Shown: one piece after another, positions 1-64,000 of the stretch
How the letters are laid out: every line of letters starts with the position of its first letter
Position numbering within the stretch: the first letter of the stretch is position 1
Assembly: GCA_937132065.1 (NCBI GenBank)
Contig: CAKZNT010000054.1
Coordinates: 54,949 to 118,948 of the forward strand
Direction of reading: 5' to 3'
DNA length: 64,000 bases
Source: an uncultured Loktanella sp.
GTDB lineage: Bacteria; Pseudomonadota; Alphaproteobacteria; Rhodobacterales; Rhodobacteraceae
Position numbers and translations under genes: made by a program
The notes under the pieces: generated by a model
What the model was told of the DNA's origin: nothing
Databases searched by the model: none
The model's input: only the letters and a program-made list of their open reading frames with translations

Positions 1-1997
<1,997 letters not shown>

Positions 1998-2026
1998 CTA
2001 AAACCCAGCGTCACCTGCGCCGCGAC

Positions 2027-2401
2027 TTACATGGTTTCGACGCAATGCCTGCGGAATGCGCTCTTGAGCAGGTCCAACTCCTCGCGCAGCAGCCCCATTT
2101 CGGCGCGAATATCCTCGCCAAGCACCTCACCGAACAGCAGCGTAAAGCTATTCAGCGACTTCCCCGTTTCCGCGTCCGAGATCAGAAACGTTTGCACACC
2201 GTCAGAGACCAACTCGACTGGCACAGGGACATGCACGATCCAGCCATCAACGCCCTCGGCCTCCATAACCTCGATGCCCTCGATCTCTTGGGCAAGATGG
2301 GTAACACGCAACGCGGGCGGCGCTTTTGGATCGCCGCCCGTCAGGACCCCTTCCCAAACGCCAGCATAAAGGCGGGTTTTGGTCAGTGTGAGAGTAGACA
2401 T
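2027..2401 (-). CDS. conserved hypothetical protein (start MSTLTLTKTRLYAGVWEG)
   Basis: ORF with plausible internal start; stop close to the fadH-like start; probably same operon. Confidence 0.6.
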   Translation of the reverse strand: MSTLTLTKTRLYAGVWEGVLTGGDPKAPPALRVTHLAQEIEGIEVMEAEGVDGWIVHVPVPVELVSDGVQTFLISDAETGKSLNSFTLLFGEVLGEDIRAEMGLLREELDLLKSAFRRHCVETM

Positions 2402-2423
2402 GCTATGGATTCCCTTCGCGAGA

Positions 2424-3197
2424 TCAGATTTCGGCGCGCGGATAACGGCAGAATGTGAGGTCACGCACCGTGACTTGGTTCATCTCGGGGCCTTCAAAAA
2501 TGAGGTCAAGCCACATGCGCTCGATCCGCTTTTCGTTCAGCTCCGAATAGCCCAGATCAAATTCGACCATCGCATCTTGCTGCCCTGACGGAAGCTCAAG
2601 CACAAGCTGCTCTGTGTTGGGGCCATGCTTGATATTGAGGCGGGCAAAAACCTCGATCGGTTTCTCGACTTCCATGATCATGTTCAGGCGTAGGATATGG
2701 CGGCGCTGCAATCCCTCACAGGCCTCTTTGGGGGCATCAATCACTAGCGACAGAAAGCTGCCGTCGAAGCGAAAGACGTCCATCCGCAAGGCGTAAGGCG
2801 CAAGGTCCTGCTCGCGGGTGTTGCGCACTTGGCGCAGTGTCAGCTCACTGATTTTGCAGTCGTGAAAGATCGTCACCTCGTCGCCGAGGGTGGTTTTGCT
2901 TTCAACGGCGGCCATCCCCTTTTGACTAAGGGGGCCACGCCATAGTTGCGGGCGCCATGACCATTCTGTGCCACCAGGTCGAGAAAACGCGTTCGACCCG
3001 ATCCGTGGCAAAGCAAGCCGATTGTCCGCGACATAGGTCAATTCGTCGAGCAAAGCACGCAAGCGCCGCGCACGGTGGCGTTGCTTGCGCAAAGATTCAA
3101 GTTCAGCATAGGGGGCCTTGCGCGCGGCAGTTGCCCAGCGCGCGAGCGCCCCGCGCTGCAACAGTCGTCCTATTAGGCTATTCACTTTACCAGCCAT
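2424..3197 (-). CDS. conserved hypothetical protein, DUF6478-like
   Basis: 257 aa ORF, compact between neighbours; family name from memory only. Confidence 0.6.
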   Translation of the reverse strand: MAGKVNSLIGRLLQRGALARWATAARKAPYAELESLRKQRHRARRLRALLDELTYVADNRLALPRIGSNAFSRPGGTEWSWRPQLWRGPLSQKGMAAVESKTTLGDEVTIFHDCKISELTLRQVRNTREQDLAPYALRMDVFRFDGSFLSLVIDAPKEACEGLQRRHILRLNMIMEVEKPIEVFARLNIKHGPNTEQLVLELPSGQQDAMVEFDLGYSELNEKRIERMWLDLIFEGPEMNQVTVRDLTFCRYPRAEI

Positions 3198-3282
3198 CGC
3201 GGCAAGAATCCTTTATTGCACACAAAACGGTTTTGCCGCTTTGCACCATATGTGCCTAATTGTTTCAAAAAGGAAACAGTTG

Positions 3283-3921
3283 TCAGGTGTCTGTGGCGGA
3301 ATTGGCGGCAATCACCGCTTTCACGGCTTGGCGTAACAGGGCCGCGCCCGATGCCTCGCCCAGCGGCGCTTCGTCAAGGCCACGCACCGAGATCGTCACA
3401 AGTCGCCCGTTCACGTCGACAAACGCGCGCCACTCGTCCTCTTGGGCGCCCTCGATATGGGCGGGTGCTTTGTCGCGCAACGACACCGCAACATATGTAT
3501 CGAGCGAGCGCACATCACTGACCTCGACACTTGATGCGTCACCGCTACGGCTCAAGACAACGGGGCCATTGGGGCCACGAAGATAGTCGGCAAAGGCGGC
3601 GGTGTTTTCACTGACGACCGCGCTCCCGTCTGCGCCAGCTTGCACCGTTGTAATCGCCGCAATCGCTGCGGGCGCATCTGCGACACCAAGTGTGGCGCAA
3701 GGTGCCATCATCGCAAAACCACGCTTTGGACGGCTTGAGTCCAGATCAACGCAATAGCCGGCAGGCCCGACAACAGTCACGTCCCCCCCCAACATCGCAA
3801 CCGAAGTTACCGCAGGGGTCACCCCGCCTGGCAACGCCTTAACGATATCCAGAGCAGGGAGGCCCGCACATCCCGCAAGGGCGAAGACCGCCCCTGCGAT
3901 GCTGATCTTGGTTGCGACCAT
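3283..3921 (-). CDS. putative lipoprotein
   Basis: Start MVATKISIAGAVFALAGCAG: hydrophobic signal with lipobox LAGC. Confidence 0.7.
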   Translation of the reverse strand: MVATKISIAGAVFALAGCAGLPALDIVKALPGGVTPAVTSVAMLGGDVTVVGPAGYCVDLDSSRPKRGFAMMAPCATLGVADAPAAIAAITTVQAGADGSAVVSENTAAFADYLRGPNGPVVLSRSGDASSVEVSDVRSLDTYVAVSLRDKAPAHIEGAQEDEWRAFVDVNGRLVTISVRGLDEAPLGEASGAALLRQAVKAVIAANSATDT

Positions 3922-3926
3922 CTGGA

Positions 3927-5690
3927 TCACAGATCCATGTAGACGTGGGTTTCGTGCTTTGCACCCGGATGGGTCACAGCGCCAAGACGGGTTGCCCCCA
4001 CAAGCTGCGCATATTTCCAAAGCGCACCAGAGGCATAGTTCGTCGGACGAGCGCCCGTCCATGCGGCGCGGCGTTCGGCCATATCCTCATCAGAGACATC
4101 AACCGACAACTCACCCGTAATTGCGTTCATCGTGATGACATCACCATCCTTGAGCAAGGCAATCGGGCCACCATGCGCGGCCTCGGGGCCAACATGACCC
4201 ACACAGAACCCACGGGTCGCCCCAGAGAAGCGGCCATCCGTGATCAGCGCCACTTTCTTGCCCATGCCCTGCCCCGAAAGAGCGGCAGTCGTGGACAACA
4301 TCTCGCGCATACCAGGGCCGCCAGCCGGGCCTTCGTTGCGGATGACAAGCACTTCACCCTCTTTGTAAGTGCGCGCCTTCACAGCGGCAAACGCCTCTTC
4401 TTCGTTCTCAAAGACGCGTGCGGGGCCAGTGAACGTCTGTTCTTGGGTCGACATGCCCGCAACCTTTACGATCGCGCCATCGGGGGCGAGGTTGCCCTTG
4501 AGACCAACAACGCCGCCAGTGCGGGTGATTGGTGTCTCGACGGAATAGATGACGCGGCCATCTGCTTCGCCCGTGATTTCGTCCAGTTCCTCACCGATCG
4601 TGCGGCCAGTGGCGGTGATGCAGTCTTCGTGCATCAGGCCAGCCTTGCGCAATTCCTTCATCACAACAGGCACGCCGCCCGCTTCATAAAGGTCTTTTGC
4701 GACATACTGCCCGCCGGGCTTCAGATCGACAAAGTATGGGGTATCCTTAAAGATGTCGCACACGTCATTGAGATCAAAGTCGATGCCAGCTTCATGGGCA
4801 ATCGCAGGCAGGTGCAAACCGGCATTGGTCGAGCCACCGGTGCAAGCCACAACGCGGGCCGCGTTCTCAAGGGATTTGCGGGTCACGACATCGCGGGCGC
4901 GGATGTTCTTGGCGATCAGGTTCATCACCGCCTCGCCAGAGGTGAACCCATACTGGTCGCGGCTTTCGTATGGGGCTGGCATGCCCGACGAATTCAGAAG
5001 CGCAAGACCAATGGCCTCGGAGACACAGGCCATCGTGTTGGCGGTAAACTGGCCACCACACGCACCCGCAGACGGACAAGCGATCCGCTCGAGCGTGGCA
5101 AGAGCCGCGTCAGACATATCGCCATTCTGGTGACGGCCAACGGCCTCGAACATGTCTTGCACGGTCAGGTCACGCCCGATGTATTCGGCAGGCACATCAG
5201 CACCCGCATGCACACGACCCGGCAGGATCGAACCACCGTAGATGAAAACAGACGGCACGTTCAAACGGACCATCGCCATCATCATCCCCGGAAGCGATTT
5301 GTCGCAGCCCGCAAGTCCAACCAGCGCGTCATAGCCATGGCCGCGCATCGTCAATTCAACGGAATCGGTGATCGCCTCGCGCGATGCCAGTGAAGAGCGC
5401 ATGCCCTCGTGGCCCATCGCGATACCGTCAGTCACGGTGATTGTGGTGAATTCGCGCGGCGTGCCATAGGCCGCCTTCACGCCCATTTTGACCGACTGGG
5501 CCTGACGGTTCAGGGCAATGTTACAAGGGGCCGCTTCGTTCCAGCAGGTCGCAACACCAACAAATGGCTGTGCAATCGCATCTTCATCTAGACCCATCGC
5601 ATAGTAGTAGGAGCGGTGCGGCGCACGGCTTGGCCCGTCGGTGACGTGGCGGCTGGGGAGATTTGATTTGTCAAACTTGACCTTAGACAT
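3927..5690 (-). CDS. ilvD: dihydroxy-acid dehydratase
   Basis: [19 protein letters not shown]...; [37 protein letters not shown] motifs of IlvD. Confidence 0.95.
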
Positions 5691-5798
5691 GCTGCGTTCC
5701 TTCTCAAAAACTGTTGCGCGTGTTGTAAATAAGGGGAGTGGTGCGCACAAGTCGGAACTGTAGTTGCGTCCAATCGGCTGGCGGGTCAAAAACAGTGC

Positions 5799-6704
5799 AT
5801 GAAAGCGCCATATCACGCCATGCTCCAGTTTCGACGCCCCGCAATGGGGCAAACCGATCTCGGGGCGGTTCTGTCGATCATTGTGGCGATGGAACTGGCG
5901 TTTGTGCTGGGGCCGCTGGTCGTTCTGGCAATCCTGCCTGCGCAGATGGGCGCGCTGTTCGAGGTTGGCGACACGGCCTTTGGCGTGGTCCTGCAACTTG
6001 TTTCATTCGGGCTTTATGTCGTGGTGCTGGGCGGGCTTGTGAAGCGACTGCACGGGCGGGGGCTTTGGTCGATGATCGGGCCGCTTGGCGATACGATCAC
6101 GGCGTTCAAGGCCGCGGGCTGGGCCGTTGGGCTGGTCATATTGGCGCAAACCGTGCTGCCGCCAGCGATCGACGCCAGCGAATTTAGCGTCATGCGGCCG
6201 CTGCTGGGGTGGCTTGCATGGATGCCCGTCGTGCTGGTTGCATTGGTGATCCAGACAGGCGCCGAGGAAATCTACTTTCGGGGCTACCTGCAACAACAAC
6301 TGGCCTGCTTGTCCGACAAGCGATGGATCTGGATGGGGCTGCCATCCCTGCTCTTCGGGGTCGGGCACTATATGAACGGCTTTGGGCCTGCGGACGGGGT
6401 TATCTACGCGATTTGGGCCACGTTGCTAGGGCTTGCTTGCGCGGACCTGACGGCACGCACGGGCAATATCGGGGCGGCGGTGGGGTTGCACACGGCCAAC
6501 AACCTGTTTGCCTTTGTGCTGACAGGGGTCGAGGGCTGGCCGTCCAACGGGCTGGCGCTGTTTCTCTACCCATACGAAGACCCGATGATTTACGACTATG
6601 GGCTAGATACCTTGCTTGCGCCTTGGGCGATCTTTGAACTGCTGCTTGCGGCGCTCATGGTGCTCGTGATGTGGCTCGCTGCCAGAATCGCGATCAAGCG
6701 CTGA
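5799..6704 (+). CDS. CPBP-family (CAAX protease-like) intramembrane metalloprotease
   Basis: Multi-TM protein with [15 protein letters not shown] and later GVGHYMNG / GLHTANN motifs. Confidence 0.8.
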
Positions 6705-6758
6705 TTGCAATTCGCGCCGTAGCGTCATATCTCAGGGAGGCAACATCAGAGGTCGCTT

Positions 6759-7700
6759 ATGAACTGGATCACCAACTACGTCCGCCCCACGATTAACTCG
6801 CTGTTTTCACGGCGCGAAGTCCCTGACAATCTTTGGACAAAGTGCGGCGAATGCGGAACCATGCTGTTCCACCGCGAACTGGCTGACAATCTTAATGTTT
6901 GCACCAACTGCAACCACCACATGCCAATCGGGGCACGCGACCGGCTCGCGTCCCTGTTTGATGGTGGGGTGTTTGTTGACGTCAAAGTGCCCGACCCCGT
7001 TGCAGACCCGCTGCACTTTCGCGATCAAAAGAAATATACCGACCGGATCAAGGACGCGCGTAAAAAGACGGGCGAAAAAGATGCGATGCTCGTTGCCGAG
7101 GGGCAGATGGGGCGCACTGGCGTTGTCGTCGCCGTGCAAGATTTCTCGTTTATGGGCGGATCGATGTCGATGTATGTCGGCAACGCGATTGTTGCGGGCG
7201 CAGAGCGGGCGATTGCACTCGGGCAACCCTTGATCCTGTTCTCGGCGGCTGGCGGGGCACGCATGCAAGAGGGCATCATGGGCCTGATGCAAATGCCACG
7301 GACCACCATCGCGGTGCAAATGCTCAAGGAAGCGGGCCTTCCATATATCGTCGTGCTGACCCACCCGACAACGGGCGGTGTAACGGCGTCCTATGCGATG
7401 CTTGGCGATGTGCAAATCGCAGAGCCAAACGCGTTGATCGGCTTTGCTGGTGCGCGCGTGATCGAGCAAACCATCGGTGAGAAACTGCCCGAAGGGTTCC
7501 AGCGGGCCGAATATCTGCTCGACCACGGGATGCTTGACCGCGTGACCAACCGGACGGACCTCAAGGACGAGCTTGTGACCATCGTGCGGATGCTGACCAA
7601 GCAATCCGCGCCCGTCAAAGGTGACCTGCCCGCGCCAGATGCAGCCGAATCCGAGGCTGAAACCGCCGAGGTCGCTCCCGCCGAGGACGCGCCCAAGTGA
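6759..7700 (+). CDS. accD: acetyl-CoA carboxylase carboxyltransferase subunit beta
   Basis: Zn-finger [37 protein letters not shown] and [18 protein letters not shown]. Confidence 0.97.
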
Positions 7701-8977
7701 GCGGCGGCTCTGACGCCATCCTCAACCGGATGATGGCGCTGCACCCCAAGGTGATCGACCTGACGCTTGATCGGGTCTGGTCGCTATTGGCGAAACTGGA
7801 CCACCCCGAGCGCAAACTGCCGCCCGTGATCCACCTCGCGGGGACCAACGGCAAGGGATCAACCCAAGCGATGATCCGCGCAGGGTTGGAACAATCTGGC
7901 GCAGCCGTGCACGCCTATACCTCGCCGCATCTGGCCATGTTCCACGAGCGGATCAGGCTGGCTGGTACGCTTATTTCCGAAACCGAACTGACGGACATCC
8001 TAGATCGCTGCTATCAGGCCAACGGCCCCGACCCGATCACCTACTTCGAAATCACAACTGTCGCGGGGATATTGGCCTTCGCTGAAACACCCGCTGACTT
8101 CACGCTGCTCGAGGTCGGACTTGGGGGGCGGCTCGACGCCACCAATGTCGTCGAAAAGCCCGCCGTATCTGTCATCACGCCCATTGATTTGGACCACCAG
8201 CAATTCCTTGGCGACACGCTCACGGCCATTGCGGGCGAAAAGGCGGGGATCATCAAGCAGGGCGTGCCCTGCGTTGTCGGCCCTCAGCACGACGAAAGCA
8301 TGGACGTTATCGAAACGATTGCCGCCAAACTTGGCGCGCCGCTCATGGCCTACGGGCAGCAATGGCATGTGTCCCAAGAACGCGAACGGCTCATCTATCA
8401 GGACGAAACAGGGCTGCTTGACCTACCGCTGCCCGCGCTGCCCGGACCGCATCAGATCATGAACGCAGGGGCGGCCATTGCGGCACTTCGGCTCTTGGGG
8501 CGCGACGAGGCGGCCTGCGAGGCGGCTGTCAGCAACGCCTATTGGCCCGCGCGCATGGAGCATCTGACCACGGGGCCGCTTGTTGAAATGGCCGCGCCCG
8601 CAGAGCTTTGGCTTGACGGTGGGCACAACCCCGCAGCAGGGCGCGCCATTGCGCAAACGCTGCGCCAACAACCAGCGCGACCAACACATTTGATCTGCGG
8701 AATGCTCAATACCAAGGACATCGGGGGCTATCTTGCGCCACTTGCACAGGTTGCCGACAGCTTGACCGCCGTTTCGATCCCCGACGAGATCAACACAATT
8801 CCAGCCGAGAAAACCGCGCAAGAAGCGGCCAAAGTTGGACTGACAGCACAGACCGCACCTGACGTTAAGTCAGCGATATCAACGATCAAGGGGCACTCGC
8901 CCCATGCGCGCATCCTGATCTGCGGGTCGCTTTACCTTGCAGGACACGTCCTGCGGGAAAACGCGGAACCGCAATAA
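7697..8977 (+). CDS. folC: bifunctional folylpolyglutamate synthase/dihydrofolate synthase
   Basis: [34 protein letters not shown] overlap with accD. Confidence 0.94.
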
Positions 8978-9100
8978 ATCTTAGGAAATAGTTAATTTTA
9001 CCTTTACGGGTGATTCGGTGTTCGCCTATATCTAGGCTAGGACACAAAAAACACGCGCGTATCTGTCAATATGTAGCGTGTATTCGATTGGGGGATCGGC

Positions 9101-9724
9101 ATGTTTTCGCATAAATTCGTCGCAGCTTTGGCTGTCGGCGCGGGCCTGACCACATCTACGCTGGCGCAGAGCACGCCCGAGCCAATGAAGGCGTCCTTCA
9201 TGCTCGCGGGCATTGAGAAATCCATCACGCAGAGCGCGAGCTTGGACGCAGGCCGGATCGCCGCGTTCCACCGCCCTGCATCCGCTTGTACCAATCCATG
9301 CATCGCGCCGCTTGCGGCTGCGGCTGGGGTGCAGACAGTGGGCGAACGCGAGGTCATCAGCTTTGTCGCCAATGTCGTGACCAAGGGCGAAGGCCTCTTG
9401 ATCGACAGCCGCAACCCGCAAGATCGGGCGGCGGGCTATATCGCCGCATCGGTGAACGTGCCCACTGATCTGGTCGCGCCCGATAACCCGTTTATGGCCG
9501 ACATCATGCAGGCGATGGGCGCACGGTCCTTTGAAGGCACACTCAATTATTCGGACGCCATGCCCTTGGTCATCTTTGATGACGGGCCGTCCACATCTGA
9601 CGCACCCGCGCTGATCGCGCGACTGATCGCGGCTGGATACCCAGCCAGTAAACTAAGCTACTACCGTGGCGGCATGCTCGTCTGGACGGCACTTGGACTG
9701 AACACAGAGGACGCAAAATCATGA
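9101..9724 (+). CDS. secreted rhodanese-like domain protein (copy A), Cys-less active loop, C-x3-C motif
   Basis: Signal peptide; LLIDSRNP...ASVNVP...LVIFDDGPST...IAAGYPASKLSYYRGGMLVWTALGL; CTNPC motif. Confidence 0.75.
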   Translation: MFSHKFVAALAVGAGLTTSTLAQSTPEPMKASFMLAGIEKSITQSASLDAGRIAAFHRPASACTNPCIAPLAAAAGVQTVGEREVISFVANVVTKGEGLLIDSRNPQDRAAGYIAASVNVPTDLVAPDNPFMADIMQAMGARSFEGTLNYSDAMPLVIFDDGPSTSDAPALIARLIAAGYPASKLSYYRGGMLVWTALGLNTEDAKS

Positions 9725-10572
9725 ACATGCAAACACCACCACCCACAAAGACATCATCAAGCATGCCTTGGATCATCGCCGTTGGCGCTGTGACGTTTGC
9801 GCTTGGCGCGGTAGGCGCGTTCACCTTGGCGCAAATGAACCAGTCCCGTCAGAACGATGCAATCGCAACGCTGGCCGCGCAACTGGCTGACATGCAGGTC
9901 ACGCGGGCCCAAACGCCTGACCTTCTGGCGATCACCGCGCCAGCCGAAGTCGTGCCAACGAGCATTCCATCAGCGAGCGCTGTGCTGGCTGCGCGCGTCC
10001 CAACGGGCGTTGTCGCCGAAGTCTCCCAAGAACAGAAAACCGCCGAGGCCATCGCCATCGCGAACCGCAATAAAATGAGGATGCTGACCGAAGGGGTCGT
10101 TGCAGGCCTCTACTCCGTCACCTCAGAAAGCGCGGACGGGAACACGCGCATCGCGCTCAACTCGCGCAACGCCGCCAGCACCGCGTCAGAGCTAGAGCGG
10201 CTCTTGGCCACGGCAGCCGCGAACGGGGACATTGATGTGCCAGACGCAATCGCCACCAGCAGCGGCACGGTCGATAGCCAAACGCTCCTGTTTGATCTTG
10301 TCCAGCAATCCTTGGAAAACGGATCCGAGCAAGAGGTCGCCGCCGCCCAAGAGATGCGCCGCCGCGCTTTCGCCGCATCGGCTGCAAAAACACAAGTTAT
10401 CGAGGGCAAGCGGTTTTATACTGTAGAACCGGGGGATAGCCTTGCTTATATTTCGCTCCAATTCTATGGCAGCACCAATGCATTTGAAACGATCTTCCAA
10501 GCCAATCGGTCCAAGATTGCCAGCCCTGACCAAATTCAGATTGGGCAGCGCCTGGTTATTCCCGAAGCTTAA
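9721..10572 (+). CDS. membrane-anchored protein with C-terminal LysM domain (copy A)
   Basis: N-terminal TM helix; C-term RFYTVEPGDSLAYISLQFYGSTNAFETIFQANRSKIASPDQIQIGQRLVIPEA; ATGA overlap with rhodanese A. Confidence 0.85.
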   Translation: MNMQTPPPTKTSSSMPWIIAVGAVTFALGAVGAFTLAQMNQSRQNDAIATLAAQLADMQVTRAQTPDLLAITAPAEVVPTSIPSASAVLAARVPTGVVAEVSQEQKTAEAIAIANRNKMRMLTEGVVAGLYSVTSESADGNTRIALNSRNAASTASELERLLATAAANGDIDVPDAIATSSGTVDSQTLLFDLVQQSLENGSEQEVAAAQEMRRRAFAASAAKTQVIEGKRFYTVEPGDSLAYISLQFYGSTNAFETIFQANRSKIASPDQIQIGQRLVIPEA

Positions 10573-11077
10573 GCTTTCCTTTGCGATCGCTGTTGGCCTT
10601 GCGGGGCCAGCGGCCTCTGCCGAAATCAACCTGTGTTGGCGCGGCGAAGGCGGCTACACGATGACAGGGCGGATGACGGTCCCCGACAGCGCCATGTTTC
10701 GCGCGATCCTGACGCAAGACGACGTCTCGCGGTTCAAGGTTTCGGGCTACCTCAAGGGGCAGCTCATCGGTCAGTGGGACAGCCAAACGCGTGCAAATTC
10801 CGATACTTGGCATCTGCGGTTTGACCCCGCAGGCATGACGTTCCTCACTGGCGGTCGCTTTGCAGGGACGGCCTCGCAGGGGTGGAATGCGGACGGAACC
10901 TCCGAGAACTGCGGCAATCCGGGCTTCGGGTTCAACTCCGGGAATTTCGGGCAGGACCTATGCGTAAACGGCATGTGGATCGAGGCAAGTAGCATCGCGC
11001 CCGACACCCCGCTTTTGGCTACGCTTGACCCCGTGACCCCTGATTGCCGCAACACAGCCGCCGTCAGCAAGCGCTAG
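10541..11077 (+). CDS. small secreted conserved hypothetical protein (start uncertain, possibly TTG)
   Basis: LKLSFAIAVGLAGPAASA signal-like segment followed by EINLCWRGEGGYTMTGRM; overlaps end of LysM A. Confidence 0.6.
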   Translation: MGSAWLFPKLKLSFAIAVGLAGPAASAEINLCWRGEGGYTMTGRMTVPDSAMFRAILTQDDVSRFKVSGYLKGQLIGQWDSQTRANSDTWHLRFDPAGMTFLTGGRFAGTASQGWNADGTSENCGNPGFGFNSGNFGQDLCVNGMWIEASSIAPDTPLLATLDPVTPDCRNTAAVSKR

Positions 11078-11368
11078 CCGCAGCTAATTTCCAAAACGAA
11101 TCGATAATTGTTGACGGCGAATCACCTTTGGTTCAAGTTGGCCGCAACAGCGAAGCGCCATAATAAACAGGCCGATCGCGCCGCCCTTGGCAGGGCGAGG
11201 GGGCAGGCGTTAGGCCTGTCTTCTTGTTTTCGGGCCTCAAAACGAATCATTGCGAATCAGTCTTTGACTTCACAGGCCAAAATGCACTAAATCTTGTAAA
11301 AATTGATGCGCCCACGCCGTATGCTGCGGTCTGCCCTAAATATAGGGGCGCGAAATTGAGGTTATATC

Positions 11369-11995
11369 GTGATGCGCGTGTTGGTGGTGATGACTGGATT
11401 CTTGGCGACCCTTGCGGCGCTGCCGCTTGCTGCCCAAGATGTGCGGATCAGCGAAACCCAAGCGCAATCAACCTTTAGCGTAGGCGCGCGCGACTTTACC
11501 ATTTCGCGTAACCAAGACGTTGACGCGGCCCTGACAGGCGAATTCGCCAAGACCAGCCGCCCCTGCCCCGACTTTTGCATTCAGCCCATGATCACCGCAA
11601 CTGGCGTGCGCCCGATTGGCGAACTGGAATTGCTCGACTTTCTTGAAACCGATGTCGCGGGGACCACGGGGCTCTTGATCGACGCGCGCCTGCCCGATTG
11701 GTTTGCCAAAGGGAGCATCCCCGCCGCCGTCAACGTGCCCTTTGCCGCGCTTGATCCGCAAAACCCATATCAAAATGACATTCTGCGCGCACTTGGCGCA
11801 GAGTTGCGCGGTGACATCCTCGATTTCGAAAATGCGCAATTGCTTGTGATTTACGACAATGGCGTTTGGGACGCACAGGCGACCCGCGCCATTACCAATC
11901 TGATTGCCGCTGGGTATCCAGCCGCGAAAATTCAAAACTACCGTGGTGGCCTTGAAGACTGGGTTCACCTCGGTCTGACCACCACTCTGCCTTAA
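11369..11995 (+). CDS. secreted rhodanese-like domain protein (copy B), Cys-less active loop, C-x3-C motif
   Basis: Signal peptide; CPDFC; LLIDARLPD...AAVNVP...LVIYDNGVWD...IAAGYPAAKIQNYRGGLEDWVHLGL, collinear with 9101..9724. Confidence 0.75.
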   Translation: MMRVLVVMTGFLATLAALPLAAQDVRISETQAQSTFSVGARDFTISRNQDVDAALTGEFAKTSRPCPDFCIQPMITATGVRPIGELELLDFLETDVAGTTGLLIDARLPDWFAKGSIPAAVNVPFAALDPQNPYQNDILRALGAELRGDILDFENAQLLVIYDNGVWDAQATRAITNLIAAGYPAAKIQNYRGGLEDWVHLGLTTTLP

Positions 11996-12011
11996 TGAAA
12001 GCGATATTCTT

Positions 12012-12866
12012 ATGATCCGTTCTGTTGTCGGTCTTTTCATCTTTGCTGTGCTGCTTTGCGGCTACATCGTGCTGCGTCCGTCCGATAACGGGCGTCCCGC
12101 CGCTGTTGAAACAACCGAGGTCACACGGGCGCAAACCGATAGCATCCTTGGCCCTGTGCCTGACGCAATCGCCCCCATCGAGGTCGTGGCCGCCGTGCAA
12201 GCTCCCGTGCGCAACACCGCTCCCGGTTTGGCGCTCACGACAGATCGCTCCCAGATGGATGAAACAGCCGCCAACGTGCTGGCAGGGCTTGGCCTGAATG
12301 TAGAGCGTAACCAGACCGCGGGCGATAGCGACGAAATGCTGGAAATGACCGCAAGTGTGCTATCGGGCATCGGTGCGATCACGGGCCAGACGTTCAACGC
12401 CAGCGGCAAGCCACCAGCAGCCGAATCCGCGCTCGAGCTGCTGGTCGTGCAAGCCCTCAAAGAGGGGCAGAACGACGCCTACATCAACACATTGGTCAAC
12501 GAGGCCGCCAAGGCAGGCGAGATTTCCGTGCCCGACATTCTTGTGACATCCGAAGGGGACGTCGACACCGCAGTTTTGCTGAACTCGATCATCACGCAGG
12601 CCCAGATCGCAGCGGGCGGCGCAGAACCTGCCGTGCCTAACGTGACCTCTGGCGAGGGTGTTGAAGTGCGCGTTGTGCAGCGCGCCACCGAAGCCGAGCA
12701 ATATCGCTTTTACACCGTGAACAAGGGCGACAGCCTTGGGTCAATCGCGGTCAAGTTCTACGGTAACGTCAACAAGTTTGGCCGCATCTTCGAGGCCAAC
12801 CGCCAGATCCTCTCTAGCCCGAATGCTATCCAGGTTGGCCAGCGGCTTTCGATCCCGAACGTCTAA
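12012..12866 (+). CDS. membrane-anchored protein with C-terminal LysM domain (copy B)
   Basis: N-term TM; RFYTVNKGDSLGSIAVKFYGNVNKFGRIFEANRQILSSPNAIQVGQRLSIPNV, collinear with copy A. Confidence 0.85.
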   Translation: MIRSVVGLFIFAVLLCGYIVLRPSDNGRPAAVETTEVTRAQTDSILGPVPDAIAPIEVVAAVQAPVRNTAPGLALTTDRSQMDETAANVLAGLGLNVERNQTAGDSDEMLEMTASVLSGIGAITGQTFNASGKPPAAESALELLVVQALKEGQNDAYINTLVNEAAKAGEISVPDILVTSEGDVDTAVLLNSIITQAQIAAGGAEPAVPNVTSGEGVEVRVVQRATEAEQYRFYTVNKGDSLGSIAVKFYGNVNKFGRIFEANRQILSSPNAIQVGQRLSIPNV

Positions 12867-12875
12867 GGCGACACC

Positions 12876-13400
12876 ATGCGTGACCCGATAGAGTTCAGCT
12901 ACACCGCCGTAAACAAAGACCTTTATTGGAAGGCCGCGCAATGGGGCGGCAAATCCTTGGACAGCGGCTCTAAAATCGGCTGGGCGCTCAAGTTCGCGCT
13001 TTGGCTGGTGCTCGTGGCCGTCATGGTCGCGCTGTTGCAACTGCCAATCCTGCAAAAGTGCGGCCCAGCATTCCTGCTCGGCACAGTTTTTACGGCAATT
13101 GCCCTGCTTTTGATCTCGCGCGTGCAACGGTCACGGTTTATCACCACTTTTGAGCGAGACCAAAGCAAGCGCGGAGAGGTCGCCGTTTCCATCGGGGCAG
13201 ACGGTTGCAAGTTCAGCTCGTCGTTCGGAGACACCCACCTGACATGGTTCGCCATCGACACAGTCATCGACCTCGGCACAGGCACGGGGCTGCGCAGTGG
13301 CTTGCTGGTCTATCCGCTGCCTGACGCGGACCTGCCAAGCGACATAACTCCCGCCGCGTTCAGACAAGCCCTCAATGACTGGAAAGCAGCAGCGGCCTAG
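12876..13400 (+). CDS. YcxB-like domain membrane protein
   Basis: Two TM helices then LTWFAIDTVIDLGTGTGLRSGLLVYPLPDADLP, typical of YcxB-like C-terminal domain. Confidence 0.6.
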   Translation: MRDPIEFSYTAVNKDLYWKAAQWGGKSLDSGSKIGWALKFALWLVLVAVMVALLQLPILQKCGPAFLLGTVFTAIALLLISRVQRSRFITTFERDQSKRGEVAVSIGADGCKFSSSFGDTHLTWFAIDTVIDLGTGTGLRSGLLVYPLPDADLPSDITPAAFRQALNDWKAAAA

Positions 13401-14446
13401 CCCCAGTCATCCGCTTGCATTTCGCGCAACCGACTGGCGGTGCGCTCGAATTCAAACGTGCCCTCGCCCTCGACGTAAAGCATCTCTGGCACAGCCGCCG
13501 CCGAACAGATCAGCCGCACCTTACCCTCGTATAGCGTATCAATCAGCGTCACAAACCGCTTTGCCTCATTGAAATTCTGGCGCGACAGGCGGGGGATATC
13601 CTCCACGATCAGCACCCGCACGGCTTCGGCCAACGCCAGATAATCCGCCGCACCCAAGGGCTTGCCGCAGAGGTCGAAAAAGCCGACGCGCCCGACACCA
13701 TTGTGGAAATGCGGAATGACAACCTCGCGCCCTTTCACATGCAGCGTCAGCGACGTTGATTGCCCGCCCGTTAGCCCCTCCCAAGCGGCATCAATCGCGC
13801 CACGCGCCTCTGCGCCCGCAGGGGTGAAATAGGTCGGTGTGCCCGCGAGGCGCCCCTGCCTGTAATCTGTCTCGCTCGCTAGTTCATGCACGACCAGCCG
13901 CTCTTTGATCAGGTCGATAAATGGCAGGAACAGCGCACGGTTCAAGCCGTCTTTGTATAAGGCATCGGGGTGACGGTTCGACGTTGTAACAATCACAACA
14001 CCCGCCGCAAACAGCGCCTCGAACAAGCGACCCACGATCATCGCATCGGTGATGTCTGTGATCTGCATCTCGTCAAACGCCAGAAAGCGGACCTCGGCGG
14101 CAAGCGTGGCCGCGACAGGGGCAATCGCGTCATCGACCCCCAGCTTGCGGGCGGCGTTCATCTCGTTGTGAACCCACTGCATAAACGCGTGGAAATGGCG
14201 GCGCTGCTTGGGGGCGTCAACAGCCTCGAATAGCAGATCCATCAACATGGATTTGCCACGGCCAACACCGCCCCACATATACAAGCCCTTGATCGGCGGC
14301 GGGGCTTTGCGAAACAGGCCACGCTTGACGGGTTCCGCCAAGGCGGCGCGCACCCGCTCCAATTCTGGCATCACCGCAACTTGGGCGGCGTCCGCGTGCA
14401 AACGGCCCTCGGCCACGGCGGCACTGTAAATCTCTTGCATCATCAT
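13397..14446 (-). CDS. zapE: cell division protein ZapE / AFG1-like ATPase
   Basis: GLYMWGGVGRGKSMLMDLLF Walker A, FLAFDEMQITDITDAMIVGRLFE. Confidence 0.92.
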   Translation of the reverse strand: MMMQEIYSAAVAEGRLHADAAQVAVMPELERVRAALAEPVKRGLFRKAPPPIKGLYMWGGVGRGKSMLMDLLFEAVDAPKQRRHFHAFMQWVHNEMNAARKLGVDDAIAPVAATLAAEVRFLAFDEMQITDITDAMIVGRLFEALFAAGVVIVTTSNRHPDALYKDGLNRALFLPFIDLIKERLVVHELASETDYRQGRLAGTPTYFTPAGAEARGAIDAAWEGLTGGQSTSLTLHVKGREVVIPHFHNGVGRVGFFDLCGKPLGAADYLALAEAVRVLIVEDIPRLSRQNFNEAKRFVTLIDTLYEGKVRLICSAAAVPEMLYVEGEGTFEFERTASRLREMQADDWG

Positions 14447-14538
14447 TCGCTACCGATACCGCGCGGCGTATAACCAAGCAACCGCCTCGCGTTGCGCAAA
14501 GCGTTGACAAAGCGCGCCAAGGCAACGCAACTACAGGC

Positions 14539-15780
14539 ATGACACGTCAAGCATCCCTCCTGAATCCCGTCCTCATCGCAGGCTGCGTCATTATCATGAC
14601 GGGCTTTGCCATTCGGGCATCCTTCGGGGTGTTCCAAATCCCGATTGCAACCGAATTCGGCTGGCTGCGTTCGGACTTCAGCCTCGCAATCGCGATCCAG
14701 AACCTCGCGTGGGGGATCGGACAACCGATCTTTGGCGCCATCGCAGAGAAAATCGGAGACCGCAAAGCGATCATCGCAGGCGCGCTATTCTACGCGGCAG
14801 GGCTCTTGCTCTCGTCAGGGGCAACGACGCCGTTTGCGCATCAGGTCTACGAAATATTCGTCGGCTTTGGCATCGCGGGCACAGGGTTCGGGGTCATCCT
14901 TGCCGTTGTCGGTCGGGCCGCTTCGGACGAAAACCGCTCCATGTCCTTGGCCATCGCCACAGCGGCAGGGTCCGCAGGGCAGGTCTTTGGCGCGCCCTTG
15001 GCGGAATACCTGCTGACCTTCATGACGTGGCAACAGACATTCGTCACCTTTGCAGGCATGATCATCGCCGCTCTCATGGTGCTCCCCATGATGCGCAGCC
15101 CCGTGACCGCGACCAAGGCCGAGCTGGCCGAATCCATGGGCGAGACCCTCAAGCGCGCCTTCAAAGACCCGAGCTATACGCTTATCTTTCTGGGGTTCTT
15201 TTCGTGCGGCTACCAATTGGCATTCGTGACCGCACACTTTCCTGCGTTCGTCACCGAGATGTGCGGGCCAATCCTCGAGGGGTCACTACTCTCCAACCTC
15301 GGGATCAAGACAACCAGCGCCCTAGGGGCCATCGCGATCTCGCTAATCGGGCTGGCCAATATCGGCGGCACACTCTTGGCGGGATATCTGGGCAAGCGGT
15401 ATTCCAAGAAATATCTGCTGGCGGGCATCTATACAGGGCGAACAATCTTTGCCGCCGCCTTTATCCTCACCCCCATGACACCGCTTACTGTGGTGCTCTT
15501 CTCGATCGGGATGGGGAGCCTCTGGCTTGCGACCGTGCCGCTGACCTCTGGGTTGGTCGCGCATCTTTATGGGGTGCGCTACATGGGCACGCTCTACGGG
15601 ATCGTCTTCTTCTCGCATCAACTCGGCTCATTCCTCGGGGTTTGGCTCGGCGGGGCGCTTTATGACATCTACGGAACCTACACCTACGTCTGGTGGGTTG
15701 GGGTCGCGATCGGCGCATTTAGCGCAATCGTGCACCTGCCAATCAAGGAAAACCGACCCGTCACTGCGACAGGCGTTTAA
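14539..15780 (+). CDS. MFS transporter
   Basis: 12-TM-like hydrophobicity; MFS pattern IGQPIFGAIAEKIGDRKAI. Confidence 0.85.
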   Translation: MTRQASLLNPVLIAGCVIIMTGFAIRASFGVFQIPIATEFGWLRSDFSLAIAIQNLAWGIGQPIFGAIAEKIGDRKAIIAGALFYAAGLLLSSGATTPFAHQVYEIFVGFGIAGTGFGVILAVVGRAASDENRSMSLAIATAAGSAGQVFGAPLAEYLLTFMTWQQTFVTFAGMIIAALMVLPMMRSPVTATKAELAESMGETLKRAFKDPSYTLIFLGFFSCGYQLAFVTAHFPAFVTEMCGPILEGSLLSNLGIKTTSALGAIAISLIGLANIGGTLLAGYLGKRYSKKYLLAGIYTGRTIFAAAFILTPMTPLTVVLFSIGMGSLWLATVPLTSGLVAHLYGVRYMGTLYGIVFFSHQLGSFLGVWLGGALYDIYGTYTYVWWVGVAIGAFSAIVHLPIKENRPVTATGV

Positions 15781-15886
15781 TCAAATTTTAGACGATTAGG
15801 CGTCAAAACTGTTGATCGGTTGAGACAAATTAACACTCTTGTCATGGCTGAGGCTTAGCCCTTCCCTCCAGAAAGGTGCTATTGTT

Positions 15887-16996
15887 ATGCCAAATATTTT
15901 GACCGAAATTGCGATCTTCCTCGAGCCAGTGGGCGTCGGGGTGGTGCTCGTCTTTATCTATAGCATCGTTGCGCGGCGCGGTGTGTCCAAGCGGGTAGAG
16001 GATGCCAGCCTCGGCTTTGTGTTTGGTCTCGCGGCTGTGCTTGCGATGGCCAATCCTATCGAAATGTCCGAAGGGATCATCGTCGACATGCGCAACCTCT
16101 TTGTGGGGCTGGCCGCTGCCTTCTTTGGGGTCAGAGGCGGGGCAATCGCGCTGGCTATGGCTATTGCGGTCCGGCTTGGCATTGGCGGTGTTGGAGCCAT
16201 AACAGGCGTGGTTGGGGTCACAATCGCTGCCCTGATGGGGCTGGCTTGGGCGCGGTTCGTGCGGCCACGCATCACAAGCGACATCTTCGCGCTACCCGCC
16301 CTTGCCGCAATGATCTCACTGCATATCGTGGCGGGCTATATGCTGCCAGCGGCGTCACAAACCATGTTCTTCACAATGCTCGCGCCACTCCTGATCCTCC
16401 TGAACCTGATTTGCACCACACTCTTTGCTTTCCTGATCTATCGCGAACGGATGTTGCTTGGCGAAACAAGCCGGCTCCAGACCGCCGCGATGTTTGACCC
16501 TTTGACAAGAATCATGAACCGTGGCTCGGCCATCGAGGCCTATGAGCGGATCATTCGCGGGCCAACCGCCCAGCGCGGCATCGCAATGTCATGTATCGAC
16601 GTGGACAACTTCAAGGCCATCAACGACATCCACGGCCACCTTGCAGGGGACAAGGTGCTGCACGACATCGCAGAGCGGCTCACGACCTGCTTTCGCGCCC
16701 AAGACCTGTTTTGCCGAATGAGTGGCGACGAATTCCTGTTCGTCTTGTCCAACGTCAGCAGCGAAGAAGCACGCCAAATCACAGAGCGATGCAGATCGCT
16801 TATCTCGCGCGTGCCCGTCACTTACGAAGGGATCACCATCAACGTCACCATCAGCCTCGGCACGGTATGGTCCGCAACCTATGCGCCGTTCGAGACATTG
16901 CGCAACGATGCTGACAAGGCGCTTTATGGCGCCAAAAATGGCGGGCGCGATCAGGTCAACTTTAGCGCCCAGACCGCCAATCCATCGGCGGCCTGA
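15887..16996 (+). CDS. diguanylate cyclase with 5TM-5TMR-type membrane sensor (SGDEF active-site variant)
   Basis: N-term multi-TM (5TM_5TMR_LYT-like); DPLTRIMNRGS..., RMSGDEFLFVLSNV. Confidence 0.85.
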   Translation: MPNILTEIAIFLEPVGVGVVLVFIYSIVARRGVSKRVEDASLGFVFGLAAVLAMANPIEMSEGIIVDMRNLFVGLAAAFFGVRGGAIALAMAIAVRLGIGGVGAITGVVGVTIAALMGLAWARFVRPRITSDIFALPALAAMISLHIVAGYMLPAASQTMFFTMLAPLLILLNLICTTLFAFLIYRERMLLGETSRLQTAAMFDPLTRIMNRGSAIEAYERIIRGPTAQRGIAMSCIDVDNFKAINDIHGHLAGDKVLHDIAERLTTCFRAQDLFCRMSGDEFLFVLSNVSSEEARQITERCRSLISRVPVTYEGITINVTISLGTVWSATYAPFETLRNDADKALYGAKNGGRDQVNFSAQTANPSAA

Positions 16997-17002
16997 GGGC
17001 AG

Positions 17003-17821
17003 CTACCCTTCGCGCAGCACGCGGGTGATCTTCTCGGCAAGCGCCGCTGCGTGGGTATAGGGCAAACCATGATCCGCCCCGGCAATATCCTCTTGGCGCG
17101 CGGTGCGGTTCCATTTTGCCAACGTGCCCATGGCGCGCAGCGGAATGGTCGTGTCTTCGCGTGCCCAAAACGCGTAGACGGGCACATCTTCACGGCTCAA
17201 CTTGCGATGCTCCGCCTCAAGGCTCTGCGCCAAGGCATGACGCCGCGAGGACAGAACCGCCGACAGATAGCCACGGCGCGACATCTGCAATCGCTTCGCC
17301 TCGGCAATCGGACCCGTCTTGTCCTTTAGGCTGGCGCGCATTTGACGGGCGACCACAACGCGATGCACCCAATCACCGATTACGGGCACTTTGCGGCAAA
17401 ACACTTCAAATCCGGTCTCGTTCATCTCGATCCCCGCAGGCGCGACCAACAGGATACGAGCGATGCGATGGGGCTGGGCCGCGGCAAACGCCGTGACAAT
17501 GCTGCCGCCCATCGAATACCCCATCAGAGTAATGTTGTCGGTCACACCCTGATCCGCAAGCAACTCATCAAGCTGGCGGGTAAACATCTCAAGGGTTTGT
17601 GCACCGCGCGGCGCGTCAGACTGCCCGCGCCCGTAAAGGTCATAACGCAACACGCGAAACCCGATCCCCGTCAGCATCGGGGTCAAGGCATCCCAAACCA
17701 CCGAAGGGGTCGTTAGTCCGTGAACCGCGACGATCACAGGGCCGCGACCGCCCCCCGACCAGCGATAAAAGGTCTGCCCGCCAGCGAGCGCGGCCAACTT
17801 GCCCTTTGCGGTCTCGGTCAT
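17003..17821 (-). CDS. alpha/beta fold hydrolase
   Basis: VAVHGLTTPSVVWD, LMGYSMGGSIVTAFA nucleophile elbow. Confidence 0.88.
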   Translation of the reverse strand: MTETAKGKLAALAGGQTFYRWSGGGRGPVIVAVHGLTTPSVVWDALTPMLTGIGFRVLRYDLYGRGQSDAPRGAQTLEMFTRQLDELLADQGVTDNITLMGYSMGGSIVTAFAAAQPHRIARILLVAPAGIEMNETGFEVFCRKVPVIGDWVHRVVVARQMRASLKDKTGPIAEAKRLQMSRRGYLSAVLSSRRHALAQSLEAEHRKLSREDVPVYAFWAREDTTIPLRAMGTLAKWNRTARQEDIAGADHGLPYTHAAALAEKITRVLREG

Positions 17822-18729
17822 CGGGCCTTCCATTCATCCAGAATGTAGCGGCTCACCATCAGGTCAAGATGCGCACCCCCGCCATTCTTGAACAACGTGA
17901 TCTCATCCTCATTGGTGCGGTTGAATGCGTCCGGATCGTAATAGTCGGCAATCACATGCCCTTCGGAAATGACGCCCGCGGCAATCGGTATTTTCAGCTC
18001 TCCGATATGGCCAACCGTGGTGTGCATATTGTCAACGAACACGCGCGCGCGCAGCAGGGCTTCGTCATCAACCTCGCGCATGTCAGGGCGATACGCGCCG
18101 ATCAAATCCACATGCTGACCTGGCTGGAGCCACGCGCCCTTGATCAGCGGATCAGTCGACATCGTCGCAGAGGTAATGATATCCGCGGCGCGCACCGCCG
18201 CCTCCAGATCGGTCGCAATCGCAACATCGGGCAACTCCGCCTGAAAGGCCTCTGCGCCAGCGCGCGAGCGGTTCCAGACCGTGAATTGCGCCGCTGGAAA
18301 CGCCGCTGAATAAGCCGCATGAAGCGAACGACCGACAGTGCCCGCACCCACGATCAGGATCTTGCGACTGTCAGGGCGGGCCAAACGGCGCGCCGCCAAA
18401 AGGCTGTCACCAGCGGTCTTCCACTTGGTCACCAGATGGAAGTCAACGATCGCCTCGAGTGCGCCGTCATCGTCGGAAAACAGGTTGACCGCGCCGCCAA
18501 TCATCGGCTTGCCCGCCGCCTTGTTCGCGGGAAAAATCGTCGCGCATTTGACGGCCAGCCCCATGCCCTTGATCCACGCAGAACGGTTCAAAAGGGTGTT
18601 GTCGTCGCGGTATAAAAACACGTCCTCCACTGTGGCTTTAGGTAGCAAATGACCCGCGGCCAACGCCTCCGTCAACGCCAGCCAGTCCAAGCCGCGCTCG
18701 CCTTCCTCAAATGGGATCATCACGCTCAT
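17818..18729 (-). CDS. ornithine cyclodeaminase/mu-crystallin family protein
   Basis: KCATIFPAN, ILIVGAGTVGRSLHAAY, ITSATMSTDPLI. Confidence 0.85.
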   Translation of the reverse strand: MSVMIPFEEGERGLDWLALTEALAAGHLLPKATVEDVFLYRDDNTLLNRSAWIKGMGLAVKCATIFPANKAAGKPMIGGAVNLFSDDDGALEAIVDFHLVTKWKTAGDSLLAARRLARPDSRKILIVGAGTVGRSLHAAYSAAFPAAQFTVWNRSRAGAEAFQAELPDVAIATDLEAAVRAADIITSATMSTDPLIKGAWLQPGQHVDLIGAYRPDMREVDDEALLRARVFVDNMHTTVGHIGELKIPIAAGVISEGHVIADYYDPDAFNRTNEDEITLFKNGGGAHLDLMVSRYILDEWKAR

Positions 18730-19346
18730 AACGCGGCCTCCTCTGTTAGCAATCCATGCGAAACGAGACACGCCGCCCAAGCATCTGCACCCTCGAACAG
18801 ATGCGTCTGCCAGCCCCGCGCCTTGGCTGCATTGATGTTATCAATCCGGTCGTCTGTGAACAACAGAGCCTGCGGATCAACACCACAATCAGTCTCTAAC
18901 AAGGCATAAATCTCTGCATCAGGTTTGATCACCCCCATATGCCCCGAGATATAGCGGCGGTCAAAATTGCCCAGAAACGGATAGACCTTTTCAGCGATCT
19001 CGAACGTCTGGATGCCAAAGTTCGTTAGCGCGAAAACTGGGATACCCGCCGCGCGCAACGCGCGTTGCAGGCGCACAGAGCGCGGGATCGCAGGCGCGGC
19101 AATCTCGATCCAGTTGTCGTGCCACATGCGCACCTCGTCGCGCCACGCAGGGTTCGCATCGGCGGCGGCATAAATCAAATCGCGAAAATTGCCGCCCCGA
19201 TCCACCTCGTCATTCACCCCGTGCAAATCAATCGCAGCAAACATTTCACGGCGGCGGGTCTCTCCGATTTTGGCGTCAAAAAACCGCTCCGGCTGCCATT
19301 CGATCAGCACATTCCCGATGTCTAAAACCACTGCTTGAATTGTCAT
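18726..19346 (-). CDS. HAD-family hydrolase
   Basis: VLDIGNVLIEWQPERFF; ALTNFG; LLFTDDRIDNINAA. Confidence 0.9.
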   Translation of the reverse strand: MTIQAVVLDIGNVLIEWQPERFFDAKIGETRRREMFAAIDLHGVNDEVDRGGNFRDLIYAAADANPAWRDEVRMWHDNWIEIAAPAIPRSVRLQRALRAAGIPVFALTNFGIQTFEIAEKVYPFLGNFDRRYISGHMGVIKPDAEIYALLETDCGVDPQALLFTDDRIDNINAAKARGWQTHLFEGADAWAACLVSHGLLTEEAAL

Positions 19347-19358
19347 AACCGTTCCTCT

Positions 19359-20333
19359 TTATCTGCGCACACGCGGGGACTGGATGGGGTCTTGGGTCTC
19401 TGGCTGTGCCTCGCGCCACAGCGTAAACAACCCCGACCCGACAATCAGCCCCATGCCAATGAACGACACCGCATCAGGCCATTCATCAAATATCAAAACA
19501 CCGAACAGCACCGAAAGCGGCAGGGCGATATATTCCAACGGCGCAATCACCGCCGCCTCGGCCACGCGGTAGGCTTGGCTGATCAAAAAGCCGCCGATAC
19601 CAGTGCAAAACCCGAGCTGGAGAAACAACAGGATGTCGGCACTGTCGGGCCAAACCCACTGGCGCAACAAGAACTCCATCGACGGGTCTGTTTGCGCGCC
19701 ATAGCGTCCGTCACCAACAGCAAGCCCCATGGCAACGCAGACCACGATAAACGCAACCTGAATGTAGAACGCCATCGTCGCGGCGCTCTCGGTGCGCCCG
19801 ATCAGGCGGGTCATCATATGCAGGCCCGCATAGCACACCGCAGCAACCAACGGCAAAAGCGAGGCAAGCCGGAACGCCTCCGTGCCGGGGCGCATCATGA
19901 CCAGAACACCGATAAAGCCGACGAAAATAGCGCCCCAGCGACGCGGGCCAACCTTCTCTCCCAGAAAGATCACCGAAAACAGCGTAATGACCAACGGGCT
20001 GATAAAGAAAATGGCGACCGCCTCGGCCAATGGCATCGCTGCAAGACCCAGAAAGAATAGCATGTTCGCCGACACCACCAGCAGCCCGCGAAAAAGATGC
20101 ATCCCAAGACGGCGCGTGCGCACAATCGCAAAGCCACCCGTCATAGGCGCAACAATGGCGACCATAATCACAAACCCGATGAGCGAGCGGATCAGCACAA
20201 CTTCATGAAGCGCATAGCCACCGCTCAGAAATTTGATCGTCGCATCATTGATTGCAAACAGGCTGACAGCAATCAGCGCGGAAACCGCACCCAAACGGGC
20301 GGGCGACATATTCTTGAACATCATCATGCGCAT
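19359..20333 (-). CDS. DMT/EamA family transporter
   Basis: 10-TM-like ORF with tandem EamA repeats. Confidence 0.85.
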   Translation of the reverse strand: MRMMMFKNMSPARLGAVSALIAVSLFAINDATIKFLSGGYALHEVVLIRSLIGFVIMVAIVAPMTGGFAIVRTRRLGMHLFRGLLVVSANMLFFLGLAAMPLAEAVAIFFISPLVITLFSVIFLGEKVGPRRWGAIFVGFIGVLVMMRPGTEAFRLASLLPLVAAVCYAGLHMMTRLIGRTESAATMAFYIQVAFIVVCVAMGLAVGDGRYGAQTDPSMEFLLRQWVWPDSADILLFLQLGFCTGIGGFLISQAYRVAEAAVIAPLEYIALPLSVLFGVLIFDEWPDAVSFIGMGLIVGSGLFTLWREAQPETQDPIQSPRVRR

Positions 20334-20360
20334 AGTCGTCGCAGGGCGCGGGCGCGCAGT

Positions 20361-20810
20361 CTAGCCCTTTAATGCCGCCGCACGCACAGCGCGTTCCAAA
20401 GCGTCCAAAAACCGCGAGCGATCCGCCTTTGAAAACGGCTTGCCACCGCCCTGCCTGAACGGGTCAGCGGCGCGCATGTCCGTCATCAGATCGCGGGTCG
20501 CAAGCACATTGCCGATATTGGCCTCCGTCAGCGGCTCGCCATTGTGCTTTAGCACCTGCGCGCCCGCCTCCACGCATTTGGCCGCGAGCGGAATATCACC
20601 CGTGATTACCACATCCGCTGGGCCGACCCGATCAGCGATCCACATATCCGCGACATCGGGGCCATCGGGGACCACAACAGTCTCTACAAAGGGGTTTTGT
20701 GACGGTCGAATGCCCCCGTTAGACACCACAAACATGCGCAGTTTATGCCGCGTCCCGACCCGTTCGACCTCGTCTTTCACAGGGCAGGCATCGGCATCAA
20801 CATAGATCAC
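20361..20810 (-). CDS. YaiI/YqxD family (DUF188) protein
   Basis: [18 protein letters not shown]...[12 protein letters not shown]...RDLMTDMR. Confidence 0.93.
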
Positions 20811-21634
20811 GAATACAGCGCCTCTGCGTGGAATCCGACATGGTCTTCCATGAATGTCGAGATAAAGAAATAGGAGTGGTCATACCCCTTTTGCAAACGG
20901 ATTTGCCCCTCTTGGCGGGACTGCGCAAACGCACTTGCAAACGCGGCCGTGCCGAGCAGATCACCAAACTGGTCGTCTGTGCCTGTATCGATCAAAACAG
21001 GGCCGTCAAATCCACCACCTTGCATCAATAGAGTCGCGTCATGTGGGCCCCAATTAGCCTCGTCACCCCAATAGGCAGCGAATTGTTTGCGGCCCCAATC
21101 AGACTGGGTCGGGTTACAGATTGGCGCAAACGCAGACACAGAACGGAACCGCCCCTTAAGCGCCATCGCCATCGTCAGCGCGCCGTGCCCCCCCATCGAG
21201 TGACCCGTAATCGACTGGCGATCCATGTCGATTGCAAAGTTTTTAGACACTAATGCAGGCAATTCCTCGGCGACATAGGTCCACATCTTGAAATGTTCAT
21301 CCCAAGGGGCTTGCGTGGCATCAATGTAAAATCCAGCACCTTGGCCAAGGTCAAAGGCGTCATCGTTGGGCACACCCTCGCCGCGCGGGGACGTGTCAGG
21401 GAACACAAGCGCGATCCCGTGCTCTGCGGCCCAGATCTGGGCGCCAGCCTTCACCATCGCATTCTCGTGGGTGCAGGTCAGGCCCGACAGAAACCACAAT
21501 ACCGGCACAGGGCCATGTGCGGCCTCCTCTGGCATAAAGACGGCAAATGTCATGTCCGTCTTTGTCGCCGTCGAGAGGTGTTTATAGACGCCTTGCGTGC
21601 CACCAAAGCAGCGGTTTTCCGAGAGAGTTTCCAT
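20807..21634 (-). CDS. fghA: S-formylglutathione hydrolase
   Basis: [37 protein letters not shown]. Confidence 0.94.
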
Positions 21635-21673
21635 GTGATAAATGCCTTTCGTTTTGTTATGGCTATCGCACGG

Positions 21674-22603
21674 CTAGAGGCTTGTCACCCATGCGATCAC
21701 GCCCGACAGGGTAAAGACGCTCACCACCGTCGAGATCAGAATGGATGCAGACACGCGCGCGGGGGCCACCCCGTAATGCTGCGCGATGATATAGACGTTG
21801 CCCGCGACAGGCAGGGCCGCTGCCGCAATCATCACGCCCGCAGGATAGGCCGCGATGTCGAAAATCAACAGCGCCGAGATAGCCACCGCGACAGGGTGCA
21901 GGACCAGCTTGCAAATCGACAACCAGCCCGCCACGACAACGCGCTCTGCGGACTTCGTCGCAAGGGACGCGCCAATCGCAAACAATGCGCCCGGGGTCGC
22001 CGCACCGCCCAGAATTTCCAAGAATTCGTTGACAGGCACAGGGACGGACCAACCCATTCCGGACACAAGCAAACCCAAAGAAATAGACACTATCATAGGG
22101 TTTTTGAGCAATCCCAACCCCACTGTGCGTAAAATGCCGATCGACATACGGCCATCACGAGAGCCTGTTATCAAGACCACAATCAAGCTGCCAAAAACGA
22201 TCAGATCAACGGCCAGCACCATCATCACGGGGCCAATCGCCGCCTCGCCTAACAGCAACGCCAGCATCGGAATTCCCAAGAACCCGACATTGCCGATCAC
22301 CGCGACTTGGGCTTCTACGGCGGCCTCTGCCACGCGCAAACCGCGGACCATCGCGATGATCGTGGCCAACAGGTAAACCACCATCGAGCCCGCAAGATAC
22401 GCAAAGACAAACGGCCAATCCAGTATGTCGCCCAGCGCAAGGTTGGCCGCAAAGCGGAACAACATCGCAGAAAGCGCAAAGTAGAACACGAACTTGGTCA
22501 GGTAGGCCGTGCCCTCGGCGGTGAAGAACCGCACGCGGGCAGCCCCATAGCCTAGGCCGATCAGTGCGAAAAACGGGAGTGTCTTAAGAAAGATATCCCA
22601 CAT
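21674..22603 (-). CDS. AEC family (auxin efflux carrier) transporter
   Basis: Multi-TM; GNVGFLGIPMLALLLG. Confidence 0.85.
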   Translation of the reverse strand: MWDIFLKTLPFFALIGLGYGAARVRFFTAEGTAYLTKFVFYFALSAMLFRFAANLALGDILDWPFVFAYLAGSMVVYLLATIIAMVRGLRVAEAAVEAQVAVIGNVGFLGIPMLALLLGEAAIGPVMMVLAVDLIVFGSLIVVLITGSRDGRMSIGILRTVGLGLLKNPMIVSISLGLLVSGMGWSVPVPVNEFLEILGGAATPGALFAIGASLATKSAERVVVAGWLSICKLVLHPVAVAISALLIFDIAAYPAGVMIAAAALPVAGNVYIIAQHYGVAPARVSASILISTVVSVFTLSGVIAWVTSL

Positions 22604-22609
22604 GTGCGT

Positions 22610-23596
22610 TTAGTCAAACGCGCCAGTGACACGGCCAAGCAGCATGAAGGCCCGCGCTGTGCGGGTCTCGGATAATGCGCTGATTTCCTCGTCCGTTGCA
22701 CCTTGCTCGAATGCGATCAACGTCTTGTCGAAACGGCGCAGAAAATGGTGCGCAGCATCGCGAAAGATCGTATCTTCACGCATGCGACCAGAGGTCAGCG
22801 CAAGCGATGAACGGTCGCGAATACCCCCAAGAGACGCCATCGCACGGCCCCGCTCTCCATTGGCAAAGCGGCGCCAAATTTCGGGGCGCGCGCGGTCGGG
22901 GCGCAGGTCATCCATGTAAATCCCGTCTTGGGACAACAGGGTCAAAATGTCTTGGGCTGCTTGCACCAACTGGCGGGCATTGCGATCCTTCAGGGCGCGG
23001 CGCAGCGCATCAAACCCGCGTTGATCCTGATCGTTATCAGGGAAATTCAGGGCACGGATCAGGTCGTGGTTCGGGAGTGGAGCAGCAATGTCTTCGGCAC
23101 TTGTGCCAAGCGCCAGCGCGGGTTGATCGTCCGCACTCACGGGGCGCACATTGGTGATCTGCAACTTTTGGGCAGGCGGGCGGCTGGATGCGAACGTGGC
23201 CACAGTCGTTTCCGTCTTGCGGGTCGCTTGGGCGATCTCGTTGAGCTTCTTTTCCACGGTTGGTTGCAGGGTGTTGCCCGTTCCCGCGCGGTTCTCGATG
23301 TAGGTCTTGCGCATCCCGTCAATCGCCGCCTGCAAGCGGCTCGATTCCTCGCGCATGATCCGTGCAGAGCGGCTCGCCGCCGTCGCCATCCAGATCATCG
23401 CCACGGGCATGAAAATCGCCAGCAGAATAAGAACGAACCGCAGGCTGTCAAACCTGTCTTCTGCGCTGACACCCGGAGGCAAAAGCACGAAAAACAAACC
23501 GACAAGCGCCATCCAGCCCAGCGACAGCACCAGCGCGATAATATCGCTGGCGCGGTGCGGGTCTTTGGATGGTGTCTTTTGCGGGCCTTGCGCCAT
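22610..23596 (-). CDS. conserved hypothetical membrane protein
   Basis: Two N-terminal TM helices and long coiled/soluble region; long ORF in compact gene run. Confidence 0.65.
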   Translation of the reverse strand: MAQGPQKTPSKDPHRASDIIALVLSLGWMALVGLFFVLLPPGVSAEDRFDSLRFVLILLAIFMPVAMIWMATAASRSARIMREESSRLQAAIDGMRKTYIENRAGTGNTLQPTVEKKLNEIAQATRKTETTVATFASSRPPAQKLQITNVRPVSADDQPALALGTSAEDIAAPLPNHDLIRALNFPDNDQDQRGFDALRRALKDRNARQLVQAAQDILTLLSQDGIYMDDLRPDRARPEIWRRFANGERGRAMASLGGIRDRSSLALTSGRMREDTIFRDAAHHFLRRFDKTLIAFEQGATDEEISALSETRTARAFMLLGRVTGAFD

Positions 23597-23605
23597 GCTA
23601 CTTGC

Positions 23606-24076
23606 CTATCCGTATTTGATCGTCAGGATTTCATACGAGCGAACACCGCCAGGGGTCTTCACCTCGACACTATCACCCTCGTCCTTGCCAATCAAAGCGC
23701 GGGCAATCGGGGATTTGATGTTCAGCAAACCAGCCTCGATATTGGCCTCGTATTCGCCGACAATCTGATAGGTCTTTTCTTCGTCGGTCTCTTCGTCAAC
23801 CAAGGTGACAACCGCGCCGAACTTGATCGTGCCAGACAGGCGGGTCAGGTCGATCACATCGGCCAGCGAGATAACCGCCTCCAATTCCTTGACGCGGCCC
23901 TCGATAAACGACTGCTTCTCCTTGGCGGAGTGATACTCGGCGTTCTCCGACAGGTCGCCGTGTTCGCGCGCTTCTGCAATCGCCCGAATAATCGCGGGGC
24001 GCTCAACCGATTTCAAATGCTTCAGCTCGGCATTCATTTTGTCGTAACCCGGCTTTGTCAGCGGTATCTTTTCCAT
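23606..24076 (-). CDS. greA: transcription elongation factor GreA
   Basis: [53 protein letters not shown]. Confidence 0.97.
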
Positions 24077-24267
24077 GGTTCAAACCCTTCCCCCAATGGG
24101 GCGAATAATATCAATCGAACGTTCATACCCTATTTGGCTGGATCAAAGTCAAGTGCAAGTGCTGTTTTAACGTCTGGTCGCGATTGCCCCATGCGCGCGC
24201 ATAGGGTAATCCATGACGCAACAATCTTTCAGGGGTGCTACCCCAGTATGACATAAAGGGACGGCGC

Positions 24268-25914
24268 ATGTCTGATATTGAACGCGAAGCGATGGAATAT
24301 GATGTAGTGATCGTTGGTGCGGGGCCGGCGGGCCTCTCGGCTGCGATCCGCCTTAAGCAACTTGACGCCGATCTCAATGTTGTCGTGCTCGAAAAAGGGT
24401 CGGAAGTCGGGGCGCATATCCTCTCGGGCGCGGTGCTCGACACCTCTGGCATCGACAGCCTGATTCCCGACTGGAAGGCCAAAGGCGCACCAATCAACAC
24501 GCCAGTGACTGCCGACAACTTCTACATGCTCGGAGAAGCAGGCAAGGTACGCGTGCCAAACATCGCGATGCCCCCCCTGATGAGCAACCACGGCACTTAC
24601 ATCGTTTCTATGGGCAACGTCTGCCGCTGGATGGCCGAACAGGCCGAAGAACTCGGCGTCGAAATCTTTCCGGGCATGGCCTGCTCCGAGGTCGTCTACG
24701 GCGACAACGGCGAAGTCAAAGGCGTGGTTGCGGGCGAGTTCGGCAAAAACGCGGACGGCTCGCAGGGGCCAAACTACGAACCCGGCATGGAACTGCACGG
24801 CAAATACGTTTTCCTCTCCGAGGGCGTGCGCGGTTCGCTCTCCAAAGAGGTCATCGCGAAATTCGATCTCGCAGCGGACTCCGACGTTCAGAAATACGGA
24901 CTCGGCATGAAGGAAATCTGGGAGATCGACCCAGCCAAGCACAAGCTTGGGACCGTGACACACACAATGGGCTGGCCGTTGGGTAGCAACGCAGGCGGCG
25001 GATCATTCATCTACCACCTTGAAAACAATCAGGTTTACGTGGGCTTCGTTGTTCATTTGAACTACAAGAACCCGCATGTTTACCCCTACATGGAATTCCA
25101 GCGGTTCAAACATCACCCGATGATCGAAGAACTGCTCAAGGGCGGCAAGCGGGTCGCATACGGCGCGCGCGCGATCACTGAGGGCGGCTACCAGTCGATG
25201 CCAAAACTCGAATTCCCGGGCGGCGCGCTTTTGGGATGTTCGGCGGGTATGGTCAACGTGCCACGGATTAAGGGCAACCATAACGCCATGCTCTCGGGCA
25301 TCGCAGCGGCAGAGGCGGCACATGCGGCCATCGGCGCAGGGCGCGGCGGCGACATTATCGGCGGTTACGAAGATGCCGTGCGCGGCGGCGCCATCGGCAA
25401 AGACCTCAAGCGGGTGCGCAACGTGAAGCCGCTCTGGTCGCGCTTTGGCCTTGCTGCCTCGCTCGTTGTCGGCGGCGCGGATATGTGGCTCAACAACCTC
25501 ATTGGCTGGTCACCGCTTAACCTCAAGCACGGGAAATCCGATGCTTTGGCCACCGAAGAAGCGTCCAAGCACACGCCAATCGACTACCCCAAGCCAGACG
25601 GCAAGCTGTCGTTTGATCGCCTCACCAACGTGGCCTTCTCCTTCACCAACCACGAAGAAAGCCAGCCCGCGCACTTGCGCCTGACCGACCCGACCATCCC
25701 TATCGCGGTCAACCTGCCAAAATTCGCAGAGCCGGCACAGCGCTACTGCCCTGCGGGTGTTTATGAGGTCGTGGAAAAGGACGGCGAACAGCAGTTCGTC
25801 ATCAACTTCCAAAACTGTGTGCATTGCAAAACCTGTGACATCAAAGACCCGTCACAAAACATCACATGGACAGTGCCGCAAGGCGGAGACGGGCCGAACT
25901 ACCCGAACATGTAA
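24268..25914 (+). CDS. electron transfer flavoprotein-ubiquinone oxidoreductase
   Basis: [33 protein letters not shown]-term 4Fe-4S CPAGVYE...NFQNCVHCKTCDIKDPSQNI. Confidence 0.95.
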   Translation: MSDIEREAMEYDVVIVGAGPAGLSAAIRLKQLDADLNVVVLEKGSEVGAHILSGAVLDTSGIDSLIPDWKAKGAPINTPVTADNFYMLGEAGKVRVPNIAMPPLMSNHGTYIVSMGNVCRWMAEQAEELGVEIFPGMACSEVVYGDNGEVKGVVAGEFGKNADGSQGPNYEPGMELHGKYVFLSEGVRGSLSKEVIAKFDLAADSDVQKYGLGMKEIWEIDPAKHKLGTVTHTMGWPLGSNAGGGSFIYHLENNQVYVGFVVHLNYKNPHVYPYMEFQRFKHHPMIEELLKGGKRVAYGARAITEGGYQSMPKLEFPGGALLGCSAGMVNVPRIKGNHNAMLSGIAAAEAAHAAIGAGRGGDIIGGYEDAVRGGAIGKDLKRVRNVKPLWSRFGLAASLVVGGADMWLNNLIGWSPLNLKHGKSDALATEEASKHTPIDYPKPDGKLSFDRLTNVAFSFTNHEESQPAHLRLTDPTIPIAVNLPKFAEPAQRYCPAGVYEVVEKDGEQQFVINFQNCVHCKTCDIKDPSQNITWTVPQGGDGPNYPNM

Positions 25915-25920
25915 AACACC

Positions 25921-25954
25921 AAAGGCCTCGCTATTTGCGGGGCCTTTATTTTTT
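25921..25954 (+). terminator. rho-independent terminator after ETF-QO
   Basis: aaaggcctcgc-tattt-gcggggccttt followed by attttttg. Confidence 0.85.
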
Positions 25955-25992
25955 GTGCCAGCAGAGATGACACGCGCCCAACGGGGCGGACA

Positions 25993-26214
25993 CTATTTCC
26001 AATATCCGTTCGCCGCAGCGACAGTCTGGAAGTTTGTCGCCACTACCTGTGACACCGCCGTCAGGCTATCGGCGTCATTGGCGTAGTCTGGGCGCATCTT
26101 TGTGCGGGCGGCGTCATCGGGCTGCGTCTTTTTCACCGCCATGCGCGAGAGCTTGATCGCAAGATCGTAGCCTTCTTCGGGGGTGTCGGTGATAAGGGTG
26201 GGTAGCCAAGACAT
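25993..26214 (-). CDS. small conserved hypothetical protein (MSWLPTLITDTPEEGYDLAIKLSR)
   Basis: 73 aa from internal ATG; stops near ETF-QO terminator. Confidence 0.5.
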   Translation of the reverse strand: MSWLPTLITDTPEEGYDLAIKLSRMAVKKTQPDDAARTKMRPDYANDADSLTAVSQVVATNFQTVAAANGYWK

Positions 26215-26291
26215 GCTGTTCTCCAATGCTGATTGCGGCAAGATTGGAGCGTCACGCACCACCCGTCAACCGCGAAAGGGCGCGTTACATT

Positions 26292-26334
26292 GGTGCACGC
26301 GTGGTGCACGCGTGGTGCACGCGCGGTGCACGTA
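26292..26334. repeat. 11-bp tandem repeat, four units (GGTGCACGCGT x2, GGTGCACGCGC, GGTGCACGTA)
   Basis: Read directly from sequence; each unit contains the palindrome GTGCAC. Confidence 0.95.
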
Positions 26335-26444
26335 AATCACACCCCCTTTCGGCGCGAAGTCGCCCCTAGGCTTGCGACCTGTTTGCAGGTCTGGCGCGGG
26401 CTAGATACGCTGGCCGCGAAACGCTCCAAATAAGGTCACCTCTC

Positions 26445-28139
26445 GTGCAAAAACGCGCCCCATTTCTTGCCACGTGCCTCATCGCCCTGCTCCCCTTTTC
26501 GGCCCATGCCGAGCCAAAGGCAGGGGCATATCTGGCCGCACGCCAAGCCGCCATGAACAAGGATTTCGCAACGGGCGCCCGCTTTTTCACGCAGAGTTTG
26601 ACGGCTGATCCGCTTAACCCCTATCTTCTTGAAAATGCTATGGTTTCATACCTTGGTCTTGGTGATTTCACCCGCGCGGCGCCGCTCGCGACCATGATGG
26701 TTGAGGCGGGTATCAATAGCCAAATGGCGCATATGACGACCAACATCCAAGCCGCCTCGCGCGATGACTGGGACGCCGTCATTGCCGACTTTGAAGCAGG
26801 TCGCGAAATCGGGCCACTCGTTGACGGGTTAACAGGTGCTTGGGCGCTGGTTGGCAAAGGGCAGATGACGGCGGCTCTGGACGCCTTTGATGCGATCATC
26901 GAAAGTCCGGGACTTGGTGCATATGGCTTATATAACAAGGCGTTAGCCCTCGCTCATGTTGGTGACCTCGAGGGGGCGGATGCCATCTTTTCGGGCGGTC
27001 CCGAGAACGGAATGCGCTATAGTCGGCGCAGCGCAATCGCCCATACGCAGATCCTGAGCCAGCTTGGTCGCAACGCCGATGCTACGGCCCTTCTTGACGC
27101 CGTTTTCGGGGCGCAAACAGATGCAACGCTTGTCTCCCTACGCGTGGCCCTCGCGGCGGATGAGACGCTCTCGTTTGACTATGTGCGCAACGCAAAAGAC
27201 GGGTTATCCGAGGTCTATCTGATGCTCGCGCAAGCCGTGATCGGCGAGGCGCCAGACGACTACGTTTTGCGCTATACGCGGGTTGCGGCCTATCTTAATT
27301 CCGACAACACGGATGCGATTTTGCTGAGCGCGGAACTGCTTGATAACATTGGGCAATATGAACTATCTGCCGATGTATTCCGCACGGTATCTGCTGACAG
27401 TCCTGCGTTTCAGTCGGCGGAGTTGGGCCGCGCCGAGACATTGCGCAAGGCGGGTAAACCGGAGGCGGCTGTCGAGGTGCTCGAGGCCTTGGCGCGCGAC
27501 TACCCCGACATGCCGCGCGTGCATGCATCTGCTGGCGACACTTACCGCGAAACAGGTGCTTTGGACAAAGCGAAAGCGGCCTATTCAACCGCGCTGGACC
27601 TCTACGACGAAAGTGATCCGCTCAAATGGTTTATCTACTACGCGCGCGGCATCACCAACCACGCGCTTGACGACTGGGACGATGCCGAAGCCGACTTTCG
27701 CGCCGCCCTCGCGTTGAACCCTGATCAGCCGCAAGTCCTTAATTACTTGGGGTATTCTATGGTCGAGCGAAACATCAACATGGAAGAAGCACTGACCATG
27801 ATCGAGACCGCCGTCGCCGCCGAGCCGCAAAATGGTGCGATTGTCGATAGCCTTGGCTGGGTGCTGTTCCAGCGCGGCGATTATGACGCTGCTGTCGGTC
27901 ATCTCGAAGATGCGGCGGCTCTGGTGCCTGTTGATCCCATTGTGAACGACCATTTGGGCGATGCGTTCTGGGCCGTGGGCCGCTTTGTGGAGGCGCGCTT
28001 TCAATGGAACCGCGCGATGTCATTTGACCCGACCGAAGAAGACGCAGCGCGTATTCGCCGCAAGCTTGAAATCGGTCTGGACGCCGTATTGCAAGAAGAC
28101 GGACTGCCGCCACTAGGAGCCGCAAGTGACGACAATTAG
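26445..28139 (+). CDS. secreted TPR-repeat protein
   Basis: Signal peptide; multiple TPR-like helices (YNKALALAHVGDLEGADAIF, LNYLGYSMVERNINMEEALTMIETAV). Confidence 0.85.
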   Translation: MQKRAPFLATCLIALLPFSAHAEPKAGAYLAARQAAMNKDFATGARFFTQSLTADPLNPYLLENAMVSYLGLGDFTRAAPLATMMVEAGINSQMAHMTTNIQAASRDDWDAVIADFEAGREIGPLVDGLTGAWALVGKGQMTAALDAFDAIIESPGLGAYGLYNKALALAHVGDLEGADAIFSGGPENGMRYSRRSAIAHTQILSQLGRNADATALLDAVFGAQTDATLVSLRVALAADETLSFDYVRNAKDGLSEVYLMLAQAVIGEAPDDYVLRYTRVAAYLNSDNTDAILLSAELLDNIGQYELSADVFRTVSADSPAFQSAELGRAETLRKAGKPEAAVEVLEALARDYPDMPRVHASAGDTYRETGALDKAKAAYSTALDLYDESDPLKWFIYYARGITNHALDDWDDAEADFRAALALNPDQPQVLNYLGYSMVERNINMEEALTMIETAVAAEPQNGAIVDSLGWVLFQRGDYDAAVGHLEDAAALVPVDPIVNDHLGDAFWAVGRFVEARFQWNRAMSFDPTEEDAARIRRKLEIGLDAVLQEDGLPPLGAASDDN

Positions 28140-28983
28140 AGGCAGCGCGCCCGCCAAAATCAACCTCACACTGCATGTGACTGGACAGCGCGCGGACGGG
28201 TATCATCTGCTCGATAGTTTGGTCGCGTTTGCCGGCGTTTATGACGAGATCACAGCAACAACGGCCACCGACTTCCACTTGAAGGTAAGCGGTCCGTTTG
28301 CGCAAGGCGTCCCAACGGGCGAAAGCAATCTGATCATGCGCGCGGCCCGCATGCTGCAAGCGAAACGGGGCGTTACAGACGGGGCGCACCTGACGCTGGA
28401 AAAGAACCTGCCACACGCAGCAGGGATCGGCAGCGGATCGTCGGATGCGGCCATAACCCTTGCTGTTCTTGCAGAGCTATGGGGCGTGGAGCCACTGGCG
28501 ATCAACGCACCAGAGGTGCTTGCGCTTGGGGCGGATGTGCCTGTTTGCATGGTTGCACCTAGCCCCGTGCGGATGGAGGGGATCGGTGAGATCCTATCGC
28601 CTTGGTCAAGGCTGCCAGATGCGGCCGTGGTGCTGGTAAACCCGCAGGTTGGCGTCCCCACTTCCGCCGTTTTTGACGGGCTGGCCAGCAAGCGAAACCC
28701 GCGCATGGGAACCCTGCCCACAGGATCTGATTACCAAGGATTTGCAAGCTGGCTCGCGGCGCAGCGCAACGACCTAGAGACGCCTGCGCGCCGCGTAACC
28801 CCCGAGATCGAGGCCGCGATTATGTCGCTAAAGCGTCAGCCCCTCGTCGCACATGCTGCCATGTCTGGATCGGGCGCGACCTGCTATGGGCTGACCCGCA
28901 CAATGGCGGATGCCCGCCAAGTTGCGCGCGCCATTCAGGTGGCGAACATGGGCTGGTGGGTTGCTCCCGCAGAGCTGCTTTAG
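28126..28983 (+). CDS. ispE: 4-(cytidine 5'-diphospho)-2-C-methyl-D-erythritol kinase
   Basis: APAKINLTLHVTGQRADGYHLLDSL; LPHAAGIGSGSSDAA. Confidence 0.94.
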   Translation: MTTIRGSAPAKINLTLHVTGQRADGYHLLDSLVAFAGVYDEITATTATDFHLKVSGPFAQGVPTGESNLIMRAARMLQAKRGVTDGAHLTLEKNLPHAAGIGSGSSDAAITLAVLAELWGVEPLAINAPEVLALGADVPVCMVAPSPVRMEGIGEILSPWSRLPDAAVVLVNPQVGVPTSAVFDGLASKRNPRMGTLPTGSDYQGFASWLAAQRNDLETPARRVTPEIEAAIMSLKRQPLVAHAAMSGSGATCYGLTRTMADARQVARAIQVANMGWWVAPAELL

Positions 28984-29978
28984 GTGATCCGCGCAACCAC
29001 GTAGTCGGCCAAATCCGTGAGCATGGTTTTCAACGGCTGGTCGGCAATTGGGTCAAGCGAGGCCTTCGCCTTTTGCGCCCATGCAATCGCGGTATCGCGG
29101 GTGGTGTCCATTGTGCCATGGCGCGCAAGAATGGCCATCGCCTGCTCTAAATCGCCCTCTGCCTGACGTCCTTTTGCAATGGTGCGGTCCCAGAACGCGC
29201 GCTCGTCCGCGTCACCCGCCGCAATCGCGCGAATGACAGGTAGGGTCAACTTGCGCTCGCGGAAATCGTCGCCAATGTTCTTGCCTATTGCTGTTGATCC
29301 GCCGTAATCAAGTAGGTCATCGACGATTTGGAACGAGATACCAAGCGCATCGCCATAGTCAAACAGAGCCTTTACAATCGCCTCGTCTGCCGCCGCGATC
29401 ACGCCGCCGACTTCCATCGCTGCCGAAAAAAGGGCGGCTGTTTTGCCGCGCACAACCTTGAAGTAAATCTCTTCTGTTGTTGCGAGATCAGCAGCGGCTG
29501 TCAGTTGCAAAACCTCGCCTTCGGCAATCGTCGCAGAGGCATTCGCGAGGATGTCGAGCACCCGCATAGAGCCAGTCTCGACCATCAATTGAAACGAGCG
29601 CGCAAAGAGATAATCCCCGACCAAGACGCTGCTTGTGTTGTCCCAAAGCAGGTTGGCGGTTGGCCTGCCCCGCCGCTTGTCGCTTTCGTCAACAACATCG
29701 TCATGCAGGAGCGTGGCAGTGTGAATAAATTCAACCGTTGCCGCGAGGTGCACGTGATACGGCCCCTCATAGCCGCATAGGCGCGCCGCCGCCAAAGTCA
29801 GCATCGGGCGCAGTCGCTTTCCCCCTGCTTCGACCAGATGTGCGGTGACTTCCGGGATACGCGGCGCGTGCTCGGAAGCCATGCGCGCCTTGATCATATC
29901 GTTGACCGCGCTCATGTCATCGGCAAGGGCCGCTGCAAGTTGTTCGTGTGGTTTGGTGGCTGCGGTATCAAGGCTCAT
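28980..29978 (-). CDS. ispB: polyprenyl (octaprenyl-type) diphosphate synthase
   Basis: GGKRLRPMLTLAAARL; LLHDDVVDESDKRRG; FQIVDDLLDYGG. Confidence 0.9.
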   Translation of the reverse strand: MSLDTAATKPHEQLAAALADDMSAVNDMIKARMASEHAPRIPEVTAHLVEAGGKRLRPMLTLAAARLCGYEGPYHVHLAATVEFIHTATLLHDDVVDESDKRRGRPTANLLWDNTSSVLVGDYLFARSFQLMVETGSMRVLDILANASATIAEGEVLQLTAAADLATTEEIYFKVVRGKTAALFSAAMEVGGVIAAADEAIVKALFDYGDALGISFQIVDDLLDYGGSTAIGKNIGDDFRERKLTLPVIRAIAAGDADERAFWDRTIAKGRQAEGDLEQAMAILARHGTMDTTRDTAIAWAQKAKASLDPIADQPLKTMLTDLADYVVARIT

Positions 29979-30028
29979 GGCGCACTTCCGTCATCTCAAT
30001 AGACAAAGACGCAAACGATGCTTACGTC

Positions 30029-30250
30029 ATGGGTATGAAAGAGCTTTTACGCACAAACGATCCGACTGTCATCGCTTACGCTACCGCCCTTCTGGACGGT
30101 GAGGGTATAGCTTGCTTCCAGTTCGACGTAAACATGAGCGTCCTCGAAGGATCAATCGGCATAATGCCGCGCCGCCTGATGGTTGTTGACCGCGATCTAT
30201 TCATGGCCGAGGCGATTATGCGCGATAACGAGATTGATTTGGGACGCTAG
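30029..30250 (+). CDS. DUF2007-domain protein
   Basis: MKELLRTNDPTVIAYATALLDGEGIACFQFDVNMSVLEGSIGIMPRRLMV. Confidence 0.75.
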   Translation: MGMKELLRTNDPTVIAYATALLDGEGIACFQFDVNMSVLEGSIGIMPRRLMVVDRDLFMAEAIMRDNEIDLGR

Positions 30251-30251
30251 C

Positions 30252-30983
30252 ATGCAGACCACGACCGACCTATTCCTGAACGGCAAGGTCAGCGCCAAGC
30301 AGCCCGCAAAGGGGTATCGCGCTGGCGTTGACGCGGTTTTGTTGGCCGCGAGCGTGCCTGCGCGGGCAGGTGATAGCGTGCTGGAGCTTGGCTGTGGCGT
30401 GGGCGTGGCGTCGCTCTGCCTCGGCGCGCGCGTGACCGAGCTGTCTATTACGGGTGTCGAGATGCAACCCGCATATGCGGACCTTGCCCGCGAAAACGGC
30501 TTGCAGGTTGTGACCGCTGATCTGCGCACCTTGCCCGCAGATTTGCGCAATCAACAGTTCACCCATGTCATGATGAACCCGCCCTATTTTGAACGTGCTG
30601 CGGGCAGTTCGGCCCCTGATGCAGGGCGCGATATCGCGATGGGGGGTGACACCCCCTTGGCGGATTGGATTGATGTCGCTGCCAAGCGGCTGGCCCCCAA
30701 GGGGTATTTCACGATGATCTTGCGGATCGAACGGTTGCCAGAGGTGTTGACGCTTCTGACAGGGCGGCTCGGGTCGATCATCGTGCGACCAATTGCAGCA
30801 CGCACAGGCGCGACACCGCATCTGTTTTTATTGCAAGCGCGCCATTCGGGCCGCGCACCGTTCCAGTTGCGCGCGCCGCTGGTAATGCACGATGGGACCA
30901 TGCACGATGCCGATCGCGAAAACTATACCCAACAGGTGCGCGATATTTTGCGAAATGGCGCTCGTTTTTGCATCGGTGATTAA
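30252..30983 (+). CDS. tRNA1(Val) A37 N6-methyltransferase-like SAM methyltransferase
   Basis: AGDSVLELGCGVGVASLCLGAR, VMMNPPYFE motif. Confidence 0.85.
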   Translation: MQTTTDLFLNGKVSAKQPAKGYRAGVDAVLLAASVPARAGDSVLELGCGVGVASLCLGARVTELSITGVEMQPAYADLARENGLQVVTADLRTLPADLRNQQFTHVMMNPPYFERAAGSSAPDAGRDIAMGGDTPLADWIDVAAKRLAPKGYFTMILRIERLPEVLTLLTGRLGSIIVRPIAARTGATPHLFLLQARHSGRAPFQLRAPLVMHDGTMHDADRENYTQQVRDILRNGARFCIGD

Positions 30984-31102
30984 CCAAATGGCAAGGTTTC
31001 GCCGCAAATCTAGAAATTGCCAAAAGATGCTGCCTTGCGGCGTGACACAGCCACAAAGTTGTGGTGCAGTGGGCATGTTATAATCTCAAGAGGAGGACGA
31101 CC

Positions 31103-31270
31103 ATGAGTGTAAGTTCACACATCGAGCAACTACAAAAGAAGCACCAAACCCTCTCGGACTCGGTTGAGGTGCTTCAGCGAAGCCCTTCTTCCACTGACGC
31201 TGAAATTGCTGCGTTGAAGAAACAGAAGCTCGCGATCAAGGAAGAGATCGGCAAGCTCTCCGCGCATTAA
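31103..31270 (+). CDS. YdcH-family (DUF465) small protein
   Basis: MSVSSHIEQLQKKHQTLSDSVEVLQ...IAALKKQKLAIKEEIGKL; good RBS aggagg. Confidence 0.85.
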   Translation: MSVSSHIEQLQKKHQTLSDSVEVLQRSPSSTDAEIAALKKQKLAIKEEIGKLSAH

Positions 31271-31290
31271 GCGGATTTTGAATTTGAATA

Positions 31291-31322
31291 AAAAAAGGGG
31301 CCGCTTGACCGGCCCCTTTTTC
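31291..31322. terminator. bidirectional rho-independent terminator
   Basis: aaaaaaggggcc-gcttgacc-ggcccctttttc between convergent genes. Confidence 0.85.
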
Positions 31323-31337
31323 GTATTTCAGAGCTGG

Positions 31338-32078
31338 TTAGCTCATGTATTGGCCACCGTTCGCGGAGATTGTCGACCCTGTGATAAAGCCCGCTTCGTC
31401 AGAGGCAAGGAAGACAACAGTGCGCGCAATTTCGGAGGCTTCGCCCAGACGCCCGACAGGAATCTGTGGCAAAATCACTTCGTTCATCACTTTTTCAGGA
31501 ATTGTGCTCATCATCTCTGTGTTGATGTAACCCGGTGCGACGACGTTCACGGTGATGCCAGCGCGCGCGCCTTCTTGGGCCAGCGCCTTGGTAAAGCCGA
31601 TATCGCCTGCCTTGGCGGCGGCGTAGTTGGCTTGGGCGAACTGTCCCTTTTGGCCGTTGATCGACGAGATCGTGATGATCCGACCGAATTTACGCTCACG
31701 CATGCCGGGCCACACAGGGTGGCTCATGTTGAACACACCAGAGAGATTTGTGCCGATAACTTCGGACCACTGCTCTGGCTTCATCTTGTGGAAAGGTGCG
31801 TCACGGGTAATGCCCGCGTTGTTCACAAGAACCTCGACGGGGCCAAGGTCGGCTTCGATTTGGGCGATACCAGCGGCACAGGCTGCATAGTCGGCAACGT
31901 CCCACTTATAGGTCTTGATGCCTGTTTCGGCAGTGAAGGCCGCAGCCTTTTCATCGTTGCCAGCGTAAGTTGCAGCGACCGTATAACCGGCATCTTTCAA
32001 CGCCGTCGAAATAGCGGCGCCAATTCCGCGGGAACCACCAGTAACAAGAGCGACACGGGACATAGCTTTCTCCTCCAA
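31338..32078 (-). CDS. phaB: acetoacetyl-CoA reductase
   Basis: VALVTGGSRGIGAAISTALKDAGY; INGQKGQFAQANYAAAKAG. Confidence 0.93.
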   Translation of the reverse strand: MEEKAMSRVALVTGGSRGIGAAISTALKDAGYTVAATYAGNDEKAAAFTAETGIKTYKWDVADYAACAAGIAQIEADLGPVEVLVNNAGITRDAPFHKMKPEQWSEVIGTNLSGVFNMSHPVWPGMRERKFGRIITISSINGQKGQFAQANYAAAKAGDIGFTKALAQEGARAGITVNVVAPGYINTEMMSTIPEKVMNEVILPQIPVGRLGEASEIARTVVFLASDEAGFITGSTISANGGQYMS

Positions 32079-32138
32079 TAGATTTGCTTGGTAAAAATGT
32101 TACGTCAGAAATAATGCGGACGCAACATTATTGCGCGA

Positions 32139-32168
32139 TAAAAGGGCGCGTTTTATCGCGCCCTTTAA
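32139..32168 (-). terminator. stem-loop/terminator between phaA and phaB
   Basis: aaagggcgcg-ttttat-cgcgcccttt inverted repeat. Confidence 0.65.
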
Positions 32169-32173
32169 GGAGG

Positions 32174-33349
32174 TTAGGGACGTTCGACGCACAGAGCGAC
32201 ACCCATGCCGCCACCGATGCAAAGCGTTGCCAGACCTTTTTTCGCGCCGCGCCGCTTCATCTCGAACAGGAGTGTGTTGAGAACGCGGCAACCAGACGCG
32301 CCGATCGGGTGACCAATCGCAATCGCACCGCCGTTTACGTTGACGATCGCGGGATCCCAGCCCATTTCCTTGTTTACCGCACAAGCCTGCGCCGCAAAGG
32401 CCTCGTTTGCTTCAACGAGATCCAGATCGTTTACAGACCATCCCGCCTTTTCCAGCGCCTTGCGTGACGCCGAGATTGGACCCACGCCCATGATCGACGG
32501 GTCAAGGCCAGCGGTGGCATAGGACGCGATGCGGGCCAATGGCTCGATGCCGCGCTTTTCTGCGTCATCCGCAGACATAAGCAAGGTTGCCGCCGCCCCG
32601 TCGTTCAGGCCAGACGCGTTGGCAGCGGTGACGGTTCCATCCTTGGTAAAGGCCGCGCGCATTTTTGCCATCGCCTCAAGGGTCGCGCCGTGGCGGATGT
32701 ATTCATCCTGATCAACCACGATGTCACCCTTGCGGGTCTTGACCGTAAAGGCCGCAATCTCGTCAACAAAGCGCCCGGCCTTTTGTGCGGCCTCGGCTTT
32801 GTTTTGTGATCCAACCGCGAATTCATCCTGCATATCACGGGAAATCTGGAACTTCTCTGCCACGTTCTCGGCGGTTTGGCCCATGTGATAGTTGTTGAAC
32901 GCATCCCAAAGACCGTCACGGATCATCGTGTCGATATAGGTCATGTCGCCCATTTTCTGACCTGCGCGCAGATGCGCGGCATGCGTCGAAAGCGTCATGT
33001 TCTCTTGCCCACCCGCAGCAACGATTGACGCATCGCCAAGCTGGATATGTTGCGCACCAAGAGCCACGGCCCGCAGGCCAGAGCCACACACCTGATTGAT
33101 GCCCCAAGCCGAAGCTTCAATCGGGAGCCCCGCGTTGATGTGCGCCTGACGTGCAGGGTTTTGCCCTTGCGCGGCGGTCAGAACCTGCCCGAGGATGGTT
33201 TCGCTTACTTCAGATTTGTCGATGCCTGCCCGCGCGACAACAGCTTCGAGGACAGCTGCGCCGAGATCATGGGCCTTGGTATTGGCGAACGCGCCGCCGA
33301 AACTGCCGACAGCTGTGCGGGCTGCGGAAGCGATAACTACATTGGTCAT
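32174..33349 (-). CDS. phaA: acetyl-CoA C-acetyltransferase
   Basis: NQVCGSGLRAVALGAQ; NVNGGAIAIGHPIGASGCRVLNTL; CIGGGMGVALC. Confidence 0.95.
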   Translation of the reverse strand: MTNVVIASAARTAVGSFGGAFANTKAHDLGAAVLEAVVARAGIDKSEVSETILGQVLTAAQGQNPARQAHINAGLPIEASAWGINQVCGSGLRAVALGAQHIQLGDASIVAAGGQENMTLSTHAAHLRAGQKMGDMTYIDTMIRDGLWDAFNNYHMGQTAENVAEKFQISRDMQDEFAVGSQNKAEAAQKAGRFVDEIAAFTVKTRKGDIVVDQDEYIRHGATLEAMAKMRAAFTKDGTVTAANASGLNDGAAATLLMSADDAEKRGIEPLARIASYATAGLDPSIMGVGPISASRKALEKAGWSVNDLDLVEANEAFAAQACAVNKEMGWDPAIVNVNGGAIAIGHPIGASGCRVLNTLLFEMKRRGAKKGLATLCIGGGMGVALCVERP

Positions 33350-33523
33350 ATGATGGGTCCTCTCCGATCAGTAAATCAAGGCTGGATCGGAGTGGCGCAC
33401 AAGCCAAGTCAGGCGCACAGACCCCGTCCTGCCGCGCCTCTACTCTACAAGTTACGTCTGGTCACGCAATGCGGATTCGACTGAACAGCGGGCAGCGAGT
33501 TTGCAATCGCGACAATTTGCCGT

Positions 33524-34333
33524 TCAGGTCAGGCCGAATTTGGGCACGCCATAGTAATACCCTTGCATGCAGTCTGCCCCCATCTGCGTCAGGTAATCTG
33601 CCTCTGCTTTTGTCTCGACGCCGTCAGCGACGACGAGCATTTCGAATTGGCGCGCCACGGTCATCAATGCCTCGGTGAGCACCTGATTGTCCGGGTCGCT
33701 TTCGATGCCGCGAATGAACCCTTTGTCGATTTTGACGAGGTCAAAGAAAAAGTCTTTCAGGTGGCGAAAGGCGATCAACCCCGCCCCGAAGCCATCAAGC
33801 GCAAAGGCGATCCCGCGCGGCTGCATTTCATCCATGAACCGAATGACAACTTCGTGCAGCATCATGGCCGACGATTCGCTGATTTCGAAAATGAGGCGAC
33901 TGCCGAGGCCTGCCTTGTCGGCCAAGCCGTCTTCGAGGATGCGCCGCCATTTACTATCACCAAGCGAGCGAGCGGATACATTGATCGAGAGCCGCAAGTT
34001 TGGCGTGACCCGCAATAGCTTGAATGCAAGATCAAGTGTCACGCAATCAATCTGCCGCCCAAGGTCGGTTTCCTCGATGACAGGCATGAAGTGGGCCGCG
34101 GGGATAACGCGCCCCGCCTGATCCATGACCCTGATCAGCCCTTCGTAAAATGCGCTGCGCCGCTCTGGTCCTGCGATGATAATCGGCTGGAAAGCAAGCC
34201 GCGCCCGCCCCGCCGCCAACGCCTCGCGCACGAGATTAAGGACGTCACCGTCCCTGCTTGCCATTGCGAATTGCAACGGGTCAGCGAGCGCCTGTTCGTC
34301 GGTGGCGAGATGCGATTGTAATGCGTGCGGCAT
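33524..34333 (-). CDS. degenerate EAL-domain protein
   Basis: LAFQPII, YEGLIRV, LRLSINVSARSL, FEISESSA, ALDGFGAG, KIDKGFI, ADGVET. Confidence 0.85.
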   Translation of the reverse strand: MPHALQSHLATDEQALADPLQFAMASRDGDVLNLVREALAAGRARLAFQPIIIAGPERRSAFYEGLIRVMDQAGRVIPAAHFMPVIEETDLGRQIDCVTLDLAFKLLRVTPNLRLSINVSARSLGDSKWRRILEDGLADKAGLGSRLIFEISESSAMMLHEVVIRFMDEMQPRGIAFALDGFGAGLIAFRHLKDFFFDLVKIDKGFIRGIESDPDNQVLTEALMTVARQFEMLVVADGVETKAEADYLTQMGADCMQGYYYGVPKFGLT

Positions 34334-34450
34334 TGAAGCGGTCCCTTTTGGTCCCGAGCACATTGCGCCGATTGCCCATAATATGCGGTTAAGGTCTGGC
34401 AATCGATTCAAATTCAACCGACATTCATCGCCAACGAAAAGGAGCGCCAC

Positions 34451-35035
34451 ATGGAGACGCGTTGCGGCTGGGCTGGTCCCGAGCAGATATACATCGACTA
34501 TCACGATACCGAATGGGGCGTCCCTGAATATGACAGTCGCGCATTGTGGGAAAAGCTCGTGCTTGACGGGTTTCAGGCGGGCCTGAGCTGGATCACCATC
34601 CTCAAGAAGCGCGACAATTTTCGCACTGCCTTTGCGGGTTTTGATCCCGATGTCATCGCAACTTGGGGCGAACCAGAGATCGAGACCCTGCTCCAGAACG
34701 AGGGGATTATCCGCCATCGCGGCAAGATCGCAGCCACGATTAGTAATGCACAAGCCTGGCAGCGGATCGAAGCCGCACAAGGGTTTGATAAGTTCCTCTG
34801 GGATTACGTGGACGGTGTGCCGTTGCGCACCACACTTTGTGACCGGTCAGCGATGCCGACGTTCTCGCCGTTATCGACCCAAATATCCAAAGACCTCAAG
34901 AAGGCGGGCTTCAAGTTTTGCGGCCCCACGATTGTCTATGCGTTTATGGAGGCCTGCGGGTTGATCAACAATCACACCACGGATTGCCCCCGCCACGCAC
35001 CAGTCGCTGCGATGGCGCGCCTACCAGCGGGTTAA
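34451..35035 (+). CDS. tag: DNA-3-methyladenine glycosylase I
   Basis: CGWAGPEQIYIDYHDTEWGVPEYDSRALWEKLVLDGFQAGLSWITILKKR. Confidence 0.95.
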   Translation: METRCGWAGPEQIYIDYHDTEWGVPEYDSRALWEKLVLDGFQAGLSWITILKKRDNFRTAFAGFDPDVIATWGEPEIETLLQNEGIIRHRGKIAATISNAQAWQRIEAAQGFDKFLWDYVDGVPLRTTLCDRSAMPTFSPLSTQISKDLKKAGFKFCGPTIVYAFMEACGLINNHTTDCPRHAPVAAMARLPAG

Positions 35036-35461
35036 CGCAGCCTCGTCCTCGTCTTTGGCAGCGACCCATGAAGTACCGTCTATGGTGGTTTCTTTCTTCC
35101 AGAATGGCGCACGGGATTTTAGGTAATCCATCAGAAAATCAGCGGCAGCAAAGGCATCTGCGCGATGGGATGCGGCGGTGGCGACCATCATGATCGGTGC
35201 GCCAACTGGCAAAACGCCGAAGCGGTGGATCACCAAGGCATCGGCCAAAGACCAGCGGGATTTTGCGCGCGTGACGATCCCCTCAATTGCCCGCTCCGTC
35301 ATGCCGGGGTAGTGCTCGATTTCCATGTGGCGCAGGTCACCTTTGGTGTCGCGCACAACGCCGGTAAAGCTCACGATTGCGCCGACGTCACCGCGCCCAT
35401 GGGCAAAACCGTTCAGCACTTCGCCAGCATCAAACGGAGCTGATTGCACCAAAACCGTCAT
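35021..35461 (-). CDS. moaE: molybdopterin synthase catalytic subunit
   Basis: GAIVSFTGVVRDTKGDLRHMEIEHYPGMTERAI; IHRFGVLPVGAPIM; KKETTIDG. Confidence 0.95.
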   Translation of the reverse strand: MTVLVQSAPFDAGEVLNGFAHGRGDVGAIVSFTGVVRDTKGDLRHMEIEHYPGMTERAIEGIVTRAKSRWSLADALVIHRFGVLPVGAPIMMVATAASHRADAFAAADFLMDYLKSRAPFWKKETTIDGTSWVAAKDEDEAALTRW

Positions 35462-35462
35462 T

Positions 35463-35708
35463 TTAGCCGCCCGTCATCGGGGGGAAAAACGCGACTTCAC
35501 GCACGCCCGCAAGTGGGGCGGAAAAATCGGAAAGCTCTTGATCCAGAGCCACGCGTAGTGCGGATGTATCGGCAAATGCCGCCGCGTAGCGGTCTTCTCG
35601 CGCGCTCAGTTCGGCCACGAGGTCTGCGACTGTGGCGGCACGCGTTTCCACCTCTTCTTGCGGGAGGCCGATCCGCTCTCGGACCCATGCGAAATACATC
35701 ACGTTCAT
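35463..35708 (-). CDS. moaD: molybdopterin synthase sulfur carrier subunit
   Basis: MNVMYFAWVRERIG...EVAFFPPMTGG C-terminal GG. Confidence 0.95.
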   Translation of the reverse strand: MNVMYFAWVRERIGLPQEEVETRAATVADLVAELSAREDRYAAAFADTSALRVALDQELSDFSAPLAGVREVAFFPPMTGG

Positions 35709-36370
35709 GCGTTATCTCGCAAATAAGGGAGCGCCTTGCGGAAGTAATCTGCACCACTTAGCACGGTTAGGATCATCGCAACCCATAGCGCGCCGACACC
35801 CGCATACCAACAAACCTCAAGACCTGTCTCCAAGGCCCGCAGGCCCAGCACGTCTTCGATTTCGCCTGCAAGAATGCCGAGTTGGGTCTCCGCATCCATG
35901 CCGAAACTACGATCAATCAGGTAATGCTCAAACGCGCCCTTCGCGAATAGGATTGCGATTGCGACCATTTGCAGGGTCGTTTTCCATTTCGCCAATACCG
36001 TCACCTTGAGCAGACCTGCCGTATCGCCCAGGAATTCGCGCAAGCCAGAGACAAAGACCTCGCGGAAAATGATCAAGACCGCGGGGAGCAGGATCCACGG
36101 GTTCATGCCAGAGAATCCCGTGATGACAACAAGCGCGATCACGACCATCGCCTTGTCTGCGATAGGGTCCATCATTGCGCCGAATTTTGTTTCCTGCTTC
36201 CAAGCGCGCGCAAGGTATCCGTCAACAAAGTCGGTGATGGCCGCTGACACAAACAAGAGCAGCGCAAACCAGTCCGCGAGCGGGCGCGAAAAATACAAGA
36301 ACATGATCGCCACAGCAGGTGCAGCGAGCAGACGCAGGAGCGTCAGGATATTTGGTAAATTCCATTTCAT
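35705..36370 (-). CDS. pgsA: CDP-diacylglycerol--glycerol-3-phosphate 3-phosphatidyltransferase
   Basis: NLPNILTLLRLLAAP; DFVDGYLARAWKQETKFGAMMDPIADK CDP-alcohol motif. Confidence 0.94.
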   Translation of the reverse strand: MKWNLPNILTLLRLLAAPAVAIMFLYFSRPLADWFALLLFVSAAITDFVDGYLARAWKQETKFGAMMDPIADKAMVVIALVVITGFSGMNPWILLPAVLIIFREVFVSGLREFLGDTAGLLKVTVLAKWKTTLQMVAIAILFAKGAFEHYLIDRSFGMDAETQLGILAGEIEDVLGLRALETGLEVCWYAGVGALWVAMILTVLSGADYFRKALPYLRDNA

Positions 36371-36444
36371 GCGCTTACCTTATGCCTTCGCAAATAAAGT
36401 GAAAAGCCGCTGTTTTAGTGCGACCGCAGACCCTTGGTGCTGGC

Positions 36445-38376
36445 TTAACCGTTCTCGTGGAAAAAGTCGTAGATTTTTTGTGCCATATTCTCCGAGACCC
36501 CTTCAACTGCCTTGAGGTCAGCGAGGTTTGCGCGCGCGACCGCCTTGGCCGATCCAAAATGCGCCAAGAGCGCGCGTTTGCGTGCCGCTCCAACACCTGG
36601 AACGTCATCGAGTGGTGTTGCCCCGATGGCCTTTGATCGTTTTGCGCGGTGGGTTCCGATGGCGAAGCGGTGAACTTCATCGCGCATCCGCTGAATGAAA
36701 TACAGCACGGGGTCGTTATGCCGCAAAGCCATGACCGGCTTGCCCGTGCGGTAAAACACCTCTTTGCCTGCGTCGCGATCTTCGCCCTTGGCCACGCCGA
36801 CCATTGGAACGTCGCCGACATCAAGTGCCTCAAGGATTTCGCGCACCGAGCTGACCTGCCCTGCCCCGCCGTCGATCAACAAGAGGTCGGGCCACATGCC
36901 AGATGTGCGATCAGGGTCTTCCTTTTTGAGCCGCTTGAATCTGCGGGTCATCACCTCTTTCATCATGCCAAAGTCATCGCCTGCCGATATGCCCTCGCCC
37001 TTGATGTCGAACTTGCGGTATTGGTTTTTCTCGAACCCTTCCGGCCCCGCGACGATCATCGCGCCAACAGCAAACGCACCCTGAATATGCGAGTTGTCAT
37101 AGACCTCGATCCGTTTGGGAACAGCCGCCAAGTCGAATGCCTCTGCCAGCCCCTTGAGCAATCTAGCCTGTGTCGCGGTCTCTGACATCTTGCGTGCGAG
37201 GCTCTCGCGGGCGTTGCGTAGTGCGCCCTGCACCAGCTCTGCCTTTTCGCCGCGCTGCGGGATAATGACCTCGACTTTGCGCCCTGCCTTTTCTGCAAGA
37301 GCACGCGCCATCAAATCGTCATTGTCCAAACCATGGCTGAGAATGATCGCTCTGGGCGGTTCGCGGTTGGTGTAAAACTGCCCGACAAAGGCTTCCATGA
37401 CCTCCGAGGGGTCTTCATCACCGCTAATCCGTGGGTAATAGTCATGGTTCCCCCAGTTCTGATTGGCCCGAATGAAGAACACCTGCACGCAAGCCTGCCC
37501 GCCGTCGATGTGCAGGCCGATAATATCAGCCTCTTCGGTTGCCTGCGGGTTGATGCCTTGGGCGGTTTGCACCTGCGTCAGTGCCTTGATGCGATCACGT
37601 AATGCCGCCGCGCGTTCGAACTCGAGCGCCTCGGACGCCTCGCCCATCTGCACGGCCAGCGTTTGCTGAATACCTTTGGTCTTTCCTTGCAAGAACAGTT
37701 CTGCATCGCGCACAGTCGCAGCATAGTCCGCCTCGGAGATCAGCCCCACGCATGGGCCAGAGCAGCGTTTGATCTGGTATTGCAGGCAGGGACGCGTGCG
37801 GGTTTCAAAATCCGAGTTCGTGCAATTGCGCAGCAGGAACACCCGCTGCAATTGGTTGAGCGTGCGATTGACCGCGCCCGCGCTGGCGAAGGGACCATAG
37901 TAGTTGCCCTTTTCCTTCTTGGCGCCGCGATGCTTTTTGATCTGGGGATAGGCGTGGTCTCTGGCGACATGAATATTGGGGAATGATTTGTCATCCCGCA
38001 GCAGCACGTTGTAGCGCGGTTTCAGTTGCTTGATCAGATTTTGCTCGAGCAGCAACGCCTCGGTTTCGGTGCGCGTTGTCAGAAACATCATCGACGTGGT
38101 TTCCGAGATCATCCGCGCAATCCGCCCCGAGTGTCCCGTGGGGCGGGCGTAGTTACTAACCCGCGCGCGTAGATTGCGTGCCTTCCCGACATAAAGCACC
38201 CGACTTTCCTCATCGAGCATCCGGTAGACACCGGGCGACCCGTCAATCGTGCGTAGATAGGCCGCAATGCGGGCATATCCTTTCAGCGTGGTCTCATCGA
38301 CGGGGTCAGTCATATCAGGGTCCATGATTCTATTCTGGCTGCAATGGTAGCTCGGTGGCCACAAGAGGAAAGGCAT
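36445..38376 (-). CDS. uvrC: excinuclease ABC subunit C
   Basis: GSPGVYRMLDEESRVLYVGKARNLRARVSNY; VYDNSHIQGAFAVGAMIV; C-term HhH. Start likely at an internal Met (MTDPVDE). Confidence 0.95.
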   Translation of the reverse strand: MPFLLWPPSYHCSQNRIMDPDMTDPVDETTLKGYARIAAYLRTIDGSPGVYRMLDEESRVLYVGKARNLRARVSNYARPTGHSGRIARMISETTSMMFLTTRTETEALLLEQNLIKQLKPRYNVLLRDDKSFPNIHVARDHAYPQIKKHRGAKKEKGNYYGPFASAGAVNRTLNQLQRVFLLRNCTNSDFETRTRPCLQYQIKRCSGPCVGLISEADYAATVRDAELFLQGKTKGIQQTLAVQMGEASEALEFERAAALRDRIKALTQVQTAQGINPQATEEADIIGLHIDGGQACVQVFFIRANQNWGNHDYYPRISGDEDPSEVMEAFVGQFYTNREPPRAIILSHGLDNDDLMARALAEKAGRKVEVIIPQRGEKAELVQGALRNARESLARKMSETATQARLLKGLAEAFDLAAVPKRIEVYDNSHIQGAFAVGAMIVAGPEGFEKNQYRKFDIKGEGISAGDDFGMMKEVMTRRFKRLKKEDPDRTSGMWPDLLLIDGGAGQVSSVREILEALDVGDVPMVGVAKGEDRDAGKEVFYRTGKPVMALRHNDPVLYFIQRMRDEVHRFAIGTHRAKRSKAIGATPLDDVPGVGAARKRALLAHFGSAKAVARANLADLKAVEGVSENMAQKIYDFFHENG

Positions 38377-38596
38377 CCACCGTTTCTGTGGATAACTCCG
38401 TGGGTAAAAGCACGGGGGGCTGGAAATTCCTTTGTTTTTAGCAGGGTTCGCCTATATGCCTAATTTTTAGGCACTCCTGTAACGCGTTGAAATCACTTGA
38501 TTAAAATCTTAATAATTCACAACCGACTGATTTCATTAAGTAATTGTAAACAAAATGTAACGGGCCCGTGATCCCGTGCACAACTCTTCCCTAGGG

Positions 38597-39373
38597 TCAC
38601 TCAACTCCAAGCACATCTGGCGTTTCCCAGCCCAAATGCTGACCGCCGTCCACGGTGATCATTTGTCCTGTCACAGCGTCCGCATCAAGGAAATATCCCA
38701 AGGCTGCGGTGATATCGGATGCGTTTGCGCCGCGCCGCAACACCGTCGCTGCGCGTTGATTGTCAAAGTGCGCCTGACTTTGCCGATGCCCTTTCAAGGT
38801 CGGCCCCGGCCCTATGCCGTTTACCCGCACATCAGGCGCAAGTGCCTGTGCGGCAGTTTGGGTAAATGCCCACAGGCCCATCTTGGCGATTGTGTAGGTC
38901 ATGAATTCGGGCGTGAGTTTATGCACCCGCTGGTCAAGCATGTTGATCACCAATGCGGAGGCGACTGGCTCCGCGTTATCGTCGATCCGTGCTTTGGGCG
39001 CTTGGGCTGCGAGTGCTTGGGTCAGCACGAATGGCGCGCGCAGGTTCGAGCCGATATGGCGATCCCATCCGTCCCGCGTCGCAGTGGTCAAATTGTCATA
39101 CTCAAAAATTGACGCGTTATTCACAAGGCAGGTAATTGGCCCGCCCAAAGCCTTGGACGCGGCGGGCAAAAGCGCTTGGGTCTCGTCCTCGTCAAGCAGG
39201 TTCGCTTGCAAGGCAACGGCATTGCGCCCCATTGCCCGTAGCCCCTCAACGGTTTCGTCTGCACCACTTTGCGACGAGGCGAAGTGCACCGCGACATCAT
39301 AGCCGCGCGCGCCCAGGTAAAGCGCCATTGCCTGCCCAAGTCGCGCACCCGCGCCTGTCACAAGCGCCCGCAT
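38597..39373 (-). CDS. SDR oxidoreductase, FolM/pteridine-reductase-like
   Basis: MRALVTGAGARLGQAMALYL; LVNNASIFEYD; YTIAKMGLWAFTQTAAQALAPDVRVNGIGPGPTL. Confidence 0.8.
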   Translation of the reverse strand: MRALVTGAGARLGQAMALYLGARGYDVAVHFASSQSGADETVEGLRAMGRNAVALQANLLDEDETQALLPAASKALGGPITCLVNNASIFEYDNLTTATRDGWDRHIGSNLRAPFVLTQALAAQAPKARIDDNAEPVASALVINMLDQRVHKLTPEFMTYTIAKMGLWAFTQTAAQALAPDVRVNGIGPGPTLKGHRQSQAHFDNQRAATVLRRGANASDITAALGYFLDADAVTGQMITVDGGQHLGWETPDVLGVE

Positions 39374-40320
39374 TAGACGAGCACGACAAGGAGATATGTG
39401 ACGTAGAGCACGCTTAGCACGACGCCCCAAATCCGTGTGATGTCCTTTTTGAGGAACACGAACGGGATCAACAAAATTGACGCCAGCGCCATGATCCAGA
39501 GGTCGAACCGCAAAAACTGAGGATCGACAGGGATATTCCCGACCAAGCTGGCGACCCCGATGATGCCAAGCAGGTTGAACATGTTTGAGCCGATAACGTT
39601 GCCGAGAGCCACATCTGCCTGACGGCGCAAGGCCGCCATAACGGTTGTTGCGAGTTCGGGTAGAGATGTGCCGATCGCAACCAATGTCAGGCCGATCACG
39701 GTCTCCGAGATGCCAAAGGTGCGCGCGATATTGGTGGCCCCCTCAACAAGCAGGCTTGCGCCAAGCGGCAGGCCGATCAGGCCAAGTGCGAGGAACAGCG
39801 AAATCTTGGGCCAGCCAAGGCTTGGATCCGCGCCTTCGATATCTTCGTCGTCTTCGTCATCGCAGCAGGCCTTGCGGTGCGCATTTGCTGACCGCGCCGC
39901 ATAGATCAGCATCGCCGCCAAGGCCGACAACAAGATGATCCCGCTGACCCACGTCAGTGGCCCAAAGAAGCACAGCCCGATGAATAGCGCCGTTGCGGCC
40001 AGCATTTGCAAGTAACTGCTGCGCGTATCGCATTCGCTTGTGTGCATCGTCGCAAGCAGTGCGGGAATGCCGAGAACCAGCAGGACGTTAGCCGTATTTG
40101 ATCCGACAACATTGCCAAGCGCCAACCCGGGAACTCCGTCCCAAATCGCTTGGATCGAGATCAGGAGTTCGGGCGCGGATGTGCCGAATGCAACGATCGT
40201 CAGCGAGACAATCAGTGCAGGCACGCCCAGCCGCAAGGACAGGTTGACCGCCCCCTTCACAAGGCTGTCGCCCGCCAGAAGTAAGATCACCAGACCCACA
40301 ATCGTATAGAGCCAATCCAT
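39373..40320 (-). CDS. calcium/sodium antiporter (CaCA family)
   Basis: IVAFGTSAPELLISIQA...ALGNVVGSNTANVLLVLG duplicated as VAIGTSLPELATTVMA...ALGNVIGSNMFNLLGIIG. Confidence 0.93.
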   Translation of the reverse strand: MDWLYTIVGLVILLLAGDSLVKGAVNLSLRLGVPALIVSLTIVAFGTSAPELLISIQAIWDGVPGLALGNVVGSNTANVLLVLGIPALLATMHTSECDTRSSYLQMLAATALFIGLCFFGPLTWVSGIILLSALAAMLIYAARSANAHRKACCDDEDDEDIEGADPSLGWPKISLFLALGLIGLPLGASLLVEGATNIARTFGISETVIGLTLVAIGTSLPELATTVMAALRRQADVALGNVIGSNMFNLLGIIGVASLVGNIPVDPQFLRFDLWIMALASILLIPFVFLKKDITRIWGVVLSVLYVTYLLVVLV

Positions 40321-40487
40321 CAACGCTTCCCTTTTGAGCAGGCACACGGGCCTTTTCCAATGCGGTATCGCCCGCATGATTTACACTTGGCCGCTTCCAG
40401 CCGTGCCTGACCTGGAAACTTCCATTTGCCAAACATTGCCAGCACCATCATTCCGACAAGAAAAAGGGTGATGACTTTAAACAACAT
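40320..40487 (-). CDS. 55-aa membrane-anchored mini zinc-ribbon-like protein (not in supplied ORF track)
   Basis: Minus ORF MLFKVITLFLVGMMVLAMFGKWKFPGQARLEAAKCKSCGRYRIGKGPCACSKGKR; TGATG overlap with antiporter start. Confidence 0.7.
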   Translation of the reverse strand: MLFKVITLFLVGMMVLAMFGKWKFPGQARLEAAKCKSCGRYRIGKGPCACSKGKR

Positions 40488-40490
40488 CGC

Positions 40491-41285
40491 TTACAGCCCA
40501 AACCGTGCGAATGCAGCGCGGTCTTCCACTGTGCCGATAGCATCGCCGAGAATGCTTGCGCCAAAACGCGACAACAGCCCGCGTTTTTGACCGTAGCGGC
40601 GAAACTTGATCTTGTCGCCAAAGCGCGCCTTCATCACGGGTGTGAGGTGGCCGATCCCGTCAGCAAGCCCTTGCGCGACACCTTTTTCGCCAATGAAAAC
40701 CTCACCTGTGAACAGGTCAGGGTTATCGGCGAGCTTTGCGCCGCGCCGTGTTTTGACATAGGCGATAAATGTGGTGTGCAGATCATCTAACCACCCCTTG
40801 AGCCGCTTCACATCGGCGGGGGTCTCGGCCTTGAATGGATCAAGCATCGACTTCGATTTACCTGCCGTATGCACGCGGCGTTCAACCCCGTATTGGCCAA
40901 TCAGGTCTTGAGCGCCAAAGCCCGCACTGATTACACCGATTGAGCCCGTCAGCGAACATTCATCGACGAAAATTTCATCAGCCGCACAGGCCAGCCAATA
41001 CCCCCCAGAGGCCGCGACATCTTCGACAAAGGCGAAAACAGGAATTTTCTTTTCGTCGGCCAAGCGGCGGATACGCGCAGCGATCAGGGAGGATTGCACA
41101 GGGCTACCACCCGGACAGTTGATCTCTAGCGCGACTGCCGCCGGTTTACCTTTGGCAAAGGCTTTCTCGATGACGGGGGCGAGGCTTGGGTTATCCAATC
41201 CGCGCCCGCCATTGCTAATCTGCCCCTGCAACCGAATAACGGCAACAAAGGGGTCGGATTTCATAAAGGGGATATATTTTTTCAT
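40491..41285 (-). CDS. S49 family (SppA/SohB-like) signal peptide peptidase
   Basis: VALEINCPGGSPVQSSLIAARIR; FVEDVAASGGYWLACAADEIFVDECSLTGSIGVI. Confidence 0.92.
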   Translation of the reverse strand: MKKYIPFMKSDPFVAVIRLQGQISNGGRGLDNPSLAPVIEKAFAKGKPAAVALEINCPGGSPVQSSLIAARIRRLADEKKIPVFAFVEDVAASGGYWLACAADEIFVDECSLTGSIGVISAGFGAQDLIGQYGVERRVHTAGKSKSMLDPFKAETPADVKRLKGWLDDLHTTFIAYVKTRRGAKLADNPDLFTGEVFIGEKGVAQGLADGIGHLTPVMKARFGDKIKFRRYGQKRGLLSRFGASILGDAIGTVEDRAAFARFGL

Positions 41286-41324
41286 ATTCTACCATCTATG
41301 TCCGCGTTAGGCGTGCCGCAAGGG

Positions 41325-42086
41325 CTACTGCCTGATCCGCCAGCCGGTGCGGAAAATCCACCAAATCGCAGCCATGCATGCGCCCGTGAACAGGGCAATG
41401 GCGAGCAAAGAGATGCCGACGGGCACGTCTGCCGTATCCAGAAACGCCCAGCGGAACCCAGAGATCAGATAGACGACAGGGTTGAACATTGTGATGGTCT
41501 GCCAGACGGGCGGCAGCATCGTGATCGAATAAAAGCTGCCCCCCAGAAACACCAGCGGAGTGATGATCAGTAGCGGGATCAGTTGCAATTGTTCAAAGTT
41601 GCCTGCCCAGATGCCGATAATGAACCCGAGGAGCGAGAAACTAATGCAGGTCAATATAAGGAAGGCCAGCATCCAGAACGGGTGCGCGATGCTGATATCC
41701 ACGAAAAAGAACGAGGTAAACAGGATCACGGCCCCGATAAATAGCGCCTTGGTCGCGGCGGCCCCTACATAGCCCAGAGTAATCTCGAGAAAGTTAACCG
41801 GCGCGGACAAAAGCTCGTAGATCGTCCCGATGAATTTGGGGAAGTAGATGCCAAAGGAGGCGTTTGACGTGGCCTGCGTCATCACCGAAAGCATGATTAA
41901 ACCCGGCACGATAAACGCACCATAGCTCACCCCTTCGACCGACTGGATACGGCTTCCGATGGCTGTGCCAAACACAACAAAGTAAAGCGAGGTCGACAGG
42001 ACGGGCGAGACCAGCGACTGTGTGATTGTGCGGAAAAAGCGGGCCATCTCGAAGCGGTAGATGGATGCGACTGCGGTCAGGTTCAT
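41325..42086 (-). CDS. ABC-2 type transporter permease
   Basis: Six-[42 protein letters not shown]. Confidence 0.9.
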
Positions 42087-43009
42087 GCTGTTTCCTTCAC
42101 TAGACCCACAAAGATATCTTCGAGGCTACTTTGCTGGGTCTTCATATCGGCCATATTCAGGCCTGCTTTTTGCAGGTCACTTAGCAGGGTCACAATGCCA
42201 GTGCGCTCGCCAGTGGTTTCGTAGGTATAAATCACGCTCCGACCATCATCCGCGAGATCAAGGTCATACGATTTGAGCACATCGGGGATAGCCGCGACGG
42301 GTTCTTGCAGTTCGACAACCAATTGCTTTTTGCCCATCTGGGCCAGCAACTCGTCTTTGTCTTGCACAAGCAGGATCTCGCCCTTGGAAATCACGCCGAT
42401 ACGGTCGGCAATTGCCTCGGCCTCTTCGATGTAATGGGTCGTCAGGATAATCGTGACACCCGCCGCCTTTAGCTCGGCGACAACCGCCCACATATCTTTG
42501 CGCAGTTCGACATCAACCCCCGCGGTTGGTTCGTCAAGAAACAGAACGCGCGGTTCGTGTGACAATGCCTTTGCGATCAGGACCCGCCGTTTCATGCCAC
42601 CCGAAAGCGTCATGATCTTGCTATCCTTTTTGTCGAACAACGAAAGCTGCTTGAGGATTTTATCGAGGTAGGCGTCATTGCGCGGCTTGCCAAAGAGGCC
42701 CCGCGAAAATCGCACCGAGTTGATCACGGTCTCAAAGGGTTCGAGATTGATCTCTTGGGGAACCAGCCCAATCAGCCCGCGCGCCGCACGGTAGCCGCTA
42801 CCGATATCATGCCCGCCCACGGTCACAGTACCAGATGTCGGCACAGTAATGCCGCAGATCGTCGAGATGAGTGTCGTCTTGCCCGCCCCGTTCGGCCCAA
42901 GGAGCGCAAGAATCTCGCCTTCCTTGATATCGAGGTTCACCGATTTGAGCGCTTCGAACCCCGTGTCGTATGCCTTGCGCAAATTGCGCACTGAAACGAT
43001 AGCCGTCAT
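42083..43009 (-). CDS. ABC transporter ATP-binding protein
   Basis: [14 protein letters not shown] Walker [28 protein letters not shown]. Confidence 0.95.
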
Positions 43010-43072
43010 GGTAATTCCTTTTTCGAGTTCTGGCGAACCTAATGCGCTAGGCGCCGAAGTAAAAGGGGCACG

Positions 43073-44044
43073 TCAGCCCATCCGCACAGCCATGTCCAGC
43101 ATACGACAGGAAAATCCCCATTCGTTGTCATACCACCCGAAGACCCGCAGCAAGCCTTGCGCGGTCACGCGGGTTTCGGGAAGCGACACGACAAGGCTTT
43201 CGGGGCGCGCGCGTAAATCCGACGAGACAAGCGGCTTATTCGTGCAGCCGATGATCGGGCTTGGCTTGGCGAGCAACGCAACCACATCCTCACGCGACAC
43301 GGTTTCTTGCAGTGTCACTGTTAAATCGACGGCGGACACAGACGCCACGGGCACGCGCACCGCCGCCCCTTCGATCCGCCCCGCAATGTCGGGCAAAACG
43401 TGATCCAGCAGGCGCATCGCGCTCGTTGTTGTTGGAACCATCGACATGGCAGCGGCGCGGCTGCGCATCATGTCACCGCGTGGTGCGTCAATTGTTGGCT
43501 GACTGCCCGTGTAGCAATGGATCGTTGTCATCCATCCCGTCCGCACGCCCCAAGTGTCATCAAGCAGGCGCACCAGCGGCGCAAGTGCGTTGGTTGTGCA
43601 GGACGCGTTTGAAATGATTTGTTGATCGCTAAGACGGGACCCATTCGCCCCGATCACAATAGTTGCATCCGCAGCATCGGACGGGCCAGAGATCAGCACC
43701 CGACGCGCACCCGCTTGCAGGGGACGTTCTGCAATCGCGCGATCATCCGCCTTGCCTGTGCACTCCATGACAATATCAACGCCAGTCAAATCCAAGGTGC
43801 TGGCATCGCGGGTTTGATGGAACGGGATTGCATGACCGTTCACATGTAGCGCGCCATCCTTCAGCACAACGTCCCCCGCAAAGGGACCAAACACGCTATC
43901 GTATTCAAACAGATGCGCGCAGAGGTCGGCATCTGCAATATCGTTAATCCCGACGATCTCGATCTGGGGCCATCCACCTTGCGCCCAAGCCCGCAGAACG
44001 GTACGCCCGATGCGACCAAATCCATTGATGAAAACACGTGTCAT
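43073..44044 (-). CDS. gap: glyceraldehyde-3-phosphate dehydrogenase
   Basis: INGFGRIGRTVLRAW; ISNASCTTNALAPLVRLLDD; WYDNEWGFSCRMLDM. Confidence 0.93.
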   Translation of the reverse strand: MTRVFINGFGRIGRTVLRAWAQGGWPQIEIVGINDIADADLCAHLFEYDSVFGPFAGDVVLKDGALHVNGHAIPFHQTRDASTLDLTGVDIVMECTGKADDRAIAERPLQAGARRVLISGPSDAADATIVIGANGSRLSDQQIISNASCTTNALAPLVRLLDDTWGVRTGWMTTIHCYTGSQPTIDAPRGDMMRSRAAAMSMVPTTTSAMRLLDHVLPDIAGRIEGAAVRVPVASVSAVDLTVTLQETVSREDVVALLAKPSPIIGCTNKPLVSSDLRARPESLVVSLPETRVTAQGLLRVFGWYDNEWGFSCRMLDMAVRMG

Positions 44045-44160
44045 AGGTCACAAACGTCCTCGAATATCCTGATTGCCCGCGCGGTGACCGCACGGATGTC
44101 AGAATGGTGCATCACTCCGAAAGGAATGACCACCCGCAAGCCGTTGTTTTCGTGAAGTGG

Positions 44161-45219
44161 TTAGCGGAGCCGTTGACCTGTTTCGCAATCAAAGAGCATT
44201 GCCCGATCACTCTCGAACGAGATGCCGACCCGCGCCCCCTCGATGGACCGCGTATCGCCACGCTCTTCGACAATCAGCTTATCGCCATAGGCCGCCTTGA
44301 GGTGAACATATGACACACCGCCGAGCGCCTCGGTCAGTTCGACGACATGAGTATCACCATCGGGATCAATCTCGATATGTTCGGGGCGGACCCCAACATG
44401 CACAGGCGTGCCAGTCGCGGGGAGCTGCACCGCAAGCTTGACCGCATTGCGCGACCCTGCGAGCGCAACCGCGCCATCGGTCACCGTGCCATCAAGAAAG
44501 TTCATTGCAGGCGAGCCGATGAAGCCGGCCACAAATTTGTTATCGGGATCACGGTAAAGCTCGAGCGGCGCGCCCACTTGCTCGATAACACCTGCGCGCA
44601 ACACGACGATTTTGTCAGCAAGCGTCATGGCTTCAACCTGATCATGGGTCACATAGATCATCGTTGCGCCGATTTCTTTGTGCAGCCGCGCGATTTCGAC
44701 GCGCATTTCGACACGCAGTTCCGCGTCCAGATTTGACAGGGGTTCATCAAACAGGAACACCTCGGGGCCCCGCACAATCGCGCGGCCAATCGAAACACGC
44801 TGACGCTGCCCCCCGGACAAAGCGGCAGGTTTGCGATCGAGGTAATCTTCGAGCTTGAGGATGCGGGTGGCCTCGGCGACCTTTTCGGCAATCACTGCCT
44901 TTGGGTGGCCGTTCATCTTGAGGCCGAAGCCCATGTTGTCGCGCACTGTCATATGCGGATAAAGCGCGTAGGTCTGGAACACCATCGCAACGCCCCGCTC
45001 GGCGGGGTCCATCGTTGTGACATCGCGCGAGCCGATGCTCATTGCGCCTTCGGTCGTTTCTTCCAAGCCTGCCACCATCCGCAGCAATGTGGATTTGCCG
45101 CAACCGGACGGCCCGACAAACACGCAAAATTCTCCGTCGTTGATTTCAAGGTCGATTCCGTGAATCACCTGAACTTTGCCATATCGTTTAACGACATCTT
45201 TCATAACTACGCCAGACAT
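44161..45219 (-). CDS. sugar ABC transporter ATP-binding protein (UgpC/MsmK type)
   Basis: MSGVVMKDVVKRYGKVQVIHGIDL; GPSGCGKSTLLRMVAGLE; LSGGQRQRVSIGRAIVR; TOBE-like C-term. Confidence 0.94.
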   Translation of the reverse strand: MSGVVMKDVVKRYGKVQVIHGIDLEINDGEFCVFVGPSGCGKSTLLRMVAGLEETTEGAMSIGSRDVTTMDPAERGVAMVFQTYALYPHMTVRDNMGFGLKMNGHPKAVIAEKVAEATRILKLEDYLDRKPAALSGGQRQRVSIGRAIVRGPEVFLFDEPLSNLDAELRVEMRVEIARLHKEIGATMIYVTHDQVEAMTLADKIVVLRAGVIEQVGAPLELYRDPDNKFVAGFIGSPAMNFLDGTVTDGAVALAGSRNAVKLAVQLPATGTPVHVGVRPEHIEIDPDGDTHVVELTEALGGVSYVHLKAAYGDKLIVEERGDTRSIEGARVGISFESDRAMLFDCETGQRLR

Positions 45220-45236
45220 GGGGTCGTTCCTTTTCG

Positions 45237-46019
45237 CTAGGGAAGGGATGGAGGAAGCCAAGACTGCGCTTCGGCTCCGATTTGGTTCACACAGTCCAAC
45301 AACGCAGGACGAAAAGCCTCGAGTTCTTCCAACGCATACCGGTTTGTCGCTGTTGCAATCGATACCGCCCCGACGACGCGATTTGACGGCGTCAGGATTG
45401 GAGCGGCTATGCTAATGATCCCGACCTCATGCTCTTCGCGATCATAAGCGATCCCGTCGACCTGCACCGCCTTTAGGTCGGCGAGCAGGGCTTGAGCAGT
45501 GGTGTGGGTATTTGGGGTGTATTGTAGAAATGCCTGTTGCTGGATCGCATGATCACGTTCGTCTTCGGGTAGAAAGGCGAGAATCGCTTTGCCGATTCCC
45601 GTGCAATATGCGGGTGCAACCTGACCCGGTTGTGCCAATGTAGCGAACCGCGTGCTGGCCTGACGCTTATCGATAAAGACAACCTGCCCGTTGTCGATCT
45701 GCGCTAAATGCACGGCCTCACGCAGGCTGGAGGCCAGCTTTTCTATATGCGGACGGGCAACCGGAGCGAGCGAGGCTTGCGACCATGCGCTATGAGCCAA
45801 ACGGACAAGTCGTATGCCCGGCGCATAGGTTTGCTGCTCGGGATCGTAACAAAGCATGCCCTGATTCGTCAGTGTTTGCAGGAACCTATAGAGCGTCGGC
45901 TTTGGAAACGACGATGTTTCAAGCAATTCACGCAACCGCACAGGCCGCCCCATGCTGGCAACCTGATCCAGCACACTCAGTGCTTTTCCTACTGTTCCGT
46001 CGGTGGCCACAACGCCCAT
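45237..46019 (-). CDS. IclR family transcriptional regulator
   Basis: MGVVATDGTVGKALSVLDQVASMGRPVRLRELLETSSFPKPTLYRFLQTL; YCTGIGKAILAFL. Confidence 0.93.
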   Translation of the reverse strand: MGVVATDGTVGKALSVLDQVASMGRPVRLRELLETSSFPKPTLYRFLQTLTNQGMLCYDPEQQTYAPGIRLVRLAHSAWSQASLAPVARPHIEKLASSLREAVHLAQIDNGQVVFIDKRQASTRFATLAQPGQVAPAYCTGIGKAILAFLPEDERDHAIQQQAFLQYTPNTHTTAQALLADLKAVQVDGIAYDREEHEVGIISIAAPILTPSNRVVGAVSIATATNRYALEELEAFRPALLDCVNQIGAEAQSWLPPSLP

Positions 46020-46130
46020 AACTTCCCTCCCGACGACAACCAAAAGCCATCGCCACATTACGTTAAATTCCTCGCACTCACAGACATCTTGCGAAGGCTA
46101 ACTGTTGACAACGCTAACTTGTCTGCGGTT

Positions 46131-46151
46131 TAGTATCAATATGCAATACTA
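46131..46151. promoter_or_regulatory. inverted repeat TAGTAT-N9-ATACTA in the IclR/ABC intergenic region, candidate operator
   Basis: tagtatcaatatgcaatacta read directly; between divergent IclR regulator and sugar-ABC operon. Confidence 0.45.
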
Positions 46152-46203
46152 AGTTTCAAATAATGAGACAGAATTGTTCGACGGAAGCACTAGGGAGGAA
46201 ACC

Positions 46204-47463
46204 ATGCATTCCATTTTGAAGACCTCGTTCGCGGCACTCGCCGTGGCAGGTATGACCGCTACAACCGCATTCGCTGACGCTCACCAAATGTCTGGCGACT
46301 TGAAAATCACATCCGATATGTCCAACCCTGCCCCGCGTGCGGTGATGGAAGGTCTGGTTGCAGGTTTCCAAGAAATGCACCCTGACATGAACATCGAGTT
46401 GACGATTGTTGACCGCGAGGCGTGGAAAACACAGATTCGCAACGCTCTTGGCGCGAACCCGCCAGACGTTGTGAACTGGTATGCCGCCAACCGTATGGGT
46501 CCATACGTTGAAGCGGGCCTGTTTGAAGACATCTCCGACATGTATGAAAACGGCGACCTGCCAGGACTGGACGCTGTCAAAGGCGCGCTGACTCTCGACG
46601 GCAAGCAGTATGGCGTTCCATACACTTACTATCAGTGGGGCATGTATTACCGCGAAGACATCTTCAAAGAGCTTGGCCTTGTCGAGCCTGTGACATTTGA
46701 AGAAGAGCTGGCCAACTGCGAAAAGATCGTTGCATCTGGCCGCGCTTGCTATGCAATCGGGACAAAGTTCCTTTGGACTGCTGGCGGCTGGTTCGATTAC
46801 ATGAACATGCGCACGAACGGCTTTGACTTCCACATGCAGCTTGCCCGTGGCGAAGTTGAGTGGACTGACCCGCGCGTTCGCGAGGCATTCGCAAACTGGC
46901 GCAAGATTATCGACATGGGCGGCTACGTTGCCGACCACCAGTCATATTCATGGCAAGAAGCGCTTAACTTCATGATCGATGGCGAAGCGACAGCTTACCT
47001 GATCGGTAACTTCGCGGTTGCTGCGATGCGTGAAGCTGGCCTGACAGACGAGCAGATCGATTTCTACCAGTTCCCGCTGATTGGCGATTACCCACAGGGT
47101 GAAGATGCGCCAACAGATACATTCCACATCCCATCGGGTGCGGAAAACAAGGAAAACGCACGCGCGTTCCTTCAGTATCTGACATCTGCTGATGTTCAGA
47201 CAGAGATCAACTCTGGCGACGCTCTTGGTCAACTTCCAATCAACGCCGCGTCAGGCGTGGATGCTGACGAGTTCCTAGAGCAAGGTTTCGAGATGCTGTC
47301 AAACAACGCCAAAGGCGGCGTGGCGCAGTTCTTTGACCGTGACTTCACTGCTGAAATGGCAAGTGTCGGCATGGAAGGCCTGCAAGAGTTCATGGTGTTC
47401 CCGGACAATCTGGACGACATCCTCGAGCGCCTCGAAGAAGCCCGCGTTCGCATCTACAAGTAA
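46204..47463 (+). CDS. sugar ABC transporter substrate-binding protein
   Basis: MHSILKTSFAALAVAGMTATTAFA signal peptide; family-1 extracellular solute-binding pattern; adjacent to permeases. Confidence 0.93.
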   Translation: MHSILKTSFAALAVAGMTATTAFADAHQMSGDLKITSDMSNPAPRAVMEGLVAGFQEMHPDMNIELTIVDREAWKTQIRNALGANPPDVVNWYAANRMGPYVEAGLFEDISDMYENGDLPGLDAVKGALTLDGKQYGVPYTYYQWGMYYREDIFKELGLVEPVTFEEELANCEKIVASGRACYAIGTKFLWTAGGWFDYMNMRTNGFDFHMQLARGEVEWTDPRVREAFANWRKIIDMGGYVADHQSYSWQEALNFMIDGEATAYLIGNFAVAAMREAGLTDEQIDFYQFPLIGDYPQGEDAPTDTFHIPSGAENKENARAFLQYLTSADVQTEINSGDALGQLPINAASGVDADEFLEQGFEMLSNNAKGGVAQFFDRDFTAEMASVGMEGLQEFMVFPDNLDDILERLEEARVRIYK

Positions 47464-47567
47464 GCACATCTTGCGCGTCCCTCGCTGGGGGCGCGCAACC
47501 AACAACGCAAACTATCCGCAAGCCAGTGCGCTGGTTTTCGAATGGGTTGATCCTCGGAGGCTTTCCA

Positions 47568-48509
47568 ATGTCATCAATTTCGGCAGGTTCAAATCGCACC
47601 ACACGCAGCTGGTATAAGCGAAATGAAATCGCAATTACGCCGTGGCTATTCCTGCTGCCTGCAATGCTATTCTTCGCGATCTATGTGATCATCCCGATTG
47701 GGCAAAGCGTTTGGATCAGCTTTCACCAATGGGACGGCTTGGGCGAGAAAACCTACATCGGCACGGCCAACTACGAACGCCTGCTGGGCATCGGCGAGCA
47801 AAAGATTGACCGCAAGTTCGAGACCTCGTTCTGGAACAACCTCAAATGGCTTGTGCTTTATTTGCTCGCGGTTCCTGCGGGCTTATTTATTGCCCTGTTC
47901 CTCAACCAGACAGTGCGGGGCATCAGGATATATAAATCCCTGTTCTTTTTTCCGTTCGTGATCTCGCAAGTCGTCGTGGGCCTCGTGTTTTCGTGGTTCT
48001 ACCTACCACGTGAAGGCCTGCTAAACGCGATCCTTGCGGTGTTTGGCGCGGGTCCCGTCAACATTTTGGGCGATCCTACGCTTGCCACTTACGGCATCAT
48101 CGCCGCGGGCCTATGGCCGCAGACCGCCTATTGCATGATCTTGTATCTGACGGGGTTAAACGCCGTTGATCCCGAACAGGTCGAGGCCGCACGCCTTGAC
48201 GGGGCTAAAGGCTACAAGATGCTCTGGTATATCATCTTGCCGCAACTCAAGCCTGCGACCTTCATCGCATTCGTCGTAACGATCATCGGCGCCTTGCGGT
48301 CATTCGACCTGATCAGCGTCATGACCAATGGCGGACCCTTCGGCTCGACGCGCGTTCTTTCGTTCTACATGTTCGAGGAATCCCTGTCCGAATTCGGGTT
48401 CCGTATGGGCTATGGGTCTGCGATTGCGGTTGTCTTGTTCTTTATCATGCTCGGCTTTATCGGATACTTTTTGTATTCCATGTGGCGCGACGAAAAGGAG
48501 GCACGCTAA
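47568..48509 (+). CDS. sugar ABC transporter permease
   Basis: Multi-TM; EAARLDGAKGYKMLWYIILPQLKP EAA motif. Confidence 0.95.
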   Translation: MSSISAGSNRTTRSWYKRNEIAITPWLFLLPAMLFFAIYVIIPIGQSVWISFHQWDGLGEKTYIGTANYERLLGIGEQKIDRKFETSFWNNLKWLVLYLLAVPAGLFIALFLNQTVRGIRIYKSLFFFPFVISQVVVGLVFSWFYLPREGLLNAILAVFGAGPVNILGDPTLATYGIIAAGLWPQTAYCMILYLTGLNAVDPEQVEAARLDGAKGYKMLWYIILPQLKPATFIAFVVTIIGALRSFDLISVMTNGGPFGSTRVLSFYMFEESLSEFGFRMGYGSAIAVVLFFIMLGFIGYFLYSMWRDEKEAR

Positions 48510-49357
48510 TGTTTCCAACCCCTATCGAAAAGCGGTCGCGCAACTGGCAGATATCCTATCAGGTCATCCTGCCCTTCGCGTTGATCTTATGGTTGCTGCC
48601 CTTGATTGCTGTCGCGATGTTCTCGATCAAACCCGCCGCAGACTTTGCCAACGGGAATTACTGGGGGCTTCCCTCCAGCTTTGAAGCCATATCAAACTAC
48701 GGCAAGGTATTCTTTGAGTCCAATATGCCGCGGTATTTGCTGAATTCGATGATGATCACCATCCCAACGGTCATTGGCGCGGTTGCCCTGTCGTGCATGG
48801 CTGGTTTTGCGCTCGGCGTTTACCGGTTCAAAGGGAACCTGTTCATCTTCTTCATGTTCATCGCGGGCAATTTTGTGCCGTTCCAGATCCTGATGGTTCC
48901 TGTGCGGGACCTGACGATCAGCCTTGGCATGTATGACAGCATTCAAGGATTGGTGCTATTCCACATCGCGTTTCAAACCGGATTTTGCACCCTGTTCATG
49001 CGCAACTTTATTCGCGCTCTGCCCTACCCGCTCATCGAGGCTGCGCGCGTCGAGGGTGTCGCGGAATGGCGCATCTTCTGGTATGTGGTTCTGCCCTTGA
49101 TGAAGCCCGCGTTGGCCGCACTTGCCGTTTTGATCTTCACATTCATCTGGAACGATTACTTCTGGGCTGTTGTTTTGACCCAAGGGCCAAGCGCGCAACC
49201 AGTCACAGCGGGCATCACCGAGTTCAATTCGCAATTCCGCGCCGCGTATCATTTGATGAGTGCGGGCTCGATTGTTGCAGCCTTGCCGCCCGTCGCGATG
49301 TTCTTTTTGATGCAAAAGCACTTCATCGCGGGTCTGACGCTTGGTGCGGTAAAGTAA
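48509..49357 (+). CDS. carbohydrate ABC transporter permease
   Basis: Multi-TM; EAARVEGVAEWRIFWYVVLPLMKP EAA motif; TAATG overlap with upstream gene. Confidence 0.95.
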   Translation: MFPTPIEKRSRNWQISYQVILPFALILWLLPLIAVAMFSIKPAADFANGNYWGLPSSFEAISNYGKVFFESNMPRYLLNSMMITIPTVIGAVALSCMAGFALGVYRFKGNLFIFFMFIAGNFVPFQILMVPVRDLTISLGMYDSIQGLVLFHIAFQTGFCTLFMRNFIRALPYPLIEAARVEGVAEWRIFWYVVLPLMKPALAALAVLIFTFIWNDYFWAVVLTQGPSAQPVTAGITEFNSQFRAAYHLMSAGSIVAALPPVAMFFLMQKHFIAGLTLGAVK

Positions 49358-49361
49358 GAAA

Positions 49362-51443
49362 ATGATGAACACCTATCGTATTGATGACGGACGTCAGACG
49401 CTTGTACTTGCCACCCAAAGCGACCGCTTGCCGCAAGTCGTCTATTGGGGCGCAACGCTTCCGCAGACCGAAGACCTCGCGGCAGTTGCGGCAGCGCATA
49501 TGATCGACGTCACGGGTGGGATGCTTGACGAGAACCCGGACCTGTCGCTTTGCCCCGAGGCCGCGCGTTCGTTTCCGGGACAAGTCGGGCTAATCCTGAG
49601 TGATGCAGACGGGCGCGCCATCCTGCCGCAGTTTTCTGTGACAGATGTTGCGCAAGGCCAGACGCTTGCGTTCACCAGCCGCGACGATAATCACGGCCTG
49701 ACCCTGACGTTCACATTCAAGGTTGATACCCATAGCAATGTGATCACCTGCCAAACAACGCTGGCGGCAGATACGCCTGTTCGCCTGCACTGGCTGGCCG
49801 CACCTGTTCTACCTGCCCCGCAGCACGCTCGCGAGATGATCGACGTTTCGGGGCGGTGGTGTGGCGAGTTCCAACTTAATCGCACGCCGTGGACTGCGGG
49901 TTTGCACATGCGCGAAAACCGCACAGGGCGCACAGGGCACGAGCATTTTCCAGGCCTGTTGGTCCCTTCTGCTGGCGCGACGAATACGAGTGGGGACTGC
50001 TACGGGTTTCACTATGGATGGTCGGGCGGTCACAAGATGATCGCCGAAGAACTGCAAGACGGGCGGCGTCAGGTCCAGTGGGGCAATGCGCCCGATACCG
50101 ATAGCGCGCCTGCGACACAGTTTGAAACTTCGCCTCTCTACATCACTTATGCCGATAACGGGTTGAATGGATGTGGGGTGAGTTTCCAGCGCCATTTGCG
50201 CGATAACATCGTCACTTGGGCCGCACCAAACGCGCCCCGTCCCGTGCATTACAATTGCTGGGAGGCCGTATATTTCGATCACCAACTCCCCGTTCTGACC
50301 GACATTGCCGACCGCGCAGCCGCACTTGGCGCAGAGCGGTTTGTGCTCGATGATGGCTGGTTCGGGTTGCGCGATGATGACACCAGCAGCCTTGCGGATT
50401 GGGTGATTGACGGCCGAAAATATCCTGACGGGCTGGCGCCGCTGATCACACATGTCCAGAGCCTTGGCATGACGTTCGGCTTATGGTTCGAGCCTGAAAT
50501 GATCAACGGCAACAGCGATGTTTATCGCGCCCATCCCGAGTGGGTGCTTGGGGCTTGCGATCAAATTCTGGGTCGCCAGCAAAAGGTGCTGAACATGGCC
50601 CTGCCAGAGGTGCGCGATTTTCTGTTTGACCGGATTGGCGCAATCCTTGGCGGAAATGACATCAGCTATATCAAGTGGGACCACAATCGCGTTCTCCCAC
50701 AGCCTGATGCGGCGCAGACACGCGGCACTTATGCCTTGCTTGACCGGCTGCGCGCCGCCTTTCCAGCCGTCGAGATCGAAAGCTGCGCATCGGGTGGCGG
50801 GCGCATAGATTACGGCATCCTGAGCCGCACGCAGCGGGTCTGGCTCTCGGATAGCAACGACGCGCTTGAGCGGTTGCGGATCCAGCATGACGCGGCCCTG
50901 TTTTTGCCAATGGCTGTCACGGGAAGCCACGTGGGACCGCGGGTCTGCCACACATCTGGCCGCACAATTGACATCACAATGCGGGCTTGGGTTGCAGCCC
51001 AGCGCCACATGGGGTTCGAAATGGACCCCCGAGAACTGGACGACCGCGAAACGCAGGTGCTCAAGGACGTGACGCAGTGGTGGAAAGACAACCGCAACTG
51101 GATGTATCACGCTGACATTTTGCGGCTCGATAGCGCGGACCCTGCCGTGACCGCCGAACTGCAGCTTGCCCAAACGGGCGCGCAGTTCGTCGTGTTTGCC
51201 GGCAAGGCCGCAACATCAGCGCAAATTTCGCCACGTCCGTTGCGTCTAACGGGGCTCGACCCTCAGGCAAGCTATCGGATTTCACTTAGAAACCGCGACG
51301 ACATCAATCCGTTGTCACGCGGCACAACATTGCTCAAGGAACAGGATTTAACCATGTCTGGCACATACCTCATGAACAACGGGATCACCTTGCCTTGGTC
51401 GTTCCCCGAACGGATGTGGATCGTAGAAGGCGTGCGGGTATGA
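49362..51443 (+). CDS. alpha-galactosidase (GH36)
   Basis: FVLDDGWFGLRDDD; GLWFEPEMINGNSDVYRAHPEWVL; YIKWDHNR. Confidence 0.93.
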   Translation: MMNTYRIDDGRQTLVLATQSDRLPQVVYWGATLPQTEDLAAVAAAHMIDVTGGMLDENPDLSLCPEAARSFPGQVGLILSDADGRAILPQFSVTDVAQGQTLAFTSRDDNHGLTLTFTFKVDTHSNVITCQTTLAADTPVRLHWLAAPVLPAPQHAREMIDVSGRWCGEFQLNRTPWTAGLHMRENRTGRTGHEHFPGLLVPSAGATNTSGDCYGFHYGWSGGHKMIAEELQDGRRQVQWGNAPDTDSAPATQFETSPLYITYADNGLNGCGVSFQRHLRDNIVTWAAPNAPRPVHYNCWEAVYFDHQLPVLTDIADRAAALGAERFVLDDGWFGLRDDDTSSLADWVIDGRKYPDGLAPLITHVQSLGMTFGLWFEPEMINGNSDVYRAHPEWVLGACDQILGRQQKVLNMALPEVRDFLFDRIGAILGGNDISYIKWDHNRVLPQPDAAQTRGTYALLDRLRAAFPAVEIESCASGGGRIDYGILSRTQRVWLSDSNDALERLRIQHDAALFLPMAVTGSHVGPRVCHTSGRTIDITMRAWVAAQRHMGFEMDPRELDDRETQVLKDVTQWWKDNRNWMYHADILRLDSADPAVTAELQLAQTGAQFVVFAGKAATSAQISPRPLRLTGLDPQASYRISLRNRDDINPLSRGTTLLKEQDLTMSGTYLMNNGITLPWSFPERMWIVEGVRV

Positions 51444-53149
51444 CCAAGAAGAGACGCAGTCAGGCTTGGTATGGAAAGAGCGATCGTGACGGATTTATTC
51501 ACCGTAGCTGGATGAAAAATCAGGGCTTTCCTGATCACGCATTTGACGGGCGTCCGATCATTGGCATCTGCAACACATGGTCGGAATTGACACCTTGCAA
51601 TTCTGGCTTACGCGAACTGGCCGAAGGGGTGAAGCGCGGCGTCTGGGAGGCCGGTGGCTTCCCCGTTGAATTCCCCGTCATGTCACTTGGCGAGACGCAG
51701 ATGAAGCCGACCGCCATGCTGTTTCGTAACCTCTTGGCGATGGACGTGGAAGAGAGCATTCGCGCCTACGGTATCGACGGTGTTGTGCTTTTGGGGGGCT
51801 GTGACAAGACCACTCCGGGTCAATTGATGGGCGCGGCGAGTGTCGATCTGCCCACGATTGTCGTGAGCTCGGGGCCGATGCTGAACGGCAAGTTCAAGGG
51901 CAAGGATATCGGGTCAGGCACAGACGTCTGGAAGTTCTCGGAGGCGGTGCGCGCGGGCGAAATGACACTCAAGGACTTCATGAACGCAGAGGCGGGCATG
52001 AGCCGGTCCAAAGGCGTTTGCATGACGATGGGCACGGCCTCAACGATGGCCAGTGTCGTGGAGGCAATGGGCATGTCCTTGCCCACAAACGCGGCATTGC
52101 CTGCGGTTGACGCGCGGCGCATGGCCTTGGCACATCTGACGGGCAAGCGGATCGTCGAGATGGTCGAGGAAGACCTGAAGCTCTCCGACGTCATCAATCG
52201 CGCCTCTCTGGAGAACGCAATTCTGGCGAATGCCGCGGTCGGCGGATCGACCAACGCGGTCGTTCACCTTCTTGCGGTTGCGGGCCGTGTCGGCATTGAT
52301 CTGACCCTTGAGGATTTTGAGTTGGGGTCCGAAATTCCATTGCTGGTTAACTGCATGCCTTCTGGCAAATACCTGATGGAAGACTTCTGTTATGCGGGGG
52401 GCATGCCTGTGGTCTTGTCGGAACTGAAAGACAAGCTTCGCCCTGCAAACACTGTGATGGGTGGCGACATTAGCGCCTACGCGGAAGGCGCTGAATGCTA
52501 TAATACGAATGTAATCCGCGCGATGGACAACCCGTTAAAACCCGCCGCTGGCCTGCGGGTTCTCAAGGGGAACCTCGCGCCCAACGGTGCGATCATCAAA
52601 CCATCCGCAGCGACAGATGCCCTGCTAGAGCATGAGGCCGAAGCATACGTATTCGAGAGCATCGAGGACATGAAAGCGAACATTGACCGCGATGACCTAC
52701 CTGTGACGCCAGATACAATCCTTGTCCTCAAGGGCTGCGGCCCCAAGGGGTATCCGGGTATGCCAGAGGTCGGCAACATGCCAATTCCCGCCAAGCTGGT
52801 GAAAGAAGGAGTGCGCGATATGGTGCGCATTTCCGATGCGCGCATGTCTGGCACGGCCTTTGGCACTGTGGTGCTTCATGTCAGTCCTGAGGCAAACGCG
52901 GGGGGCAACCTTGCGCTCGTAGCGACGGGCGATCGTATCCGCCTTTCCGTAAAAGAGGGCGCGCTTGATGTTTTGGTCTCGGACGCCGTTCTGGCCGAGC
53001 GACGCGCCAATTGGACAGCAGACGCGCCCCATTACACCCGCGGTTATGCCAAGCTATATATCGATACCGTTATGCAGGCTGACAAAGGCGCGGATCTTGA
53101 TTTTCTTGTGGGCAAAGATACGCGCCCCGTCACGCGGGAGAGCCACTAA
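51440..53149 (+). CDS. IlvD/Edd-family sugar-acid dehydratase (predicted galactonate/arabinonate dehydratase)
   Basis: MTKKRRSQAWYGKSDRDGFIHRSWMKNQG; GGCDKTTPGQLMGA; gene context with dgoK/dgoA-type genes. Confidence 0.88.
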   Translation: MTKKRRSQAWYGKSDRDGFIHRSWMKNQGFPDHAFDGRPIIGICNTWSELTPCNSGLRELAEGVKRGVWEAGGFPVEFPVMSLGETQMKPTAMLFRNLLAMDVEESIRAYGIDGVVLLGGCDKTTPGQLMGAASVDLPTIVVSSGPMLNGKFKGKDIGSGTDVWKFSEAVRAGEMTLKDFMNAEAGMSRSKGVCMTMGTASTMASVVEAMGMSLPTNAALPAVDARRMALAHLTGKRIVEMVEEDLKLSDVINRASLENAILANAAVGGSTNAVVHLLAVAGRVGIDLTLEDFELGSEIPLLVNCMPSGKYLMEDFCYAGGMPVVLSELKDKLRPANTVMGGDISAYAEGAECYNTNVIRAMDNPLKPAAGLRVLKGNLAPNGAIIKPSAATDALLEHEAEAYVFESIEDMKANIDRDDLPVTPDTILVLKGCGPKGYPGMPEVGNMPIPAKLVKEGVRDMVRISDARMSGTAFGTVVLHVSPEANAGGNLALVATGDRIRLSVKEGALDVLVSDAVLAERRANWTADAPHYTRGYAKLYIDTVMQADKGADLDFLVGKDTRPVTRESH

Positions 53150-53919
53150 TGTCGTTGCAAACCATTTTTCCAGACCTCAAAGGGCAGTCAGTGTTTATCA
53201 CGGGTGGCGGCTCTGGCATTGGCGCATTTCTAACTGACGGGTTCATGGCACAAGGCGCAAACGTCAGCTTTGTGCAGCGCAGCGATGCCTCTGCCTTTTG
53301 CGATGAGATGGAAGCAAAGCATCACCGCCGCCCGCATTTTCAGACCTGCGATATAGCCGATATTGCTGCCCTCAAGGCTTGCCTTGAAGCGACAGCCACC
53401 CATCAGGGCGCGATTACTGTCTTGGTCAACAATGCCGCCAATGACGCCCGCCACAGCGCGCTTGAGGTCACAGAGGCGTTTTGGGACAATTCCCAAGCGA
53501 TTGACCTGAAGTCCTATTTCTTTGCGTGTCAGGCGGTGGTTGCAGGCATGCGGGAAAATGGCGGCGGCGCCATCGTAAACATGTCCTCGATTTCTTACAT
53601 GATGGGCAATGCAGGCTACCCCTCCTACACAACCGCGAACGCAGGCATCAATGGCATGACGCGATCCCTTGCGCGCGAATTCGGGCCAGACAAGATCAGG
53701 TTCAACGCCCTTGCTCCTGGCTGGGTGCTGACGGACAAACAAAAAGAGCAATGGGTCACGCCAGAGGCGCTTGCCGCACATCTAGAACGGCAATGCCTCA
53801 AAGACACACTTGCCCCGCAAGACATCGTGGACGCCGTCTTGTTCTTGTCGTCTAATGCCAGTCGCATGATGACGGGCCAAACCATGGTTGTGGATGGTGG
53901 CGTTGTCGTTACCGGGTAA
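53149..53919 (+). CDS. SDR family oxidoreductase (predicted sugar dehydrogenase; canonical YxxxK is YTTAN)
   Basis: SVFITGGGSGIGAFLTDGFM; VLVNNAAND; MSSISYMMGNAGYPSYTTANAGINGMTRSLAREFG. Confidence 0.88.
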   Translation: MSLQTIFPDLKGQSVFITGGGSGIGAFLTDGFMAQGANVSFVQRSDASAFCDEMEAKHHRRPHFQTCDIADIAALKACLEATATHQGAITVLVNNAANDARHSALEVTEAFWDNSQAIDLKSYFFACQAVVAGMRENGGGAIVNMSSISYMMGNAGYPSYTTANAGINGMTRSLAREFGPDKIRFNALAPGWVLTDKQKEQWVTPEALAAHLERQCLKDTLAPQDIVDAVLFLSSNASRMMTGQTMVVDGGVVVTG

Positions 53920-53932
53920 ACGAGGCATTTGA

Positions 53933-54853
53933 ATGAGCAAGAAACCATCAGCAAGCTGGATCGCCGTGGACTGGGGAACCTCCAATCTGCGCGTCTGGAT
54001 AATGGACGAAAGCAGCGCGGCAGTTGCCAAGGTCCAATCCACCAACGGTATGGGCGTGCTTGCTCCCGAGCAATTCGAAGATGCGCTACTTGCGCTCATC
54101 GACCCCTATCTGACGCACGGCACTATCACCCCCGTCATTTGCGCAGGCATGGTCGGGGCACGCCAAGGATGGGTCGAGGCGCCTTATGTCGCCACCCCAT
54201 GCACCCCGCCCAATCGCGCGGCGGCAACCCTTGTGCCGACAAAAGACCCGCGTGTTTCGGTTCACATCTTGCCAGGTGTCAAACAGATGTCGCCGCCCGA
54301 TGTGATGCGCGGCGAAGAAACGCAGATTGCGGGCGTTGTAAAACAGCACCCGAATTTTGACGGCATCCTCTGCTTGCCGGGGACACATACAAAATGGGTC
54401 CATATCAGCGCAGGCGAGATCGTTAGTTTCCAAACCTTCATGACGGGCGAGATGTTTGCATTGCTTGGGGGCCAGTCGGTTTTGCGCCATAGCGTCACAA
54501 CCGATGACTGGGACCAAGACAGCTTTATCACCGCAGCCGCGGATGGGATGGCACGCCCACAAGCAATCGCTGCAAATCTGTTCGGAATTCGCGCCGCAGG
54601 GCTGGTATCTCAACAAGATGCCAAGACCGCACGGGCGCGCCTTTCCGGGCTTTTGATCGGTGCTGAACTGGTGGCCGCACGCGCCTATTGGCTTGGGCAA
54701 AACGTCGCGATTGTCGGGGACGATAACATAGGTGACCTTTACCGCGCAGCCCTTGCCGAACAAGGGGTAACAGCTGCGGTTTGGGACGTGAGCGACCTCA
54801 CGCTTTCGGGGCTGATCGGCGCATATGACACGCAGCAAGAGGCAACAAAATGA
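53933..54853 (+). CDS. dgoK: 2-dehydro-3-deoxygalactonokinase
   Basis: WIAVDWGTSNLRVWIMDE; MVGARQGWVEAPYV; CLPGTHTKWVHI; TGEMFALL. Confidence 0.93.
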   Translation: MSKKPSASWIAVDWGTSNLRVWIMDESSAAVAKVQSTNGMGVLAPEQFEDALLALIDPYLTHGTITPVICAGMVGARQGWVEAPYVATPCTPPNRAAATLVPTKDPRVSVHILPGVKQMSPPDVMRGEETQIAGVVKQHPNFDGILCLPGTHTKWVHISAGEIVSFQTFMTGEMFALLGGQSVLRHSVTTDDWDQDSFITAAADGMARPQAIAANLFGIRAAGLVSQQDAKTARARLSGLLIGAELVAARAYWLGQNVAIVGDDNIGDLYRAALAEQGVTAAVWDVSDLTLSGLIGAYDTQQEATK

Positions 54854-55458
54854 ACCGTAACATTATCGCAATCCTGCGCGGCATTACGCCCCCCGAAGCC
54901 GCAGACATTTGCCGCGTTCTTATCGACGAGGGGATCACCCGCATCGAAGTGCCGCTGAATTCACCAGACCCGTTTGAGTCGATTGCAGGCATGGCCGCCG
55001 CAGCAAGCGATGGCGTTGTGATCGGCGCAGGCACGGTGTTGAACGTTGAAGATGTGGCGCGGGTCAAGAACGCTGGCGGCACAATGATCGTTTCCCCCAA
55101 CGCCGACCCCGAGGTCATCACCGCAAGCAAGGCTGCGGGCATGCTGTCCTACCCGGGTGTGTTGACGCCAACAGAATGCTTTGCCGCCCTCAAGGCAGGG
55201 GCTGACGGGCTCAAGATTTTCCCCTCGTTCCTGCTTGGCATTGAGGGGCTCAAGGCGATCAATGCGGTTCTTCCCGCAGGAACGCAAACATTTGCGGTAG
55301 GCGGCGTTGGTCCCGAAAACTTCGACGCGTGGCTGGCGGCGGGTGCTGCGGGATTCGGCATCGGGTCAGGCATCTACAAACCCGGGTTTAGCGCCCAAGA
55401 TGTCCGCCAACGCGCGCGCGCGATTGTAACAGCCTACGACAATGCTCTTTCGCGATGA
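54850..55458 (+). CDS. dgoA: 2-dehydro-3-deoxy-6-phosphogalactonate aldolase
   Basis: IIAILRGITPPEA...IEVPLNSPDPFESI...GAGTVLNVEDV...KIFPS. Confidence 0.93.
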   Translation: MNRNIIAILRGITPPEAADICRVLIDEGITRIEVPLNSPDPFESIAGMAAAASDGVVIGAGTVLNVEDVARVKNAGGTMIVSPNADPEVITASKAAGMLSYPGVLTPTECFAALKAGADGLKIFPSFLLGIEGLKAINAVLPAGTQTFAVGGVGPENFDAWLAAGAAGFGIGSGIYKPGFSAQDVRQRARAIVTAYDNALSR

Positions 55459-56300
55459 CCGCACGTGTATTTGACGATCGGACCTGCGCACTCGGGGAAG
55501 GACCACTCTGGCATCCAGAGCGAGAACAACTGTTCTGGTTTGATATTCTGGGCAAACAGCTTTTGACACGCGACGAAAACGGACCCTCCTCATGGTCATT
55601 TGATGAATATGTTTCTGCGGCAGGCTGGATTGATCACGACACCCTGCTCATCGCAACACAATCGGGGTTATCGCGGTTTGACATTGCCACAGGCGATAAA
55701 TCACGCGTCGCCGCTTTGGAACAAGACAACGCCATCACCCGATCCAATGACGGCAGGGCGGACCCGTGGGGCGGGTTCTGGATCGGCACGATGGGTATCA
55801 ACGCCGAGGAGCATGCAGGCAGTATCTATCGCTATTACAAAGGCGAACTGCGCAAGATCATCCGCGGTATTACTATCTCGAATTCAATCGCTTTTGCGCC
55901 CGACCGCAGCGTCGCCTATTACACCGACACGCCAAGCAGGCAAATCATGCAGGTCAGCCTCTCTGCCACCGATGGCTGGCCGATTGGCGCGCCAACACTT
56001 TGCATCGACCTCAACGACGGTGGGTTCAATCCCGATGGGTCTGTCGTTGATAGCGAAGGCTGCATCTGGAATGCCCAGTGGGGCGCGGGGCGTGTTGCAC
56101 GTTACACGGCAGCCGGGGCGTTGATCGCGGCCTATGACCTACCCGCGACCCAAGCCACCTGCCCTGCGTTTGGCGGCGATGACTTGCGCACGCTGTTCGT
56201 CACAACCGCGGCCCAAGACATCAACGGTGACCCTGACGGGCGAACCTTCCAAATTTCAACCGATACGCACGGGCAAAAAGAGCACCGTGTCATCTTGTGA
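55455..56300 (+). CDS. SMP-30/gluconolactonase family protein (predicted galactonolactonase)
   Basis: CALGEGPLWHPEREQLFWFDI; SNDGRADPWGGFWIGTM; NSIAFAPDRSVAYYTDT. Confidence 0.92.
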   Translation: MTARVFDDRTCALGEGPLWHPEREQLFWFDILGKQLLTRDENGPSSWSFDEYVSAAGWIDHDTLLIATQSGLSRFDIATGDKSRVAALEQDNAITRSNDGRADPWGGFWIGTMGINAEEHAGSIYRYYKGELRKIIRGITISNSIAFAPDRSVAYYTDTPSRQIMQVSLSATDGWPIGAPTLCIDLNDGGFNPDGSVVDSEGCIWNAQWGAGRVARYTAAGALIAAYDLPATQATCPAFGGDDLRTLFVTTAAQDINGDPDGRTFQISTDTHGQKEHRVIL

Positions 56301-56306
56301 GGCAAC

Positions 56307-58208
56307 ATGAAGCGCACGCTAGGCACTTGCTACTATCCTGAACAATGGCCGACCGAAATCTGGGCTGATGACGCGCGGCGCATGGTTGCGGCGGGGCTCA
56401 CGTGGGTGCGGATCGGCGAGTTTTCATGGAGCAAGCTTGAACCAACACCCGATGACCTGCAATGGGACTGGCTTGACCACGCCATTGAAACGCTCGGGTC
56501 TGCGGGACTGAAGGTCGTGCTCGGCACGCCAACAGCAACCCCGCCTCGCTGGATGTTGCACCGCCACCCTGACATGTTGGCGCACGATCAGGACGGCCAA
56601 CCGCGCAAGTTCGGGTCACGGCGGCACTATTGTTTTTCGCACAGTGGCTATCGGGAGGAGTGCGCACGGATCGCAACCCTTATGGCGCAGCGATACGGCC
56701 AGAACCCCTATGTCGCGGCATGGCAAACCGACAATGAATACGGCTGCCACGATACGACAATCTCTTACAGCGATGCAGCACGATCCGCCTTTCAAGGCTG
56801 GCTGGCCCATAGGTATGGCACAATCAAAGCCTTGAACGCCGCTTGGGGGAATACGTTTTGGTCAATGGACTACGCCAGCTTTGGTGATGTGGACCTGCCG
56901 AACCTGACAGTGACCGAACCCAACCCCGCCCACAGCCTTGCATTTCGCAGGTTTAGCTCTGATCAGGTCGTGTCGTTCAACCGCCTTCAAGTGGATGCGA
57001 TCAAGGCGCATAGCCATGCGCCGATTGCCCATAACTACATGGGTCGGATCACCGATTTTGATCACTTCGCGGTTGGCAATGATCTCGAAATCGCAAGCTG
57101 GGACAGCTATCCGCTTGGCTTCCTTGAGGATCGGGTTGGCGCATCTGCGCAGCGGCAGCGGGACTTTGCACGGCAAGGCGACCCCGACTTTCAAGCGTTA
57201 CATCACGACCTTTACCGCGCTGTCGGGCGGGGCCGTTGGTGGGTCATGGAGCAACAACCCGGCCCCGTGAACTGGGCGCCCCATAATCCTGTGCCCTTGG
57301 CAGGTATGGTGCGGCTCTGGACGTGGGAGGCCTTTGCGCATGGCGCAGAAGCTGTGTGCTATTTCCGCTGGCGACAGGCGCCTGTTGCACAGGAACAAAT
57401 GCACGCTGGGCTATTGCGCCCTGACAGCGTTGACGCCCGCGTCATGGACGAGGTGAAGCAAGTCAATCGCGAGATAGAGGACGCGCCAGACGTCGTCGAG
57501 ACACAATCACCTGTCGCGATTATCTTTGATTACGATGCCGATTTCGCTTGGGCTGTGCAACCTCATGGCGCGGACCTTAGCTACTTTGGCTTAGTGCTAC
57601 ATATCTATCGGGGTCTGCGCGCGCTTGGGCTGTCAATCGACATTTTGCCCGCTACAACGCGCGATTTCACGGGTTACGGCCTCGTTTTGGCACCTGGGTT
57701 GATGACAATGGCGGATGATCTCAAATCGGCTCTTGGCAGCAATAACGCCGAGGTTATCTACGGTCCTCGCAGTGGCGCGCGTGGCGATGACATGAACATC
57801 CCGACCCCTCTGCCGCCACAAATTCCAAATCTCGATGTAACTGTCACGGAGGTAGAAAGCCTGCGCCCCGATATCACTGTGCCATTGGCACAAGGCGGCA
57901 CGGTCACTTCCTACCGCGAGGTTCTGGACGGGACGGCGGACGTTATTTTGCGGACAATGACAGGCGATCCTGTCGTCATGCGCAATGGGCGGCAAACCTA
58001 CATGGGGGGCTGGCTGGATGAGACCGCGTTGGCAACGCTTCTCAAGGAGACCTGCGCGATGGCCTCTATCGAGACGCTGGCCCTGCCCGATGGCATCCGC
58101 ATCCGCGACACTGCGACCGAAAGGTTCTGGTTCAACTATACCGCACAGAGTGTCACCTGCCACGGCATCACACTCGCGCCAGCGGGGGTTGCGCGCACCA
58201 AGCGATAG
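56307..58208 (+). CDS. beta-galactosidase (GH42)
   Basis: CYYPEQWPTEIWADDARRMVAAGLTWVRIGEFSWSKLEP; WQTDNEYGCH; YFRWRQAPVAQEQMHAGLL. Confidence 0.95.
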   Translation: MKRTLGTCYYPEQWPTEIWADDARRMVAAGLTWVRIGEFSWSKLEPTPDDLQWDWLDHAIETLGSAGLKVVLGTPTATPPRWMLHRHPDMLAHDQDGQPRKFGSRRHYCFSHSGYREECARIATLMAQRYGQNPYVAAWQTDNEYGCHDTTISYSDAARSAFQGWLAHRYGTIKALNAAWGNTFWSMDYASFGDVDLPNLTVTEPNPAHSLAFRRFSSDQVVSFNRLQVDAIKAHSHAPIAHNYMGRITDFDHFAVGNDLEIASWDSYPLGFLEDRVGASAQRQRDFARQGDPDFQALHHDLYRAVGRGRWWVMEQQPGPVNWAPHNPVPLAGMVRLWTWEAFAHGAEAVCYFRWRQAPVAQEQMHAGLLRPDSVDARVMDEVKQVNREIEDAPDVVETQSPVAIIFDYDADFAWAVQPHGADLSYFGLVLHIYRGLRALGLSIDILPATTRDFTGYGLVLAPGLMTMADDLKSALGSNNAEVIYGPRSGARGDDMNIPTPLPPQIPNLDVTVTEVESLRPDITVPLAQGGTVTSYREVLDGTADVILRTMTGDPVVMRNGRQTYMGGWLDETALATLLKETCAMASIETLALPDGIRIRDTATERFWFNYTAQSVTCHGITLAPAGVARTKR

Positions 58209-58278
58209 GAACAGTCGACGCGTCACACGAGCCGTGTATAGTCATGGAGAACACCGCTTGAGAAAGGGTTAGTTCGCC

Positions 58279-58977
58279 ATGACACACACGCCACTTACCA
58301 GCCGCATCGACGGTCTATTCTTCGGTAGAATCACCGCGCATTGGGCCGAAAAACCGCCGTCTGCGATATTAAAAATGGCAGTCGAAGGCCGCCAAGACAT
58401 AGATGAATTCGGCTTTGTTTTGGACGAGCAAGCCGACCTTGATCACCATGGCGGGCACGACAAGGCGATCCATCACTACGCCAGCGACCACTACGCCGAC
58501 TGGATCACCGAGGGGCATATTCCCAAAGGAACCCTGCCCGCAGCATTTGGCGAAAACATCGCCACAACCGGCATGACAGAAGCAACATTGTGCATTGGCG
58601 ACAAGCTTCGCCTTGGCACGGCAGTGGTGCAAATCAGCCAAGGGCGGCAGCCCTGCTGGAAGGTCAGCGAACACACCCGAAACCCGCAGATGGCCTATCT
58701 TTTCCAAAAGACATCGCGCACGGGTTGGTATTACCGCGTTTTGGAAAACGGGCGGGCGGGGGTCGGGGATGCCGTTACCTTGATCGAACGGAGTGAGCCG
58801 AAATGGACCGTGGCGCGGGTGACCGCCGCGCGGCTAACGCGGCAAGTGACCCAACAAGACGCAGAGACCTTAGCAACATTGCCCGACCTCGCAGACGGGT
58901 GGCGGCAAGCCTTCATCAAGATGGCGAACGGCGAACGCGGCGAAGACACAAGCGCCCGCCTCAAAGGAACCAAGTAG
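58279..58977 (+). CDS. MOSC-domain protein (YiiM-like)
   Basis: DHHGGHDKAIHHYASDHYADW; FGENIATTGMTEATLCIGD; ISQGRQPCWKVSEHTRNPQM. Confidence 0.9.
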   Translation: MTHTPLTSRIDGLFFGRITAHWAEKPPSAILKMAVEGRQDIDEFGFVLDEQADLDHHGGHDKAIHHYASDHYADWITEGHIPKGTLPAAFGENIATTGMTEATLCIGDKLRLGTAVVQISQGRQPCWKVSEHTRNPQMAYLFQKTSRTGWYYRVLENGRAGVGDAVTLIERSEPKWTVARVTAARLTRQVTQQDAETLATLPDLADGWRQAFIKMANGERGEDTSARLKGTK

Positions 58978-58984
58978 GACAGCC

Positions 58985-59923
58985 ATGAATTATGATGACC
59001 TGATTGACCCCGAAACATGGGCGTTCATCCGCAAGACAGAGCGGTTCTATCCCGTCGAAACGATAGACTACACCATTGCGCAACAGCGGCGCGTCTACGA
59101 CGATATGTGTCAGGCATTTGCGCAAGATCACCCTGCTGGGGTCATGTCATCCGACAGCGATATGAACGGTGTGCCAGTGCGGATTTACACCAAGGGCACG
59201 GCGCAGGTTACCGTGATCTACTTTCACGGTGGCGGCTTTGTTGTTGGCGGACTTGATAGCCACGATGATGTATGTGCCGAAATCTGCGATCAAACAGGTT
59301 TTCGCGTGGTGTCCTGCGATTACAGGCTTGCCCCTGAATTCAAACATCCCGCGATGTTTAACGATGCCAAAGCCACAGCGATCCAGACGCTCGCTTCATT
59401 TGACGGCCCCGTTGTCTTGTGTGGAGATAGTGCGGGGGGCAATCTTGCGGCGGCGGTTGCACATGCGCTGCGCGGCGTAACCGACAGGATCATAGGGCAA
59501 GTCCTGATCTATCCCGCACTTGGGGGCGACACCAACGCGGGCAGCTACATTGACCACGCAAATGCTCCGATGTTGCGGCGCGAAGACATCGCTTTTTACG
59601 CAGACATCCGCACCTCGGGTGGCGCGCCAACGGATGATGCGACATTCGCTCCACTGCACGACACCGACTTTTCAAACCTGCCCCCAACCGTGATTATCTC
59701 CGCTCAGTGCGATCCACTTTCGGATGATGGACGCGACTACCGCGATGCGATCCTTGCAGCACAAGGTCGTGCCGTCTGGTTCAACGAAACGGGGCTTGTC
59801 CATGGATACCTGCGCGCGCGCCACGCGGCGACCCGCGCTCAAGAAAGCTTTGCGCGGATCGTGCATGCCATCGGCGTGCTTGGGCGGGCTGACTGGCCGT
59901 TCGATGCGCATAAAAACTGCTAG
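58985..59923 (+). CDS. alpha/beta hydrolase, HSL-type
   Basis: IYFHGGGFVVGGLDSHDD; VLCGDSAGGNLAAAVAHAL. Confidence 0.92.
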   Translation: MNYDDLIDPETWAFIRKTERFYPVETIDYTIAQQRRVYDDMCQAFAQDHPAGVMSSDSDMNGVPVRIYTKGTAQVTVIYFHGGGFVVGGLDSHDDVCAEICDQTGFRVVSCDYRLAPEFKHPAMFNDAKATAIQTLASFDGPVVLCGDSAGGNLAAAVAHALRGVTDRIIGQVLIYPALGGDTNAGSYIDHANAPMLRREDIAFYADIRTSGGAPTDDATFAPLHDTDFSNLPPTVIISAQCDPLSDDGRDYRDAILAAQGRAVWFNETGLVHGYLRARHAATRAQESFARIVHAIGVLGRADWPFDAHKNC

Positions 59924-59963
59924 CAACTCGGGGTGCGGCATGTAAAAGTGTAACAGACGGAGG

Positions 59964-62003
59964 GTGTTAGCCATTCAACCTGAGACCAAAATCGACATCC
60001 ATGACAATATGCGGATCACAGTGCGTGACGGCATTTCGCTATCCGCACGGGTCTGGATGCCCGCATCCGCAGAGATCACACCGCTGCCTGCCATCCTCGA
60101 GATTCTACCCTACCGCAAGCGGGACGGAACAGACGGGCGTGATGCCACGACCCATGCCCAGTTCGCCAAACACGGCTATGTCTGCCTGCGCGTTGACCTG
60201 CGGGGCTGCGGCGAATCCGAAGGGCTATTTGACGACGAATACTCCGAACAGGAGCTAAGTGATATCGAGGACGTTATCGGCTGGATCGCCGAGCAATCCT
60301 GGTGCACCGGAGCCGTCGGGATCATGGGCATTTCATGGGGCGGATTTAACGGCTTGCAAACCGCTGCACGCAGACCGCCTGCGCTAAAGGCGGTGATCAG
60401 CCTATGCTCATCGGTTGACCGGTTCGCCGACGACATCCACTATAAGGGTGGCTGTCAGCTGATGGAGAATATCGGCTGGACGGCCACGGCAACTTCCTGG
60501 TTTTCTGTGCCTCCCGACCCTGCGCTCGTGGGAGATGACTGGCGCGATATCTGGCAAGAGCGGCTCGAAAACACACCGCCCTTGATCAACAACTGGCAAC
60601 AGCACGCCAGCAAAGATGCCTATTGGAAACACGCTTCGGTTAGCGAGGACTTCTCCCGAATCCAGGCTGCGGTTCTGATCATTGGCGGTTGGCACGATGG
60701 CTATCGCAACACTGCGGCCAAATTGCTGGAGGGCGGCACAAGCGGCCCTGTTAAGGCGATCATGGGACCGTGGAACCACAAATATCCGCATCTAGCTACG
60801 CCTGCCCCGCGGATGGATTTCGTGAGCGAGGCGCTCCGGTGGTGGGATCACTGGCTTAAGGACGCGCAAAACGATGTCGAAAACGATCCTGCATACCGCG
60901 CCTATCTGATGGACGGGCTGCCACCCAAGACCAGCTATGACACACGGCCCGGTCGCTGGGTTGGCCTGCCAAAATGGCCCGCAGACGAGATCAAGCACCA
61001 GACTTTCACCCTCGGCAATGCCACATTGGGGCAAGACACGATAACAACGCCGATAGATGTCAAAACCGATGTGAATTGCGGTCAGGGGTTTGGCGAATTT
61101 TTCCCCTTCGGCTTTGGGCCAGGTGAATTGCCCGATGACCAGCGGGCAGATGATGCATTGTCCGCCTGCTTTGAAACCGCCCCTCTCCTAGAGGCAACGT
61201 CTTTGATCGGTGCGGCGCGATTGCACCTCTCCTTTTCTGCAAACACGCCCTTTGCGCAAATGGCCGCGCGGCTTTGCGATGTTGGCCCTGACGGGGCGTC
61301 TACACAGATTTCGCTCGGCATCTTGAACCTGCAATTTCGCGAAGGGTTTGAAGAGGCGAAGCCACTTGTCCCGCATCAAATCTATGACGCAACACTCGAC
61401 CTTGATCAAATGGCCTACGTCGTGCCCGAGGGGCATCGGCTGCGGCTTGCGATCTCGCCCAACTACTGGCCATTTATCTGGCCTGAACGCGGCGAGACAA
61501 CACTGACCTTGACGCAAGGGACGCTCGATCTTCCCGTATTTCATGACACTGGTCATCTCGATTGGACCTGCCCGCCGCTCGCACACACCCCGCCCACCGT
61601 TCTCAAAACGCTTTCGACTGGCCCGGAAGAAAAACGGACATTCGTCGAAGACGGCAAGTTAAAGCTGGTCATTAGCGCCGATCACGGCGAAACAGAGCAT
61701 AGCGAGCATGGATTGCGCACATCAAGCGCGATCCACGAAACGTGGTCCATAGACCAGTCAGATATAGCAAAGGCCCAAGCAGATATAGTCTGGAAACGGG
61801 CCGTGGCGCGCGACGACTTTTGCGCGTCAACCGAAGTTGTCACAAAGATGCGTAGTGACAGCGAGAGATATTACGTTACGCTAACGATCAGAGCCTTTGA
61901 TGCACAAACCTGTATCTTTGAGCGCGACTACCACGAGAGCTTCTGGCGCGACTTAACGCGCCAAGGACAGCCCTCGTTGAATTCTAAGGGAGAAACAAAA
62001 TGA
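59964..62003 (+). CDS. CocE/NonD family hydrolase (GTG start)
   Basis: LEILPYRKRDGTDGRDATTHAQFAKHGYVCLRVDLRGCGESEG; GIMGISWGGFNGLQTAA. Confidence 0.93.
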   Translation: MLAIQPETKIDIHDNMRITVRDGISLSARVWMPASAEITPLPAILEILPYRKRDGTDGRDATTHAQFAKHGYVCLRVDLRGCGESEGLFDDEYSEQELSDIEDVIGWIAEQSWCTGAVGIMGISWGGFNGLQTAARRPPALKAVISLCSSVDRFADDIHYKGGCQLMENIGWTATATSWFSVPPDPALVGDDWRDIWQERLENTPPLINNWQQHASKDAYWKHASVSEDFSRIQAAVLIIGGWHDGYRNTAAKLLEGGTSGPVKAIMGPWNHKYPHLATPAPRMDFVSEALRWWDHWLKDAQNDVENDPAYRAYLMDGLPPKTSYDTRPGRWVGLPKWPADEIKHQTFTLGNATLGQDTITTPIDVKTDVNCGQGFGEFFPFGFGPGELPDDQRADDALSACFETAPLLEATSLIGAARLHLSFSANTPFAQMAARLCDVGPDGASTQISLGILNLQFREGFEEAKPLVPHQIYDATLDLDQMAYVVPEGHRLRLAISPNYWPFIWPERGETTLTLTQGTLDLPVFHDTGHLDWTCPPLAHTPPTVLKTLSTGPEEKRTFVEDGKLKLVISADHGETEHSEHGLRTSSAIHETWSIDQSDIAKAQADIVWKRAVARDDFCASTEVVTKMRSDSERYYVTLTIRAFDAQTCIFERDYHESFWRDLTRQGQPSLNSKGETK

Positions 62004-62970
62004 CAAATGAACTAAAGTATCTCAGCCAGCAGGTTGCACGCCAGCGCCTTGACCGTCGTAGCTTCTTGGGCCGTGCGGGCGCATTGGGCGTCTCTGCCGC
62101 CGCAGCCAGCACCCTGCTTTCCAGCGCCGTGATGGCACAAGGCGCCGTCAAGGGCGGCACAATCAAGGTTGCCGTAGAAGGCGGATCGTCCACGGACAGC
62201 CTTGATCCGGCACTTGTCACCAACTCGACAGGCACACTTGTGAACCGCCTTTGGGGCGAGCCGCTTGTTGAACTGGACGCCGATGGTGGCCTAGAGATGC
62301 GCTTGGCTTCCGAAGTGATTGCATCCGATGACGCAACCACATGGACATTCAAAATTCGTGAAGGGGTTACGTTCTCGGACGGCAAATCCCTCACCGCAGA
62401 AGACGTGCTTGCAACACTCGAGCGCCACGCTGGCGAAGACTCCAAATCGGGTGCTCTCGGTATCCTGAGCGGCATCAAATCCATGCGCGCTGACGGCAAT
62501 GCATTCATTGTTGAGCTGACGGGTCCAAACGCCGACTTGCCCTTCCTGTTGAGCGATTATCACCTGATGATCCAGCCGAACGGCGGCAAAGATGCGCCAG
62601 ACGCGGCCATTGGCACAGGGCCATATATCTTGAAGAGCGCTGAAATGGGCGTTCGCTTTGTGGCCGAAAAGAACCCGAATTACTGGAACCCTGATCTTGG
62701 GCACGCCTCTACGATCGAAGTCACCGTAATTAACGATGACACCGCACGTGTTGCAGCCCTCCAATCTGGTCAGGTTCACATGTGCACACGCGTGCCGCCA
62801 AAGGTCGCTTCGCTTGTAGGGCGCATGTCGGGCGTCGAGGTGCATTCTGTGCCCAGCGCGGGCCATTATGTCTTTATCATGCACGCCAACACAGCGCCGT
62901 TTGATAACAATGACCTGCGTCTGGCCCTGAAGTATGCGATGAACCGCGAAGAGATGGTCGATAAAATCCA
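62000..62970 (+). CDS. peptide ABC transporter substrate-binding protein (family 5), truncated by chimeric junction near 62955-62985
   Basis: Twin-arginine-like RRSFLGRAGALGVSAAA; SLDPALVTNSTGTLVNRLWGEPLVELD; GTGPYILKSAEMGVRFVAEKNPNYW; family similarity ends at REEMVDKI. Confidence 0.88.
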
Positions 62971-63292
62971 ACAAGGGGTAGGTAATGCGGTAACGGCCAT
63001 GTCTAATAGTCATAAAATGGCCGAAGGCACGGTGACCGAATCAAAAGAGGTTGAAGAAGCATTAGAGGCGATTCACGACAAGGTTTCCTCGATTGCTGAA
63101 ATGAACACTCATATCGCCGAAGCGGTTAAACAACAAGCAGCAACCGCCGAAGATATCGACAGAAACATTGTGGGCATTAGTCGAGTAGCCGAAGATAATG
63201 TCGGCAATGCCGCAGAAACCACACGAGCAAGTGAAGAAATGGCGACCAAAGCCAACCAATTACGCGAAATGCTAACCTCATTTAAGGTCTGA
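62970..63292 (+). pseudogene. C-terminal fragment of a methyl-accepting chemotaxis protein fused in frame to the preceding ORF
   Basis: AVTAMSNSHKMAEGTVTESKEVEEALEAIHDKVSSIAEMNTHIAEAVKQQAATAEDIDRNIVGIS...TRASEEMATKANQLREMLTSFKV is an MCP signalling-domain C-terminus. Confidence 0.85.
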
Positions 63293-63294
63293 CT

Positions 63295-63845
63295 ATGTCA
63301 CTTCAGGCGCAATATAACATTACTGAAAAAAGCATGGCGAGTTACTCGCCGCTTGATCAACTCTCTTCAACCTATCTTGCCGAGATTATTAAAAAGGGGC
63401 GAGTCGTTGTATTTGATGCAGGAGATACGTTGTTCGAGAAAGGGCACGATCTGGATTTTCACTACTATTTACTAGCGGGCAAAATATCCGTTAAAAAGGG
63501 CATGTTTTCCAGCAAGTCTGTCGATAGTAAGCAGAAGGAATCATTGCACCCTATCAACAACCTTATTCCAAGCGAGTCGAGTGTTAAAGCCCAAACCGCA
63601 GGCCACCTGTTTTTGGTGGACCCCAAGTTGCTTGATCGCGCTCTAGCGTGGAATGAGTCAAATCCGGTTAACGAAAAAAAGCGCCCACAAAATAACGCCA
63701 AATCCTCCACGCCTGTACAAGTACAGGGAAAGTTTGATGAGGATTACTTTAATTGGATGACCAGTTTACTGGAGTTTCCACTATTTCTGAATCTTCCACC
63801 TGCAAATATTACCGAGCTTTTTGACCAGTTTGCGCAGCTTCTCTA
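63295..63845 (+). CDS. cyclic nucleotide-binding-domain protein, N-terminal part; true frame appears to break at about 63845
   Basis: KKGRVVVFDAGDTLFEKGHDLDFHYYLLAGKISVKKG; second CNBD start FPLFLNLPPANITELFDQFAQ then unrelated sequence. Confidence 0.7.
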
Positions 63846-63853
63846 CGTCAGTG

Positions 63854-64000
63854 TCATATGTCACCCGAAGTGGCAGTTTCACCATAACCCAATCGCGTGA
63901 GTAGTTGGTCAATTGCCTTATTTCCCCGAACGGTATCGTATGTAAGGCGCCCAGATGGTGTCGAAGTTGAAAAGAGCGGATCGAGATCGACTCTACTGTA
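63854..64000 (-). CDS. unidentified partial ORF, 5' end outside window
   Basis: Minus frame open from window edge: YSRVDLDPLFSTSTPSGRLTYDTVRGNKAIDQLLTRLGYGETATSGDI*. Confidence 0.3.
   Translation of the reverse strand, partial: YSRVDLDPLFSTSTPSGRLTYDTVRGNKAIDQLLTRLGYGETATSGDI

Follow-up and report, generated by a model that had tools for sequence, protein, structure and literature searches.

Two diverged rhodanese-LysM gene pairs in a Loktanella genome belong to an old, apparently undescribed, putative envelope module with repeated loss of the rhodanese active site

A 64,000-nucleotide stretch of the genome of an uncultured Loktanella sp. (referred to here as the window) was found to carry two pairs of genes, each encoding a rhodanese-fold protein followed by a LysM protein. 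The pair keeps its order in relatives, was duplicated as a unit, has lost the catalytic cysteine of its rhodanese repeatedly, and nevertheless remains under purifying selection in the window, all of which is well supported by the comparisons presented here. We interpret it as an old two-gene envelope module in which the rhodaneses of the window would have no catalytic role and would instead serve in binding, sensing, or scaffolding, with the LysM partners setting their position, and we assign this reading a probability of about 0.45.

The features of the locus are given in Table 1. All four reading frames of the two gene pairs that had been predicted were open where the original prediction had placed them, except that for rhdB, although it was confirmed as a gene, the ATG at 11372 is a more probable start than the GTG at 11369. 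The predicted ATGA overlap between rhdA and lysA was present and recurred in three relatives (L025, L026, and L031), and the pairs were indeed diverged paralogues, with 39% identity between RhdA and RhdB over 173 amino acids (E = 8e-42) and 29% identity between LysA and LysB (E = 3e-26). The Rhodanese and LysM Pfam matches of all four proteins exceeded the curated cut-offs. No rhodanese family member beyond RhdA and RhdB was found in the genome of the window (an assembly of 92 contigs).

Table 1. Positions of the two gene pairs, the gene between them, and the flanking genes in the window
Feature	Position	Strand	Description and basis
folC	7697..8977	+	Upstream flank of the conserved locus, outside the module; synteny
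rhdA	9101..9724	+	Exported rhodanese-fold protein, clade A; Pfam Rhodanese, 1.4e-6
ATGA stop/start overlap, rhdA/lysA	9721..9724	+	Visible in the sequence
lysA	9721..10572	+	Membrane helix at the N terminus, helical domain in the middle, C-terminal LysM; Pfam LysM, 1.7e-9
secX	about 10541..11077	+	Secreted protein, TTG start; tblastn matches and gene maps in relatives
rhdB	11372..11995	+	Exported rhodanese-fold protein, clade B; Pfam Rhodanese, 1.6e-12
lysB	12012..12866	+	Membrane helix, helical domain, C-terminal LysM; Pfam LysM, 3.7e-9
zapE-type ATPase gene	13397..14446	-	Downstream flank, outside the module; synteny

A third conserved gene for a secreted protein, secX, which the original prediction did not include, lies between the pairs, and its 5' part overlaps the 3' end of lysA. 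Matches to it were detected by tblastn in five relatives (L025, L027, L028, L029, and L031), and in relatives it is a member of the same cluster, in the order folC-secX-rhd-lysM. The gene gave dN values of 0.18 to 0.26 versus dS values of 1.6 to 2.3; searches of Pfam and the PDB returned no match for its product and assigned it to no known family.

The description of the first protein of each pair as rhodanese-like was correct with respect to profile and fold, and the AlphaFold model of RhdB (pLDDT of 92.4) matched PDB rhodaneses with a Foldseek probability of 1.00. However, neither protein is an ordinary rhodanese, since the catalytic cysteine is missing from both. The ancestral active-site loop reads F-C-NGPW-C, while RhdA reads FDDGPST and RhdB reads YDNGVWD; comparison of the loops places aspartate at the catalytic position in both window copies, and in RhdB the second loop cysteine is gone as well. 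An N-terminal CxxxC motif is kept in both (CTNPC in RhdA and CPDFC in RhdB).

The rhodanese tree separated a clade A (26 rows, all LysM-paired), B forms, and solo forms, and the LysM tree reproduced the A and B split with a support of 98/86. The class of the rhodanese agreed with that of its LysM partner apart from L038, L030, and single-gene losses, the latter affecting rhdB (L023, L027, and L029), lysA (L042/L071-L074), and rhdA (L043). Because the A and B clades match in the two trees, it is well supported that the pair was duplicated as one unit before the sampled genera split and that single genes were lost afterwards; the window retains both the A and the B pair. Thus, the predicted duplication stands as far as the two diverged copies are concerned, but not as an event local to this genome or specific to the Rhodobacteraceae: it is ancient, and the duplicated unit also exists in Hyphomicrobiales, Gammaproteobacteria, and Campylobacterota. 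A recent local tandem duplication was ruled out by both the rhodanese and the LysM tree.

Loss of the catalytic cysteine was confined to LysM-paired forms in the rhodanese tree set, where it was missing from 39 of 58 paired sequences versus none of the solo ones; all 22 solo homologues examined have it. It was missing from every clade A sequence, with aspartate in its place in 22 of the 26 rows, and from several B sequences. By parsimony, the state changed ten times on a 159-row tree, and at least five of these changes were forced by well-supported branches, although the exact number is uncertain in this quick tree with many weak branches. The N-terminal CxxxC was kept in 155 of the 159 sequences, among them every sequence with a catalytic cysteine. 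In the Campylobacterota, a degenerate rhodanese copy independently lies beside an intact one, and four copies from this phylum lack the N-terminal pair too. Given that the cysteine was lost both in clade A and in the B clade of the window, both window copies are expected to lack sulfurtransferase activity. For the five genes of the window, pN was 0.11 to 0.27 versus a pS of 0.63 to 0.82, and the dN/dS of rhdA was about 0.14 to 0.18, a rough value with dS near saturation. The window copies are under purifying selection and, with pN well below pS, are therefore not in simple decay.

For the LysM partners, the membrane anchor that had been predicted was found in LysB as an N-terminal helix at residues 2 to 21; such a helix is not universal, the partner being simply secreted in some lineages. 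The middle of these proteins, described originally as low-complexity, is so only in part: residues 140 to 200 of LysB form a helical domain predicted to be ordered (pLDDT of about 91 to 97), and the VPD motif of the LysM partners falls inside it. This middle domain had no match in Pfam or the PDB. The LysM domain, at residues 234 to 282 of LysB, is C-terminal, and the two window proteins scored 37.9 and 36.8 bits against the LysM profile (PF01476; cut-off, 20.9). Its nearest solved structure was Kbp (48% identity over 61 columns; profile E = 6.9e-17), but against the Kbp/YgaU equivalog NF008399 the scores of 57.8 and 68.7 bits fell below the cut-off of 134. Judging from the domain, the LysM partners may bind peptidoglycan and would be tethered to the wall, and a periplasmic location of the module is likewise predicted from a signal peptide or membrane helix. 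Physical contact between the rhodanese and its LysM partner seems plausible; a mirror-tree comparison of RhdB-LysB against FolC and ZapE gave a partial r of 0.21 (P = 0.054), with no clear excess of co-evolution beyond the flanking genes.

The co-occurrence and order of the two genes were then compared across 395 Rhodobacterales genomes, of which 134 have the rhodanese family and 47 the LysM family. Among the 41 of these 47 with a strong LysM-family match, a rhodanese gene directly preceded the LysM gene in 39, and the two exceptions (G077 and G100) had LysM without rhodanese; rare adjacency was not seen, and the predicted pairing was upheld. The typical order in relatives is accD-folC-rhdA-lysA-secX-rhdB-lysB-zapE, with variants that lack rhdB (G024, G031, and G001) or have a lone pair elsewhere (G033). 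Most paired Rhodobacterales loci sit in the accD-folC...zapE block, and the pair also occurs in a deoC...mutL/purine degradation block (with gene names read from the translations), at the L030 site, and in other contexts. As clues to function these neighborhoods were discarded, since both blocks look like housekeeping genes and point to no pathway.

A wider scan covered one genome per species for 85,462 species, with a B-clade alignment as the query, and the best 80 loci were read. Among these, the rhodanese-LysM order was also present in Hyphomicrobiales, in Thiotrichales and other Gammaproteobacteria, and in Campylobacterota, and Pfam confirmed LysM in partners from Hyphomicrobiales, Gammaproteobacteria, and Campylobacterota. 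The units of Campylobacterota and Thiotrichaceae have sensor-type neighbors (free PilJ-repeat proteins, dCache-HAMP proteins, and a small GTPase). Chromatiales-type loci have the rhodanese without a LysM neighbor, and in many of them a small secreted protein is encoded upstream; other loci have LysM without rhodanese (L046 and L066) or extra LysM copies (L069 and L070). Because some lineages keep one gene alone, the pairing is not obligatory. Aquificota were rejected as a third phylum, since both loci came from one metagenome-assembled genome and one of them (L133) copies a Thiotrichaceae neighborhood gene for gene; they are probably mis-binned. A characterized pathway that would accommodate the pair was looked for and none was found: the open-access literature, which omits most subscription papers, held nothing relevant, whether the topic was the pairing of rhodanese with LysM, inactive rhodaneses of the periplasm, or rhodaneses with PilJ.

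Many carriers of the family come from sulfur-oxidizer lineages. In the Rhodobacterales set, soxB was present in 94 of the 95 genomes with a family member not scored as LysM-paired, compared to 247 of 395 overall (Fisher P = 8e-22), and the link held at the genus level (54 genera; P = 2e-8), P values that serve only as a guide, given the nonindependence of species. Of the 95 genomes, G104 and G138 at least have weak LysM neighbors, and both are soxB positive. Among LysM-paired genomes, soxB was present in 29 of 39 (P = 0.12). The genome of the window has soxB and no solo rhodanese copy.

The soxB link and the sulfur-oxidizer carriers would fit an explanation in which sulfur or thiol chemistry persists through the N-terminal CxxxC as a redox center, the loop cysteine being dispensable and the module forming a wall-tethered thiol-disulfide or persulfide relay. 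The near-constant presence of the CxxxC through some ten losses of the loop cysteine also speaks for such a relay. However, a structural disulfide in an exported protein predicts an invariant CxxxC equally well, no significant soxB link was seen for the LysM-paired forms, and the N-terminal pair has itself been lost in the four Campylobacterota copies; we consider a relay unlikely, at perhaps one chance in five. We are more doubtful still that the module is a tandem-domain rhodanese split into a heteromer of an inactive A and an active B protein, with B activity lost later in the lineage of the window; such a heteromer would parallel the cooperation of an inactive N-terminal and an active C-terminal half in the classical two-domain enzymes. 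In two-domain rhodaneses, aspartate is common in the inactive half, as it is in the inactive copy here, and an inactive copy neighbors an active one in L040/L077 and in four Campylobacterota loci (L132, L137, L159, and L166). Yet many genomes (L049, L051, L054, L057, L058, L060, L062, and L076) have only the A pair or only the B pair (the loci listed being A-only), and the window is without an active copy.

It is improbable, and already disfavored, that the pairs are functionless paralogues on the way to being lost, with the cysteine losses marking early decay. The distribution is patchy (an RhdB match is missing from 22 of 36 sampled congeners, and one more has only a truncated copy), and the copies of G025/L028 contain frameshifts and stops; against this, the reading frames are intact across many genera, dN lies well below dS, the lost cysteine is replaced by aspartate rather than by random residues, and the order of the cluster is conserved. 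Least credible is an incidental adjacency of two unrelated envelope genes hitchhiking in the accD-folC...zapE block. That most paired Rhodobacterales loci lie there and that the mirror-tree comparison gave no clear excess would agree with hitchhiking, but the pair persists in the deoC/purine cluster, mutL, and L030 contexts and beyond the class and even the phylum of the window, and these independent genomic contexts refute it as a general explanation.

We favor the reading of an old module with noncatalytic rhodaneses in the window. A periplasmic rhodanese-fold protein could be held near the cell wall by the LysM protein encoded directly downstream. The ancestral rhodanese combined an N-terminal CPPFC pair with an active loop of CNGPWC, and its task was probably to handle periplasmic sulfane sulfur. 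In the Rhodobacterales, the whole pair was duplicated to give A and B; A lost its catalytic cysteine early, usually by a change to aspartate, and B lost it on several occasions, one of them in the clade to which the window copy belongs. Since the catalytic cysteine is gone yet selection persists, the window rhodaneses probably bind or sense rather than act as enzymes, and an inactive rhodanese domain that serves as a protein-binding surface has a precedent in TBC1D23 (PMC7274447). More tentatively, the family may represent undescribed, widespread wall-tethered periplasmic pseudo-rhodaneses, in which a sulfur-transfer protein was turned into a sensor of sulfur species or proteins or into a scaffold, with the LysM partner reporting on or localizing to the wall; the sensor-type neighbors hint at envelope signaling. 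We hold this broader proposal possible but rather unlikely.

The domains themselves are already known, but the open-access literature searched apparently describes neither their conserved pairing nor the duplication of the pair nor the recurrent disappearance of the active site. The module links two common envelope domains in one conserved operon in two phyla and offers a natural series, in which the active site is intact, half-lost, or lost while the remainder of the protein persists, for studying what the rhodanese fold does after catalysis has gone. Moreover, the soxB link of the nonpaired relatives points to a candidate periplasmic factor in thiosulfate oxidation in marine Alphaproteobacteria.

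Among known systems, Kbp/YgaU has the solved LysM domain nearest to those of the window proteins, which differ from it in their membrane helix and in the kind of domain that occupies their middle. TBC1D23 likewise keeps a rhodanese fold without catalysis, but it is a eukaryotic cytosolic trafficking protein, and the likeness is limited to the fold. The coexistence of inactive and active rhodanese copies in several relatives resembles the two-domain thiosulfate sulfurtransferases; here, however, the copies are separate exported proteins from separate genes, each with its own LysM gene, and neither window copy keeps the catalytic cysteine. The periplasmic single-domain rhodaneses of PF00581, such as PspE, share the fold and the exported single domain, and the solo and many paired relatives retain the loop cysteine as these do. 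Unlike PspE-type proteins, the family has an extra N-terminal region with CPPFC and, in its ancestral form, a second loop cysteine (CNGPWC), whereas the window copies are without the catalytic cysteine and are co-encoded with LysM proteins.

Besides its two rhodanese-LysM pairs, this locus of the window contains two genes of no known family, both of which are listed in the table below. The secreted protein gene secX was also found at loci of relatives (L025, L027, L029, L031, and others), and in other genera it directly follows folC, the upstream flank of the conserved locus, sometimes in two copies. No counterpart of the membrane protein gene that precedes the downstream flank, zapE, was found in the relatives' loci searched. 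Among the relatives, the cluster at locus L028 (genome G025) was broken by frameshifts or stops, and the rhodanese copy at L037 (genome G026) was broken and truncated.

Genes of no known family at the rhodanese-LysM locus of the window
Gene	Position	Product	Placement
secX	10541-11077	Secreted protein	Third member of the rhodanese-LysM cluster
	12876-13400	Membrane protein, 174 aa	Between lysB and zapE

At six Thiotrichaceae loci (L126, L127, L140, L143, L147, and L155), the rhodanese-LysM pair was preceded by a small GTPase and a protein of unknown family, with a dCache-HAMP sensor also upstream in most and a CRP-type regulator downstream in some. A contig labeled Aquificaceae (L133) matched this neighborhood gene for gene and was probably mis-binned. 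In Campylobacterota (L134, L137, L159, and L162), the unit also included a separate exported protein of approximately 560 aa, in which Pfam searches, run on L159 and L162, identified four PilJ N-terminal domains; where Campylobacterota loci carried two rhodanese copies, one was usually degenerate.

At five gammaproteobacterial loci (L148, L150, L160, L163, and L172), there was no LysM neighbor beside the rhodanese, and upstream of it lay a small secreted protein (approximately 130 to 160 aa) with a YLxxLxxEA-like motif. Solo homologues at L078 to L097 retained an intact CNGxWC loop, which holds the catalytic cysteine, in varied gene neighborhoods, and nearly all of the genomes carrying them possessed soxB. 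It is possible that these solo homologues represent an unrecognized periplasmic factor in thiosulfate oxidation.
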